A stretch of 64,000 nucleotides of DNA from Heliocidaris erythrogramma (Eukaryota > Echinodermata > Echinoidea > Camarodonta > Echinometridae): contig CM046855.1 in assembly GCA_025617745.1 (NCBI GenBank), forward strand, positions 19,747,880-19,811,879, in the 5' to 3' direction. The notes under the pieces are model-generated. The model did not search any database. It worked only from the letters and a program-made list of their open reading frames with translations, and had not been told where the DNA came from. Below are positions 1 to 64,000 of this stretch, one piece after another. How positions within the stretch are numbered: position 1 is the first letter of the stretch; each line of letters starts with the position of its first letter. The position numbers and the translations under genes are program-made.

Positions 1-545
1 TGCTCTAACTTCCACATTTCTTTCAAATTTTATATGCAGGTGTGTCTTAGTGAAATCTACACATCTTTAGTGTTTGCTGATGCTGCCCCAGTGTTCCGCT
101 TTTTATAGTGTCAAACGTCATATATTGGTTGCATGCATTCTGGAGGACACATTTGGTGACTGATTTCTTTCAGATTTTGTATGGAGGTCCATCATAGATT
201 GCTCTAGACCTCTACAGTTTTTGGTGATGCTGCCCCCAGGGTTCCGTCTTTCATCTTTCATAGGGTCAAAGGTCATATTTAGTGGATATCTTGTGTGCGC
301 TCTGAGGTCATATTTCTTGACAGATTTCTTTCAAATTTTCTATAGAGATGCATTATAATACTCTAATCTACTCACATTGTTTTGGTGATGCTGCTCCTAG
401 TGTTGACAGTAGTCCGGGCCACTGGCGGCAATCTCTACGCTATCCTTTTGTTTGAGGGGGGGGTTCTTTGTCCCTCCTTCGAATCGCTGCCATTGTCGGG
501 GGATACAATTGCATCGCGCGGCAATGGATATTTCTAGTTTGTTAG
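1..545 (-). repeat. Right part of a dispersed element with ~152-bp tandem units (cut by window edge)
   Basis: Successive blocks repeat at about 150-160 bp. Each has a conserved core (ggtgatgctgcc, then a tgttccg-like stretch, then a gtcaaaggtca-like stretch). The block ends near 497-545 with a GC-rich end (gtcgggggata, then a sequence around ctagttt). The same sequence occurs in inverse orientation at 21481-22572, where the whole element is visible. It lies in the last intron of the DPY30 gene. No coding sequence is visible. Family unknown; probably a non-autonomous DNA transposon or satellite-bearing element. Confidence 0.75.
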
Positions 546-1041
546 TAAATTTACCTTTTTTTGACAGAAAATAATGTGTTATTACTCGTAAAATTGACAC
601 CTTATTTGCAACTGCTAGACTTCAGAGGAGATGAATAGTATTCTCAAAAGTGCATACATATACCTTTAAAAATTATTGAAAATCTGCAAAATTTTAGTCA
701 TGCAATGGTTTCATATAGCCTTTTGTTCTATAAAGTGTTCACTGTGTAATGTTTGCACAGAGATGTACTTTTCTTCCACTTTTTGTCTTTCATTTTTTGC
801 AACTGTTTCCTCTCCTAAAACTTCATTATTCATCATTAAAAGTAAGTGATGATTTAATCTCAGAAGTTATTTGAAATAAGTGATCAAATTATGAATTAAG
901 AGTTAATCATTTAATGATTGGGATACAATAGTTGTTGTTGATTAATATTTTAATTGTCTATTCTGACCATTATCACCATCAATAACATATCTAATGATCC
1001 TTTTCCTTCTTTTCCATCTTTCTTTCCTTTGTCTTGGACAG

Positions 1042-1108
1042 ACCTCCCAACCCAATCGAATACCTAGCAGCCTACCTCTTGAAGAACAAGGACCAGTTTG
1101 AGAATTAA
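1042..1108 (+). CDS. DPY30: DPY30, last coding exon (partial gene; upstream exons outside window)
   Basis: A long pyrimidine tract (about 1000-1038) ends in an AG at 1040-1041. The first base completes a split codon, then the frame reads [21 protein letters not shown] and stops at 1106-1108. This is the C-terminal end of the DPY30 helix-turn-helix dimerisation domain, which in vertebrates reads almost the same (RPPNPIEFLASYLLKNK...). DPY30 is a small nuclear protein that dimerises and binds ASH2L in the SET1/MLL histone H3K4 methyltransferase complexes; it is also found in NURF. Only this exon is in the window. It converges on symplekin, which ends at 5461 on the other strand. Confidence 0.9.
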
Positions 1109-1790
1109 CAACATCAAAGATGAAGACAGAACTCTTAGAACTTGCTTTCATCTGCTAAATCATGCAGCAATACAGATTGGAGAGGGGGGCAAAGAAATTG
1201 GGGCAGGGCCCAATCCTCACTATGGGTTATTCACACTCCACATAGGGAGATGAAGGATGGAAATTGAGTGTTTAGACACAAGTGTTTTTGGAATGTTTTT
1301 GTAGCCATATTTGGATTAGATTTCACACATTTTTCTTGTGTGGTCGTTTTCTTTTCTTTCCAGTTAGTGCTAGCTTTTGTGCATATTACATTTTCTGATT
1401 CCAGTAGTTGAATGTGTGTGTTCTATTTTATCTATTCTTTTTTTTTTTTGTCCTTGTATGTATGATATTTAAAATGATTATATTTGTGTACAAAATGTAT
1501 TCCAGAGAAATCCATATACTTATAAAAGTTTTATATGTGTGGAAAATATCAAGAGCTGTATGTCGTGTCAATTTTCCATTGTGAATAACTTCATGTCATT
1601 GATCGCTGAAATTTGGTTTAAAAGTAAGATACTTAGCCTTGTTGTACACAATATATCCCTCATTAACACATTGTACGTGTACAAAGATTAATGTGAATTC
1701 AATTCTGTATACATATTCAACCTCCTTTGTGGTAGTTTTCCATTTGATAATGAGATTTTAATAAATTTTTGTGTTCCTGTACAAATATGG
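1109..1790 (+). other. DPY30: DPY30 3'UTR
   Basis: AT-rich sequence without a convincing ORF follows the stop codon. A canonical AATAAA lies at 1760-1765, followed by T/GT-rich DNA (about 1766-1800) as expected for cleavage and polyadenylation. The exact cleavage site is inferred. Confidence 0.65.
1760..1765 (+). terminator. Polyadenylation signal AATAAA of DPY30
   Basis: AATAAA about 650 nt after the DPY30 stop, followed within 30 nt by a T/GT-rich element. It is the first canonical signal in the UTR. Confidence 0.65.
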
Positions 1791-2127
1791 CTCATTGTCC
1801 TTTGTGAGAATTCAGTGTCTCGATTTATCAGTACATGCCAAAATCAAATCAACTTCCATGAGTGGCCCTCTTCCCACATGAGGCAACAACTGCTTCCAAA
1901 ATATGCTGCAGCAAAATAGCATCCTCTTTAATGTGTAAATTAATGGCAAGAAACAATGTTGGGGTTAAAGGACAACCCCCCCCCCCCCCCCACCCTCAAA
2001 AAAAAAAAAAGCGAAACAAAGGTGTCTACATTTACATTTACTCACTGACCTGCAATTCACAAGTTATCATTTTGGCAGCAGGTGGGTGTGTTGCCGGCTA
2101 CTTCTTGGTGACCTTCTCGGCCATCAG

Positions 2128-2529
2128 GTATAGAGTACCGAAGTGATGACGTCACAAAAAGCTATTTTTTCATTTTGACATTTTTTATACCATATCTCAA
2201 AGGAACATGGTGAAAAACATCCAGAGCCCAAATTTTATGGCAATTGGCTCATTGGGCCCTGAGATATGGCCGCATGAATACCTCCTTAGCCCCATTGAAG
2301 TCAGTGTTAAATTGGCCTGGTTCTAAACTGTTAAGAACCAGGCCAATTTACACTGACTTCAGTGGGGCTAATTAGATATTCATATAGCCATACCTTGGGC
2401 CACCATGAACTGATTCATGTGAAAATTGATGTGTGAACGTTTTCCATCATGCTCTACCTAAATATGGTCATAAAAATACTAAAATACACAAATCAAAATT
2501 TGATGACGTCACACTTCGGTACTCTATAC
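2128..2529. repeat. Foldback MITE with GTATAGAGTACCGAAGTG ends
   Basis: The left end GTATAGAGTACCGAAGTG and the right end CACTTCGGTACTCTATAC are exact reverse complements. Both are followed inward by TGACGTCA. The centre is also palindromic: a taaattggcctggttct stretch near 2312 is mirrored by agaaccaggccaattta at about 2334. A second, diverged element with related ends lies at 47401-47631. It has no coding capacity and is probably a non-autonomous DNA transposon; superfamily not identified. Confidence 0.8.
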
Positions 2530-5460
2530 AAATTTCCAACAAACACTATTTTCATTTTGCCCCGGCAGTTGTTTTTTCCCCCCATACAGTTTAGTACATC
2601 ATGTGGGAATAGGGCTGTTTCAGAAAAAACACATGAAATACGCTTGCTCTATCTGGGTTAAATGGTAATGCTGTACATGAAATAGTGACATTACCCGATG
2701 TACTGCAATGACCAGCAGACATCAAATTTTCAGTGGCCTGATCCAAAAGAGTTACAACTGTAAGTATTTTTGTGCGTGGTCGTTTTAGAGATTTTTCCAG
2801 ATAATGCAGTAATGGTATATGTATAAACCGTTGAGAATCCAAGCCTACCAGAACTGCTCTTACTATAGCCTCCTGAACCATCCAGGATATTTAATGCATT
2901 TTCATATGCATGGTGTAAGCACCACCCACGTTCATTTTGAATTCAATTTGATTCTATTTTTTTCAACAAAAATTGAGAAGCTCTGGAAAAATGTTTGCAT
3001 ATTTCTTAGAAAGACGCAACATTTGCTCTGGTGATGATAGCTCCCAGCTTTATTCTGGGGTTATATTATGGTAGGGTCTGGGATTTAGGTTAGGTGTTAT
3101 ATTATGGTAGGGTCTGGGATTTAGGTTAGGTGTAGTGCTCGGTACCAGGCTGAAGTCGGGAATTAAGTTAGTATAGGACTATGATGCCATCTGAAAATGT
3201 TCAAAAGAGAAAGTAAACATTATCCATGCATTATCTGCAGTTTGCTCGTGATTCGATGCATTTTAGACTGAGATACATTTGACCATTCTTTGTAACTCAT
3301 TTCCTGTAGCTGTGATCAGATTTAAACAGGAAATAGAGATCTAAAGAATTTCCTGTTTGGTTTTAGCCCTGTCTGTTGAATTGAAGATTTTGCTTCATGT
3401 TACAGTGGAAGGTCGTCCTAAAGAACAGTACAAGTGATATAAAAAGCGATTTGCGTTAAAGGGTCGGTCCCATGACGTAAATAATCATATCTAATCGATA
3501 TGTGTATTAAACCCAATCACACACACACATTCAATTTCAAAATCCAGTGCCACAAATTTTCTTGAACAAGACTCCCAATCATTCAGTGGTCTCGTCTGTA
3601 TAAATTCATGATTACTTCAATCCTTCCCAAGCTTCAACATCACATTTTTTTCTCCTTTCACTCCCTCAAAAGCAATTTGCTGTAAAGGAAGGATTGTCTT
3701 TTAAACATATCAATGTACATAAATTCACATCAATAATCTACTTATGACAATTCAATATTTTATTTCATCAAATTGTATACATTATCTTACAAAACAAGAT
3801 TCCATTTTGACAGAGATAATATATTATCCGAGGTCAAAATATTTCTAATGCCATTCTAAATGAAACTTGATTATGTGGGAGGAGGTAAGATTTTTTTAAA
3901 AATTACCAAGAAAAAGCATCCAAAATTGAGAGTTGCAACAAATGGGCAGTAGATCACAATATATTTTCAACATACATGTATGTCAGACCTTTCAAGAAAG
4001 CTCTTCTGTTGAGAATGTTTGGATCGCAGTGAAGGAGTTCAGTTTAGCCCCCACCCACCCCCCCCCCCCAAAAAAAAGGATCACGCTGATAAAACATGTG
4101 CGCAACTGTTGATGTAATATTCACAACCCAATTGATGCACATCAAATGCATTGTACATGTATTGAAATTCTAACCCCTCCCCTAAGGAAAAGGCGCACAT
4201 AGAAATAAAGCAAAACCTATTGACACAAAGTAACAATCTCATTCATCAATATTTTGATTGCTTCACAAGCTCTATACAAATCATAAAGAATGAGATGGAG
4301 AAAAGACAAACACATGTTCAGAGTTTGAACTTGGTAGTCTTATTGTCTATAAAGTCAATTTCTGCTTGCGTTGACAACTTTGTAGAGCATCTACTTGAGA
4401 CTCAAAATACATATTGTAATTAATTGTAACTTTAACCCAAGATATGACTAAAATCAGTAAAAAAAAAAAGTGGCAAATGCAACTGCATCTCCATTATGCC
4501 TCCACCTACATTCAGTTAATCCATTATTACCACTTTGTACTTGACATGTATATTGTATAGTTTTCACCGTTGGTATATTTTACAATCATTTTTCATATGA
4601 GCTGTCTGTAAACTCTGCTTACTTTACCTCCTGATGCTGCATGCTAGGTGATTTACATCCATTAATAGGTTTTTATGAGACTGTAATTCATGTACAACAC
4701 TAAAAACTCGTAATTATCACTGATTAATCTTTGTGCCCTTTGACCTCTGACCTACTTGCCTCGAGATCCTTTAGTTCATCTCTATATTTAAAAGGTGATG
4801 CATATTGGTCCCAAGTTTGAAGTTCATGACTCAAACAGTCCTAGAAATATTGAGGTAACAAGGCTAAAACCTCGAATCTAATGGAAGTTGACCTCCATGA
4901 CCTTTGACCTACTTACCCCAAAATCTAATCAGTTCATTTCCCTATGCTGGTTCATACTATCTAAGGATTCTTGGGATATCACGATAACGAGAATGCGGGA
5001 GTACATAATGCCTCCATCACCACCTTCATTGGGAGGAGGCATAAAAATGCCTCAATAGATTATACTGAATTTGGTTTCAAAACAAAACAAATTGGCATAC
5101 AAATCATGAATATCTCATTATCATCAATGCTCTGATTCCTTTCTCTTAAAATAAAACTTACAACTAATAAATGTACATCACAAGAAAGAGACTTCCTTTA
5201 AAAAAAGGAAAGAAAAATCAAAGAATGTATGTAAAGAAATGTATTACAATCACGTTATTTGATATGTAACATTTCCTGTGGACCCCATTCAATCATGATG
5301 ATCTTCTTTCCACTTATCAAATATGTCCAACGTGGTTGTGTATACAACATTATACACTTGACATTTAATTGTATGGTACAAAGTTCAAGCCATCACTTGT
5401 TGGACACGGATAACATCCAAGTAACAGGCCAGGTTAGGAGTTCATCTCTTTCAAAGGACC
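2530..5460. other. Convergent intergenic region between DPY30 and SYMPK (includes SYMPK 3'UTR)
   Basis: No gene seen. Contents: a 36-bp direct repeat in two perfect copies (3061-3096, 3097-3132); a C-run with adjoining A-run near 4051-4077; and a decayed copy of the 'ggaggcata' repeat family at about 4738-5045, with tgacctttgacct and tgacctctgacct half-site clusters. A minus-strand AATAAA (plus-strand TTTATT at 3759-3764) is one possible SYMPK poly(A) signal, which would give a 3'UTR of about 1.7 kb; this is uncertain. Confidence 0.5.
3061..3132. repeat. 36-bp tandem duplication
   Basis: Two perfect adjacent copies of a 36-bp unit containing tagggtctgggatttagg. Simple local duplication; no function inferred. 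Confidence 0.9.
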
Positions 5461-6036
5461 CTACTTTCTCCTTGAGCTGCGACGTACACCTGCTGCAGGT
5501 GGAGTAGGAGCTGCCTTTGCACCCCTTCCTCGCCCCCTACCTCTACCTGCTTTCACAGGCGTGGCCTCTGCTGTCTTGGCTTTCTCCTCTTCATCTTCAT
5601 CTTTAGTTGGTGTTCCTTCATCTTCAGGGAGTTCCTCTGCCTTTGTTTCCGCGGTTGTTGTCTCCGCGGTTGTTTTCTCCTCCGTCTCTGCAGTTGTTTT
5701 CTCCTCCGTCTCTGCAGTTGTTTTCTCCTCCGTCTCTTTGCTCTTGGCAGCCTGTTCAGTAGCAGCTGCGGCAGCAGCCACTCTTTCTTGTTCTTCTGCT
5801 TTACGTTTCTCTTCTTCCTCCTTCCTCACTTGCTCAGCTACTGCAGCCAGTGCTTCTTCTCTTTCCTTCTCTAACTTTTCTTTCTGTAGTCTCTCCTCTT
5901 CTGCCTTCTCCCTAGCTGCTCTCGCTTCTTCTTCCTTTTGCTTCCTCTCTTCGGCTTCTTTCCTCTCACGTTCCTCTCTTTCCTTTACTGGATCAGTTTC
6001 CAGCACTTTCATGATTGCCTTGGGCACATGTGCTTG
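5461..6036 (-). other. SYMPK: SYMPK last exon: charged coiled-coil and RG-rich tail
   Basis: The exon starts after TACAG at 6040-6037 and begins [13 protein letters not shown], which matches the family. It then becomes a long E/K/R/A-rich helix (about 80 residues), a TAETEEKT octapeptide repeated about three times (24-bp DNA repeat near 5660-5740), an acidic patch and finally [11 protein letters not shown] with a basic end. Vertebrate symplekin ends with a different proline-rich tail, so this tail is lineage-specific. Function unknown; the RG run could contact RNA. Confidence 0.85.
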
Positions 6037-9000
6037 CTGTATAAACAAAAAAATAAAGGTATGATATCAACCACCATTGGATCATCGATTTCATTTGAAC
6101 TGGCTATTTCTTAAAATGAGTCCAATAGATTTTTTTTCCTTTCTTTTTGAAGTCCTCACTTTAAAATTCAATGTACAGTTTAAAAATATTTTGGCTATGG
6201 ACTAAAAAACGAAATACTCCTCTCTCAAAATTTATATTTGCATATTAAGGTCTTCTATTTTTTGTAAGGTACTCCTGTTCTATATGCACCTAAAGAAAAA
6301 CAAAACCCCAAATAAATACTAATATCAATAATTTCTCTTCCAACCTGCTCAAAAATGTTGAGGGGTTTCAAAATTACCAATATGTACTTCCATACCAACC
6401 GCAAATCCTACCATGGCTTTGGAATAAGACATACCTGATGAGAAGAGAAGTTCTGTACATGAGCCAAGAGCTTCAGTCTCATATCCTTGCTCATCTCAAA
6501 CACATCAGCCAGCTGAGGTGGGGGTAGCTGTAAGAGTACTTGGAAAGACTGAGGTATGGTCCGCTGTAATGGCCAATAACGAAGGAAAGAAAGAACTGAT
6601 ATAACTTGATTGATATATTATTTGTGACAAATTCTTCGTTTAAGGCAAAGAAATCCTCTAAGTGATGAAGAATGAACATGTAATTTAAGTAGATAGCCAG
6701 ACTCTTTTCATGGGTAAAAACCACATGGAAACTCAACATGACCCTAAGCAACTCCCACTCCATGTATTGTTCTTGCACCAACACACATTTGGTGTCATGA
6801 AAAGAAATAAGAATGGCCACTATTTTTAAGTTACTAGGAGGCAGCATGATAGCCCAAGTGTGTTGAACATGGGTCTCACATTCCAAAGGTCCCTGGTGCA
6901 ATTACATAGTCCAATACATAATTGATGATGTTAGAGGGAAATCGCAAAATAACAGCGTAAGTTTTTAACAAATATTTGCTTATTATGAATGCGTTGCTCA
7001 GTTCCTATTCATAATATTCCCTTGTTTTACAATTCTTTTCACACAAAGTGATTTACTTGTGAATAAACAAATGAACAAACAAATAAATGAAAAGATTTAT
7101 TACTAACATTTGATCATAGTACAAGGCTTGGTTCAATTGCTACACAATTCTTTTGGTAACGAGACACCATTAGATGGCAATACAGACAACAAAACATACC
7201 TCACGTGCAGGACATACATGATGTTTCACATGGAATTAGAAATTCAATTTCCATTAAATCTTAACCCCTTTGGATGAAGGTTTTACATTCATTACGAATG
7301 TGTTTCTGATAGGTAGGACTATTACCACACTGAATTCTTGGGCTCAGTCTTTGATGGGTTAACACACGAACACCAATCTCACCTCACAACACTTGACGAA
7401 TCCTTCCCATAACTTGGATGTCTTCCACACCTGCTTGTTGATAAGCCTCAGGAGAAGGTTCATGATGAATCCCTTGAGCTTAGGATACATGGATAGAGAC
7501 TGGATGATGGTCCTGAGGAGGAGGGTAGGGAGGGGTGTCTGCTCCATCAGCTGCTGCATCACCACTGCCAGTACCTCGCCAGTGTAGATGGCTTTCTCAC
7601 TGAAACATAGACTGGTTGCTGGTGAGCATAACACAAAAAAGATTGATATGAATCGTTTGACATACACACTCACTTTTATTGTATGAAACAAGCTCTGTAT
7701 ATCTAAACTAGATGAATCTTCGACCGCGCGCGGTCGGAATTTATGCCTCCGCCATCACCAAATTGGAAATGTATGGCATACATGTACACTCTAAAAAGGA
7801 TTAGTCCAACAAAATTACAAATCTTATCACTTAAAAAGCACAGGAGACAGAAAATTTATTTCATTTCATTTTCATCCCGTACAAATAAAAAACTTACAAT
7901 TGATGACTTACAATCATCAAATACACCAAGGAAATAGATATTTTACAGCAAATAGACCACTGTCCCCTTGAAATTTCTAAAATAGGTAGGCCTAGACTCC
8001 ATACATCACGAACCATTTTTATGTATATAATGACCTCTATGACCTTTGCACTTTGACCTTGAGACCCTAAAATCTAATCAGTTCATCGTCCCTCCCATAT
8101 GAATACATGGGCCAAGTTAGAAGCTGATCCGCCAAACAGTTCCTAAGTTATCACAAGAACGAACCATTTTTATGTATATAATGACCTCTATGACCTTTGA
8201 ACTTTGACCTTGAGACCGTAAAATCTAATCAGTTCATCGTCCCTCACATATGCATACATGGGCCAAGTTACAAGCTGATCCGTCAAACAGTTCTGAAGTT
8301 ATTGCGAGAACGAACCATTTTTATGTACATAATGACCTCTGTGACCTTTGACCTTGAGACCCCAAAATCTAATCAGTTCATCGTCCCTCCCATATGCATA
8401 CATGGGCCAAGTTACAAACTGATCAGTTTTGAAGTTATCGCGAGAACGAAAGGGGGACGGACGGTGGGCGGAGGCATAAAAACATTTCTCTGAGTTTACC
8501 TTTTATGATGGATTTCATATCACATTTAGACGGATCAATATTGTGAAGAGCGACAAGAAGCTCTGCCGGTGTCAAAGGGCTTTGACCTCCGCTGCTCTCT
8601 GCTTGATGACTCATAAGAAGACGATGGAATACCTCCTTTACTACGATGGGGTTTAGACGAATCAACTTGGGCAAGGCAGATATCACATCTTTCTGTGAGG
8701 GAAACAATGAGATGGTACAATGAATTATTAGCTTTCAAGCTACAGAACATATATTCAGTTTTACTCTATCTCTATCTCATTTATGTACTAACAGAAAATA
8801 TAGGTCGGAATATGAAAATACACATTGCTAAAAATCAATTATCAACAGATTATTCTGCTCAATCTATAGCTCCGCACACCAAAAAATAAAAAAAGAAAGA
8901 AAGAAAATAAAGAAATAAATGTACATAAAGTTTGAGTGTTCAATATTCTTTTCATTCTAATACTCATTGTCAAGATCTGAGTGATGTTAGCAGTATGTTG

Positions 9001-12000
9001 TGATTAAAGAAACGCAACTATCTTTCATACTGGGCAAACTAAGAAAATTCATAATCATCTTACCTTTTCAAGCCCAGTAAGTACTGGGATAAGGAACCTC
9101 ACATCTGATACTCTCTTGTGATATAAATCCTTGACTCTCTTCACTAATTCTACAGATGGGGGAGCTGACAAATGGAGGAAAATGTACAATTTAGAAATTT
9201 CTTACTACAAATCACGTTCCTTATGCTCCAAACTTTAAAGAACTTTTTAAAAAAATCATTATTATCAAATACATCTTATGATCCTCTATAAGTCATTTTA
9301 TATTTGACACATGAGAAAAATCCACAAGAATTTTACAATTTAAAGTGCTACAATTCTGTTTCACTGAATTGAACCAGTTCATAACAAAGAGAACTAATTC
9401 TTAAAGAAAATTTAACGAGAAGGAGACATATACAAAATAATGTAAAAGTGAAAACTAAGATCTTCATGCGAATACATGATACCATTCATAAACTGCACAA
9501 TTTCCATGAGGTATCAAGAACAAGCTCAGTATCATCACAAAATATCCATATTTGAATGGTCATGTTCCTTCCAGTATACCTTTTAAATTGGCATTCAGAG
9601 GACTATCTCATACATCATTTGTGGCAATAGTATTGTACTATCGTTAACATGCTACTAAGAGGTGTATTAATCTAATGTGAATGACTTACTCTTGTCTGTT
9701 AGAATGTGCATCATTCTAGTGACCAGTGTCTCAGCTCCTTTAGGACATGTCTCCACCAGGAGCAGGAGCTCAGGAGATGTCATACCAACACCTCGCACCT
9801 AAAAATGAAAAGAAACAGGGAAAAAATGAAGAAAATGTAAACAGAAATTGTATGTTTTGTTCACTTTTTTTTTACACACATGAATTTTGCATGAAGACAT
9901 AAAATACATGCATGAAGATAGAAAATATGTGCTGGCTTAATCACTATCATATCTTCCACATGATGTTCAGAGAGAAGTGAAGGAGAATAAAAATTTTGTG
10001 AAATAATGGATAATTCTATAATTATAATGATAAATTGTGTCATGAATACATAAATGATCACGTAATCATCGTAATGGAAAGAAATCCATAAAACAAGATT
10101 AATGAAATTCCACATCATGCCATAATCAGATATTTCTGCTTCCTGAGGGGCACTCGCTGTAGGACGAGAAATGTAGAATGGATATTATTCCATTTCCTAT
10201 AACTCTTTTTATCCCATATTTTGTATTCATGAAGAGTAGACTGAGAAAAACAGTGTATCAAAGCTTTTTCCTGATTGCTACATTTGATTTTATCAGAAGA
10301 AGGGGTTAAATGATTCCATTTTGTCCAAAAACTTTCAGAGACTTTGTGATTCCTTGAAAGACTTTGTGATTCCTTGGTTCTCAACTTACCGGTGTCTCTA
10401 GGACTCTGAGTACTGTTCTCTTGATGTCTGCTGTGGCTGATACATACACATTAGCCAACCTGAAAAAAAAAATAGTAACTAGCATCACCAATGATTAATG
10501 ATTACTGATGGCTATCAATTATAAAATAACAGCATATATTAAAGTTCGTCAAAATTGAGGATTAGGGGTGGTAAAAATGAAGGCATAAATGCCTTTACTT
10601 TGTGAATAAGTTTACGGCTAATAGGTTTAATATACATGGGACAATCACACATCTTCTCAATCACATCCGTATTGAATATATTAGCAATCAACAAAACCTA
10701 AATCTTATAGACATGGAACTGACTCTAAGGGACATTGAACCTTCATTGCAACTTGCTTTCAGAAAAAAAAAAAATCATTATTTCTCCAATCATTTTCAAG
10801 CTTTCAAGTCATCCCTTGTTCTGATTTTCGGTTTCTTTTTCACTCAATACAACTTGCTTTCCAAGTCTGATTGCCCTCTATAAAGCTAACAAAGTCATAT
10901 CACTGCTTGCTTACTCATGAATAAGTTTATGATTGATAGGTAGGAGGGCTAGGTAGAGATAGAGACACATCTTAGCCGTTTCCTCTGTCCAGGCTTTAGA
11001 AGCAGCTTTCTGCATCTCCTGATCAGCAAGACGCAACACCAGGGTTGCTGGTGGTCGATTCAGGAGCAGCTTTCGAAGGAATGAGGTAGCAAACTCCTGT
11101 AGCGAGATGAAAGCAAGAGGGATATCAAATATTAACATTGGCAAATGATGGTATTTTCAATGACACCCCTTCAGGTAAAGAAAGCAAGATGGATGATGGT
11201 GACCCAATCAGAATTTGATACAATTTATGCTGTAAGAAGACACAGCAACATAATTTACACATATAATACAAATTAACCCTTTGAACCCTGAATTATTTGC
11301 ATATTTCGTGAGCTATACCCTGAATTATTTCATAAGTAACGCATAGTTTACTTATGTCAAAAATATGTCAACATTTTTTAAAGATGACCACTTATACTCC
11401 ATCGGCACAATAACTATGATCTACCCCGCTTGTACCAGGCTGGAGGTGCATAGGTAACGCTAAATCCACCAATGCAGCCACTGCAACCTCATCTTCTGTA
11501 TCAATTTCATCCTCAAAATCACTACTCTGACAATATTCTAAGCCATCAATGTCTTTCGCGGAATCTCCCAGTAGTAATGTATGAGCCTCATCGGCTGTGT
11601 ATGTTTTTCTTGCCATTTTCCCCAGATTTTTCCACTTTTTATTTGATCAAAATTCAAGAAAATTACGCCTGCAATATCAAAAGACTCGGACGATTAACCT
11701 GATCGAAACCGGGGTCACGCAAACTTTCAAGCCGAGCTGAAAAGTCACATGATATTTTACTTTCTCAGCGCGGCCGTAAAAGCGGCCTTTCGGGTTCAAA
11801 GGGTTAATTAACCCTCACGGTACAAGCATGTGGAGCCAAGGTGAAGATATGAAACAATTGGCTTGGTCAACTAATAGGTCAGCTCAAAGGTTAAAGGTTG
11901 AAAGACGTATCTCACAGACTGGCTTTCATTCTACCTCTGTTCTCTTGTGCTAGGTCAGGTCAAAGGTTAAGGGTTAAATCAGTTAAATAATTACCTCAAC

Positions 12001-15000
12001 GAGTGGCTTGAGATCAGGTCTTTCATAGAATCTCTTGATGTACTGTATGGCCTGGGATCTGACCTCTGTTCTCTCATGTTGGGTCAGGTCAAGCAGCTCT
12101 CTCACATACTTCTCCAAATCAGCTGGTTTCTTTAGAATCAACTCTCGAAGGGCATGCATACCAGCAAAGAAATGAGTCTAGAAATTGTACAAAGACATAT
12201 AAACCAGTTGTTAAATCCCCTCTAATATGTAAATGTTGGCACATATAAGATAAAGATTCTATCAGTCAAGTTGGATCAAAATAAACAAAAAAATAAGGCA
12301 GTAGTGTGTTCATATCAATACTTTTTATCCCAAATATATTCTTTATTCGTTTGTTATCCGTACTTCCTCATATCTAAATCTGCTCAATATTCATGAGCTT
12401 CACTTGGAGCACAAACTCATTTTTTGAGCTGTTCTTGAGATACACATTTCTAACTGGAATAGGAACGACATTCAACTCATTAGATATACAAGAAAACAAA
12501 TTGTACACTCCCATTGAGAAAATCATAATACATAGGACAGCACAAGATACTAACCTCATCTTCACAGAACTGTCTGATGACTTTCAGAGCATCATCTGTA
12601 ATGACAGGTGCCTCCATAACAAGCCTGTTGAACAACCTGTGCGATGTGAAGAGGGAGACATAACTCAGCCATTGTTTGCGGATCACAATAATAATACTGA
12701 CTCTGAATGGACAGTCAAAGAATGATGTCCAAAATTAAGTAAAATTTAAAATCCTGATCAAATGATGAGAAGTGATAATAGTACAATACAGTGAAACCAT
12801 AGACAACTCACAGGAGTCAAGAAATCTGGTCTTTATTTGCAGGAGGTCTTTGTGTAATGTTTACTTTAGTGCAGGTTTCAATGAGAACCACTGTTCAAGG
12901 GAAACAAAAATTGTGAGCTAGTCTTTCTATATAGGTGTTCGCTAAAGCAAAATTCACCATATTAGGTTCATTCCTTATACAATTGAAAAGAAACAAAGAT
13001 GAGGGTTGGCACAAATAATCTTCACTTTAAAAGATACTAACGCAAAATAAAGTTCATTCAACCTGCATTTGATTACAGGTTATATCCAGAATTATCTAAA
13101 GCATTTGCTAAGTTACAAAAAAACTACAATGAAGCCTGTCTATAAAGACCGCTCAAGGGAGACATGAAAAGTAGTCTTGATGAGCAGGTGGTCTCTATGT
13201 GCAGGTTGCTTTAATACATGTTTTAATGGGAAAAACAAATTGTGGTCTTTATAGACAGGTGGTCGCTAAAGCAGGTTTGACTGTAATACAATTACAAGAT
13301 CAAAAGAAAAAAAGTAAATAGACACTAAAGCTTGATACTTACCCATCTCTCTGATCAGTCCTGACCAGTAAACTCTTGAGAAGGTTACACAGAAGGCTAT
13401 CGTATCGCTGTGTGGTCACATCTTGGCTATGGGTATGAGGCATGTAGCCTTGGATGTTGGCATATTCCTGGTACAGCCAGGCCAATGCAATGTCACTACG
13501 GCTTCGTAAATCCTCTAGAATGTGATTCTCAAGCACTAAAAGACAACAGTAAATTTATAACGAGATAGTTTGTTCATACAAGAGGATAGTATAAAGCAGA
13601 ACTGGCACGATTTAAATCACCTTGATTAAAAATCGGCTTGATTTTTTTAACCACTGATGTACATCAAAAACAGAGAAATACATTAAAAATTTTGTTGTTG
13701 ATTTTGTTGATACAACAAACAAACAAAAATCACTCAAGACTCATGGTTTTCCAAATTTGTTGTTTTTTTTCCAAATATTCATCCAAGTAACAGTTTTTGT
13801 ATTCCAGATAATGGTTGATATTAGATCTACCAAAATATTCTGTTTCTTTTCTATCGGAGCAACATTTACGACAATAACCCTTTAAAATAATCAAATAAAT
13901 TAATAATCAAATAAATCTGAATTTTAATTAATTTTTTTCAAAATCATGATTTTTTTTCCAACTCTGGTATAAGGTAAAGATGACATAACAGATTACCCCT
14001 GTCCATTCAGTATGTTGTCGCAACAAAAACAGAAAGTACCTTAGTGTATACACACCCCAAATCTTCCAGCTACACAAATCTTTTTAGATGGAAATTCATA
14101 GTGATTTATTCCCTATCCTTGTAAGGTTGACGGAGAATATAACACTGTCATGAATAGGAATAACTAATTGCTGTGTGCTCTCTGGGCTTACATGAAGTTT
14201 ACACAAGGAAAATTTGGATGTCTTGAAACTTGTTTCAAATGTGCATCCTGGGTAAGAAGTGATAGTATAGACTCTGCAAAATATACGTGGCAGAAGAGAA
14301 TTTCGGACTGCAAGTATGAGGCTACGATAATACTTACAATCAGACAGGTTTCCTCCAAACTGAGTGACAAGAGCAGACAGAATCTTGGTTCTTGTTTTCG
14401 CTGCAGGGCCATGACTAACAGCTTCTGCAATGAGGAAAACAAAGGACACATCTCAGGTTTAATAAAGTCATCTGTTGAAAGCCAGAAGAGCATTAACTCT
14501 GTGTTTAATTATATGTGTTTACGTCCTTCTGGCTCCAAGACAGACTAAATGAACATTTACTAAACATAAAACAAGTTAAAACTATATTATCCTTTTCAAG
14601 ACTTCCTCATAACTATTGATTGAATCGTAATACCATACATTCTACACTGCTCTTTTATACATTAACAAATTCATAATAAAGTGATAATCAGCTGTTGCTC
14701 AAAAAGAGACAAAGCATGCCATAATCATAACATATTTCATAAAAGAAAGACCCTAAGAGAGACTAGTAGGAATTTAAAATATATCTCAAAAACAGATGTG
14801 TTACTTAAATATGTTATATAACCAGTAGTCTATTTTCTTCTTCTTTTTATCATATGGTCAAAACCCTTTGATGGAATTAAAAGCATTGTTTATGCCTACT
14901 TTCCGCAGAAATAATCCTCTTGACGGCCCCACAAGCCAGTTTATTGGCATCATCCACGGACAAGAGATGGGTGACCTCTCGCAGTTTGAAATGCTTAGGT

Positions 15001-18000
15001 CGCTTTACCCCCTTGGAAGGTTGAGGCTCCATCACGATAGGGGCTTTCTTCTTTGGTTCATCGGGTGAGGGTGCTGTACCTATCAATAACATATCAAACA
15101 ATAAAATCCTTTAAGGTCATGTATGAAACCGCTGGACTCCCTTGAGAGCTTTGGGGCTCTATCCCAACAAGGACTTTCTTTTAGCTTCACATCATTTACC
15201 TTCAACATGACAAAAAAAATCACCCCATGACGAAATTTGGGAAAAGCAATGCAAGTCACAAGTAAGAGAAGAAGTCACAAGTTTGACTATTTTTGGAAAA
15301 TGCTGTCCAAAAAATGTGCATGAAGGATCTGACTTTTCAAAAGTGATTACAGAGGGAGATTCCATAACACATGGCATGAGGTGACATTGCAATACTGAAG
15401 AAAATATGAAACTGAAATTGAAACATATTTACTGTATGATGCATTTCCATAACAGTCTCATGTAATTTTTCAACAACAATGGAAAAATTGAAGAAAAAAA
15501 AAGCTCAAAGAAGTTGAATCTATTAAGCATATAGGCATTTATGTCTTGGTTGTTGAATAACACTCACACGATTTTTATCAAACTTTAACTGAACTGACTT
15601 TGCTCCTGGTAAAATAAAAGGAAGTAAATATAACACATATTACAGAGTTCAACATTAACAGGCACCCGGGACACTATGGAGTCCAAAATTCAAGTTCAGA
15701 CCCCAAAATTTCAAAACTTTACTATAGGACCCATGCACAGAGGCACTAAAAATGTCAACCCGTACCCCCAATGAAAAGGAGCCCTGCATATTACAAAATT
15801 CAAATTACCACTTTTGCCCCCAAGAACAGGAATGCCTTTGGTAGTGAAATCCTCTTCTTCCATCTTCTCTGGTGGTCCTTGCTCTTCTTCTACCTCCAAA
15901 TCCTGCATTAAATCAGAACCACATGACACAAATTAAACCTGTTCAGATAAAACTTCACTGTTTTAAGTTACATATAATTATGTATATGAATTCAAATATA
16001 TTTAAATTGGCGATAAATTATATCATTTTAGAAAGGATAACCTTAATAGCATTTATATTTAAGTTTCATCTAATGGTTGTAATTCTACATAAAATGAATG
16101 TTTGGCAATAAATGGTTACAATAAAAGAAAACTAAAATTAATGTTACTATGTTAGGAAAGATTATATGTCATAGAATTGCAATAACTTACAATGTGGTGG
16201 CATACAATCTGTCATAACACAAATCAAACATTGAACAATTTATTTCTTATCTACACTGTAATCATGATAATCTATTTTGTACTTTGTACTTGGATATACA
16301 TATACTATGTTACTGCTAAATACATGTTTTTTGTGCATATTTGCTATGTTTATGCTACACTGTACATGTATGATATGATTACACCAATAAAAAAGATTTA
16401 AAAAAAAAAAAAAATTGAACAATTTATCGTAACACAAACAAAATATGCAGCATTGAAAATAAAGCATTTCAAGCTGACAGAAATAAGAGAAATTATTCAA
16501 TTCAGGTTGAAAAGATGAAGAACAGGAAGAAGAAGGAAATAAAGAAAACATTAATAAAGGAAATGGAGTAAAGAAAAACACAGGAGAAATAAAAATTTTC
16601 ACAAAAAATAAGATCAAAGTACTGTAAAACAAGAAACTTTCCAGTGCATATAATGTTTGCGAATTTGCGGGTGGTTTCGACTCGCGAAAGTTCATGCTGC
16701 GAAATCATTGAATTACAACTGACACAACACAGAACTTTTGTAATTAGCGAAAGTTTCTTGCTGTGAAAATGGCTGTCGTTTAGAAATTGTGAAATTTACA
16801 TGTCGTGAACGTTTCTGGTTTGACAGTATTAGGTTAAGCATATAGAATGCATTCTCTAGGAACTACACAGAACTCACCTCATAATTGCTAGGTTTGATTC
16901 CAGCTGCAGCCAGCTGATTGCTAACCATCCTGGCTAAATGTTGGACCTGGGTATCTGTTCCTGCTGCAGCAATAGGTGTGTAGGTAGCCTGGAATGTTGC
17001 CGGCATTGTGTCTGGTAAAGATACCTACAGAAGAAGAACAAATCTATGAAGTCCTTTCTCTACCACAAAGCTTATATGGTGCAAGATCAACTGTTGAGCA
17101 TACAGTGACACTACTTACATCAAGAGACACTTTAATTCATCTATCCTTTTGTGATGTCATTTGTCTGTTGATTTTAAAAGCCTAACACAATGGCACCTAC
17201 AGATTACAAGCACAGGAGAAATTTAATAATGACAGGAAGAAACGGCAAGATATTTGTTATGTCAGGGTCATCAATACTTGACCAAACTGGGTAATTTCTA
17301 AAATAAAACATGCCAAAGTCTCACACTTTGGCTACTTTCTTGTGTCAAAGTTTACAAGTGGTTTCTGGGGCTTTACACTCTCAAGGACTAAATAATATTT
17401 CATACATTTTTCTATAAGCTGTAAATACCTACCATACTCAAGAGCACCAGGTTTGCCACATTCTCGTGGTTCCGAAGCAGTGGTTCTAACTCAGACGCTA
17501 GGAGATCAATCACGGTTGCCTTGGTAACCCTCTTACTTGGTCCTGGCTCATCTTTTTTCTTGTCTGCCGCTTCATCCTCTTCATCATCGTCAAGAATCTG
17601 GGATGTGCAAGATGGAAAGTGAGTCATTACCTTCAGAAAACCACCCTATGCAATCATGATCAGAACTTCCTTTGAAGAACTAGACCATTCAATGTAGTGT
17701 AACCCTTCAGAAATGATTGGCCCAAGTAGAAGGAAAAAATAAAACTAGATGAATCTTCGGCCGCACGCGGTCAGAATTTATGCCTCCGCCATCACCAGAT
17801 TGGAAATGTATGGCATACATGTACACTCAAAAAAGGATTGGTCCAACAAAATTACAAATCTTTTCACTTAAAATGCACAGGAGACAAAAAATTTATTTCA
17901 TTTTATTTTCAAATAAAAAACTTACCATTGATGACTTACAATCATCAAATACACCAAGGAAATAGAAATTTTATAGCAAATAGACCACTGTCCCCTTGAA

Positions 18001-21000
18001 ATTTCTAAAATAGGTAGGCCTATAATGACCTCTATGACCTTTGAACTTTGACCTTTAGACCCTAAAATCTAATCAGTTCATCGTCCCTCACATATGCATA
18101 CATGGGCCAAGTTAGAGGTTGATCTGTCAAACAGTTCTGAAGTTATTGCGAGAACGAACCATTTTTATGTACATAATGACACCTCTACCCTTTTACCTTG
18201 AGACCCCAAATAACCAGTTCATCGTCCCTCCCATATGCAAATATGGGCCAGGTTAGAAGCTGATCTGTCAAACAGTTCTTCAGTTATTTCGAGAAATAAC
18301 CATTTTTATGCCTCCGCCCACCGAAGGTGGGTGCCGGAGGCATTATGTTTTCGGGTTGTCCGTGCGTCCGTGCGTGCGTCCGTCCGTCCCACTTCTCGTT
18401 ACCGCGATATCTGAAGAATCATTTGAGGTAGGAACCTCAAACTTGGTACTAGTATGTATCCCCATACGAAGATGAACCGATTAGATTTTGGGGTAAGTAG
18501 GTCAAAGGTCAGAGGTCAAAGAGGTCAATTTACATGAAATTACATGAAATTCTTGGTTTTTAGCACCGTTACCGCGATATCTCAAGAACTGTTTGAGGTA
18601 AGAACTTCAAACTTGGTACTAGTATGTTTCCCTATACGAAGATGAACTGATTAGATTTTGGGGTAAGGAGGTCAAAGGTCAGAGGTCACAGAGGTCAATT
18701 TACATGAAATTACATGAAATTCTTGGTTTTTAGCACCGTTACCGCGATATCTCAAGAACTGTTTGAGGTGAGAACTTCGAACTTGGTACCAGTATGTATC
18801 CCCATAGAAAGATGAACTGATTAGATTTTGGGGTAAGTAGGTCAAAGGTCAGAGGTCACAGAGGTCAATTTACATGAAATTACATGAAATTACTGGTTTT
18901 TAGCACCGTTACCGCGATATCTCAAGAACTATCTGAGATGAGAACTTCAAACTTGGTACCAGTATGCATCCCCATAGAAAGATGAACTGATTAGATTTTG
19001 GGGTAAGTAGGTCAAAGGTCAGAGGTCACAGAGGTCAATTTACATGAAATTACATGAAATTACTGGTTTTTAGCCTCGTTATCAAATATTTCTAGAACAG
19101 TTTGAGCCATCAACTGAATTTAGGCGGAGGCATATAGGAGACGCAGTCACATTCATCTTGTTATGTATATAATGACCTCTATGACCTCCTAAAATCTAAT
19201 CAGTTCATCGTCCCTCCCATATGAATACATGGGCCAAGTTAGAAGCTGATCCGCCAAACGGTTCCTAAGTTATCACAAGAACGAACCATTTTTATGTATA
19301 TAATGACCTCTATGACCTTTGACCTTGAAACCCCAAAATCTAATCAGTTCATCGTCCTTCCCATATGCATACATGGGCCAAGTTACAAGCTGATCCGCCA
19401 AACGGTTTTTAAGTTATCGCGAGAACGAAAAGGGGACGGACGGAACGTACGGACGGACAGACGGACGGACGACCCGAAAACATAATGCTTCCGGCACCAC
19501 CTGCGGTGGGCGGAGGCATAAAAACATAACAGTAAAAGTTTGAAAAATTCTAACAAAAAATGAAAAAGGAGGGGGTGGGGTAATTTTCCAAAGAGTCAAT
19601 TGTCCTTGGGTCGTCCAGGAGACCTGCACCCATGGGATAATTACTGACACATGAAAAAGACCAACTGAATTTTACAATCTTGAAATCTTCTGAAATCTTA
19701 CCTTCTGCTTTTTCCTTTTGCTCTGATCACTCTCCTCATTACGTGGCCGTTTTGGTCTATCCACCACTCTTGGCGTGTTTCGTATGACCTAAAATGAAGA
19801 ATCAAATACAAGCTTATCACATTGAGGCATAGCGAGGGACACACTCTTGACATGTCTTCCAAACTTCTGTTTTTATCAGTGTTTTTAATCATTCGCAATT
19901 CAGCCATTGGCTGCAATGAAATGATAATAAAACCTTCAATTCAATTCAAATTCAACTCATGACAACATGTGTATGTCTTTTGAATGTTGTTCATGGAGCT
20001 TTTTGTTTTCTCAAGCCAATAAAGATGATGTACTTTATAAAAAGTGCTGTGCATAGAACAGGGATGCCTACAATACATGAATAGCTACCCTCTTTCATCC
20101 ACCATTCTGGGATTGAATTAACAGAAGTTTCATAACTTTCCCACCCATTACCTTCGAAACCAGGTGGTTCCTATACTAGCCCTGGGGAGTAACAGAATTC
20201 AGTTATCAACCGGTTATACACCAAATATTTCCACAGTAATGCATCATTTCAATGCAGATTCTAAATGGTTTAAGTCTAAACATAGGACACCAAAAATTTC
20301 ATCGCCCATGATCCCCTTTATTTGCTGTTACAGCTGGTCAAAGTCCAAGGGTAGTACGGGGCAGTATGGGGCGGTTCCGTGACTAAAGGGTTAATCAAAA
20401 GAGCCAAAATAAGCTAAGCTATTAATCACCATATTTACAGACTTCACATGAGTAATAAGTCCTTATTAGATTCATGTACTAGTACACATCTCTGTAAGTC
20501 TATTCTTACCTCTGCTTCAGATGCCCCCAAGTCAGTGAGAAGTGTACCAATGTTACGTCTGAGATCAACAGATGCCTGATGCCTTAGAAGACCAAATAAC
20601 TGAATCTGCAAAAACAAAGATGACACATAGGATTTCAATTGCAAATGCAATGTGGTATCTTATACTTCTCACATGGATTCTAGTTGATTTGTCATGTAAT
20701 ATACTGGTCAACAAAAAAACACAAAAAGAGACAAAAAGGTAGAATGGAAACCAAAAGAGGCCATATCTTTGGAATATTTCTCTTTATGACTGTATTTTAT
20801 TGAATAGGGATATACACAAAAGACCAATCTTTACCTAAATCTCTAAAAACATTTCAGCGAATCCTTCAAACATATAAGCATTCATGAAACTCACCTTGAG
20901 TGTTTTACGGACACTGCTTACTTGTGACTTGGACAAGGTTGGAGGAAGGTTCACTGTAAAATATAACATTCAATAATACGTAAGATGACAGCAACTTTCA

Positions 21001-24000
21001 TTTAATGTGGTTTAAAACATTGTTCAAGTTACAGTTGCATAACTTGAATGAAAATGTGTCACCTATATTTTTTGCATACTTTTTCAGGACCTAGGAGTGT
21101 ATGAAACAAACAAACAGAATCCTTCAAATTACACAAATAGTTAAAAACATTCAATCTCTACTTCAATCAGTAAGAATATGAAATAGACTTACCATGTAGA
21201 TTCTCAAAGGCCTGGATGACTTTAGGCATAAAATCCGGTCTCTGTTTAGCAATAGATGTAAGTGCTCCCATACACACCATCAGGTTGATGCTGTGATAAA
21301 TCATACCAAATATACAAAATATATTAGCTTCAAAGTTAAGTACTTTGAAAATGTAGAATAACTGACTCCAACTTCTCTGACACATTTCTCTGTATTTTTC
21401 ACATCACTTGTAACATACTTACTCCCGCACATATTTCAAACTATGTAAAGGTGCTGAGCGAATGCATAAAATAATAATAACTAGAAATGTCCATTGCTGC
21501 GCAATGCGAATGTATCCCCCGGCACTGGCAGCGATTCGAAGGAGGGACAAAGAACCTCCCCCCTCCCCTCCCTCAAACAAAAGGATGGCGTAGAGACTGC
21601 CGCCAGTGGCCCGGACTATTGTCAACACTAGGGGCAGCATCACCAAAACAATGTGTGTCGATTAGAGTATAATGCATCTCTATAGAAAATTCAAAAGAAA
21701 TATGTCAAGAAATATGACCTGCAGTACGCACACAAGATATCCACTAAAACATGACCTTTGACCCTATGAAAGATGGAACACTGGGGGCAGCATCACAAAA
21801 ACTGTATTCTAGAGGTCTAGTGTAATCTATGATGGACCTCCATACAACATCTGAAAGAAACCAGTCAACAAATGTGTCCTCCAGAATGCATGCAAGACAG
21901 CAACCAAAATATGACATTTGACCCTATAAAAGGTGGAACAGTGGGGGCAGCATCAGCAAACATTATAGATGTGTTGATATCACTAAGACACACCTCCATA
22001 TAAAATGTGAAACAAATCCGTCAAGAAATGTGGCAGTTAGAGCGCACAAAAGACATACATGTATGACCTTTGACCCTATAAAGGATGGAACAATGAGGGC
22101 AGCATTATGAAAAAGTATAAATTTGTAGACTTTACCAAGATACACTTCCATACAAAATTTGAACGAAATCTGTCAAGAAATGCAGAAGAGTGCAAGAAAT
22201 GGACAAATGACTTTTGACCCTATAAAGGATGGAACAATGAAGGCGGCATCACCAAAACGTAAAGATGTGTAGATTATACCAAGATACATCTCCATACAAA
22301 ATTTGAAAGAAATCCATCAAGAAATGTGGCCTGCAGAGTGCACTCATGCCATCCTCCGAAGTATGACCTTTAACCCTGTAAAAGATGGGACACTAGTGGC
22401 AGCATCACCAAAAACTATAGCTTTTTAGATTTTACCAAGATACACCTCCGTACAAAGCTTGAAAGAAATCCGTTGAGAAATGTGACCGCTAGAGCGCACC
22501 CAAGAATGTGATGCGGCGGCAGCGTAACGTTGCTGAATCCAAAGTATCCTCTGGCATTCTGCCGGGGGATAGAATAAATTGAAATATACAAGAAATCATT
22601 TCATAGAAGAATCCTTTATATTTTGTTCTAAAATGTTATAAATTCTCATAGAAATCCTTTTCTTTAAAATCAAACATCACATTAATTCCCTACCAACTGT
22701 CAAACTACATAATATACAAAATTCCTTCAGCAATATGGATCTGACAGTATAGTCACCTTGATATACTAGCAGACACCAAGATACCCAGCAAAGCATCTAA
22801 GGTTTGTGTTCCTTCATGCTGAAGCTTCTTCTTGATTAGGAGAGAATTGCCATCAGGGAGCTGATAAGAGAGGAAATATAACGGGTCAGAATCAAACAAA
22901 CTTTCCAATTTATAATAAATTGTAAGCTTAATCTAAAATAAGCTACTACAGAGATGAGAAGTTTCAAGAGTGTATTTAAGAATAATGAACAACAGTTTTC
23001 CAAGAAAAGCCAGGTAGCAGAATATAAGATCAAGACAAATCATGTTGAGTTGGTAGGAAGCGAGAAGGATGGGAAACTATAGAGCAAAAAACATGTGATT
23101 GATCGGGAACAGTAACCTGCAGCCATCAGTGCACTTCATGTGAGAGGCACACTGAAGGCTGCACCCAACGTAAAAAAATAATGTGTGTTTAAGCCTTGCT
23201 TTCATTGTCATATGTATTATCTATCATATAAAGATAGACTTTAACTGTTAAAGATACAGTTCTGGTCAATAATAACATCATTAATAAAAAAAATTGTCTC
23301 AAAGCAATTGGGAAAGGTTGATCATGGCTACATAAGAAGTGGTTTATACTGTGAGATCTTGGAATTATCAAAAATGATAAGAAATTGACCAAATCTTGCT
23401 GAAAAGCACATGCACTGCACACAGAAATGGGTATATGGGACTGCACACACACACACATGTGAAATGAATGTTCGGTTCAAACTCTTCACCTATTTCTCTT
23501 CACGTTTTGAATATAAGGGCATTTGAAGAGCAATCCTTTTCAGGGGACATTTCTACTATAATATTCTTCCAAACTGACATATAAGGAATGAGAAAGCTCA
23601 CAAATTATTTTCACCTTTCCCAGAACTCAACATTCCCTTTAATGATTAATACGTCTAACCAAACTGTTTTAATCTAATTTCTTTTTGTAAATAATATGTT
23701 CTAAAAACCTGATCCAGTGTGATGTCCTGTTCTGCTCTCTTAGGCATCAGTGAATCAGATGACCTGGCAGACAGTGTGACAACCAACATTTCTGCAAATT
23801 TGATGGCATATGTTCGTACTCTGAAATGAGAAGTTAAAAAAACATACATCGATTTAGTTCCTTATAGAGCTAACTTATTCAAGAAAAGCATTACGCAATA
23901 TTAATCAATCACAGATATTTTACTTTCAGTATTTTCTTCTCTTGAAAAAGCTTGAACACTAAGCATACAAAATAAAAGTACATAAGTGTAAGTTATTTTC

Positions 24001-27000
24001 ATATCTTTAAAAAACAACATTTTACAGAAGTTGAGAGAATCATAAATTGTCTGAAACAGAACTTGTAAACAGGGGAAAATTTTATTTCATGTTGATTTTA
24101 ATTTGTATAAAATTTTTAAAAGAGCATCACATTATTACACAATTTTAAAAGAATAAAAGCAATTATCTTCATTGCTACTAACCCATCATTGTCATCATCT
24201 AACAGCTCAGATACTATCTTCTTCTTCATCAACATCAAAGCTGCCCAGCCAGCCCCCATTTCTTCTCGTATGTCTTTTACACCGGTCAGCCACTGCAGAG
24301 ATATGAGATAAAGTACATCATATATCAGCAACATAAACAAGTTTGAAATAATTTTCCATTATTTTCAGACTTCCGCATACTACTGGCTGTAGACTCCTTC
24401 AGAGTGGTACTAAGGATAGCCATAAGACTATTTCAAAACACACTTCATCACCCAAATTATTTTGTCATGATTAATTTTGTAACAAAATGATTTTTGGTAC
24501 AAAATGATGAACCAAATTATTCTGACATGATTATTTTGTAACAGAATGAGTTTTGTTACAAAATATAATTGGACATGTTCATTTTGTAACAATGATTTTT
24601 GTAACAAAATGAAAATTTTATCATGTTAATTTTGTAACAGAATATTTTTTTGTTACAATATTACCTTTTAAAATTCATTTTGTTACAAAATGAATTGCTG
24701 TTCAATAATTTTGTAACAAAAACGAGTTTTGAGTGAATTTTGTCACAAAATCAGGCAAGTTTGTACAGAATTTTGAATAACTCGGTGAACACTTGGCGCC
24801 CATAGTAAATCAATAGCTCCAATACGATAGTTACCTTTAGGGGAAGCCATCATCATTTCAATAACACACATGATGATGGTAACAACCAACATTTTAGATA
24901 TTAGGTATTTTTATTTCTATTGAAAGTAATAAGCAAAGTGCTGATTTCATCCTTCCAGTTCCCCACAAAGAAACTTCCCACTTCCGGGCCATCCCGATAT
25001 TTGTAAACTTACTTTGATAGTAACTCTGAATAGTTGTGAGGTACACAAGATGACCCTTTTGAGTACAGGAGCAGGCTGGTTCACTTCTGTCAGCATCATG
25101 TGGAGACGAGGCAACACTGTGCATAAAATCTGGTTGTCCTTCTTGCTGCAAGGCAACAAAAACAAATAAAAAACATAATAACAATGTCTGTCAATTATTC
25201 ATGAAACATGTGGATGAGGTACATGGAGGTTGCATAACATTTATCATTTATGATATCATGTGTGAATTCAGCCATTCAATATTCTTTGGTGCATATTGAA
25301 ATATTGAATGAACACATTTGCATTTCACATTTTTTTTCATTAACCTTTCCTGTGCCAAAATATTTAAGAACAATCATCACTGATAAACTTTTCAGGGTAA
25401 AATTTTAATCGATTCTCTCATTGTTAATGAGAATTCTACCACAAGAGAAAAACTCAAAATACATACTTGTTTCTCTTTCAGGATGATGAAATGGATCATT
25501 CTTTGTCTGAACACACGGTACAACATTTCTTGTGGGATTCAAGAGGAGTTAAGTTAATCAAACAAAAATTTGCTCACCAGGCACATTCTGCAAAGCTGAG
25601 GACAAAGTTTCTAACTTCCACAGACTCGTCAAACTGGAACTGAAGAACTTCCTGCACAGAGAAGAAGGGGAAAAAAAAAGGATAAAAAATTCTCATTCAA
25701 CACTTATAATTCCATGGCCTTCCAAATCATATTCTGATCTTTACAATACATACCTTAATTTATCTTAGTGATTTGTAGTTTATATGATCAACTGAACATG
25801 CGTTACTTTTCATGTAACATAGATTTCCAATAGGCTTGAAATGAATCTGATTATTCTTAGGCTTGGTCTTCCAATGGTTGTATCGTACAAAGTATAGTAA
25901 AGAATCGAGAACTCACATCCAGGAAATTGTCGAGTAGAGATGGATCCTTGTTGATAATGAGTTCTTGGACATGTCTCAAGTTGTTGATCTTCTGGGAATC
26001 CTTGGGTAGAGAGTGGGTTTGCTGCAGCAAGTCAACTACCTGTACGGAGAAAGAAATGAAGATTATTGCTGCATTTCCTCATTTGATATCAGTGCTTGCT
26101 TCACTCTGGGAAGTAAAGAAAATCTTTGCTGCCCATGTGAAGTGGATGGTGTACCGGTATGCTATAATAATAGCATGAATACAGCAGACCTATATTTGCA
26201 CAACAAAACAATTATGGACAAACTTTGCAGCACTAATTGACCTAACAAAAGAAAGCGGAAAAATTAGAGAAGTTTGGTAAAAAATTTGAACAAGATCAGA
26301 CAACTATAAAGAAAGGTTAGAATATTAGAAACTTACAATTTTTTTAAAAGGTGTAATCACTTTACATATATGGGAATTTAAAATTAGCTGTATATGTGAT
26401 ATAGTGATGGATAGCAACTTTATCGTCTGACCTGCCAAACCGTCAATTTGAGATTCAACTCAGTTTTTAGTGATCACATCAATCAAATATTCTTAATATC
26501 ATGCTTATTATTCTTCTGATTACTTTCAAACTTTTACCATCCTGATCCTCTTCCTCTTGTTTTTGGCTTTCACACAAATCAACTACAGTATAATTACTAA
26601 GGTTGGATTGCCCTGGCTTATCAACTTTATATGGAAATAAAACCTTAATGCCAATTACTCTGAAAGAAAGCATATTGGTGAAAGTTTGAATGAAATCAGA
26701 CAAGCAATATGAAAGTCATGAATATTTCAAAGTTCAAAGTTGTAATCACTATACATACAGTATATGGGAAATTGGCCCACTGTCACTGCCATCAATATAG
26801 TGGCAGACAACTCTATTTTTCATCAACACAAAAAAAATGACTAGGGTCTAACTTAGATGTCTACTTGGTAGGATATTGTTCTCTTTATGAGGATCTATGA
26901 AAATATGGTATCTACAATATATTGTGAGTAGGAATTCTAATGCCCCTGAGGGAAAAGACAATCCGAAGCAAACCAGAAATACAACATTTTAGTGGTCACA

Positions 27001-28698
27001 ATCACCTGACCAAATTGCCAATTTGATATTCACCATGTTCACAATCAGAGTTATTCATTGGCATTGGATTTTTCAGGTGATTTGATTATTCAAACATTTA
27101 TAACTTTATTATTCGCCAGTGTGTAGACGGGGGGAAGGGGGGGGGGCGCATGGCCAATATTGGAGACTGTTTCTGATTTGGGAGCCGTCTCCCATATTGG
27201 AGTCTTAGCTTACAAAAGGACAAAAGAAACATCAACAAGGCAGTTCCTCTCAGCCAAACTTTTGCCTCACTGAGGTCAGAAGCTCATTTGTTCTGTGTGT
27301 GGATCATAACAAAAATGTTGGTGGATTTTAGAGTAGACAGTCAAAAGGGGTAATTTTTCATGATCAATCAGCTTATCACATTTTCATTTTGAGCCGAGGT
27401 ATTCCCTTTAATAGGCTACCAAAAATGTTGACAAAGTCTCTGACAAAGTAAAGTCTCCCAAATAGGAAGCAGTTTCCGATATTGGTTGTGCGCCTCTACT
27501 GCCCAAACGCCAGTTTAAAAAAAAAGGCTGGAGCGATAATGCCTAAAAAGGTGTTACGTCCCTACGAGCCATTATCTTTCTCTCCAAATTTGCTAAAACG
27601 TCAAAGTTTTTGCACTTCACGTGGGAAGGGGAAACTCCCCCCTCCCTGCGCCTAGCTAGGCACAGTGTAAAAAAAAAAAAAAAATTGGCTATACGCCTTT
27701 TACATCATGAAGCCAGGCGTTTTTCCCCAGCAATCTAAATGCGCGCGGGTTAGCAGGACATGAAAATGCCCTGAAATATTACTTTTCTGATAACTCCCAC
27801 GACTGACCGACAGCTGTCGGCGACGTATAGTTTCAATTATGGTTGTATCGCGTGCCGTCGCACACAGCCGCCATTTTATATCTGCATGACAAGAGGAGGC
27901 ATGGATATACAAACACTGGCGAGTTCTCGGAAATTTCTTATGCTCTTTTTTTTGATTTTTTTGTAAAAATATGTACGATCAAAAACACATACTAATTCAA
28001 AAAGTTTCCCTAGGAGGAAACGCTGTGGGGAAGGGCCTGTCGGTCGCGGGAGTTATCAGAAAAGTGTTATTTCAGGGCATTTTTATGTCCTGCTAACCCG
28101 TGCGCATTTAGATTGCTGGGGAAAAACGCCTGGCTTCGTGATGTAAAAGGCGTATAGCCAATTTTTTTTTTTTTACACTCACGAAGCTAATCCTGGCTAC
28201 CTGCGCCCACCCGTTACATACATGCAGTATTGTATTGTATCCAAAATAATTTGAAAAGCAGTCGACTAACAGGACATCGAACTTTCCGCCTAAAAAAAGT
28301 GCTACGAGCCGTTATCTTTCTCTCATATTCGCTCAACCGTCAGAGCTTTCGTGCAGGAGTGGGCAAACGCATGCTCACAATCGCACCCCCTCTTAAATTA
28401 AATCCTAGCTACGCAGTTGATGTTGATTATTCATGTTATTCGTCCAATTTCTTTCAAACTTTCACCATCCTGTTTTTTTAGGGGTTTTTTTCTGCTTTAC
28501 AAAGGTTGGATTTCCCTAGGCTATTATCAAGAAACTTTTAGTAGCAAATTCTAGCTCAGAATTAAGGGAAAAATTAAAACAGAAAGAAAAGTCATTAAAT
28601 TCAGTTTTCACCCGATCAGAAATGCTTTGACCCTCTCCTCCATCATCGTCCATGAAAAATTGTGAAGCTACGGATAATCTGCTACTTCCAGCACTCAT
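5461..28698 (-). CDS. SYMPK: Symplekin (mRNA 3'-end processing scaffold), 27 coding exons, complete
   Basis: Symplekin is the nuclear scaffold joining CPSF/CstF and the histone pre-mRNA cleavage complex. Coding exons, 5' to 3' on the minus strand: 28698-28612, 26039-25917, 25651-25578, 25145-25013, 24292-24183, 23820-23709, 22860-22757, 21290-21193, 20953-20895, 20605-20510, 19788-19702, 17597-17433, 17024-16878, 15902-15809, 15073-14900, 14424-14338, 13535-13343, 12636-12555, 12177-11995, 11096-10915, 10459-10390, 9798-9690, 9164-9064, 8692-8500, 7618-7383, 6563-6435, 6036-5461. Every junction is AG/GT and phases join, giving 3804 nt and 1267 aa; human symplekin is about 1274 aa. Recognition: N-terminal [93 protein letters not shown], ending in a charged tail unlike the vertebrate one. 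The start is the first ATG and matches the family N-terminus. UTR exons are not determined. Confidence 0.95.
6435..11096 (-). other. SYMPK: SYMPK exons 20-26: conserved Symplekin C-terminal domain
   Basis: Contains the most conserved blocks of the family: [94 protein letters not shown] and [17 protein letters not shown]. In animals and yeast (Pta1) this half contacts the CPSF73/CPSF100 core. Exon 25 (7618-7383) is the longest block of uninterrupted similarity. Confidence 0.85.
7707..8478. repeat. MITE with TATGCCTCCGCC / GGCGGAGGCATA ends
   Basis: Starts in a tagatgaatcttcg stretch followed by ccgcgcgcgg, then TATGCCTCCGCC near 7742; it ends in GGCGGAGGCATA at 8467-8478, the exact inverse. 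Inside are about three copies of a roughly 150-bp block, each with TGACCTctaTGACCTtTGACCT-type half-sites. The right end lies about 20 nt from the exon 24 donor of SYMPK. The same family makes up 17743-19521 and a decayed copy near 4738-5045. Confidence 0.8.
11277..11803 (-). mobile_element. piggyBac-type element, internally deleted (TTAA target duplication)
   Basis: The left end is TTAA|CCCTTTGAACCC (TTAA at 11273-11276) and the right end is GGGTTCAAAGGG|TTAA (TTAA at 11804-11807). TTAA duplication with CCC-starting inverted ends is the hallmark of piggyBac. The 527-bp element keeps only the start of a transposase ORF, so it is a deletion derivative mobilised in trans. It sits in SYMPK intron 19. 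The subterminal aagcggcctttcggg is GC-rich compared with its surroundings. Confidence 0.85.
11392..11616 (-). pseudogene. N-terminal fragment of a piggyBac transposase
   Basis: An open frame of 74 codons begins [18 protein letters not shown] and continues with an acidic segment ([13 protein letters not shown]) and LQPGTSG. This resembles the disordered acidic N-terminus of piggyBac-derived transposases. The catalytic DDD core is absent; the frame ends inside the element. It lies inside the TTAA-flanked element at 11277-11803, which supports the assignment. Confidence 0.6.
12785..13290. repeat. Two diverged copies of a short intronic repeat
   Basis: Around 12825-12955 and again 13135-13285 the sequence runs: ggtctttat or ggtctctat, then 'gcaggt', then tcaagggaaaca/tgggaaaaacaaa, then aattgtg, then 'ggtgttcgctaaagca' or 'ggtggtcgctaaagca'. 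The second copy has complementary ends (cctgtctataaagacc and ggtctttatagacagg). These look like decayed MITE copies in SYMPK intron 17. Confidence 0.5.
15128..15190 (-). repeat. Decayed duplicate of part of SYMPK exon 15
   Basis: On the minus strand this stretch aligns imperfectly with 14995-15066 inside exon 15, which lies just downstream of it in transcription: cgct..actcccttga..gctttggggctctatc..aaggactttctttt against cgctttacccccttgg..ggttgaggctccatc..aggggctttcttct. It is not open and lacks exon borders, so it is probably an old local exon duplication decaying in intron 14. Short alignment; moderate confidence only. Confidence 0.4.
17743..19521. repeat. Composite GGAGGCATA-family element with a nested copy
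   Basis: The outer copy begins like 7707 (tagatgaatcttcgg, TATGCCTCCGCC near 17778) and ends ggtgggcggaggcata at about 19506-19521. A second copy is nested inside: TATGCCTCCGCCcaccgaagg near 18307 to GGCGGAGGCATA near 19121-19133. Its inner edge is rich in cgtccgtccgt and is mirrored by ggacggacgg near 19436-19472. The nested part holds the 170-bp tandem array described separately. The whole lies in SYMPK intron 11. Confidence 0.75.
18399..19077. repeat. Four 170-bp tandem units, each with an AGGTCA quadruplet
   Basis: Units start with gttaccgcgatatct at about 18399, 18568, 18738 and 18908 (period 169-170). Each contains four direct AGGTCA hexamers spaced 1, 1 and 3 bp: at 18499-18527, 18669-18697, 18839-18867 and 19009-19037. 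AGGTCAnAGGTCA is the DR1 motif bound by RXR/HNF4/PPAR-type nuclear receptors; binding here is inference only. Confidence 0.9.
21481..22572 (+). repeat. Dispersed element of six ~152-bp tandem units with TATCCCCCGGCA ends
   Basis: The core ggcagcatca recurs near 21633, 21786, 21946, 22098, 22243 and 22397. Ends are complementary: tgtatcccccggca near 21511 and tgccgggggatag near 22560-22572. The same element in inverse orientation opens this window (1-545). It lies in SYMPK intron 7 and has no ORF of note. Each unit includes a short atgacctttgaccct stretch. Confidence 0.8.
24450..24770. repeat. Cluster of TTTTGTAACAAAA palindromes
   Basis: Within about 320 bp there are eight or more perfect or near-perfect copies of the palindrome ATTTTGTAACAAAAT, irregularly spaced (20-60 bp), separated by catgatta/catgttaa-like linkers. 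No ORF. It occupies SYMPK intron 4. Irregular spacing distinguishes it from a plain microsatellite. Confidence 0.85.
27664..28179. repeat. Foldback element, ~145-bp inverted arms
   Basis: The left arm (27664 to about 27812, starting agtgtaaaa) and the right arm (about 28037 to 28179, ending ttttacact) are near-perfect reverse complements. Shared blocks include ttggctatacgcc, cgtttttccccagcaatcta and gggttagcaggacat. A spacer of about 225 bp separates them. A diverged direct repeat flanks the element (acgagccattatctttctct near 27565; acgagccgttatctttctct near 28306). It lies in SYMPK intron 1. Confidence 0.85.
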
Positions 28699-30282
28699 CT
28701 TGTTTTGACCACATACAAATGGGATTGAAAATTTTATAAAGACTGTCTCGTTGATGCCGGTGCTTTCTTAAGTTAAGGCGCTATATGTATACATGAACTG
28801 CTTTCTCCAGATCCAGCTAGCCAGGCTGCTACTGCGAGGACTTGGCCACTGGGTAAGCTAGGACTTGACGCCGTGCTGCTGCTGCCAGTCGAGTCATATC
28901 ATGGAAGTACAGTATATAGAGCGCATATATAGATGCTGTATACTAGTGCATGCGATATGTGCAGTGCAGGCAGTGGGATTTTAGCTTCACCAAAGAGTAT
29001 AAATACAAAGAGTACTCAGTCCCGAAATAAAGCACGCGTATATATTGTGGTACATGTCGATCTCTGATGTCGCTCGGCCGTGTGTGTGGGGTGTGTGCGA
29101 GGGTGCGTGTGTGTGTGTGCATTGTAAATGAAATTTTACAGACGTGTAGAGATGAAGCCTATCAAGCCCTGTAACATAAAGCTTGAAATTGATCTTATTG
29201 ATATCAGTCTATTCCAGACTCATTTTCCCCCATAGACTCAGTATTAGATTAAAGCGTAGGCCTATGGCCATACACTTTCGTAAATGGGAGTATTCAGTCA
29301 ACATAATAGCATTATAGTTGAAAATTAACCTTTCTATGCCTGGCTATTTATTTATCCTTCGATCTGAACATCATTATACAAGACAGATATCAAAATTCAA
29401 CAATTTATTAAATCTAGCCTCCAGAAAGTTACCGAATCCCAGGGTATACGTTCATTCATATCATCTATTAATCTTTTCAAACTTACCAAACCAAACGATA
29501 TGCCTGCAATTGACATCCAATTTCAATCAAAATTCCGACCATTTCCCATAAGACAATCTATTTAACACGTTTCTGTATTTACTCATTAATCATTAGAGAC
29601 AACATCTAATTTCTGTTATCAAAATTAGTTTTCCATCCACTCTACTTGTGCATAAACTATAAATTTGACATGATATTTCTCGATTCATTTATATAACTGT
29701 CGCAAATTAAAACTATACTCTGTGATTGCCTTCATTGCATTCCCATCTGTTTCAAATACTAGGCCTATATCCAATCCCCATGCTTCCAAACTATTCGTCT
29801 GAACTTATATGCCATATGGCATATACCTTATCATTCCCATAAATGTCGTTAATACTTATACTGCCCATTTTATTTCCCATCCTTGTATCCATTGGACATG
29901 GCATTAAATAATCCAAATCAGTTATCATCATAGTGGACCAACATGATAACACTGCATGTTATTTGAAAAACAAATATGAAAACAGCACACCCATGCCCAT
30001 GCCATATAAATTTTCAAACCAACAAATAGGGAAAACCGGTGTTTACGAACTGCATAGGATCAGTATACCGAGTTACGCCTGCCAAATGTACTACGGAAGT
30101 ACCTGAGGGTAATCTGTCTTGATACTATTAAAAGGCTTGGCTCCACAGATTAAAGTACGGTATCTTTAAAGACAGTTTTCCACAACTCACTCGCGGGAAT
30201 TCATATGGTTACCACTAGCACTGACTGATATGCATACATGTGCGCCGTAATACAAACTGCATATGGTAATTCCCAGCAGGGC

Positions 30283-30352
30283 TAGGGCCAGGAGCTCCAC
30301 CGCACCGCCAATTAACGGCTGGCCGGTCGGCGCGGCGGTGGAGCTCCTGGCC
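30283..30352. repeat. GC-rich inverted repeat (18-bp perfect arms)
   Basis: ggccaggagctccaccgc and gcggtggagctcctggcc are exact reverse complements about 30 bp apart, in otherwise AT-rich DNA. It could form a very stable hairpin. No terminator or RNA gene context is visible. Confidence 0.85.
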
Positions 30353-30861
30353 TTACAAACTACACTTTTTTTGTGCATACCGTATCTGTCCAGGTCCAGC
30401 GAAAGCCAAAAGCTAACTAGGCCTACATAGTACATGGAGCTAGCTAGCTCAGTAGCTGCGCTGAGGAGGCCGAGGAGAATCGTTGAGAAGAAGACATCGA
30501 CATCGGGAAACACGTCTGCCTAGATCTTTTAAATTTAAGAAGCTTCTGACATGTCTGAAACAATGGAAATTAGAATGTTAACATTGATGGTTGATCATCA
30601 TGATCATGCATAGTTAGTTAGCCACAATCAAACTGAATTTTCCGTTCATATTGACACTGCTTGTCCTGACTTTTTTAGCTGAATGGCTGATCCAGTTCTA
30701 CCCATTTTTGGTCGTGAGTATGTTATGAGTATGATTAACAATGACAATAACAATAACATTGTGCATTCCATTGCCATTGACCATTCATGCCATTGGCAGT
30801 TGATTGGGCAGGGCGTCGCTAAAACGGGGGGGGGGGGGGGGGGGGGGACCGACCTTTAACG

Positions 30862-30977
30862 TCACCATCCGAACAGTGCCGAAAGACGTGACTCAGTCTC
30901 GAACCTGGGTCCGCTGAATCAGTTTATAACTTCCACTGGTAGCTGGATTACAGGCGCACGCCACAACGCCCCTCGCC
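30862..30977 (-). pseudogene. 7SL (SRP) RNA Alu-domain-like fragment
   Basis: On the minus strand the sequence contains GTGGCGTGCGCCTGTAATCC directly followed by AGCTACC, very close to the 5' Alu domain of SRP RNA (ggtggcgcgtgcctgtagtc, then ccagctac). Further on are GGACCCAGG and TTCGGATGGTGACG, in the order seen in 7SL RNA (gagtccagg, then ttcggcatcaatatggtgacc). After that the similarity stops at a C/G homopolymer. So this looks like a 5'-domain fragment: a 7SL retropseudogene or a 7SL-derived SINE, not a full SRP RNA gene. Identification is from memory of the 7SL sequence. Confidence 0.5.
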
Positions 30978-31669
30978 CAAAAGGCAAAATCTTGCCAGTC
31001 CAGCTCGGTACTTTGAGCAAACTTCTCGGTTTAGCTTGACCTAGGCAACTCAGAAGCTGTAAACTGTCAGAAACTGTAAGCCGTCATAGGCATTTACACG
31101 CAATAAACTGCATGTCATGCATGTACAAAGTGTACGCGGGGTGGCTTATTTCACGAGAATGCCAACAATTTTTTTGGGGTGTGTAACACCCACATTTGGT
31201 GACAAAGATTATGCACCCTAATCTCCCCCCCCCCCCCCCGCAAAAAATAAAAGAAAATCACAGAATGGCAGATGTATGTCAGTTAGAGATCTTGATCATA
31301 CAGGCCCATTTTCGCAAGGAGGGGCTGAGGACTTCTGCACAAATATCAACTTTTCAATTTCTAAATTTGAGTGAGTGAAGCCAGTGAGCGAATTTTTGGG
31401 ATTTTTCATAGTGAAAATGTGAATCTACACAAGCTACATAATTATCTGGGACGGTCTGGGACCCTCACTGCCTGAATATGAAGTGGTGGTTGCCCTAATA
31501 TCGGAACTTTGAAAATCCGGGGGGGGGGGGGGTCTGCAGCATATTGCCCGAATATTAACTCATAGACAACATGAACCGGGTGGCTCCTGTATTAAGCCTA
31601 TGAGAGATATGTAATTCAGTAGTCAACAGGTTAACTCTCCAATGTTTTTGCGAGCGAGCAAAAAAAATG

Positions 31670-31890
31670 GCCAGTTTCTTTTTTCTTCTTTTTCTTTCCT
31701 TCCCTTTTCCTTTCCATTTTTTCTTTCTGTTTTTTTTTCTTTTCCTTTCCCTTTTCTTTTTTCTTTTCCTTTCCCTTAATTTTCCTTCTTCTTTTCTTTT
31801 TTCTTCTCCTTTCTCTTTTCTCCTTCTTTCTCTTTTCTCCTTTTCCCTTTCCTCTAGCTTCCCCTGCTTTTTGCCCTTCTTTTTTTTTTG
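31670..31890. repeat. Polypyrimidine low-complexity tract
   Basis: About 220 bp of almost pure T/C (ttttctttcctttcc-like) on the plus strand. Open frames across it are low-complexity artefacts. Confidence 0.9.
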
Positions 31891-32465
31891 CCGACAGGTG
31901 GCGCATTTGCCAACAGCAATTTTGAGTGGGGGTGTGACACCCCCTCCCCCACACCTCCCCTCTAGCGATGCCCTGATTGGGAAGCTTCTTCAGACACATT
32001 TTCATGAGGCTAGTATCAATGTAGACATGCAGGAAAAGCTCACTCATAGGCCCTTGCCTATGTGGGACTGTCCAATATTCACTGTTGCAGCAGTCAAAAG
32101 CAGACAACAACATTTAATTTTCTTAAATTTGCTAGATTACCTGATTCAGGGACTCTTCAACTCTTACTTTGCCACAAATGTATGGATTCAGACTTGAAAG
32201 TGAAATTTTAAAGAATTATTTTCCTCTCCTGTATGAATGATCTAGCCTGGAAAAGGGCCTGTTGATACACACAAAAGCTATTGAAGCCTATTCACCCGTA
32301 AAAGCTAGTCTGGAGTACAACGTTTTCTTCAGATAAGCTTGTACATGTATAACTGGGAAAAGCTAATTGTTTGGAAATTTGGGGAAAGGTCGGATGTGGG
32401 ATGGTGGTGGCCACCAGCCATCCCGGGTCACGCCACTTCAGTTTAAAGGAATTTTTTTCTACTTT

Positions 32466-32545
32466 TAATTTGAGGCTCTCCTCACTGCTCCACCAAGGCT
32501 ATGTGAAGCCAGACATAGTCTCAGCTGAGCATATCCCTGAATGAA
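32466..32545 (+). repeat. 80-bp dispersed repeat, copy 1
   Basis: Begins tttgaggctctcctcactgc, then tgtgaagccaga and agtctcagctgagcat. A second copy, about 85-90% similar by eye, is at 36901-36980. Origin unknown. Confidence 0.8.
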
Positions 32546-33354
32546 ATATATTTTTTTTGTCTATATTCTAAAAACAATGTTAGGCACGCTATTATCAAAT
32601 TTCTTCTTACACAAATTGCTCCGAAATCACATTTATCTTGTAGTTGAAGATCTAGATCATACCCCACAGTAGATACATATCTGTTGGCTCTACAGCGCCA
32701 CTGATTTCCTTGTCTTTACCAGATGTTATATGGGCGACGGCAGAGGTTTCCTTTCTGTGATCATCATTATTGGCTGCATTTGCATTCTCAACACATGTTT
32801 ACAACTCTGTTTACCTACACATGTAAGAGAATATAGGCATCACCAGAAAATGATTCAATTAGGGAAGTTGATGCATCATTAAGATGAACGAATGACAAAC
32901 TATGTGACTTTTCCTCTCTGTGGTCATCTTCGCCAATCCCCTCTGGGGCCTTTCTCATGGTTGGTTCTACAACATGTATGGCTTGTATTATACTGTACAC
33001 GCGGGCACGCTCGTGGATCATTAAATGAAAAGTACCTGAACTATACTTTCCTTAAACTTTAGGCTTAGCCTCGGTACCAATCTAAATTCACGCTTTATCA
33101 TGATTAAAATCTTGAAGTAAGGGGAGGGGTGCTTCTTACAATAAAGTGTGGTGTGCTACTATTAACGATATACTTGGTAATGAAACCAAAGGAAACTTAC
33201 GAAAAGCCTGCGCTTTATTTAAGGTGGTCTGAAGAATTTATTTTAAAAATCACACAACAGAAAAATTAAGGGGGGAGGCGCGACCCTGCCTTGATCCGCC
33301 ACTGCATTAAGTTTGGATTACTGTTAAAGTAGATATTCAAAGAAAATCACAAAT

Positions 33355-33403
33355 ATGGCAATTAATGTATCACTAGAAACTGGGAAGCTTACAGATGGCA
33401 ATC
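33355..33403 (+). CDS. Candidate first exon of the aldo-keto reductase (weak)
   Basis: ATG in acceptable context (aaatATGG) opens MAINVSLETGKLTDGN and stops being counted at C33403, before gtataagt. Joined in phase 1 to the clear exon at 37091 it would continue LGTYCMRG. Aldo-keto reductases begin with a V-x-L-x-x-G hairpin followed by G-x-G-T, so pattern and phase fit. However, the usual MP-x-x-G segment is not recognisable and the donor is imperfect. With it, the whole CDS is 855 nt (284 aa), normal for the family. Treat as a hypothesis. Confidence 0.25.
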
Positions 33404-33514
33404 GTATAAGTTTTATGTCAACTGCGTATCTGATGATTATAAAAACAACACAAATAGAAGCTCTTCTCAGCATCTGGAATATCCGAGGATTCGCCAGAAA
33501 TATAGCGATGTTTT

Positions 33515-34080
33515 GATGTCGTCACACAAGGGATCGATCCTGCTTAAGCAGACGACGTCCTATAATGAATGAACGTAATTGCAATGCAATTATTTATCAA
33601 ATTATAAAGAGTTTGGTGTATTTAAACATGACCTTATTTCACACCATTACAAAGGGAAAGTGAAACTGATTCTGATAGCTAAAACCCTTTGATTGTAAAT
33701 ACACAGGAGAAGGGTCAATGATCAATGAAATAAACCCCACTTTCAAATTGAAAAGCCCTCCGAATAATAGCAGGATGGTATTCGTTCCCTCTTGAAACGC
33801 CGAACATGCCCGGTGCAAGCAGCTGAAAATACAATGGCGTCTTATTTTGTTTACAAGTGACTGATTCCTTTATTTTTTTAACGCTGCATTTTTCATCAAA
33901 ATAATACCATACACGAAGTTAAGAGTGAGGCAACAGACTAACATTAAGACTGACGCTAGTGAAGGAAGAGAAATAAGTGAAGAGGAGATGACAAAATAGG
34001 CTCTGAAAAATGTGTAAGATGTTATGGGACATCGTCTGCTTAGACAGGACTGGTCCATGGTGTGTCGTCACATATCTCAG
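33515..34080. repeat. MITE-like element with ~45-bp imperfect inverted ends
   Basis: The left end (tgtcgtcacacaaggg..cctgcttaagcagacgacgtcc, 33519-33560) and the inverse of the right end (tgacgacacaccatgg..cctgtctaagcagacgatgtcc, about 34027-34075) align with several mismatches. No coding sequence inside. Family not identified. Confidence 0.6.
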
Positions 34081-34666
34081 CAGCGTTCGAGGAGCTCTTC
34101 AGCTGCTATATCGGGGGCTGTATTTTACCGTTTTATAATTGATAATAATCATTACTTCAAATGTTTCCAAGTGTTGAATTTGGATAACCTTGTTTAATTT
34201 ATGCCATCTATGCAATAATAAGTATTAAGCCAATATTTAAAATCCTTAACGTTCTACTTTAAAGAAACAAAATTCAGATTTTGGGCAAGAGTTTGTGCAA
34301 CTTTTATGAATTATCTCCTTATTTACTTACTGTCATTATATTGCATAATGGTCTCCAACAAACTAAATATTTTGAATTTTTCCCTTTTTTGTTAACACAA
34401 CATCTATTAATATAATACACTAAGGATTTGGGGCTCTTTTTTTGGTTCAAATAGGCTCCTCCCCTGGCCCTTTCGGTCCCCGCCTTTTGGTACCCACGGG
34501 TGGGGAATGGTTCTTAGAGTGGTGGGAGGCACTTCTTAAGGGCTGACGTGCCGTCCATATTTCATAAATTCATTTTTAAACATTGAATTTCTGCAGGGAG
34601 TAAGCCTAATAATTCTGCCAACCCATGAAGCGGGTTTGTAGCTTCATGCTCAGCCCAACCCATACA

Positions 34667-35783
34667 CTTTACCTGTGAAGGGGAGGTATGACAAATTAGA
34701 ACAGCGTGGCCATATCCGCATGCATGGATGGCTTCAATGTACAGTACAGTATTATACACACGTGTTAGATCGTTCGCACGTGTACAGGTCATACAGGTAC
34801 ATTACGCATAGAGTTACATCATTTGAAGCTTCATGGTCACACACACAGTTTAGTGTGTATGTAACTCTATGGTTTCACGACGTTCGCTACCAGTACGGTA
34901 TAGTCTGCAAGCACAGACCCTAATTTGACACTTTATCAGAAAATCTGATAAGAAGAAAATTCCTTCGAAAATATTTCCACTATGATATGAATACGTATAA
35001 TATGATATGAATACTTCAATGTACAGTACAGTATTATACACACGTGTTAGATCGTTCGCACGTGTACAGGTCATACAGGTACATTACGCATAGAGTTACA
35101 TCATTTGAAGCTTCATGGTCACACACACAGTTTAGTGTGTATGTAACTCTATGGTTTCACTACGTTCGCTACCAGTACGGTATAGTCTGCAAGCACAGAC
35201 CCTAATTTGACACTTTATCAGAAAATCTGATAAGAAAATTCCTTCGAAAATATTTCCACTATGATATGAATACGTATAATGAACTTTACCTGTGAAGGGG
35301 AGGTATGACAAATTAGAACAGCGTGGCCATATCCGCATGCATGGATGGCTTCAATGTACAGTACAGTATTATACAGTATTATACACACGTGTTAGATCGT
35401 TCGCACGTGTACAGGTCATACAGGTACATTACGCATAGAGTTACATTACCTTACTTTACCTGTGAAGGGGAGGTATGACAAATTAGAACAGCGTGGCCAT
35501 ATCCGCATGCATGGATGGCTTCAATGTACAGTACAGTATTATACACACGTGTTAGATCGTTCGCACGTGTACAGGTCATACAGGTACATTACGCATAGAG
35601 TTACATCATTTGAAGCTTCATGGTCACACACACAGTTTAGTGTGTATGTAACTCTATGGTTTCACTACGTTCGCTACCAGTACGGTATAGTCTGCAAGCA
35701 CAGACCCTAATTTGACACTTTATCAGAAAATCTGATAAGAAAATTCCTTCGAAAATATTTCCACTATGATATGAATACGTATA
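34667..35783 (+). repeat. Tandem array of ~330-bp units with internal hairpins
   Basis: Complete or partial units begin near 34667, 35012, 35282 and 35453. They share cctgtgaaggggaggtatga, the E-box palindrome acacgtgt, gatcgttcgcacgtgtacagg and a hairpin whose arms are catagagttaca and tgtaactctatg. The units are almost identical but start and stop at different points (deletions and truncations), which points to recent unequal exchange. The two long open frames over it (34675-34923 and 35462-35710) are copies of one another and are not supported as genes. Confidence 0.9.
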
Positions 35784-36156
35784 ATGATATTAATCCCTTC
35801 TCCCTCGCGTTGGGGGTGATGGGATGACAATGGAATGGGGGGGGGAGCGGGAGGGGGGGGGGGTAGTAGGGGAAAGTCAATCCGTCGGTCCTCCCAAGAC
35901 CCATCATAGGGGGCCATAATCCCCCTGAAAATAAAATGACAAATTCATTTTTTCTCATTTTTGCATCCTTTACAGGGGACGTACCGCTATGGATGTTATG
36001 TTTTCATGGCCTTATTTTCTCTGAGTATTAAACCACAGAAACATGGCAAGATCAAATCGCTCCCTCTAGGTCTATGCATGGATATTCTACTCGAACATTA
36101 TTATATTTTCTTCAGAACTCATGCAAGCTTTGGATAAATAAGACATACTCTCATGA

Positions 36157-36492
36157 TCAGGGGCGGATCCAGAATTTAGTATAAGGCGGGGAACACAACT
36201 GCAGGTTTGTCAACTTTTGGAAAAGGCAGACCGGGGGGGGGGGGGGGGGGGGGTGGCGAGAATTTTTTTTTTTCGTCAGACCTACAAAATTCGCTCAGGA
36301 GGAGGTGGTTATGGGGGTCCCTCCATAATTCTCTGACAAGCAAAAAAAAGAAGGTTTCATTATAAAAGGGGGCGGGGCACAATCGACAAAAGGGCGGATC
36401 ATCTATGGTCAAAATGCATACTTTCCTTCTAAAAGGGGGGTGGGGAGGGCAAGGGCCGGAAGTACCCCCCCCCCCCCTGGATCCACCAATGC
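36157..36492. repeat. MITE with CAGGGGCGGATCCAG-type ends
   Basis: Left end cAGGGGCGGATCCAG (36157 on), right end CTGGATCCaCCaatg (36478-36492), inverse to each other. The interior is rich in G- and C-homopolymers (36231-36254; 36466-36477). Ends of this type are widespread on short non-autonomous elements of invertebrates; superfamily not decided. Confidence 0.6.
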
Positions 36493-36900
36493 ACATGTTG
36501 TAAATACTTCTTGGTAAAAATAACTTTACCCGACTTTTTTATTTATTCACTTGATTATTGTAACAAATATACGGTACAGTGATTAATCATAAACACAGCT
36601 AGCCCCCGTGGATGTCCACGGGCTGCTTCTGCTAGTAGGTTAAATATTGTACTTCAAGGAGTTTATAAAATCACGATGAGAGGTCAAGTTGAACTCCATG
36701 CATGTCTGTTGAATGAAATGAGGAAAGCGTGAAATTAATCATGTTGAAAGCAAATGATAAGAACACAGTGGCAGATTTTTATTTTCTTTGGTGAGGGGGC
36801 AAATTGTTTTTGTTTGCTTGTTGGACTGTAGAGATAGCCCAAAATATTTGATAACCTTTTTTTTCTTCCATGGAGTTTCCTAAAAATTTTGTTTACTTCT

Positions 36901-36980
36901 GAGGCTCTCCTCACTGCTCCTCCAAGACCCTGTGAAGCCAGATGTAGTCTCAGCTGAGCATCTCCCCAAACGAAATAGAC
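36901..36980 (+). repeat. 80-bp dispersed repeat, copy 2
   Basis: Begins gaggctctcctcactgctcc and continues tgtgaagccaga and agtctcagctgagcat, as at 32466-32545. It lies about 110 nt before the first clear aldo-keto reductase exon. Confidence 0.8.
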
Positions 36981-37090
36981 TGATTTTTCAGTCTACTCTA
37001 ACTTTAGTTAAGATCATTGTATCCGTTTCTCAATTCCATTGTAACTTGTCTAACAACCACTCCCATGTTTCTTTGACCTTTAATTTACAG

Positions 37091-40000
37091 TTGGAACTTA
37101 CTGTATGAGAGGTGCGGACACAATCTACGAATGCCTTGATACAGCTTTAAAACATGGATATCGTCTTATTGGTAAGATGATGAACATTCATCAAACTGTT
37201 GTAAGGTGCCAGTGCCAGGATCAAAATTCAAATATTCCAAAGAACTATGTGTTCAGATTCAGAAACTGATACATCATAGTTTGCATTAAATTTAATGGAG
37301 TCTCTACTGCATTTTCAACTACAATTATGAACAGAAAATAGACTTTTATATTTTGTCAATGTATGTTCAACCATACAGGATTGTACGTTTTATTCCACAA
37401 GACATCTGAATCTCCATTAATTTTTTAGTTGGCTAGTTAGTTTAGTTATTTGTGTACCAGTACTTAAACGTACTTGTCAATTGTCACTATACCTCTTAAT
37501 TGCTGGTAAATTACCAGCAGTGGTAATGATAATGTTGTATTTTGAAAATCATGATAATATTGAAGTAATTGTATTTTATCAAACTTTTCTTTATATTGCT
37601 AGACACAGCTAAAGTTTACAGGAATGAAGAAGAAATTGGACTTGCTTTGAAAGAGCTTCTTCCAAAATATGGACTTTCAAGGTTTGATATCTTTATCACA
37701 AGTAAATTAGGTGAGCAGAAACAAATTAGGAAATATTTGTAATTATCATTTTATATATAATTCACTGAAAATGTTCATGTGTAGTAGTATTCAGCTTGTG
37801 ATCAAGTGATGATCATTATGTTAAGTTCCTCATGAATATTTGTAAGATACATGTATATATATACTAATTTCTTTTTTTACAAGGGTCTGCACACACAAGT
37901 GAGGAGTGTTTCAAATTTTTATATTGTCAGTTTAAGATTCAGTTTTACTTTAATGAGTAAAACTTATCCGTATAAATGATGTGACGCATTTCCTTATTAA
38001 TTATGACAAAATTCTTAAATGTCTTGCCCTGTATAAATAATGTCAATCTAGTGGACTATTTTTGAAAGTTTTTAACAATTTAATTTATAATTCACCAACC
38101 TTTATTAAACGTAAAGTCAGCAATAGACTCATATGATCATTTAATTCCCTTAATTGTTTCTTAAATGTTTAAAATATCCTATCCTTCCTACAGATGAAAT
38201 GTTAGTCCTTATTATTTATCATTATATTGTGAATTGTGAACCTGAATGTTTGAGCATTGCATGAAGCTGTGCATAAACTCACATTTACAGACAGGATGAT
38301 CTACTCTAACACATATTCTTTCATTTTCTGTGTTAAATAATCCAGCTCCAGCAGACCAGGGTGAAAAGGCATATGATGCATGTCTACTTTCATTGAAGAA
38401 ACTACAGGTAGAATATCTTGACCTCTACCTCATACACTGGCCTGGCACTCAGAAACTCAAGACAGATGATCCTAAGAATGTGGAAAACAGACGAGTGAGC
38501 TGGAAAACTTTGGAGAGATTACACAAGGAAGGTACATTTGAAAAGTTTTATTATAAATTTTTGTTGTGTTTGAAAATGTTTATTTAACTTTTAATATCAG
38601 TTTGTTTTGTTGTACAATGATTTGTAACAGAAAAAAACCATATTTTGATGACCGTAGAGAACAAAACATAACAGGAGATTGGAAGTAGATGTGTCATACT
38701 TGTGATTATTGGAATACAAGTTATTAATTGTAAAATTTAATTGATATATTTAAATGAAATGTTCATGAAAATGCTTTTCTGAATGTCGGACAATAATGGA
38801 TCTCTTGTTTTTTTGAAGGGTTGATCTGCAGTAGATAATTGACAAAAATGATATTTTCAGATCTTCCAGTTTGCAGGAATATGTACAAAAATAACTGTTT
38901 TATATATATATATATATATATAAAATGAATTTGGGTTTGTTTCAAAAAACAGTAACCATATCTAATTCAACATAGTTTTAAATAGATAAATACATATTAC
39001 AAACTAAATACAAATCATATGCCAGTCATACAAATTGTTTCGCCCAAGGGCTCTTCAGTGACTGGAAAGAGTGGTTATTTTACATCATGTCTTATACTCC
39101 TCTTACAAAGGGAGTAGTTTCATAGAGAGCAGACCTGCCAAATGTTACGAATTCCTCCTCTCACGTTGCTTTTGTTACTTTTGTTACGCATTTAAACAAA
39201 AGAAATTCGTACTAATTGGCAGCTCTGAGAGAATAGTTTATTTGAATGGGTGAACCCATTGTACATTGTATACAATACAAGAAATTTGTAGGGTGGAAAA
39301 ATGGGTCAATTTGGGGGCGTGATAAGGCATACAGTGGGAGAAAGGGGGAGGTGGGATAGCGGGAGGAAGGGGGAGGTGGGATAGCGGGAGGGGGGGGTTG
39401 GGGGGGGGGGGTTAACCATACCCAGATAACAGGTGTTTCTTCCTGTGTCTGCATGTGGAAAATAACTCGCTTCTGGAGTTCAAACATGTAGCTCTGTCAG
39501 CGGTGATGATGTGGAACTTCTCGGCTAGACAGAGGCTACATTTCTTTGATTTGGGTGAGTATGGACGGGCATGTTGGATGATCTCCCACCTTACACTATA
39601 TGGGGTACCCTGTTCTTTCTGCGACCAAATGTAATTACTGAGTTCTGTGCTGTGTCGTTTAGATTTGTTCTTGAATGATGTCTTGTGGAGAGCGTATCGT
39701 GTCTTGAATGATGTCGAAGTCAGGCCGATGTAGTGTTTCTCGTCGTCCTGCGTGGTAACGGTGGCCTTGTAGACTATGTCTTTCGATGTACATCTTCCGG
39801 GTAGAGGGCAGTCTTGCTTTTGGCGGCAGTTGCAAGTGTTGACTTCCGGTGTTGGTTCATTGACGATCGTGTTGTTGTGGGTTTTTGTAGCTGCTGCAAT
39901 GTTCGTCATGCAGCTGTAACTTAATTTGAGAGTATTTTTGTTACATATCTTCCGCAGAGGATGGTTTTCAGTGAAGTGAATCGAAATTAAGGAGAGAAAC

Positions 40001-43000
40001 TTCTTCCCTATGTTGGTCTTCACATGTCTACTAAAAGGCGGGTTGAACCACGTGACGTTGCGCTTCCGTTGCTTCTTTGTGTTTGGGTTTGGATTGTTTG
40101 GCGGCATGTAGTTGAGTGTGGTGTTGTGACCGGCATCTCGTAGTGCCTTCTCGTATGGCGCTTTCGCTTCGTTGAAGATTTCCGGTGTGCTGGATACATT
40201 CGACAGGCGTGCTTCTATGGATTGAGGTATACGCTTGATGATCGAAGGAGGATGGTTTGATTCAACATGGACGTAGAGGGGTGTATTTCCTGGCTTAGCA
40301 TATGGCTTATGCTCAGAGCTGCCAATTAGTACGAATTTCTTTTGTTTAAATGCGTAACAAAAGTAACAAAAGCAACGTGAGAGGAGGAATTCGTAACATT
40401 TGGCAGGTCTGCTCTCTATGAAACTACTCCCTTTGTAAGAGGAGTATAAGACATGATGTAAAATAACCACTCTTTCCAGTCACTGAAGAGCCCTTGGGCG
40501 AAACAATTTGTATGACTGGCATATGATTTGTATTTAGTTTGTAATATGTATTTATCTATTTAAAACTATGTTGAATTAGATATGGTTACTGTTTTTTGAA
40601 ACAAACCCAAATTCATTTAATGTAGCTCCTATTCTGTTGAGCACTATTGCTGATTTAGTTCATTTTCTCATATATATATATATATATATAGACAAAATAG
40701 GAATGAAAAGTCCGTATACGATGAAAAAATTCGAATTTTCGGCCATAGGCCTTCATCAGGAAATGATGAAAAATTATTAGATAGGTACACAAAAGAGCGT
40801 GAAGCGCAAAAAAAACCCCCAAAAAAACGCAAAAGCTCCATAGATACCAGCGCAACCATGGTAGAGATCAGGAAGGAGAGGAGAGAGAGAGAGAGAGAAA
40901 GAGAAAGATATAGAGGCGTAATAGAGCAGAAGCGCAGAAAGGGAGAAAGCTCCATGGAAACTCGCGCAACCATGGTAAAAGAAGTTAAAGAGGAGAGAGA
41001 GAGAGAGAGAAAGAGAGAAAGTAATAGAGATAGAGGCGTAATGAAACGTCATAAAAGAAGAGAAAAAGAAAACAAAAAAGGAGAAGCGCTAAAAGGGACA
41101 AAGCTCCATGGAAACTCTCGCAACCATGGTAAAGAAAGTTAAGAGGAGAGAGAGAGAGAGAAAACACGTCACAAAGAAAGAAGAGAGAGAACTAATGAAA
41201 CAGAAATAATTAATATTGTTCAGCAACTCAATTCAACTAAAAGCAGAGATTTTGAAGGAATTAGTCAGTATATTATAAAACATGTTATACATTTCATTGC
41301 TAAACCACTTGTTCATATATGTAATCTTTCCTTTTTGTCAGGAAAAGTCCCTAAAAATTTTAAAGTAGGAAAACTTATACCCATATTTAAAAAAGGTGAT
41401 GCTCACTTATTTTCTAATTACCGACCTATATCATTACTCCCCTGCTTTTCTAAGATACTGGAAAAATTAATTTACAATAGGCTTTTAAGTCATATTAATA
41501 AATATAATATTTTGAATGATTCTCAATATGGTTTTAGAAGTAATTCATCTTGTGGACATGCTTTAATTGACCTACACGATCACATTCTAAATAAATTGAA
41601 TAATAAATTGCATACATTGGGTTTGTTTCTTGATCTATCCAAAGCCTTTGATGTTATTAATCACGATATTCTCCTTACTAAATTAAATAATTGTGGTATA
41701 CGTGGTATTGCGTGGGATTGGTTTAGGAATTACTTAAGTGATCGTCATCAATTTACGTCATACAATAACTTTGTTAGTCACAGAGAGAGGATCCATTGTG
41801 GAGTCCCACAGGGCTCCATACTGGGTCCTCTCCTATTTCTGATTTACATCAATGATCTTTGTTCTGTTTCCTCATTTTTCCATTTTGTTTTCTTTGCAGA
41901 TGACACTAATATTATTGCATCTCATAATGATTTTGGTAAATTAATGACAGAAGTAAATAAAGAATTAGAAAAAGTTGCTGATTGGTTTAATGCTAATGAA
42001 TTGATTATAAATTATGACAAAACAAGTGTACTTTATTTTCATAATAAATCCAATCCTTATAATGTTAATGATATAAAAATAACTATAAATGATGTAAATC
42101 TGAATGTTTGTTCTACAGTTAAATTTCTTGGTATCCTCTTAGATGACACTCTATCCTTTCAGGGTCATCGATTATATATCACAAACAAAATAGCTAAAAA
42201 TATTGGTGTTCTTTGTAAATTACGTGTAACACTAACTGAAAAAGTATTGTTTATGTTATATAATTGTTTAATTTTACCATATTTATATTATTGTAATATC
42301 ACCTGGGCCGGTGTGGGAACAACAATATTAGAACCTCTATATAAACTTCAAAAGAAAGCATTACGAATTTGTACTAATTCCCATTACCAAGCTCGTTCAC
42401 GTCCTTTGTTCTTTCGCTTAAACACCCTCAATATTTATGATATACACAATATCCAAAGTGCTATCATGATGTACAACATTTCTAATAATAATTCACCTAA
42501 AAGAGTTTCCCAAATGTTTATTCTTAATAAATCTGTTCATTCATATAATACTCGCTCATGTTCCAATTATCATTATCAAAAGGTTTCTACCCAATCTATG
42601 CTCAACTCTGTTCGACATAATGGTCCCCGTATTTGGAATGAATTAACTGATGAACTAAGATTATGCACTACTTTGTCTTCATTTAAGGCTCATTTGAAGA
42701 GACAATTGATCTCTTCGTATTATACTTAACTCTTTCAAATCTACTCACTGTTATAATTATATATTTTCCCCATGCTACATGTATGTATATTGTGTGTGTG
42801 TTTGCGCGCGTGTGAGGGTTTGTGTGTGTTGATCGTTGTGTATTTCTAATGTGTTAATATCATATAGATTTTTTTTTCTTCTGAGTAACGTGTAAACCAT
42901 AAATTCTGTTATCCATTAAGTACATCAGGGGACTATTGCTTACAAGTTTTCGACACTTCCTTATAGTCTCCTATTTCATCATGATTTCCAAATGTATAAT

Positions 43001-44383
43001 TATGATTGACTCATGTTACTTTTGTATTATATTTTTATATTTTTATGATTGAAATAAATAAACTGAACTGAACTGAACTGAACTGAAAAAAAAAAAAAAA
43101 GGGGGGGGGAAGAGGGAGAGAGAGAGGGGGGGAGAGGAAAAAAGAAAATAAAGAGAGGAAGATGAAGCACAACGGAAAGAAAAAAAAAAGAAGAAAAGGG
43201 GGAAAAGGAGGAAGTAGTGAAGAAAGTTTAAAGAGCAAAAGGAAGAGAGGGAGAGAGAGGAAAAAAAAAAAGTAGAAGAAAAGCAGAACGAAGAATGGAA
43301 GAGAAAGGTGGAAAGGACAAAAAGAAAACATTCAATTCGTACGAAATGATCGAAATGTTACATTCATCCCACGAGGATGAAGGGTTCCCAGGTGGAAAAT
43401 CAGTCTTTCCTCCCTTCTCTTCCTGGATAGATCATCGCCATTGCACTTGATGGCGCCCATCACTTTGAAATCTTCAACCGAGTGGCCGGGGAGGTTGAAA
43501 TGACGTGAGAAAAAGGCATCATCCCGCGTTCCCCTGGTGTTAACGTATAATGAGCCGAATGCTAGACTCGCGTCTACCATCAAGAAAAATTTCAAGTTGC
43601 TGAGTGACAACCCCTCAACTTCTCACATTTTCAGCGAACCCCCTCTGACAGCGTTCAGGAAGGACAAAAGCCTGAAATCAACCTTGGTCCATTCAAACCA
43701 CACCAGAGTCCAACCTGCTGACAGAGACCTAGATTCCTGTCCTTGCCTCCGCCCACGATGCAAGACATGCTCCCGTCTTTCTACAGAACGTAACATCAGT
43801 GGCCCCAAGGGCAATTTCACCATCCATGATAATTTCACCTGCACGACGGAGAATGTAATCTACGTGATTTGTTGCAAGGCCTGCAATCTACTGTACGTGG
43901 GCGAAACCAAGCGGCGTCTAGCGGACCGGGTTACTGAACATCTACGTTCCATACGTCTGAACACAAGTGGCTTGCCTGTTGCACGCCATTTCAACCTCCC
44001 CGGCCACTCGGTTGAAGATTTCAAAGTGATGGGCGCCATCAAGTGCAATGGCGATGATCTATCCAGGAAGAGAAGGGAGGAAAGACTGATTTTCCACCTG
44101 GGAACCCTTCATCCTCGTGGGATGAATGTAACATTTCGATCATTTCGTACGAATTGAATGTTTTCTTTTTGTCCTTTCCACCTTTCTCTTCCATTCTTCG
44201 TTCTGCTTTTCTTCTACTTTTTTTTTTTTTCCTCTCTCTCCCTCTCTTCCTTTTGCTCTTTAATCTTTCTTCACTACTTCCTCCTTTTCCCCCTTTTCTT
44301 CTTTTTTTTTTCTTTCCGTTGTGCTTCATCTTCCTCTCTTTATTTTCTTTTTTCCTCTCCCCCCCCTCTCTCTCTCCCTCTTC

Positions 44384-44414
<31 letters not shown>

Positions 44415-47400
44415 CTCTCTCTTCTTTCTTTGTGACGTGTTTCTCTCTCTCTCTCTCTCCTCTTAACTTTCTTTACCATGGTTGCGAGAGTTTCCATGGA
44501 GCTTTGTCCCTTTTAGCGCTTCTCCTTTTTTGTTTTCTTTTTCTCTTCTTTTATGACGTTTCATTACGCCTCTATCTCTATTACTTTCTCTCTTTCTCTC
44601 TCTCTCTCTCCTCTTTAACTTCTTTTACCATGGTTGCGCGAGTTTCCATGGAGCTTTCTCCCTTTCTGCGCTTCTGCTCTATTACGCCTCTATATCTTTC
44701 TCTTTCTCTCTCTCTCTCTCCTCTCCTTCCTGATCTCTACCATGGTTGCGCTGGTATCCATGGAGCTTTTGCGTTTTTTGGGGGTTTTTTTTTTGCGCTT
44801 CACGCTCTTTTGTGTACCTATCTAATAAATTTTCATCATTTCCTGATGAAGGCCTATGGCCGAAAATTCGAATTTTTTCATCGTATACGGACTTTTCATT
44901 CCTATTTTGTCTATAACTTTGCAAGTCCGAAGCAGAACTATATTTTTTTATATATATATAGATATATATATATACCTGTATGTTTTGTGTTTATGACATA
45001 TAAAATATGTTGTTCTTGTTAATGACAGGGAAGTGCAAACAGATTGGAATTTCAAACTACTTAGTCAGACACATGGAAGAACTTTTCACGTATGCAGAAA
45101 TTCAACCAACTGTAAATCAAGTATGTTCTGGAGTTTCCAACACTTTTGTCATTTAAGAGAATGAGTCTGTTGATGGAAAAAAAAAATCATTTTAAGACAC
45201 AGACACTTGTTATTATCATTTATATTAAGGTTTTCATTACAACAATCAGTTTAGAGCTTATTTTTAAATAATGCAGTGTGTTCAGTCTTTTGAAGATTAA
45301 CATTAAAATGGTTTAAGGTCAGAGGTCACGTATGTTGGCAATAGTTGTAGTTGCCATACGGTAATTTGAGAAGTAATTGATAGATTAATATCACCCATAT
45401 CATGAATTTCCTTTTCTAAATATTAAAGTATAATTAATCATGTCCTTCAGTGGATAAAAAAGTACTGCAGTTTAAAAAGTTACATTTGTTCTCTTTCAGA
45501 GTGAATATCACCCTCTCTGTTTGAATAAAGATGTTGTGGAATGTTGTCGGGGGAATGGTATTCAGTTTCAAGCATACAGTTCACTTGGAAGAGGAGAAGT
45601 GAGTACCAGTAATCCACATTGGTATTATTTTCCATCATCTGAAAGTATAGGCCTACTATGGATTCTGGAAAGGACATGCACAAAAAGAAAAGAATTTGAT
45701 AAAGTTGTTCCCATTACTTATATGTCATTCCCCCATGATAAGCCGTTCCTACATGTACCATTTAGTAGGTGGCTCCCATCATTTACTGAGTTGTTCCAAC
45801 TCCTTACTAAGTGTTGGGAACCCTTGAATTGGCATAACTAAAGTCGGGGTAATATTGGTGACGATAGGAGTGCCTTGAGCACCTTGCATAGTGGATACGA
45901 GCACTATACCAGCCAATCCGCAGCGCGTATGCTTTTGAGTCCCTCATTGCAGACTTCTGGTTTGCGGACTTGAATAATTTGCGTACACTGAACTCAGCGC
46001 GATTTGCAGGGTGAGTTTGCAGTGCATTCATATTGTTTAAAGCATTATTTTTACAACCAGAATTGACAATAATTTTGGTACTTTTTAATCAGCGATTTTG
46101 CATGGTATTTTTTACTTGTGTTTCCTGATCCTGGTACCAAAGAAAATTGCTTGATTGGAATGGTTTACCAGAGTGAACAAACATTCCAATGACCAAAATA
46201 TATAAAAATGAAGTTGACGCAAAAACGTATTCTTGGAAACTTTTGAGAACCGATTTACCCTAAAATACAAAAATATTTAGGTTTTGACCTGAAGTAACAA
46301 CATTAATAATTTTAAGCTTGCACGAAACTATGCCAATATTGCATGAAGTTTTGTTTGTATCAGGATGCGGCCTGGGGCAGTAATCTGAAAACTGTTGTAT
46401 CTCTAATATTGTTGAATCTTCACCATTAAAAATGGTTGGTTTTCTGAGTAACTTTTTTCTCCTCATTTTCCTCTCTTAAATCTTTACCCACCAGTCAAAC
46501 GTTGGGCATGTAGTGTTTGTAAACTGATGATAATGGTGCATAATCCTAATTAACATAATTACACACACACTGAAAGATAATCATGAAATGATTGGTATTC
46601 TGAATATTGTTGTATCTTTTGTTTTATCTCGTCTTCCATGCTATTTATAACAAAATGTACAACAACTAGAGTTCTTTGTGCATACAAGTACATAGGAGGT
46701 ACATTGGCAAGTCTCCCCTATTTCAAATTGTTTTAATCAATATACACATGGGTTTTATTGGTTCTTGACCCTGGTACTCCATATTATTCAATGATTTCGA
46801 TTTTTTGACACTATTAGGAAGAAGAAAATGTACTTGTTCTACATATAAAATTTTGCTGATGCAATGTTAATATAATAGTAGAAAATAGCACAGTTCCTTA
46901 ATTATTTTTTTTTTGCCAATATCCTAGCCCGAACATCCATCCCTGAATCCTTATGCACAGGAAATTGGTGCATTGACCAATCAACTTCATATTTTCATCT
47001 ATAAAATGCAACCTAAATCATGCAAAATGAGCTATTCTACGCGACAAAATAAAAATTGGAACAACCCCATGCATCGCTTATTACATATGCAAGCAGTAAG
47101 CACTCATGCATACACCTGAATAAGTAGAAGCAAATTATCTCGTGCAGTGTATAGACTGATACAGGGGGCCAGTATTATTATAATTATTGTATGTCTTTTT
47201 GTTTCCAGCTGCTGAAAAATCCTACAGTAATGTCTATTGCAGACAGGTTACAGCACAAACCTTGCCAGGTCCTCCTCAAATGGGCCATGCAGGATGGCAT
47301 AGGTAAGAGCACAGTGATCCAACATTATGCTCCAGCAGCATTTGCTAAGGACTTTATTTTGTCAAACTGTAGGGTTTAGTTTGCGATTGCACTTTTATGT

Positions 47401-50400
47401 TATAGAGTATCGAGGTGCTAACGTCATATTCGCTTGTCGTCCCGGTTACTGGTTCCAAACAACAGAGCCCGCATGAGGTTCACCGCAAAATTCTTCAAGC
47501 AGCAGGCTGGAGCAGGGCAAATTAAGTGTTTGGCTCTGGTGTGATCACCACGCCATTGTTCAGCACAAAATTGTTTGGAACCAGCAACCTTGACAACTTG
47601 GTTGGTATGACGTCACACTTTGGTACTCTACAGTGCGTATCAAAAATAACGTTACACTTTTGAAAAATCTGTCAAAATAATATTTCAAAATATTTGGAAG
47701 ATTTTTTTCATGTCAATAGATGCCCAGTAGTCTCGTCTACAAGTGCTGCTAACAAAGCAAATTTTCGTTCACGCTTGGGCGACCACTGATTGCTTTTGTC
47801 CAGAGTGTGAAAAATGGCTTGCGCCAAATTGAAAGAGGGAAAATTAAACCAGCAGTCCGAAGAAGTGTACCCATTCAAACAAATTGTTCTCTGGCATAAA
47901 TTTATGCTCATGTTATGATAGTCTCAGGATTTTGTCCCAATTTCTATCATAAAGCATAAAGCAATGAAATCATATGCCAGAGAACAATTTGTTTGAATGG
48001 GTGCACTTCTTCGGACTGCTGGTTTAATTTTCCCTCTTTCAATTTGGCGTAAGCCATTTTTCACACTCTGGACAAAAACAGTGTTTGCCCAAGCGTGAAC
48101 GAAAATTTGTTTTGTTAGTAGCATTTGATAGATGAGACTATTGGGTATCTATTGACATGAAAAAATCTTCCAAATATTTTGAAATATAATTTTGACAGAT
48201 TTTTCAAAAGTGTAACGTTTGGTATTATGTGGTTCAAGGTTGACATTTGGAATCTAGTTTAGTATTGTTAATACAAAGTGGAAACTGAACAATTGTTGCT
48301 GGAGCATGTGTTGTACAGTCAAGACTATGCCTTTTCAATTGCTATCTTATACAGGGTGTATCAAGATAAACACTAATTGATCCATGTGTTGTACAGTCAA
48401 GACTACCGTATTCACCGGCCGAAAGGCCGCAGCGCCGGATAGGCCGCACCCCAACTTTGACAACTCATTTGAAAAAAAAAAAATATGGGGAAAAATCAAA
48501 AGCATAAGAAATTTTGCCCCCCAAATATCATGCAACGAAAAAACAAGGGCCAAACTTTTTATGGTATTGACTATTTGAAGACAATTATTCCTAGATGTCG
48601 TTGCTTTTTATGTCGTTAAGAATTTAAAAGTTGAACTTTAGTTGAACTGAAGAGAATCTGACGAAGCGTAGTACTAGTACGAGTAGTACTCGCAAACACG
48701 TACATCTTTGTAGACTAACGTTAGTACTAGTATAAAGTGTACGGTACATGCCGTCTCCCTAAAAGTTCGACAACACTATCAACCGTGAACGCAACTCGCA
48801 AATTGAGGCACAATCACAAATGAAATTGGAAAGGAAATGTTTCCACCACTCTAAAAAATGGTGAAGAGATATCTTACATAGGTGCATATTCCATCAAATG
48901 TTCCCTATGTGACATCCAAAGACAGAAAAATACATAATACAGCATGATGGTTTCGAAGAGGAAATTGAAAACGTTGTCACGACGATTTGCAAGCTGAAAC
49001 ATGTGCTTGCCATGACCAAAGATCGTGAAAAGAAAGATAGGACACTCTCCCGATTGTGTAAAGGGTCCGATGTAACGGCCAAGGGAAGGGCGCCCTTGGC
49101 CTTCCCCATATGAGGCCATTCTACGTTACATAAAATTAGGGAGAGACGGGAATGCCCTATCTTACATTTTAAGATCTTTGCCATGACTTACAATGTCTAT
49201 GCTTACAAGGCAGGTTATGCTTACAAGGCAGGTTACAACGCACGCCACGTGCGCTATGAAAAATCCTCTGCGATAACGTCCGTTCTCCATACAAAATACA
49301 CACATCTCCGTGAAGGATCCTGCAAGGATACAACCGCGCTGAAATAGCGCGGAGGTTGAGGGGGTGCCATCGATCTCAACACATACAAAGGGTGTGCTCA
49401 AAAGACAAATTAAAACTTACAAAGCGCCTACGTACCCATTACAATAGCTCACAGAACAGAAAACATCTACCGGGGTGGCTGATTTCAGCACTTTACTCGA
49501 GCTCAATAGAGAGCTTCGTACGAGTGCTCTGTCAACCTCGGAAGACCATACGAGGCTGTGTTTGTAACTATATTGATAAGATATGTAGTTATTAGTTCTG
49601 AATTATATTTATTACTGAAAATATTTCAGTACTTGAAAGATAAGTAGATCTACATTGTTGGAGATAGAGCACAGGCTTACTGTAGTGTTACTGTTAGATC
49701 TAACGTTTGTCCCGTCCATTCCAATACGTGTGGTGATTTTGGAGGCCTTTCATTTTTGTCTGTTGCGGCCCATAGGCCGCACCCCGACTTTGGGATCATA
49801 TTTTGAGTGAAAATACCGCGGCCTTTCCGCCGGCGAATACGGTATGCCTTTTCAGTTGCTGTCTTATACAGGGTGTATCAAGATAAATGCTAATTGATCC
49901 ATGTGTTGTACAGTCAAGACTATGCCTTTTCAATTGCTATCTTATACAGGGTGTATCAAGATAAACGCTAATTGATCCATGTGTTGTACAGTCAAGACTA
50001 TGCCTTTTCAATTGCTATCTTATACAGGGTGTGTCAAGATAAACGCTAATTGATCCATGTGTTGTACAGTCAAGACTATACCTTTTCAATTGCTATCTTA
50101 TACAGGGTGTATCAAGATTTCTTGTGTGTTGTGTGGTGCTTTGGACATAATAATTAAATAGGGGGTAAAGAGTATGTGTTTTTTCAATGATTCCTCAGTG
50201 GCATTTCTGTTGTCATAGCAGACTTAGCACCATTCCAAATGTTATATTTTGAAATCTAATTTTGCTATTTAAAGTTTGTACTGTATAGTTAAACTTGTAT
50301 TAGAAGATAACCTTTAGAGAAATAGTTGGCTAGAAATCCCACAATAGAGAAAATCTTGTAAATTGCAGCATTGTCACTTGTTGAAATCTAGGAAAACAAA

Positions 50401-50771
50401 GTCTGAAAATTCCTTCATTTACAAATAGTGTTTGTAGAATTTTGGGGCACATTTTTATTGGATTTCCCATTAATATGACCAAGAAAATACACCAAGTAGT
50501 GAAGTTCTTATGCCTAGGGAGAATTGTTTCCATGCTCTTCTGCTGAGCAGAAGAAAGAAAGATGACTACAGACTAATGAACATCATAATATGTGATTTTT
50601 TTCCCCTCTTGTGTGATTTTCACAGGTGTGATTCCAATGTCCACCAAGCCTGATCACATCATTGACAACTGTGATGTCTTTGACTGGTCTCTCACAGACG
50701 ATGATATGAAAGCATTACACAACCTCGGTGAAACTCACCGATTTGCTTGGGATCCTAATACAATTATATAA
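37091..50771 (+). CDS. Aldo-keto reductase, seven clear exons (first exon uncertain)
   Basis: NAD(P)H-dependent carbonyl reductase of the (beta/alpha)8 AKR superfamily, probably cytosolic (no signal peptide seen). Exons: 37091-37171, 37603-37710, 38346-38531, 45029-45120, 45500-45598, 47209-47302, 50626-50771; all borders are AG/GT and phases join. The catalytic tetrad is intact: Asp in DTAKVY (codon split 37171/37603), Tyr at 37617-37619 (VYRNE), Lys at 37704-37706 (TSKL) and His at 38435-38437 (YLIHWP). Signature GISNYLVRHMEEL and substrate-loop QSEYHPLCLN are present. The cofactor motif reads IPMSTKPDHI: the usual IPKS lysine is Met (codon 50637-50639) and the expected Arg is His. It resembles the short glyoxal/prostamide-type reductases, but substrate cannot be assigned. 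The 6.5-kb intron 38532-45028 is filled by retroelements. Confidence 0.9.
38923..39229 (+). repeat. PLE-1 inverted arm, left copy
   Basis: Starts aaatgaatttgggtttg and ends ggcagctctgag. It is the inverse of 40312-40618. It contains the minus-strand hammerhead at 39022-39065. Confidence 0.95.
39022..39065 (-). ncRNA. Hammerhead ribozyme (PLE-1, left arm)
   Basis: Identical inverse of the ribozyme at 40475-40518; all core and stem bases are conserved. It lies 3' of the PLE coding region in the same (minus) sense, the expected place for a pseudo-LTR ribozyme. Self-cleavage would fall after the GUA triplet. See the other copy for base-by-base evidence. Confidence 0.8.
39412..40311 (-). pseudogene. 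PLE-1 ORF 3' part: RT C-terminus and GIY-YIG endonuclease
   Basis: About 300 codons open to a stop at 39414-39412. The beginning (LYVHVESNHPPSIIKRIP, ARLSNVSS) matches the RT thumb/linker of PLEs. After a Cys-rich linker (CNCRQKQDCPLPGRC) come the GIY-YIG elements: VYKATV, HYIGLT, the Arg in KTRYALH and the LSNYIW block. The end has CSLCLAEKFHI..LNSRSELFSTCRH, which is characteristic. The RT catalytic palm is missing, so the copy cannot move alone. GIY-YIG nicks target DNA to prime reverse transcription. Confidence 0.85.
40312..40618 (-). repeat. PLE-1 inverted arm, right copy
   Basis: Inverse of 38923-39229 with the same 307-bp length. It contains the plus-strand hammerhead at 40475-40518. 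The PLE reading frame runs in from the arm without a stop, so translation across the junction is fortuitously open to an ATG at 40470. Confidence 0.95.
40475..40518 (+). ncRNA. Hammerhead ribozyme (PLE-1, right arm)
   Basis: 5' to 3': stem I strand CCAGTCA (40475-40481); core CTGAAGA (fits CUGANGA); stem II GCCC-TT-GGGC (40489-40498); core GAAA (40499-40502); a minimal stem III C..G plus A..U closing the loop AATTT; cleavage triplet GTA (40509-40511); stem I return strand TGACTGG (40512-40518). The 7 stem I pairs and 4 stem II pairs are perfect. This is a type I hammerhead with very short stem III, the form described for Penelope-like elements. It is antisense to the PLE ORF in this arm. Confidence 0.8.
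41191..42729 (+). CDS. Reverse transcriptase of the LINE (N-terminally truncated)
   Basis: The frame is open from the first inserted base ([13 protein letters not shown]...), earlier than the first possible start, so the upstream end is missing because of truncation. RT blocks in order: [31 protein letters not shown] (first catalytic Asp), [26 protein letters not shown] (catalytic Asp pair) and KFLGILLD. The C-terminus (SYNTR..., [23 protein letters not shown]) is standard for jockey/CR1-type ORF2. The endonuclease domain is absent. No stop or frameshift interrupts the 512 codons, so the copy is young. Confidence 0.92.
   Translation, partial: [512 protein letters not shown]
41191..43086 (+). 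mobile_element. 5'-truncated non-LTR retrotransposon (jockey/CR1-like)
   Basis: The borders are fixed by the PLE-2 arm: the mirrored arm runs straight from agagagaga to the A run, whereas the left arm is interrupted between 41190 and 43087. The insert starts in-frame inside a reverse-transcriptase domain and ends in a 3'UTR with (aactg)n repeats near 43060-43086, a short-repeat tail as seen in CR1/jockey-type LINEs. 5' truncation is typical of target-primed reverse transcription. It inserted after PLE-2 had formed its inverted structure. Confidence 0.9.
43090..43300. repeat. Purine-rich part of the PLE-2 left arm
   Basis: A/G-only stretches (gaggaaaaaag, ggagagagag) mirrored at 44170-44430 as C/T-only DNA. 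The long frames over both are compositional and not genes. Confidence 0.9.
43504..44157 (+). CDS. PLE-2 ORF fragment: RT C-terminus, Cys linker and GIY-YIG endonuclease
   Basis: Open from the inverted-repeat junction (REKKASSRVPLVLTYNE...) to a stop at 44155-44157. RVPLVLTYN and FRKDKSLKSTLVHS are the connector typical of Neptune/Poseidon-type PLEs. A Cys-rich linker (PCLRPRCKTC, with CTTENVIYVICCKAC) leads into GIY-YIG: VIYVI, LLYVGETKRRLADRVTEH with the catalytic Arg and Glu, then LPVARHFN and the ERLIFHLGTLHPRGMN end. The RT palm is missing. An inverse copy of the last 55 or so codons sits in the left arm (43332-43502). Confidence 0.9.
   Translation, partial: REKKASSRVPLVLTYNEPNARLASTIKKNFKLLSDNPSTSHIFSEPPLTAFRKDKSLKSTLVHSNHTRVQPADRDLDSCPCLRPRCKTCSRLSTERNISGPKGNFTIHDNFTCTTENVIYVICCKACNLLYVGETKRRLADRVTEHLRSIRLNTSGLPVARHFNLPGHSVEDFKVMGAIKCNGDDLSRKRREERLIFHLGTLHPRGMNVTFRSFRTN
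47401..47631. repeat. Short MITE with TAGAGTA-type ends
   Basis: Ends tatagagtatcgaggtg..aacgtca and tgacgtcacactttggtactcta are related to those of 2128-2529 but more diverged. The interior has its own mirrored blocks (ctggttccaaacaac; gtttggaaccag). It lies in the reductase intron 47303-50625. Confidence 0.7.
47648..48218. repeat. Foldback element with ~245-bp arms
   Basis: The left arm begins aacgttacacttttgaaaaatc; the right arm ends gatttttcaaaagtgtaacgtt. Internal blocks are mirrored with a few mismatches (cgttcacgcttgggc, gtccagagtgtgaaaaatgg, ttcaaacaaattgttctctgg). A spacer of about 80 bp lies near 47900-47975. Immediately follows the element ending at 47631. Non-coding. Confidence 0.85.
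48311..50139 (+). repeat. 78-bp tandem satellite, split by a transposon
   Basis: Units begin ttgtacagtcaagacta at 48311, 48389, (49828 reconstructed by phase), 49906, 49984 and 50062, exactly 78 bp apart once the 48406-49842 insertion is ignored. Each contains a ttatacagggtgtatcaaga block. Confidence 0.9.
48406..49842. mobile_element. 1437-bp TA-flanked element with GC-rich inverted ends
   Basis: Ends CCGTATTCACCGGCCGAAAG and CTTTCCGCCGGCGAATACGG are near-perfect inverses. The host satellite unit supplies the empty site: agac-TA-tgcc, and TA is present on both sides of the insert, so a TA target duplication is directly visible. A second subterminal motif (ataggccgcacccc..actttg) appears near both ends, in the same orientation. 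No transposase ORF is seen, so it is non-autonomous; TA duplication suggests the Tc1/mariner group or a relative. Confidence 0.85.
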
Positions 50772-51163
50772 GTAAATAAGGAATATATACATTTTAAACC
50801 CTTTTTAGGGGGAGTGTTAAAAGCAGCAGTTTGTCTGTTCTCTGCCATAGCACATATAGTTGTATAAAGTAGGGTAATTGTTTAAGTACCCTATTGGCTG
50901 AAAAGGTGTCACATGACATATATCAATTTGTTATATATGACTGAACATGCAATATAACTACCCTTTTTTACACGGTAAAGTACATTCAAAAGAGTACAGC
51001 ATGTCAGGGCAACCCTTTTCATTGTTTTCATTGTTTCACCTGCGCTCATTTGATGTGAAGGCAACATGAATGTAATCTAGAGGGCCTGACTCCAAAGAAG
51101 CGAGGCATGAAATTGCAGATATCCTCAATTTTATATAACAAATATTGTGTGCATATCGTTGTT

Positions 51164-51337
51164 CAGTATGGTGGAACCTCGTTATAAGAACACTGTTATA
51201 ACAAACTCTCATTATAACATGGTAATTTTTCCGGTCTCACTTCTTTGTTTTTTTTTAGCCCTGATATAACAAGGTTTCGATATAAAGAGGTGATTTCCTT
51301 GGTCCCACGGAGTTTGTTATAATGAGGTTCCACTGTA
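51164..51337. repeat. pogo/Tigger-like MITE
   Basis: Left end cagtatgGTGGAACCTCGTTATA, right end TTATAATGAGGTTCCACtg: the CAGTGGAACCTC..ATAA end is typical of pogo/Tigger-type mariner relatives. About 174 bp, no ORF; inside are further ttataacaa/gatataac blocks. Confidence 0.75.
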
Positions 51338-51660
51338 AATGTATAACATATTCACCTCCAAATTCAGAATTTCCCTTGTGCCTTTTTATTTCAACCTGGG
51401 CCTGTGGCCTCAGGGAGATATAACATCACTTGAGAAATTCTGAATATGTCATTTCATATATTTTGTTTTTTGAAGCATGCAGTATTTTTTGTATAATAAT
51501 GAAGCATTCTTGGCTTGCAGTTTAAATCTGGTCATCAAAGTCATAGGTTTCTCATTGCATATACTTCAAGTCATTTGTAAGATTTGTTTTATGCTCTTAT
51601 TCCTTCTTGAAAGTGTCCATTTCAGTTTCAGTTGTGTTCCTTACCATGGGTGTCAACATC

Positions 51661-51980
51661 GACTTGAAAATTAATGTTGTTGATATTTCTCCGTCATAAT
51701 TTTCTCAGGGATTTAATTTAAGAGTTTGTAGAACCAAGATATATAAAAGAAACTCAGATAAATCATTGAAAAGTGACTTTTTAGTTGCTGGAAAAAAAGT
51801 GTAGCTTTAGGACCACCCATCATACATGAAACCTTTTTCTTGAAAAGGGACAAATTTGGTAATTTAAATATCTTATTTCTGACATCTACATGTATTTAGT
51901 CTGAAAATTACTCTTGATTATATGTTTTCCCTTTGATTAAAGTCTTAGAAGAACAAATAAAAAGGTAATATATTTACCAA
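51661..51980 (+). repeat. ~320-bp direct duplication, copy 1 (reductase 3' flank)
   Basis: From gacttgaaaattaatgttg to ggtaatatatttaccaa, repeated at 52778-53109 with a few substitutions and small indels. Includes an AATAAA at 51956-51961 that may end the reductase mRNA (3'UTR about 1.2 kb). Confidence 0.9.
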
Positions 51981-52256
51981 TATGATATTTATCATATAAT
52001 GGTAATTTCCATTCATTCTGGATCTAAGCATAGGAGTACATTTGTAACTGTCTCAGTATTGACAGTTTTCTTAACTACAAGGCCCTTGAATGAAGAAATT
52101 AGGAAGTCTATGATGATATGATCTACTCCAGTCATCCTGCCCATTTTTTCAAATTCCAATAACTTTTCAAAATGCAACACATCTTTTCAAAGAACGTATG
52201 TAAAGACTTGATAATGAATTACCTGTAGATAATAGAGCAAGGCTTGTATGGTCAGG

Positions 52257-52736
52257 GGTCCTAAAGCTGCGACCGTGCAAAATACGCGCAATGCTTCAAA
52301 CTTTTGGCTTGACTGAGCAACAAGATAATAATAGTAATAATAATGGCCACTTATATAGCGCTCATATCCGTCACGCAGTGACGCTCATGGCGCTTAGACA
52401 TTATTACCCTGGTTATAGCCGAGCTGCCAAAGTAACTAGCGCTCAAGCATATCAGGTACCCATTTACACCTGGGTGGAGAGTGGCAAATGTAGATTAGAG
52501 TCTTGCCAAAGGACATTAGTGCCATGGTGGGATTTGAACCCCGTACCTTGTGATGTACAGTCCGGTGACTTATCCAGTAGACCACAACACCTCTACGTTA
52601 TTATTATCATAATAAATACATTTGCCAAAAAGAATGAGTAATTTTCCTTTATTTTTGTGATATTATCGTTATTTGGAAATTCAAATCACTCGGCTTCAAT
52701 ATCATTCATTTATTACGTGTGCGCAGCTTTAGGACC
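52257..52736. repeat. MITE with GGTCCTAAAGCTGCG ends, carrying a nested SINE
   Basis: The 15-bp ends GGTCCTAAAGCTGCG (52257-52271) and CGCAGCTTTAGGACC (52722-52736) are exact inverses. The core is occupied by the tRNA-type SINE listed separately. The tagctttaggaccac motif in the flanking duplicated DNA (51808 and 52918 areas) resembles the same end, so the element may derive from or have inserted near a related end. Confidence 0.7.
52320..52616 (-). mobile_element. tRNA-derived SINE
   Basis: On the minus strand, GGGTTCAAATCCC (near 52530-52542) matches the RNA polymerase III B box. The block continues with the tataagtggccattattatt-type stretch on the other side and ends in (TAA)n-like repeats near 52322-52343. 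The pattern gcgctcatatcc..gctcatggcgc is common in marine invertebrate SINEs. Nested in the MITE 52257-52736. Confidence 0.6.
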
Positions 52737-52777
52737 CTATCATTTTGTTGACCAACTTCGTCATGGGTATCGTCATG

Positions 52778-53109
52778 GACTTGAAAATTAATGTTGATTT
52801 TTATCCGTCGTAATTTTCTAAGGGATTTAATTTTAAGAGTTTGTAGAACCAAGATATATCAAAGAAATTCAGATAAATCATTGAAATAGTTACTTTTTAG
52901 TCGCTGGAAAAAAAGTGTAGCTTTAGGACCACCCATCATACATGAAACCTTTTTCTTGAAAAGGGACAAATTTGGTAATTTAAATATCTTATTTCTGACA
53001 TCTACATGTATTTAGTCTGAAAATTACTCTTGATCTTGATTAAGATCCCTTTGTTTTCCCTTTGATTAAAGTCTCAGAAGAACAAATAAAAAGGTAATAT
53101 ATTTACCAA
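52778..53109 (+). repeat. ~320-bp direct duplication, copy 2
   Basis: Second copy of 51661-51980, offset 1117 bp. Contains the same polyadenylation hexamer (53085-53090) and a small insertion (cttgattaagatccc, about 53035-53049). Confidence 0.9.
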
Positions 53110-53159
53110 ATAAATATGCAAATATACATATAAAAACATCAGAATTTATTGGTTCCTGT

Positions 53160-53960
53160 CCTTTTTAAAACTGATTTTTTTTTTTGTCTCCAGAGCTGCT
53201 ACCAGTATGATTAAACATAATGATAAGGCTAAGCTAGACAGGGAGCATAGGATAGAGAATAAAGGACACACAGGAAAGAATAAAAGGTAATGGAATATGA
53301 GTACGAAGAGGAGAGAAAAAACCAGGAGATGGACTAAAGAGCGATGGTATGAGAAAACTTTAGAAAACCAGGAGATATGAGGAGAGGAACTAGGAGATGG
53401 AGAGACAGAGAGAAAGAGGAGAAAAAGCTTGGAATTATGAGAGGAAAACAAACTTGGAGATTATTAATATTATTATTATCTATTTGGCACTTTCAAAAAA
53501 TCAAGAAATAGTATAGGCTTACAGTGTCCATACATTCAACTTCAAGATTCAGATGAAACAGAGATGATGAGAGGAGAGAAAATGAGAATTAAGGGAGTAT
53601 AGTGATAGTGAGAGAAAAAGGGGACAGAAAACTTACAGACATGCAGTAAAGAGGGAGCGCAAGAGGAAAGCAAACTATGAAAAGGAGGTATATAGATAGA
53701 TATGATGAGACGGGGACAAAAGTAGAAGAGATGAAGTTTTTACAGAGATGACGATTGAGAGAAGAAACAAGAAACCGAGAAAAGTATAATAGGTAGTGGG
53801 AGTATAAAGGTGAGAGGATATGATAATGGGGCAGGGGCAGCTGAGCGTTTTTCAAAGTGGGGAGGGGGCACCAACAAAAGGGGCACTTTGGGGGGGAAAA
53901 GGGCACCTACAAAGGGTGAAAACAAGGCGGAAAATGCCACTTTGAGACATTATTATACCG
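53160..53960. other. Purine-rich low-complexity region
   Basis: Plus strand dominated by gaggagag/aaaccaggagat-type sequence with degenerate short repeats; no gene. Long minus-strand frames here are compositional. A unique stretch follows up to the LTR at 54090. Confidence 0.7.
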
Positions 53961-54346
53961 CTACATTCTGATTAATACACTATCAAGGATCATTTTCGAC
54001 ATTTTGTCTTAACATGGTTCTAGATTTAAAAAACAAACAAACTACTTTGCAGTTGAGTGTAATGGTCTGATCATTCATATTGATGATATTGTGACGGTTT
54101 TGGCACCAGCCCCCTAATTTTTAAAATTTTAATAGGATAATTGATGACTGAATAAAATAATACATGTTTTCTTTTGAATGAAAGATTAATATATTTCCTA
54201 GTAAACTGTTGTGATATGCACGTTTCAGACATTGTCTTTTTAAACATCCCGCAAGAGATGTGTTTTGTATTGGATGTGACGTTGAGGGTGCTATATCATA
54301 CAAGGCCTCAAAGTCGCCAGGTTATAAATTTACGCGCAAGTATGTG

Positions 54347-54423
54347 TGACGTCACAATCACTTTCGCTTTTGGGGGCTTGGCACTTTTAACCAATCACGT
54401 CACAGGGTTTAGGGGTATAAATA
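54347..54423 (+). promoter_or_regulatory. LTR promoter: CRE, CCAAT and TATA elements
   Basis: A perfect cAMP-response palindrome TGACGTCA (54347-54354), CCAAT (54391-54395), a CACGTCA half-CRE just after it and TATAAATA (54416-54423) lie in the order and spacing of a strong RNA polymerase II promoter. Transcription would start near 54445. The same set is in the 3' LTR at +9050. Confidence 0.75.
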
Positions 54424-54527
54424 CGGGGCGGGAGACACAAATTGTTCACAACTTTTCAAGGACGCCATCTTGACAGAAGTTCTCTCGCTCTTTCTCCACT
54501 CAATTTTCTTTTCAAAACTCAACCATT

Positions 54528-54533
54528 GTAAGT
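54528..54533 (+). promoter_or_regulatory. Strong 5' splice site in the LTR leader
   Basis: ATT|GTAAGT (GT at 54528-54529) matches the donor consensus, about 85 nt after the predicted start. A donor here could splice to acceptors before gag (57512), integrase (60620) and the last ORF (62123). Function inferred. Confidence 0.5.
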
Positions 54534-57139
54534 ACAGATTATTTCTCATTTTAATAGGAGTAATTTAACTTGTTTCATATGGACTGCATCTCATACTGAA
54601 TTAATGAATTTTATAATGAATTTATTGACTGAATGTGAGATTTTATGAGGATTCTGACACACAAATTCACAAGTCTAGGTTTTGATCTCTGATGAAACAA
54701 TTGCAGTCATGAAGTATTTTCATATCTAATGGAGATGAAAATATTTATTTATGAAGTGTATGATGTGATGTTTTCAGACTACATGTAACTTCTGGAATTA
54801 TTTTTGTGTTCAATAGAATTTATTGAAATGTCTGAAATTTTCTAAGTGTCAACACTTTGGCTCTAGAAACTAAAGTTTTCTAAGTGTCACTATTTTGGTT
54901 CTTTTAATTAGGACTTAGAACAAAACACAAGTCATTCATTGCATTCATTGTATGTGAATATTTATTATAGAACTGAGTCACCATGAGTGGAAGGAACATG
55001 GGTCCACGTTGGTACCACAGGGTCTGGGACCCGGGCATAGTTACTTAAACCTTTTACCTTGATATTTTATGGAATCACCTTCACCTTGAGATTTTATAAG
55101 TCTTACACTTCTGGCTAGAGTTGAGTGTGTCTCAAAAGTGCCTTAACATATGTACTTGTTCAATGAATGTTATTATATACAAAAAATATGCTAAGTCGAG
55201 ACCTTTTGGTCTTTTGCACTAAGTCAAGACTTTAGGGTCATTTGCATTACATACACTAGGCCTACTGAAAATATTCTGAGTCTGAACCTTTTGGTCACCT
55301 GGCACTGCAAATAATTTTCTAAGTATGGATCTTTTGGTCATTGTGTACATACTTAGTATTGAATTACCTCTACTTATGAATGTTTACTAAATATTATAGT
55401 CATGCATGTTTAGCCTTTGGTGGTGTTACTACCCCTCCTCCCCCCCCCCCCCCCCCCATCCCCCATCTCCGGCGTACCAGTTCCAGTGGACAAGTTATGC
55501 ATTCATGATGTCCAATCAGATGGTTTTGACTGAGGAATGCAATTTACAATTAGATGATCCCAACTCGAGGATGACAATGGTACTGATCAGATGGAATTAG
55601 ACAGTCACAGAACAGAATGCCATTTCTGTTAGATGGACTAGGACATGTTTTGATGAACATTATTCATTGAGGAACATGGGACAAGACCAAAGGACTTGGA
55701 AGTTGACTATTTCCCCCCCCCCCCCCCTCTTTCATGCTAGTCCACCACCATGCATTATTAGTAGTTACAATTTATATTTATATTTGTGAATTTAGAGTGT
55801 AAACTCTAAAAAGTTATGGTCAAGGTTAAACAAAGAAAGTTGTTCCCTAGTAAAGATTTCTCTTAGTCATAGTTTCTGGGAGAAAATATCTCTGAGGCCA
55901 GTTACTATAAGCGACGGTTACCAGTGTTTTGGGAAGTAGCACTAACCTTTGAGGTTGTGACTACGTGTTTGTTGTAGGAAATTTTGGTTCAGGTTGTGCC
56001 CAGGAGGGGAGAATTGGTGTTGGCAAGTTGAGACAATAGAGTTTTATATCCAAAGAAAGAGATGTGTTGTGTGCTGGTCGCATCAACATAGTTTTAGGGG
56101 ATAATGAGTAGGAAAAGAAGAGATAAAACTGACTTTAGGAACTAGGTTTGAATTGTTTGGAAGACCGCGAGGTATAGTAACAGGCCTACTCGGAGAAAAG
56201 ACTTGGTTTGTAGATTAAGACAGGAATTTTGGAATGTAACAGTAAATTACCACTTATAAATATTTGTACATAATTTGAATCATTACCATTGTTGTGGATT
56301 TCATTCCACCATTTGTTATTTTATACAAGATTAAAGTTCAAGTTACATTTGATTACAAAGTATCCTTACATAATTCATTGCTTGACCAGTAATTATAGAC
56401 ATGATTGGTGAAGGAAGATGTTGATGGAGAGATAATTTAATAATTTATAATAATTTATTTAGCCAACAGTTTGCTTGATGCAGACGGCCCTTTAAGCCAT
56501 TGATTTGAGCTCGGATAATTTTGAGACAATAGTTAATGTGAGGAAATGCGAGACTGTGCAGCGAGAAGCTAAGTGAGTGCTCGGTGGACATTATGCCCGA
56601 GTAGTGTTAGAGCGAACGTATGCAATGTGCATAAACACGTGGAAAATTGCCTAAGTTCAAAGTATGTGGTCAGCGTGCATGATTTGATACACGTGTGCAT
56701 ACAGAGTGCGAATGAGAAGTAACAAGCATGCAAATGAAGAGAGATTTACTTGTAACAGACAAAATAGGAGAAGAATAAGAGTACAGAATATTTACCAGTG
56801 TTTTCTTGACCTGCTCCTCTTAAGGTAAAAGAAGCTTTATGCACCTTGAGGAACAACTTGGTGAATTTTCTATTGGTTTTCTTGACCACGCAAAGATGGT
56901 ACGGTTTTTAGCTCGTTAGCATGGGTGTACGTATAGTACCAGGCACGTATTTCTCTTAGCCAATCAGCGGAGGTCTTAACTTTCTTTCATTTGCATGTAT
57001 AATTGACTGGAAAGTAGCTCTATTAAAGTCTCGTATTGTTACCTCACAAAGACAATTTATTTTGTGACAAAGCTTATTTAGATTAGGATCAACTGAAGAA
57101 ACCACAGTTGATCCAGGGGTCATGTCCCTATAAACCATG

Positions 57140-57151
57140 TGGTGGCAGCAG
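57140..57151 (+). promoter_or_regulatory. Primer-binding site, tRNA-Leu type
   Basis: TGGTGGCAGCAG lies 2 nt after the LTR CA. TGGTGGCAGC is complementary to the 3' end ...GCTGCCACCA of a tRNA-Leu (AAG/TAG type, recalled from animals). Minus-strand DNA synthesis would start here. Confidence 0.65.
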
Positions 57152-57205
57152 TTACTATAAGGATTATATGTTGAGAAGGCGCCTGGGGCGACTCGCGTCG
57201 CAGTG

Positions 57206-57218
57206 GTGGCCGAGCGGT
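57206..57218 (+). other. tRNA-Leu A-box-like sense sequence
   Basis: GTGGCCGAGCGGT equals the D-arm/A-box of animal tRNA-Leu, 55 nt after the primer-binding site that pairs with the 3' end of what appears to be the same tRNA. Possible captured tRNA sequence or an internal polymerase III box. Confidence 0.4.
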
Positions 57219-57518
57219 GGGATGGCTAAATAAATATTAAATATTTTTGTTGAATATAATCATTGCAGATGAGTGCTGGTCAGGCATTGCTTACAGTAGA
57301 GAAATATAAGTAGTAGAATTAAGAATATAAAATTACTTTGTATAAACTATTTACATGTAGCTTACATAAGGCACAAATTAGAAATCATATTTCTATACAT
57401 TGTAAGAGACACACTTGACTAGCAAAAATTACTAAAAAAAAAAAAAATATATATATATATATTTGAAAACAAATATTGAAAGAAAGAGAAAATCAATTTC
57501 TCTTTCATCTAGGTCATT

Positions 57519-58583
57519 ATGGACTTAGAAAATACAAATATTCCTGCAAATTCCTCAACTGAGAACACGACTGGAGATGATAGTCCAAAGTGTTGGGCGA
57601 ATGATGTGACTGACCCAGAGGTGGTAGTTCGTGTTGGAGAATTTGGTGATTCCATTCCGGAAAGGGGTCGACAAGAGTATACGTCACAAGAGTTCAGGTT
57701 AAATGCTCAGTATGTGGACAGTACAGACCCAACCGAGATGGTAGGCCGCACAAGTGGAATCTCCTCCCGAAGAGATGTACTACCCGAGAAGTTTGGTGGT
57801 AAAATGCCATGGCAGGACTATCGACGACACTTTGAAGTGTGTATGAACCTTAATGGCTGGAGTGACTTGGAAGCAGGACAATATTTGGCAACTAGACTGC
57901 ATGGCCCTGCACTGAAAGTACTTGGAGGTTTTGCGTCGCATGACAAGATCACCTACGGTAAATTGGCGAGTCATCTGGGACAAAGATTTGGTCCAGGAGA
58001 GAATGCTGAAAACTTTCTCATCGAGTTGAGAATGAGACGAAGACGAAAAGATGAATCATTGCAAGAGCTGGGACAAGCAATACGCGATTTGACAAGTCTT
58101 GCTTACCCGGAACTGAGTAGTGATGCGAGGGAGCGCCTTGCGAGAGGACATTTCTCGGATGCGATAGAAGAGCAGGAAATCCGAGCTGGAATATTCCGTG
58201 CAAATCCCACTACTCTCGATGGAGCTATCCGTGCTGCTCTTGCCACTGAATCCTTCATGAAGTCAGAGAGGGTGAGAGATCGCTTCAAGCCGGCCCATCA
58301 GATTCGCTCAATGGAAAGCAAGGCTGAGCCAGCTCCTGTAGATGAGAAGACAAGAAGAGAAATTCAAGAATTAAAGTCAAGTTTGCAACAGCTTACTACA
58401 ATGATTGAGAAGTTGGCAGTGACTCCTAAAGTTGGCAGTAACAATAGAGTTTGTTATTTCTGCCGAGAACCAGGACATGTTATCAGAGACTGCCCTAACA
58501 AAAATCGTGCTCAGGGAAACGACAACAGGCCTTCCCAGTGGGCCATGGGACGGTCACGCCCCCAGCAAGGTCCCAGGACATAG
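57519..58583 (+). CDS. gag: gag
   Basis: 354 aa capsid/nucleocapsid polyprotein that packages the element's RNA. An N-terminal acidic leader of about 90 residues precedes a helical capsid core (from EKFGGKMPWQDYRRHF to roughly residue 250, with LATRLHGPALKVL and FLIELRMRRRRKDESLQEL), as in Ty3/gypsy retrotransposon gag. A single CCHC zinc knuckle CYFCREPGHVIRDC is at residues 312-325, followed by a basic Q/R/P tail. A splice-acceptor-like tctctttcatctag ends 6 nt before the ATG. The last 85 bases overlap the pol frame, which is -1 relative to gag. Confidence 0.92.
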   Translation: MDLENTNIPANSSTENTTGDDSPKCWANDVTDPEVVVRVGEFGDSIPERGRQEYTSQEFRLNAQYVDSTDPTEMVGRTSGISSRRDVLPEKFGGKMPWQDYRRHFEVCMNLNGWSDLEAGQYLATRLHGPALKVLGGFASHDKITYGKLASHLGQRFGPGENAENFLIELRMRRRRKDESLQELGQAIRDLTSLAYPELSSDARERLARGHFSDAIEEQEIRAGIFRANPTTLDGAIRAALATESFMKSERVRDRFKPAHQIRSMESKAEPAPVDEKTRREIQELKSSLQQLTTMIEKLAVTPKVGSNNRVCYFCREPGHVIRDCPNKNRAQGNDNRPSQWAMGRSRPQQGPRT

Positions 58584-60511
58584 GAGATGATTCTGAAGTG
58601 AATTTGCCTCATGCAATTTGTACCATAAATGAAAATCAAGATGGCATGTTTGTTCCTATTAGAATTTTTGGTGTTATAGTGTTATTTCTTATTGATACGG
58701 GAGCCATGGTTACCGTTTTGAACAATCAAGTGCATGGAAGACTATCAAAAATCCAATCTGGATTACAGTCAACATATGTGAGACTACAGCAAGCAGATGG
58801 TACACCTATAAGAGTACATGGAAGTTTAAACACTGATGTGGAAATTGGTGGCACACATCTAGAGACTGAACTTGTAGTAGCTGACATTGAAAATGAAGGC
58901 ATTCTTGGAATGGATGTACTTTCACGGACTGGAAGTATTATCAACTGTGACAAATATGAGGTAAACTGCAATGGGGAGCTCATTCGTTGCATCAGAAGGA
59001 GTGAACGTTGCCAAGTGGGACATGTTGATGTATTTGAAGAGGTACCAGAATTTCTGAATGATTTACTTAGTAGATCGCTGACAAACATCAGCAATTCAGA
59101 TCAACTTAAACTTGTCAAATTACTGATACAGCACAAAGACGTATTTAGCAAGGGAGATCATGATCTGGGTAGGACAGACAAGATTACTCACTCAATACAT
59201 ACAACCTGTGCAGCCCCTATCAGACAACGCCCAAGACGCCCACCTATGGGACAGAGGGAGGAAATTGAGAAACAGGTGCAAGACATGCTAGATAGAGGCA
59301 TTATCAAGCATTCCGCAAGCCCATGGTCGTCACCAATAGTACTGGTAGACAAGAAAGACGGCTCCAAACGGTTCTGTGTAGACTACAGAGAATTGAATAA
59401 ACAAACAATTCGAGACTCTTTTCCCCTTCCTAGAATTGATGAGTCTATCGACTGTCTAGCAGGTGCAAAATACTTTTGCACTTTGGACTTAGCAGCCGGT
59501 TACTGGCAGGTACCACTGGATGAAGATGCAAAACTCAAATCAGCATTTGTAGTGCCAGGTGGACTATTTCAATTTGAGGTCATGCCGTTCGGGCTATGTA
59601 ATGCCCCTTCAACATTTGAGCGTCTAATGGAAACTGTACTAGCTGGACTACAATGGAAAAGCGTTCTAATCTATCTGGATGATGTGATAGTGTTCGGCTC
59701 CACGGTTGAAGAGGTAGTACAGAGATTAGAGGCCGTATTCATACGACTTAAAGAGGCAAAGTTAAAATTGAAGCCCAAGAAGTGTCACCTCTTTCAACTG
59801 GAAGTCTTGTACCTTGGTCATGTGGTGTCGGAAGAGGGAGTGAGCACCGACCCATCCAAAACGGAAGCAGTAAGGAATTGGCCTACCCCAACTTCTGTCA
59901 CTGGTGTGAGAAGCTTCCTTGGATTAGCATCCTACTATCGCCGATTCATCCACAAATTCTCTGATGTAGCAAAGCCCATGACGGAATTAACCAGGAAAGA
60001 AACACCCTTCGTCTGGACTGAGCGATGTGAAGCTGCTTTTCAAGCACTAAAAATCAAACTGACCACGACACCAATCTTGGCATATCCACGCATAGGGGAA
60101 GGATTTCTACTAGACACTGATGCAAGTAAAGATGCAATTGGAGCTGTACTTTCTCAGGAAGAAGAAGGCAGAGAACGAGTCATTGCATATGCCAGCACCA
60201 CTCTCAGCAAGGCAGAGCAGAATTACTGTGTGACACGCAGGGAGCTGCTTGCTATAGTCTACTTCCTTAAACATTTCAGACCCTATTTGTATGGACAAGA
60301 TGTAACTGTTCGTACTGACCATGGAGCACTGAGATGGTTACTCAACTTCAAGAACCCAGAAGGGCAATTAGCACGGTGGTTAGAGGTTGTTAGTCAGTAT
60401 AAACTCACCCTTGTGCATCGGGCAGGAAGGCAACACTGCAATGCTGATGGTCTCTCACGCCGTCCTTGTCGTCAATGCGGTCAAGCAGAGAACGTCTGCA
60501 GTAATGAATAA
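58499..60511 (+). CDS. pol: pol part 1: aspartic protease, reverse transcriptase, RNase H
   Basis: Open from 58499 (-1 to gag), stop at 60509-60511. Counting from the GTG at 58538: protease LFLIDTGAMVTVLN with catalytic Asp at about residue 53; RT with KKDGSKRFCVDYRELN, LDLAAGYWQVP, MPFGLCNAPSTFERLM and YLDD at 379-382; GVRSFLGLASYYRRFI connection; RNase H with LLDTDASKDAIGAVL (Asp about 526), RRELLAIVYFLKHFRPYLYG, TDHGAL and the GRQHCNADGLSRRP end. These are the standard gypsy blocks in standard order. The frame stops right after RNase H; the integrase is not fused, which is unusual. Likely produced as a gag-pol fusion. Confidence 0.93.
   Translation, partial: QKSCSGKRQQAFPVGHGTVTPPARSQDIGDDSEVNLPHAICTINENQDGMFVPIRIFGVIVLFLIDTGAMVTVLNNQVHGRLSKIQSGLQSTYVRLQQADGTPIRVHGSLNTDVEIGGTHLETELVVADIENEGILGMDVLSRTGSIINCDKYEVNCNGELIRCIRRSERCQVGHVDVFEEVPEFLNDLLSRSLTNISNSDQLKLVKLLIQHKDVFSKGDHDLGRTDKITHSIHTTCAAPIRQRPRRPPMGQREEIEKQVQDMLDRGIIKHSASPWSSPIVLVDKKDGSKRFCVDYRELNKQTIRDSFPLPRIDESIDCLAGAKYFCTLDLAAGYWQVPLDEDAKLKSAFVVPGGLFQFEVMPFGLCNAPSTFERLMETVLAGLQWKSVLIYLDDVIVFGSTVEEVVQRLEAVFIRLKEAKLKLKPKKCHLFQLEVLYLGHVVSEEGVSTDPSKTEAVRNWPTPTSVTGVRSFLGLASYYRRFIHKFSDVAKPMTELTRKETPFVWTERCEAAFQALKIKLTTTPILAYPRIGEGFLLDTDASKDAIGAVLSQEEEGRERVIAYASTTLSKAEQNYCVTRRELLAIVYFLKHFRPYLYGQDVTVRTDHGALRWLLNFKNPEGQLARWLEVVSQYKLTLVHRAGRQHCNADGLSRRPCRQCGQAENVCSNE
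58514..58520 (+). promoter_or_regulatory. Predicted -1 ribosomal frameshift site (GGGAAAC)
   Basis: In the gag frame the bases read G GGA AAC, a canonical X XXY YYZ slippery heptamer, 61 nt before the gag stop and inside the gag-pol overlap (pol frame open from 58499). The pol frame has no ATG before the protease, so it needs a shift. Downstream DNA is moderately GC-rich; I did not fold it. Confidence 0.7.
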
Positions 60512-60631
60512 GTAAACATATAAATTATTCAATTAGTTGAATTGAACATTTTCATGCATTGACATTTTCTATTTATGTGTATTAAATAGGTGCTTTACTA
60601 TGTTAACTTGATGTGAACAGTGACTGCAAAA

Positions 60632-62080
60632 ATGAGTTTGGAGGACAAAATAGTTGATAAGATACAAGCAATACAATTGTCACCGACTATTACATATGAT
60701 GACATAAGAAGAGTCCAATTACAGGATCCTGATGTTAAACATGTACTGCGCTGGAAAGAGCAAAACGAACACAGGCCTAACTGGAAAGATGTATCCAGCC
60801 TCTCATCAGCAACTAAGAAATATTGGATAAATTGGGACTTGTTAGAAGTCAAGGATGAAGTGCTAACTCGGAGATGGGAATCAGACAATGGAAAGGAGGT
60901 CAATTGGAAGATAGTACTACCACGTGCTTTGAGACACAAAGTTCTGCTTGAACTACATAGTTCAAATACTGGTTGTCATTTGGGAATGAACAAACTGTTA
61001 CACAAAGTCCAACAACGGTATTACTGGGTTGGACTAACAGCAGATGTACGGTCAATGGTCCGGAAATGCAATGTCTGTGCAAAACTGAAGAACCCACCTA
61101 AGAAGGCTAGAGCCCCTTTGCAACAATATCGTGTTGGAGCCCCCATCGAGAGGGTGGCAGCTGATATATTGGGCCCTCTGCCCATCACAGATAGAGGAAA
61201 CAAATATATCCTTGTAGTAGGAGACTATTTTACCAAGTGGGTAGAAGCCTATCCACTGCCAAACCAAGAAGCTATCACCATAACTAGAGTGTTAGTTCAA
61301 GAGTTTATCTCAAGATTTGGTGTACCCAAAGAATTGCACACTGATCAGGGACGCAACTTTGAATCCAATGTCATGACAGAAGTATGTAAAATACTAGGCA
61401 TTAAGAAAACCAGGACTTGCCCATTACACCCTAGGGGAGATGGATTTGTAGAAAGATTCAATCTTACCTTAGTAAGCACTGTTGCCTCCATACTCGAACC
61501 GGATAGGAACCAGAAGGACTGGGATGAGAAAGTGCCCCTGGCAATGATGGCATATAGATCATCTGTTCAGGAATCAACCGGTGAAATTCCAGCGATGATG
61601 ATGATGGGAAGAGAAATTCCTTTGCCACTCGATGTCTTGGTTCAATCTCCATCTCCTGAAAGACGAGAAGAAACAGATTATACATTTGAATTACGTCAGA
61701 AGCTTCAAGATGTACATGAAGATGCGAGAGAGAAGTTACGCCTGAGTGCTGATCGCCAAGCGAAAACCTATGACAGGAACACCCAATTAAGAAGTTTCCA
61801 CACAGGGGACTGGGTGTGGTTGAGTGGTGTACATAGGAAAAGAGGTGTCTGCCCCAAGTTCATGGCAAAATGGACAGGGCCATATCTGATAATTGACAAG
61901 TTATCTGATGTTGTATATAGGATACAGCAAAGTAGGGAATGTAAAGCCAAAGTGGTGCACTTAGATAGATTGAAGTCCTATGAGGGTCCCACCATGAAGG
62001 ATTGGACTAAACTATTACCCCCTAGGAGAAATCCCGAAAGAGTTAAGCGAATACCCAAACGATACAGTTGGGTAGAATAA
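60632..62080 (+). CDS. int: Integrase in its own ORF
   Basis: 482 aa from the ATG at 60632 (in-frame GTG at 60620 directly follows an AG). HHCC zinc domain: HSSNTGCHLG..RKCNVCAKL (from about residue 109). The catalytic core has D178 (ADILGPLP), D238 (HTDQGRNF) and E274 (GFVERFN): the D,D(35)E spacing is exact. A GPY/F-type module (KWTGPYLIIDKL, about residue 414) and LDRLKSYEG follow; no chromodomain. The ORF is in the same frame as pol part 1, but about 120 nt and several in-frame stops lie between, so readthrough is implausible. An acceptor-like ttgatgtgaacag precedes it. The N-terminal 100 residues are not recognised. Confidence 0.92.
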   Translation: MSLEDKIVDKIQAIQLSPTITYDDIRRVQLQDPDVKHVLRWKEQNEHRPNWKDVSSLSSATKKYWINWDLLEVKDEVLTRRWESDNGKEVNWKIVLPRALRHKVLLELHSSNTGCHLGMNKLLHKVQQRYYWVGLTADVRSMVRKCNVCAKLKNPPKKARAPLQQYRVGAPIERVAADILGPLPITDRGNKYILVVGDYFTKWVEAYPLPNQEAITITRVLVQEFISRFGVPKELHTDQGRNFESNVMTEVCKILGIKKTRTCPLHPRGDGFVERFNLTLVSTVASILEPDRNQKDWDEKVPLAMMAYRSSVQESTGEIPAMMMMGREIPLPLDVLVQSPSPERREETDYTFELRQKLQDVHEDAREKLRLSADRQAKTYDRNTQLRSFHTGDWVWLSGVHRKRGVCPKFMAKWTGPYLIIDKLSDVVYRIQQSRECKAKVVHLDRLKSYEGPTMKDWTKLLPPRRNPERVKRIPKRYSWVE

Positions 62081-62123
62081 CAAGCTCATTTATGAATGCC
62101 TTTAATTTCTTTACTTTATACAG

Positions 62124-62951
62124 ATGCCCCGTTGCCGCAGGTGTAAAGATGACTTTGGAAATTACCGGGAATTGAAGAGCCACCTGAGGGACAGGCATGA
62201 TTCCGACCTAACATACAAGTGTCGGAAGTGCGATTTTGAAAATGAAGACGAGAAGCCATTGCTGAGGCATTACAGACGACAGCACAAAATGACAGGAAAA
62301 GAGACAAGGTACAATAAGTATGACGAGGCCTCGATCAGATATCTTCGACGAAGAGATGCTAAGGAGAGACAGAAAAGGAGAGAAGAGGAGGAAAGAAAGG
62401 AGAGAAACAGCAAGGAGGAGGAGAGAAAGGAGAAAAGTAAGAAAGAAGAAGAAGTAAGAGAAGAAAGCCACAAGGAGAAAACGGAAGAAGAAGTAAGAGA
62501 GGAAAGCCGCAGTGAGGAGGACAGAAAGGAAAAGGAGGCTGAAAGAAGAGAAATGGCCAGACGAGTGGCAAGGCAGATAGAGGAAGAGAAGAGGAGGAGA
62601 GAAGCGGAGATCAGTGTCATTGCGAGTGACCATGAGGAGGAAGACGATAACAGCGAGAAATCCGAGTCTGAGTGCAGTGAAGAGAGCGTAGAGGAGAGTG
62701 AAGAAGAAGAAGAGAGTGAAGAAGAAGAGCGTAAAGAGGAACGACAGGTATCTCCTCTCAGGATGTGCATCGACAGACCATACGACGACCAGTTCAACGT
62801 GACATGCACTGTGCAACAGCCCAAACTTGGGATTACGCAACTAAAATGTGTCACGGTCACTACGGAAACGTACATCAACGTAAGAGGACAAAGTGTTCTC
62901 CACGAGAGGAGGGTTTCGAACTTTTACCCCCATGATGAGCTTTCTGATTAA
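62124..62951 (+). CDS. Fourth ORF: two C2H2 zinc fingers plus long charged region
   Basis: 275 aa. The ATG abuts an excellent 3' splice site (tttctttactttatacag|ATG). Two fingers of form C-x2-C-x12-H-x4-H occupy residues 4-54 (CRRCKDDF..HLRDRH and CRKCDFEN..HYRRQH). Then come about 110 residues rich in E/K/R (EERKE, KEEEVREES, likely a single long helix), an acidic stretch (SEEEEESEEEE) and a folded-looking C-terminus (CIDRPYDDQFNVTCTVQQP..CVTVTTETYINVRGQ). There is no signal peptide or membrane segment, so it is not an envelope protein. A nucleic-acid-binding accessory protein is plausible; the function is unknown. Confidence 0.8.
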   Translation: MPRCRRCKDDFGNYRELKSHLRDRHDSDLTYKCRKCDFENEDEKPLLRHYRRQHKMTGKETRYNKYDEASIRYLRRRDAKERQKRREEEERKERNSKEEERKEKSKKEEEVREESHKEKTEEEVREESRSEEDRKEKEAERREMARRVARQIEEEKRRREAEISVIASDHEEEDDNSEKSESECSEESVEESEEEEESEEEERKEERQVSPLRMCIDRPYDDQFNVTCTVQQPKLGITQLKCVTVTTETYINVRGQSVLHERRVSNFYPHDELSD

Positions 62952-63126
62952 TGTTTTTAAATTATTATTCGTTAATGTGCAAAAAAAAAAAAAAAAAAAT
63001 TCCTCCACTTTGACATTCCATGTTTTTGATGATATATATTATATGCTGACTTATGTATGTACATATATGTATATTTACAGTATAAACATGCAAATGTTTA
63101 CTTCGCTGAGGACAGCGAATTCTTTT

Positions 63127-63139
63127 AAGGCGGGGGTAA
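63127..63139 (+). promoter_or_regulatory. Polypurine-tract-like site before the 3' LTR
   Basis: aaggcgggggtaa immediately precedes the LTR TG. It is purine-rich but broken by one C and a T, so it is a weaker tract than usual. It would prime plus-strand synthesis. Confidence 0.5.
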
Positions 63140-64000
63140 TGTGACGGTTTTGGCACCAGCCCCCTAATTTTTAAAATTTTAATAGGATAATTGATGACTG
63201 AATAAAATAATACATGTTTTCTTTTGAATGAAAGATTAATATATTTCCTAGTAAACTGTTGTGATATGCACGTTTCAGGCATTGTCTTTTTAAACATCCC
63301 GCAAGAGATGTGTTTTGTATTGGATGTGACGTTGAGGGTGCTATATCATACAAGGCCTCAAAGTCGCCAGGTTATAAATTTACGCGCAAGTATGTGTGAC
63401 GTCACAATCACTTTCGCTTTTGGGGGCTTGGCACTTTTAACCAATCACGTCACAGGGTTTAGGGGTATAAATACGGGGCGGGAGACACAAATTGTTCACA
63501 ACTTTTCAAGGACGCCATCTTGACAGAAGTTCTCTCGCTCTTTCTCCACTCAATTTTCTTTTCAAAACTCAACCATTGTAAGTACAGATTATTTCTCATT
63601 TTAATAGGAGTAATTTAACTTGTTTCATATGGACTGCATCTCATACTGAATTAATGAATTTTATAATGAATTTATTGACTGAATGTGAGATTTTATGAGG
63701 ATTCTGACACACAAATTCACAAGTCTAGGTTTTGATCTCTGATGAAACAATTGCAGTCATGAAGTATTTTCATATCTAATGGAGATGAAAATATTTATTT
63801 ATGAAGTGTATGATGTGATGTTTTCAGACTACATGTAACTTCTGGAATTATTTTTGTGTTCAATAGAATTTATTGAAATGTCTGAAATTTTCTAAGTGTC
63901 AACACTTTGGCTCTAGAAACTAAAGTTTTCTAAGTGTCACTATTTTGGTTCTTTTAATTAGGACTTAGAACAAAACACAAGTCATTCATTGCATTCATTG
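63140..64000 (+). repeat. 3' LTR (first 861 bp; truncated by window end)
   Basis: Identical to 54090-54950 apart from one noticed base (G63279 against A54229), no gaps. Includes the promoter elements at +9050. Confidence 0.97.

Follow-up and report, generated by a model that had tools for sequence, protein, structure and literature searches.

Hammerhead motifs in the inverted terminal repeats of a 5'-truncated Penelope-like element within a reductase intron of Heliocidaris erythrogramma

Does a hammerhead ribozyme motif located in the intron of a host gene act on that gene, or is it a passenger that arrived with a mobile element? This question is raised by a locus in a 64,000-nt stretch of Heliocidaris erythrogramma DNA (GCA_025617745.1, contig CM046855.1, positions 19,747,880-19,811,879 of the forward strand), which is called the window here and whose numbering is used unless another contig is named. 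An earlier note had described a complete type I hammerhead, present twice in inverted orientation within a Penelope-like element (PLE), and had raised the possibility of intron cleavage by the plus-strand copy. We consider it very probable that a 5'-truncated copy of an animal PLE was inserted here recently, with a minimal type I hammerhead that belongs to the element in each of its inverted pseudo-LTRs (pLTRs), and that the plus-strand hammerhead is a masked passenger.

The motif is a real hammerhead motif with all of its parts present. The plus-strand copy, which is antisense to the PLE ORF and sense to the host gene, occupies 40476..40519 (+). The earlier note had identified the motif correctly, but its coordinates (40475..40518) were one base low, and the predicted cleavage site follows 40512 rather than 40511. 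Stem I is formed by CCAGTCA (40476-40482) and TGACTGG (40513-40519), which enclose the core CTGAAGA (40483-40489), stem II GCCC-TT-GGGC (40490-40499), GAAA (40500-40503) followed by C 40504, the loop AATTT (40505-40509) and the GTA triplet (40510-40512). This is the order CUGANGA...GAAA...NUH of type I hammerheads, in which the core tolerates any base at position 7 and GUA is a cleavable triplet. The second copy, at 39022..39065 (-), is an exact mirror located where the earlier note had placed it. It is sense to the PLE ORF and lies in the 3' pLTR, 346 nt past the ORF stop. As read from the sequence, helix III is reduced to 2-3 pairs, stem I is an unbroken 7-bp helix, and there are no tertiary contacts between helices I and II. 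The motif is a predicted self-cutting RNA.

A stem-aware scan of the 64 kb returned only these two hammerheads, one per strand. A search of 300 random 64-kb windows, matched to this one in dinucleotide composition, for the complete pattern (core, GAAA, NUH, a stem II of 3 bp or more and a stem I of 6 bp or more) gave a single motif. The core pattern with GAAAC occurs twice in the window against an expectation of 0.05, and these two occurrences are treated as one event in the chance estimate because both represent one duplicated sequence. Relaxed motifs appeared 0 times per 20 million random bases modelled on the window, and once per 20 million modelled on a related locus (L001, below).

The earlier note had named a covariance-model search as a check that would count against the motif if nothing were found, and at the curated thresholds of Rfam there was indeed no match. 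At the gathering score, no hammerhead was recovered from the whole window, and a 1.75 kb piece gave no match at E<=10. With only 81 bases as the query, Rfam model RF00163 (Hammerhead_1) scored 18.8 bits (E 0.015), below its gathering score of 34, and the RAGATH-1 hammerhead model scored 19.0 bits, below 56.3. These sub-threshold scores probably arise because minimal PLE hammerheads lack helix III. The folding energy of the motif is ordinary (z -0.63), and the best single-strand fold is not the hammerhead. Predicted pairing in a 48-nt piece alone is 0.82-1.0 for stem I, about 0.75 for stem II and 0.13 for the A-U pair of stem III. The prediction for stem I is near 0.5 within the arm and about 0.1 or less in 39230-40624, a piece without the antisense arm. 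The stem III sequence, ACAATTTGT, almost matches its own complement, with a U·U in the middle, and its predicted energy as a dimer is -4.1 kcal/mol. A double-hammerhead form is known for newt motifs (PMC6155905), and in view of this near self-complementarity tandem PLE RNAs could adopt it, whereas a single transcript of the inverted locus in the window could not.

The proposal that a PLE carries the hammerheads is borne out. The ORF at 39412..40308 (-), with 298 codons plus the stop, is truncated at its 5' end and codes for a connector with CxC...C cysteines and a GIY-YIG endonuclease at the C-terminus, and its homologues reach 65% identity. The telomerase-like reverse transcriptase (RT) part, including the catalytic motifs, has been cut off, and longer relatives carry YRDD upstream in frame. 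Pfam by itself did not recognise the window ORF, and RVT_1 was recognised in 1 of 32 cases. A sequence search of solved structures yielded no relative of the ORF at E<=1. Foldseek gave no match at E<=0.001, with T4 EndoII at rank 2 and I-TevI at rank 4, both of which are GIY-YIG enzymes. No relatives were found in viral contigs by protein, alignment or DNA pattern.

The element is bounded by pLTRs that are inverted relative to each other. The 3' pLTR arm at 38923..39229 (-) and the second arm at 40312..40618 (+) are identical at 307/307 bases, as the earlier note had stated; from 38917 the match extends to 313 bases at 99%. A spacer of 1,082 bp separates the arms, of which the part between the ORF stop and the adjacent arm, 39230..39411 (-), is C-rich on the sense strand. 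One hammerhead is sense and the other antisense to the ORF, again in agreement with the earlier description. The arrangement had also been presented as unusual, but inverted pLTRs have already been described, including those of 5'-truncated Penelope copies (PMC3846280; PMC8969392). The outer flanks hold no target-site duplication (TSD), the longest shared word being 5 bases and away from the ends, and published Penelope copies without a TSD exist (PMC3846280). Because the arms are identical, they point to a recent passenger insertion.

A scan of genome contigs revealed three further loci with such proteins (L001, L002 and L003), in records labelled as bacterial assemblies that we infer to be animal or other eukaryotic DNA. 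In two of the three (L001 and L002), a hammerhead core is located downstream of the ORF in the sense orientation, and L001 has all of the parts. L001 holds the C-terminal end of a PLE ORF (48% identical to that of the window) followed by the N-terminal part of another ORF (49% identical to L002). Its motif, CCACAC-CTGACGA-TCCAGCAATGGT-GAAAC-GGGCC-GTT-GTGTGG, lies in sense at 1250-1293, between the stop of the first ORF (1129) and the second ORF. Stem II of this motif has a U·U mismatch at its base, as does a published axolotl hammerhead (PMC7229834). At two positions of stem I, both partners differ between L001 and the window while pairing is kept; with two sequences, and with 135 of 500 shuffles equalling this result, the covariation is only suggestive. 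The predicted best fold of L001 is not a hammerhead, and Rfam returned no hammerhead match for its motif. In L002, the core CTGACGA-GTGCGTAAGCAC-GAAAC is found in sense, and the end of the contig cuts the motif. The distance from ORF stop to hammerhead is 120 nt in L001 and about 125 nt in L002, compared with 346 nt in the window. L003 has no canonical hammerhead core.

The locus does lie in an intron of a reductase gene on the plus strand, as the earlier note had stated. An aldo-keto reductase exon (+), listed from 38300 with an approximate 5' limit, ends at 38531 in codon phase 1, and the next such exon was located by reading at 45029..45120 (+). Between them is a phase 1 intron of 6,497 bp, 38532..45028 (+), with GT and AG at its ends, that contains two PLE-like inserts. 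When 38531 is joined to 45029, the frame continues over the splice to give ...WKTLERLHKEGKCKQIGISNY.... Pfam matches to aldo-keto reductase exons that flank the region have E values of 6.5e-05 (22.6 bits) and 2e-04 (21.0 bits), both below the curated cut-off of 24.

The second PLE-like insert in the same intron, 40687-44915, has inverted ends (for example 40995-41164 / 44441-44610, 99%; 40687-40827 / 44775-44915, 96%) and further nested inverted repeats. It includes a GIY-YIG ORF at 43504-44157, which shows no significant similarity to the endonuclease ORF of the first insert (E 0.24). Inside it, 41143-43090 holds an RT ORF that is LINE-type by eye (Pfam RVT_1, 41143-42729), with a (CTGAA)n tail plus an A-run. 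Both arms of this insert carry the hammerhead-like sequence CTGATGA-A-GGCC-TAT-GGCC-GAAA, at 44843-44865 (+) and 40759 (-). A canonical hammerhead is ruled out there because of the extra A before stem II and, by eye, the absence of stem I; Rfam gave no hammerhead match on one arm. A similar sequence, CTGATGA-A-GGTGGC-TT-GCCACC-GAAA, occurs in L003 at 6979 (-), and thus the extra-A spacing is present in two sources.

Elsewhere in the window, an LTR-type retrotransposon at 57513-62951 has protease, RT, RNase H and integrase ORFs as well as a C2H2 zinc-finger ORF (62106-62951). Repeats at 54156 and 63206 place a near-identical 105-aa reading frame on each side and probably mark its LTRs. C-terminal exons of Symplekin are found at 7359-8734 (-) (Pfam PF12295, E 7.7e-34 and 3.7e-14). 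Near-identical reading frames at 34642-34923 and 35396-35710 form a direct duplication about 0.8 kb apart.

How might the inverted arms have arisen? On the sense strand, both arms end at the same base after AAACAAACCCAAATTCATTT, and a (TA)n run lies on one side. We suggest that an AT-rich site in the intron, next to the (TA)n run, was cut on both strands by the PLE protein, and that the two free 3' ends then served as primers for cDNA synthesis, both starting at the same AC-rich position of a PLE RNA. Synthesis of one cDNA would have continued past the pLTR and ended within the ORF, at 40308, and that of the other would have ended within the pLTR, after which the two cDNAs were presumably joined head to head. 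There is precedent for several of these steps in PAc, the Poseidon element of Anolis: it inserts into AT-rich targets, cuts and extends both target strands, and begins reverse transcription within an AC-rich stem loop, there located in its ORF, at start sites that are alike between strands (PMC11167929). In normal sense transcripts of the element, the hammerhead might act on tandem RNAs, perhaps aided by the PLE protein.

A competing view, which we hold to be possible but clearly the less likely, is that the arms come not from two primings but from a single cDNA that primed itself (snap-back) on an antisense template, a mechanism proposed for Penelope in Adineta. Palindrome self-priming at inverted junctions has been argued (PMC3846280), and the 307/307 identity fits the copying of a single molecule. 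However, the inner junction joins unrelated sequences (ORF and pLTR spacer), with no palindrome in the bases inspected, and the extension of both target strands by PAc (PMC11167929) favours two primings. Moreover, positions 1-3787 of L002 hold head-to-head PLE copies that are joined near the N-terminus of one copy and RT motif A of the other. These copies are only 92% identical over 1,519 bases and so indicate two templates there, which is a better fit than self-priming unless the contig is misassembled. It is very improbable that the hammerheads are a chance resemblance or that the inverted arms are an assembly artefact. The sub-threshold Rfam scores, ordinary folding energy and lack of a TSD in the outer flanks would suit such an origin, but the motif arose only once in 300 random windows and its relaxed forms 0 times and once per 20 million random bases. 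In addition, the same motif lies in sense past the ORF in L001, as does its core in L002, and a fold-back read artefact should give a palindrome without a 1,082-bp spacer.

As to intron cleavage by the plus-strand copy, the sense orientation and intronic position given in the earlier note are sound, but the cutting itself is doubtful. In a transcript with both arms, the best predicted fold pairs 44/44 hammerhead bases with the antisense copy, and the probability of stem I is zero at six decimal places, where these figures are equilibrium predictions that leave tertiary contacts, kinetics and co-transcriptional folding aside. We therefore regard it as improbable that this hammerhead works in the host by cutting the reductase intron after 40512 to alter splicing or output, like the conserved amniote intronic hammerheads. 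In favour of this role, an intact motif lies in the sense orientation of the gene, the intron can be read from both flanking exons, and the isolated motif is predicted to fold both stem I and stem II. Hammerheads of this kind in RECK and C10orf118 have been conserved and show activity in vitro (PMC3088659). Against this role stand the complete predicted pairing with an antisense twin that is transcribed first, the value near 0.5 for stem I in the arm alone, the lack of a loop on stem I for a contact with loop II, and the apparent youth of the insertion. Published evidence for protein-free cleavage by PLE hammerheads is mixed. The PAc hammerhead was cleaved only with the PLE protein in an assay at 5 mM Mg, its mutation left insertion unaffected, and no RNA-seq ends were seen at its site, whereas the same source states that its authors had earlier observed self-cleavage of a PLE hammerhead at 3-25 mM Mg2+ (PMC11167929). 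Given the predicted masking and this mixed record, an effect of the intronic copy on the reductase gene seems possible but unlikely. Long hairpins undergo adenosine editing, and one could imagine that the ribozyme and its exact antisense form a self-regulating pair within the intron, either by co-transcriptional cutting before the 307-bp hairpin closes or by editing or unwinding that frees the hammerhead. We judge this to be most unlikely.

A recent, truncated PLE insertion thus remains our preferred reading, in which the plus-strand hammerhead would be a passenger in the reductase intron and, masked by its antisense twin, should show little or no cleavage. As an intron ribozyme it is probably inert. 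Its main use might be as a footprint, since it is a possible trace of two-ended PLE integration. Arms that share an AC-rich start base and have unrelated inner ends are what two-ended, internally primed integration predicts, and thus a survey of arm ends and identities could separate this model from self-priming. The locus also suggests that a tally of intact PLE hammerheads may exceed the number of active ones where copies are inverted.

Hammerheads in the pLTRs of PLEs are known, as the earlier note had stated (PMC6155905; PMC7229834). The minimal type I hammerheads of PLEs (Cervera and de la Pena 2014, as cited in PMC6155905 and PMC7229834) have the same core, short stem II and nearly absent helix III as the window motif and likewise reside in terminal repeats, and axolotl PLEs are said to carry them in tandem. 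The window differs in that one of its two copies is inverted, and therefore a single transcript of the locus cannot hold two sense copies. PAc is another GIY-YIG PLE with a hammerhead at the pLTR, AT-rich targets and an AC-rich start, but its hammerhead overlaps the start codon and its copies are in tandem; its start site is inside the ORF, and the window copy has no N-terminal part for comparison (PMC11167929). The hammerheads of RECK and C10orf118 also lie in spliceosomal introns and have a suggested mobile-element origin, but they are conserved across species, whereas the window copy looks young and faces its own complement (PMC3088659). Among the publications listed as matches, none describes a hammerhead pair in inverted PLE arms within an intron in its title or the start of its abstract, which is not proof of absence. 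A close arrangement is that of the inverted-pLTR Penelope copies of Adineta vaga, in which a 5'-truncated ORF also lies between inverted pLTRs. TSDs of 8-10 bp flank several of those copies, one truncated inverted group having none, whereas none was found in the window, and the word "hammerhead" has 0 occurrences in that paper (PMC3846280). The window locus is thus a further copy that combines two published features, the minimal PLE hammerhead and inverted pLTRs around a 5'-truncated element.
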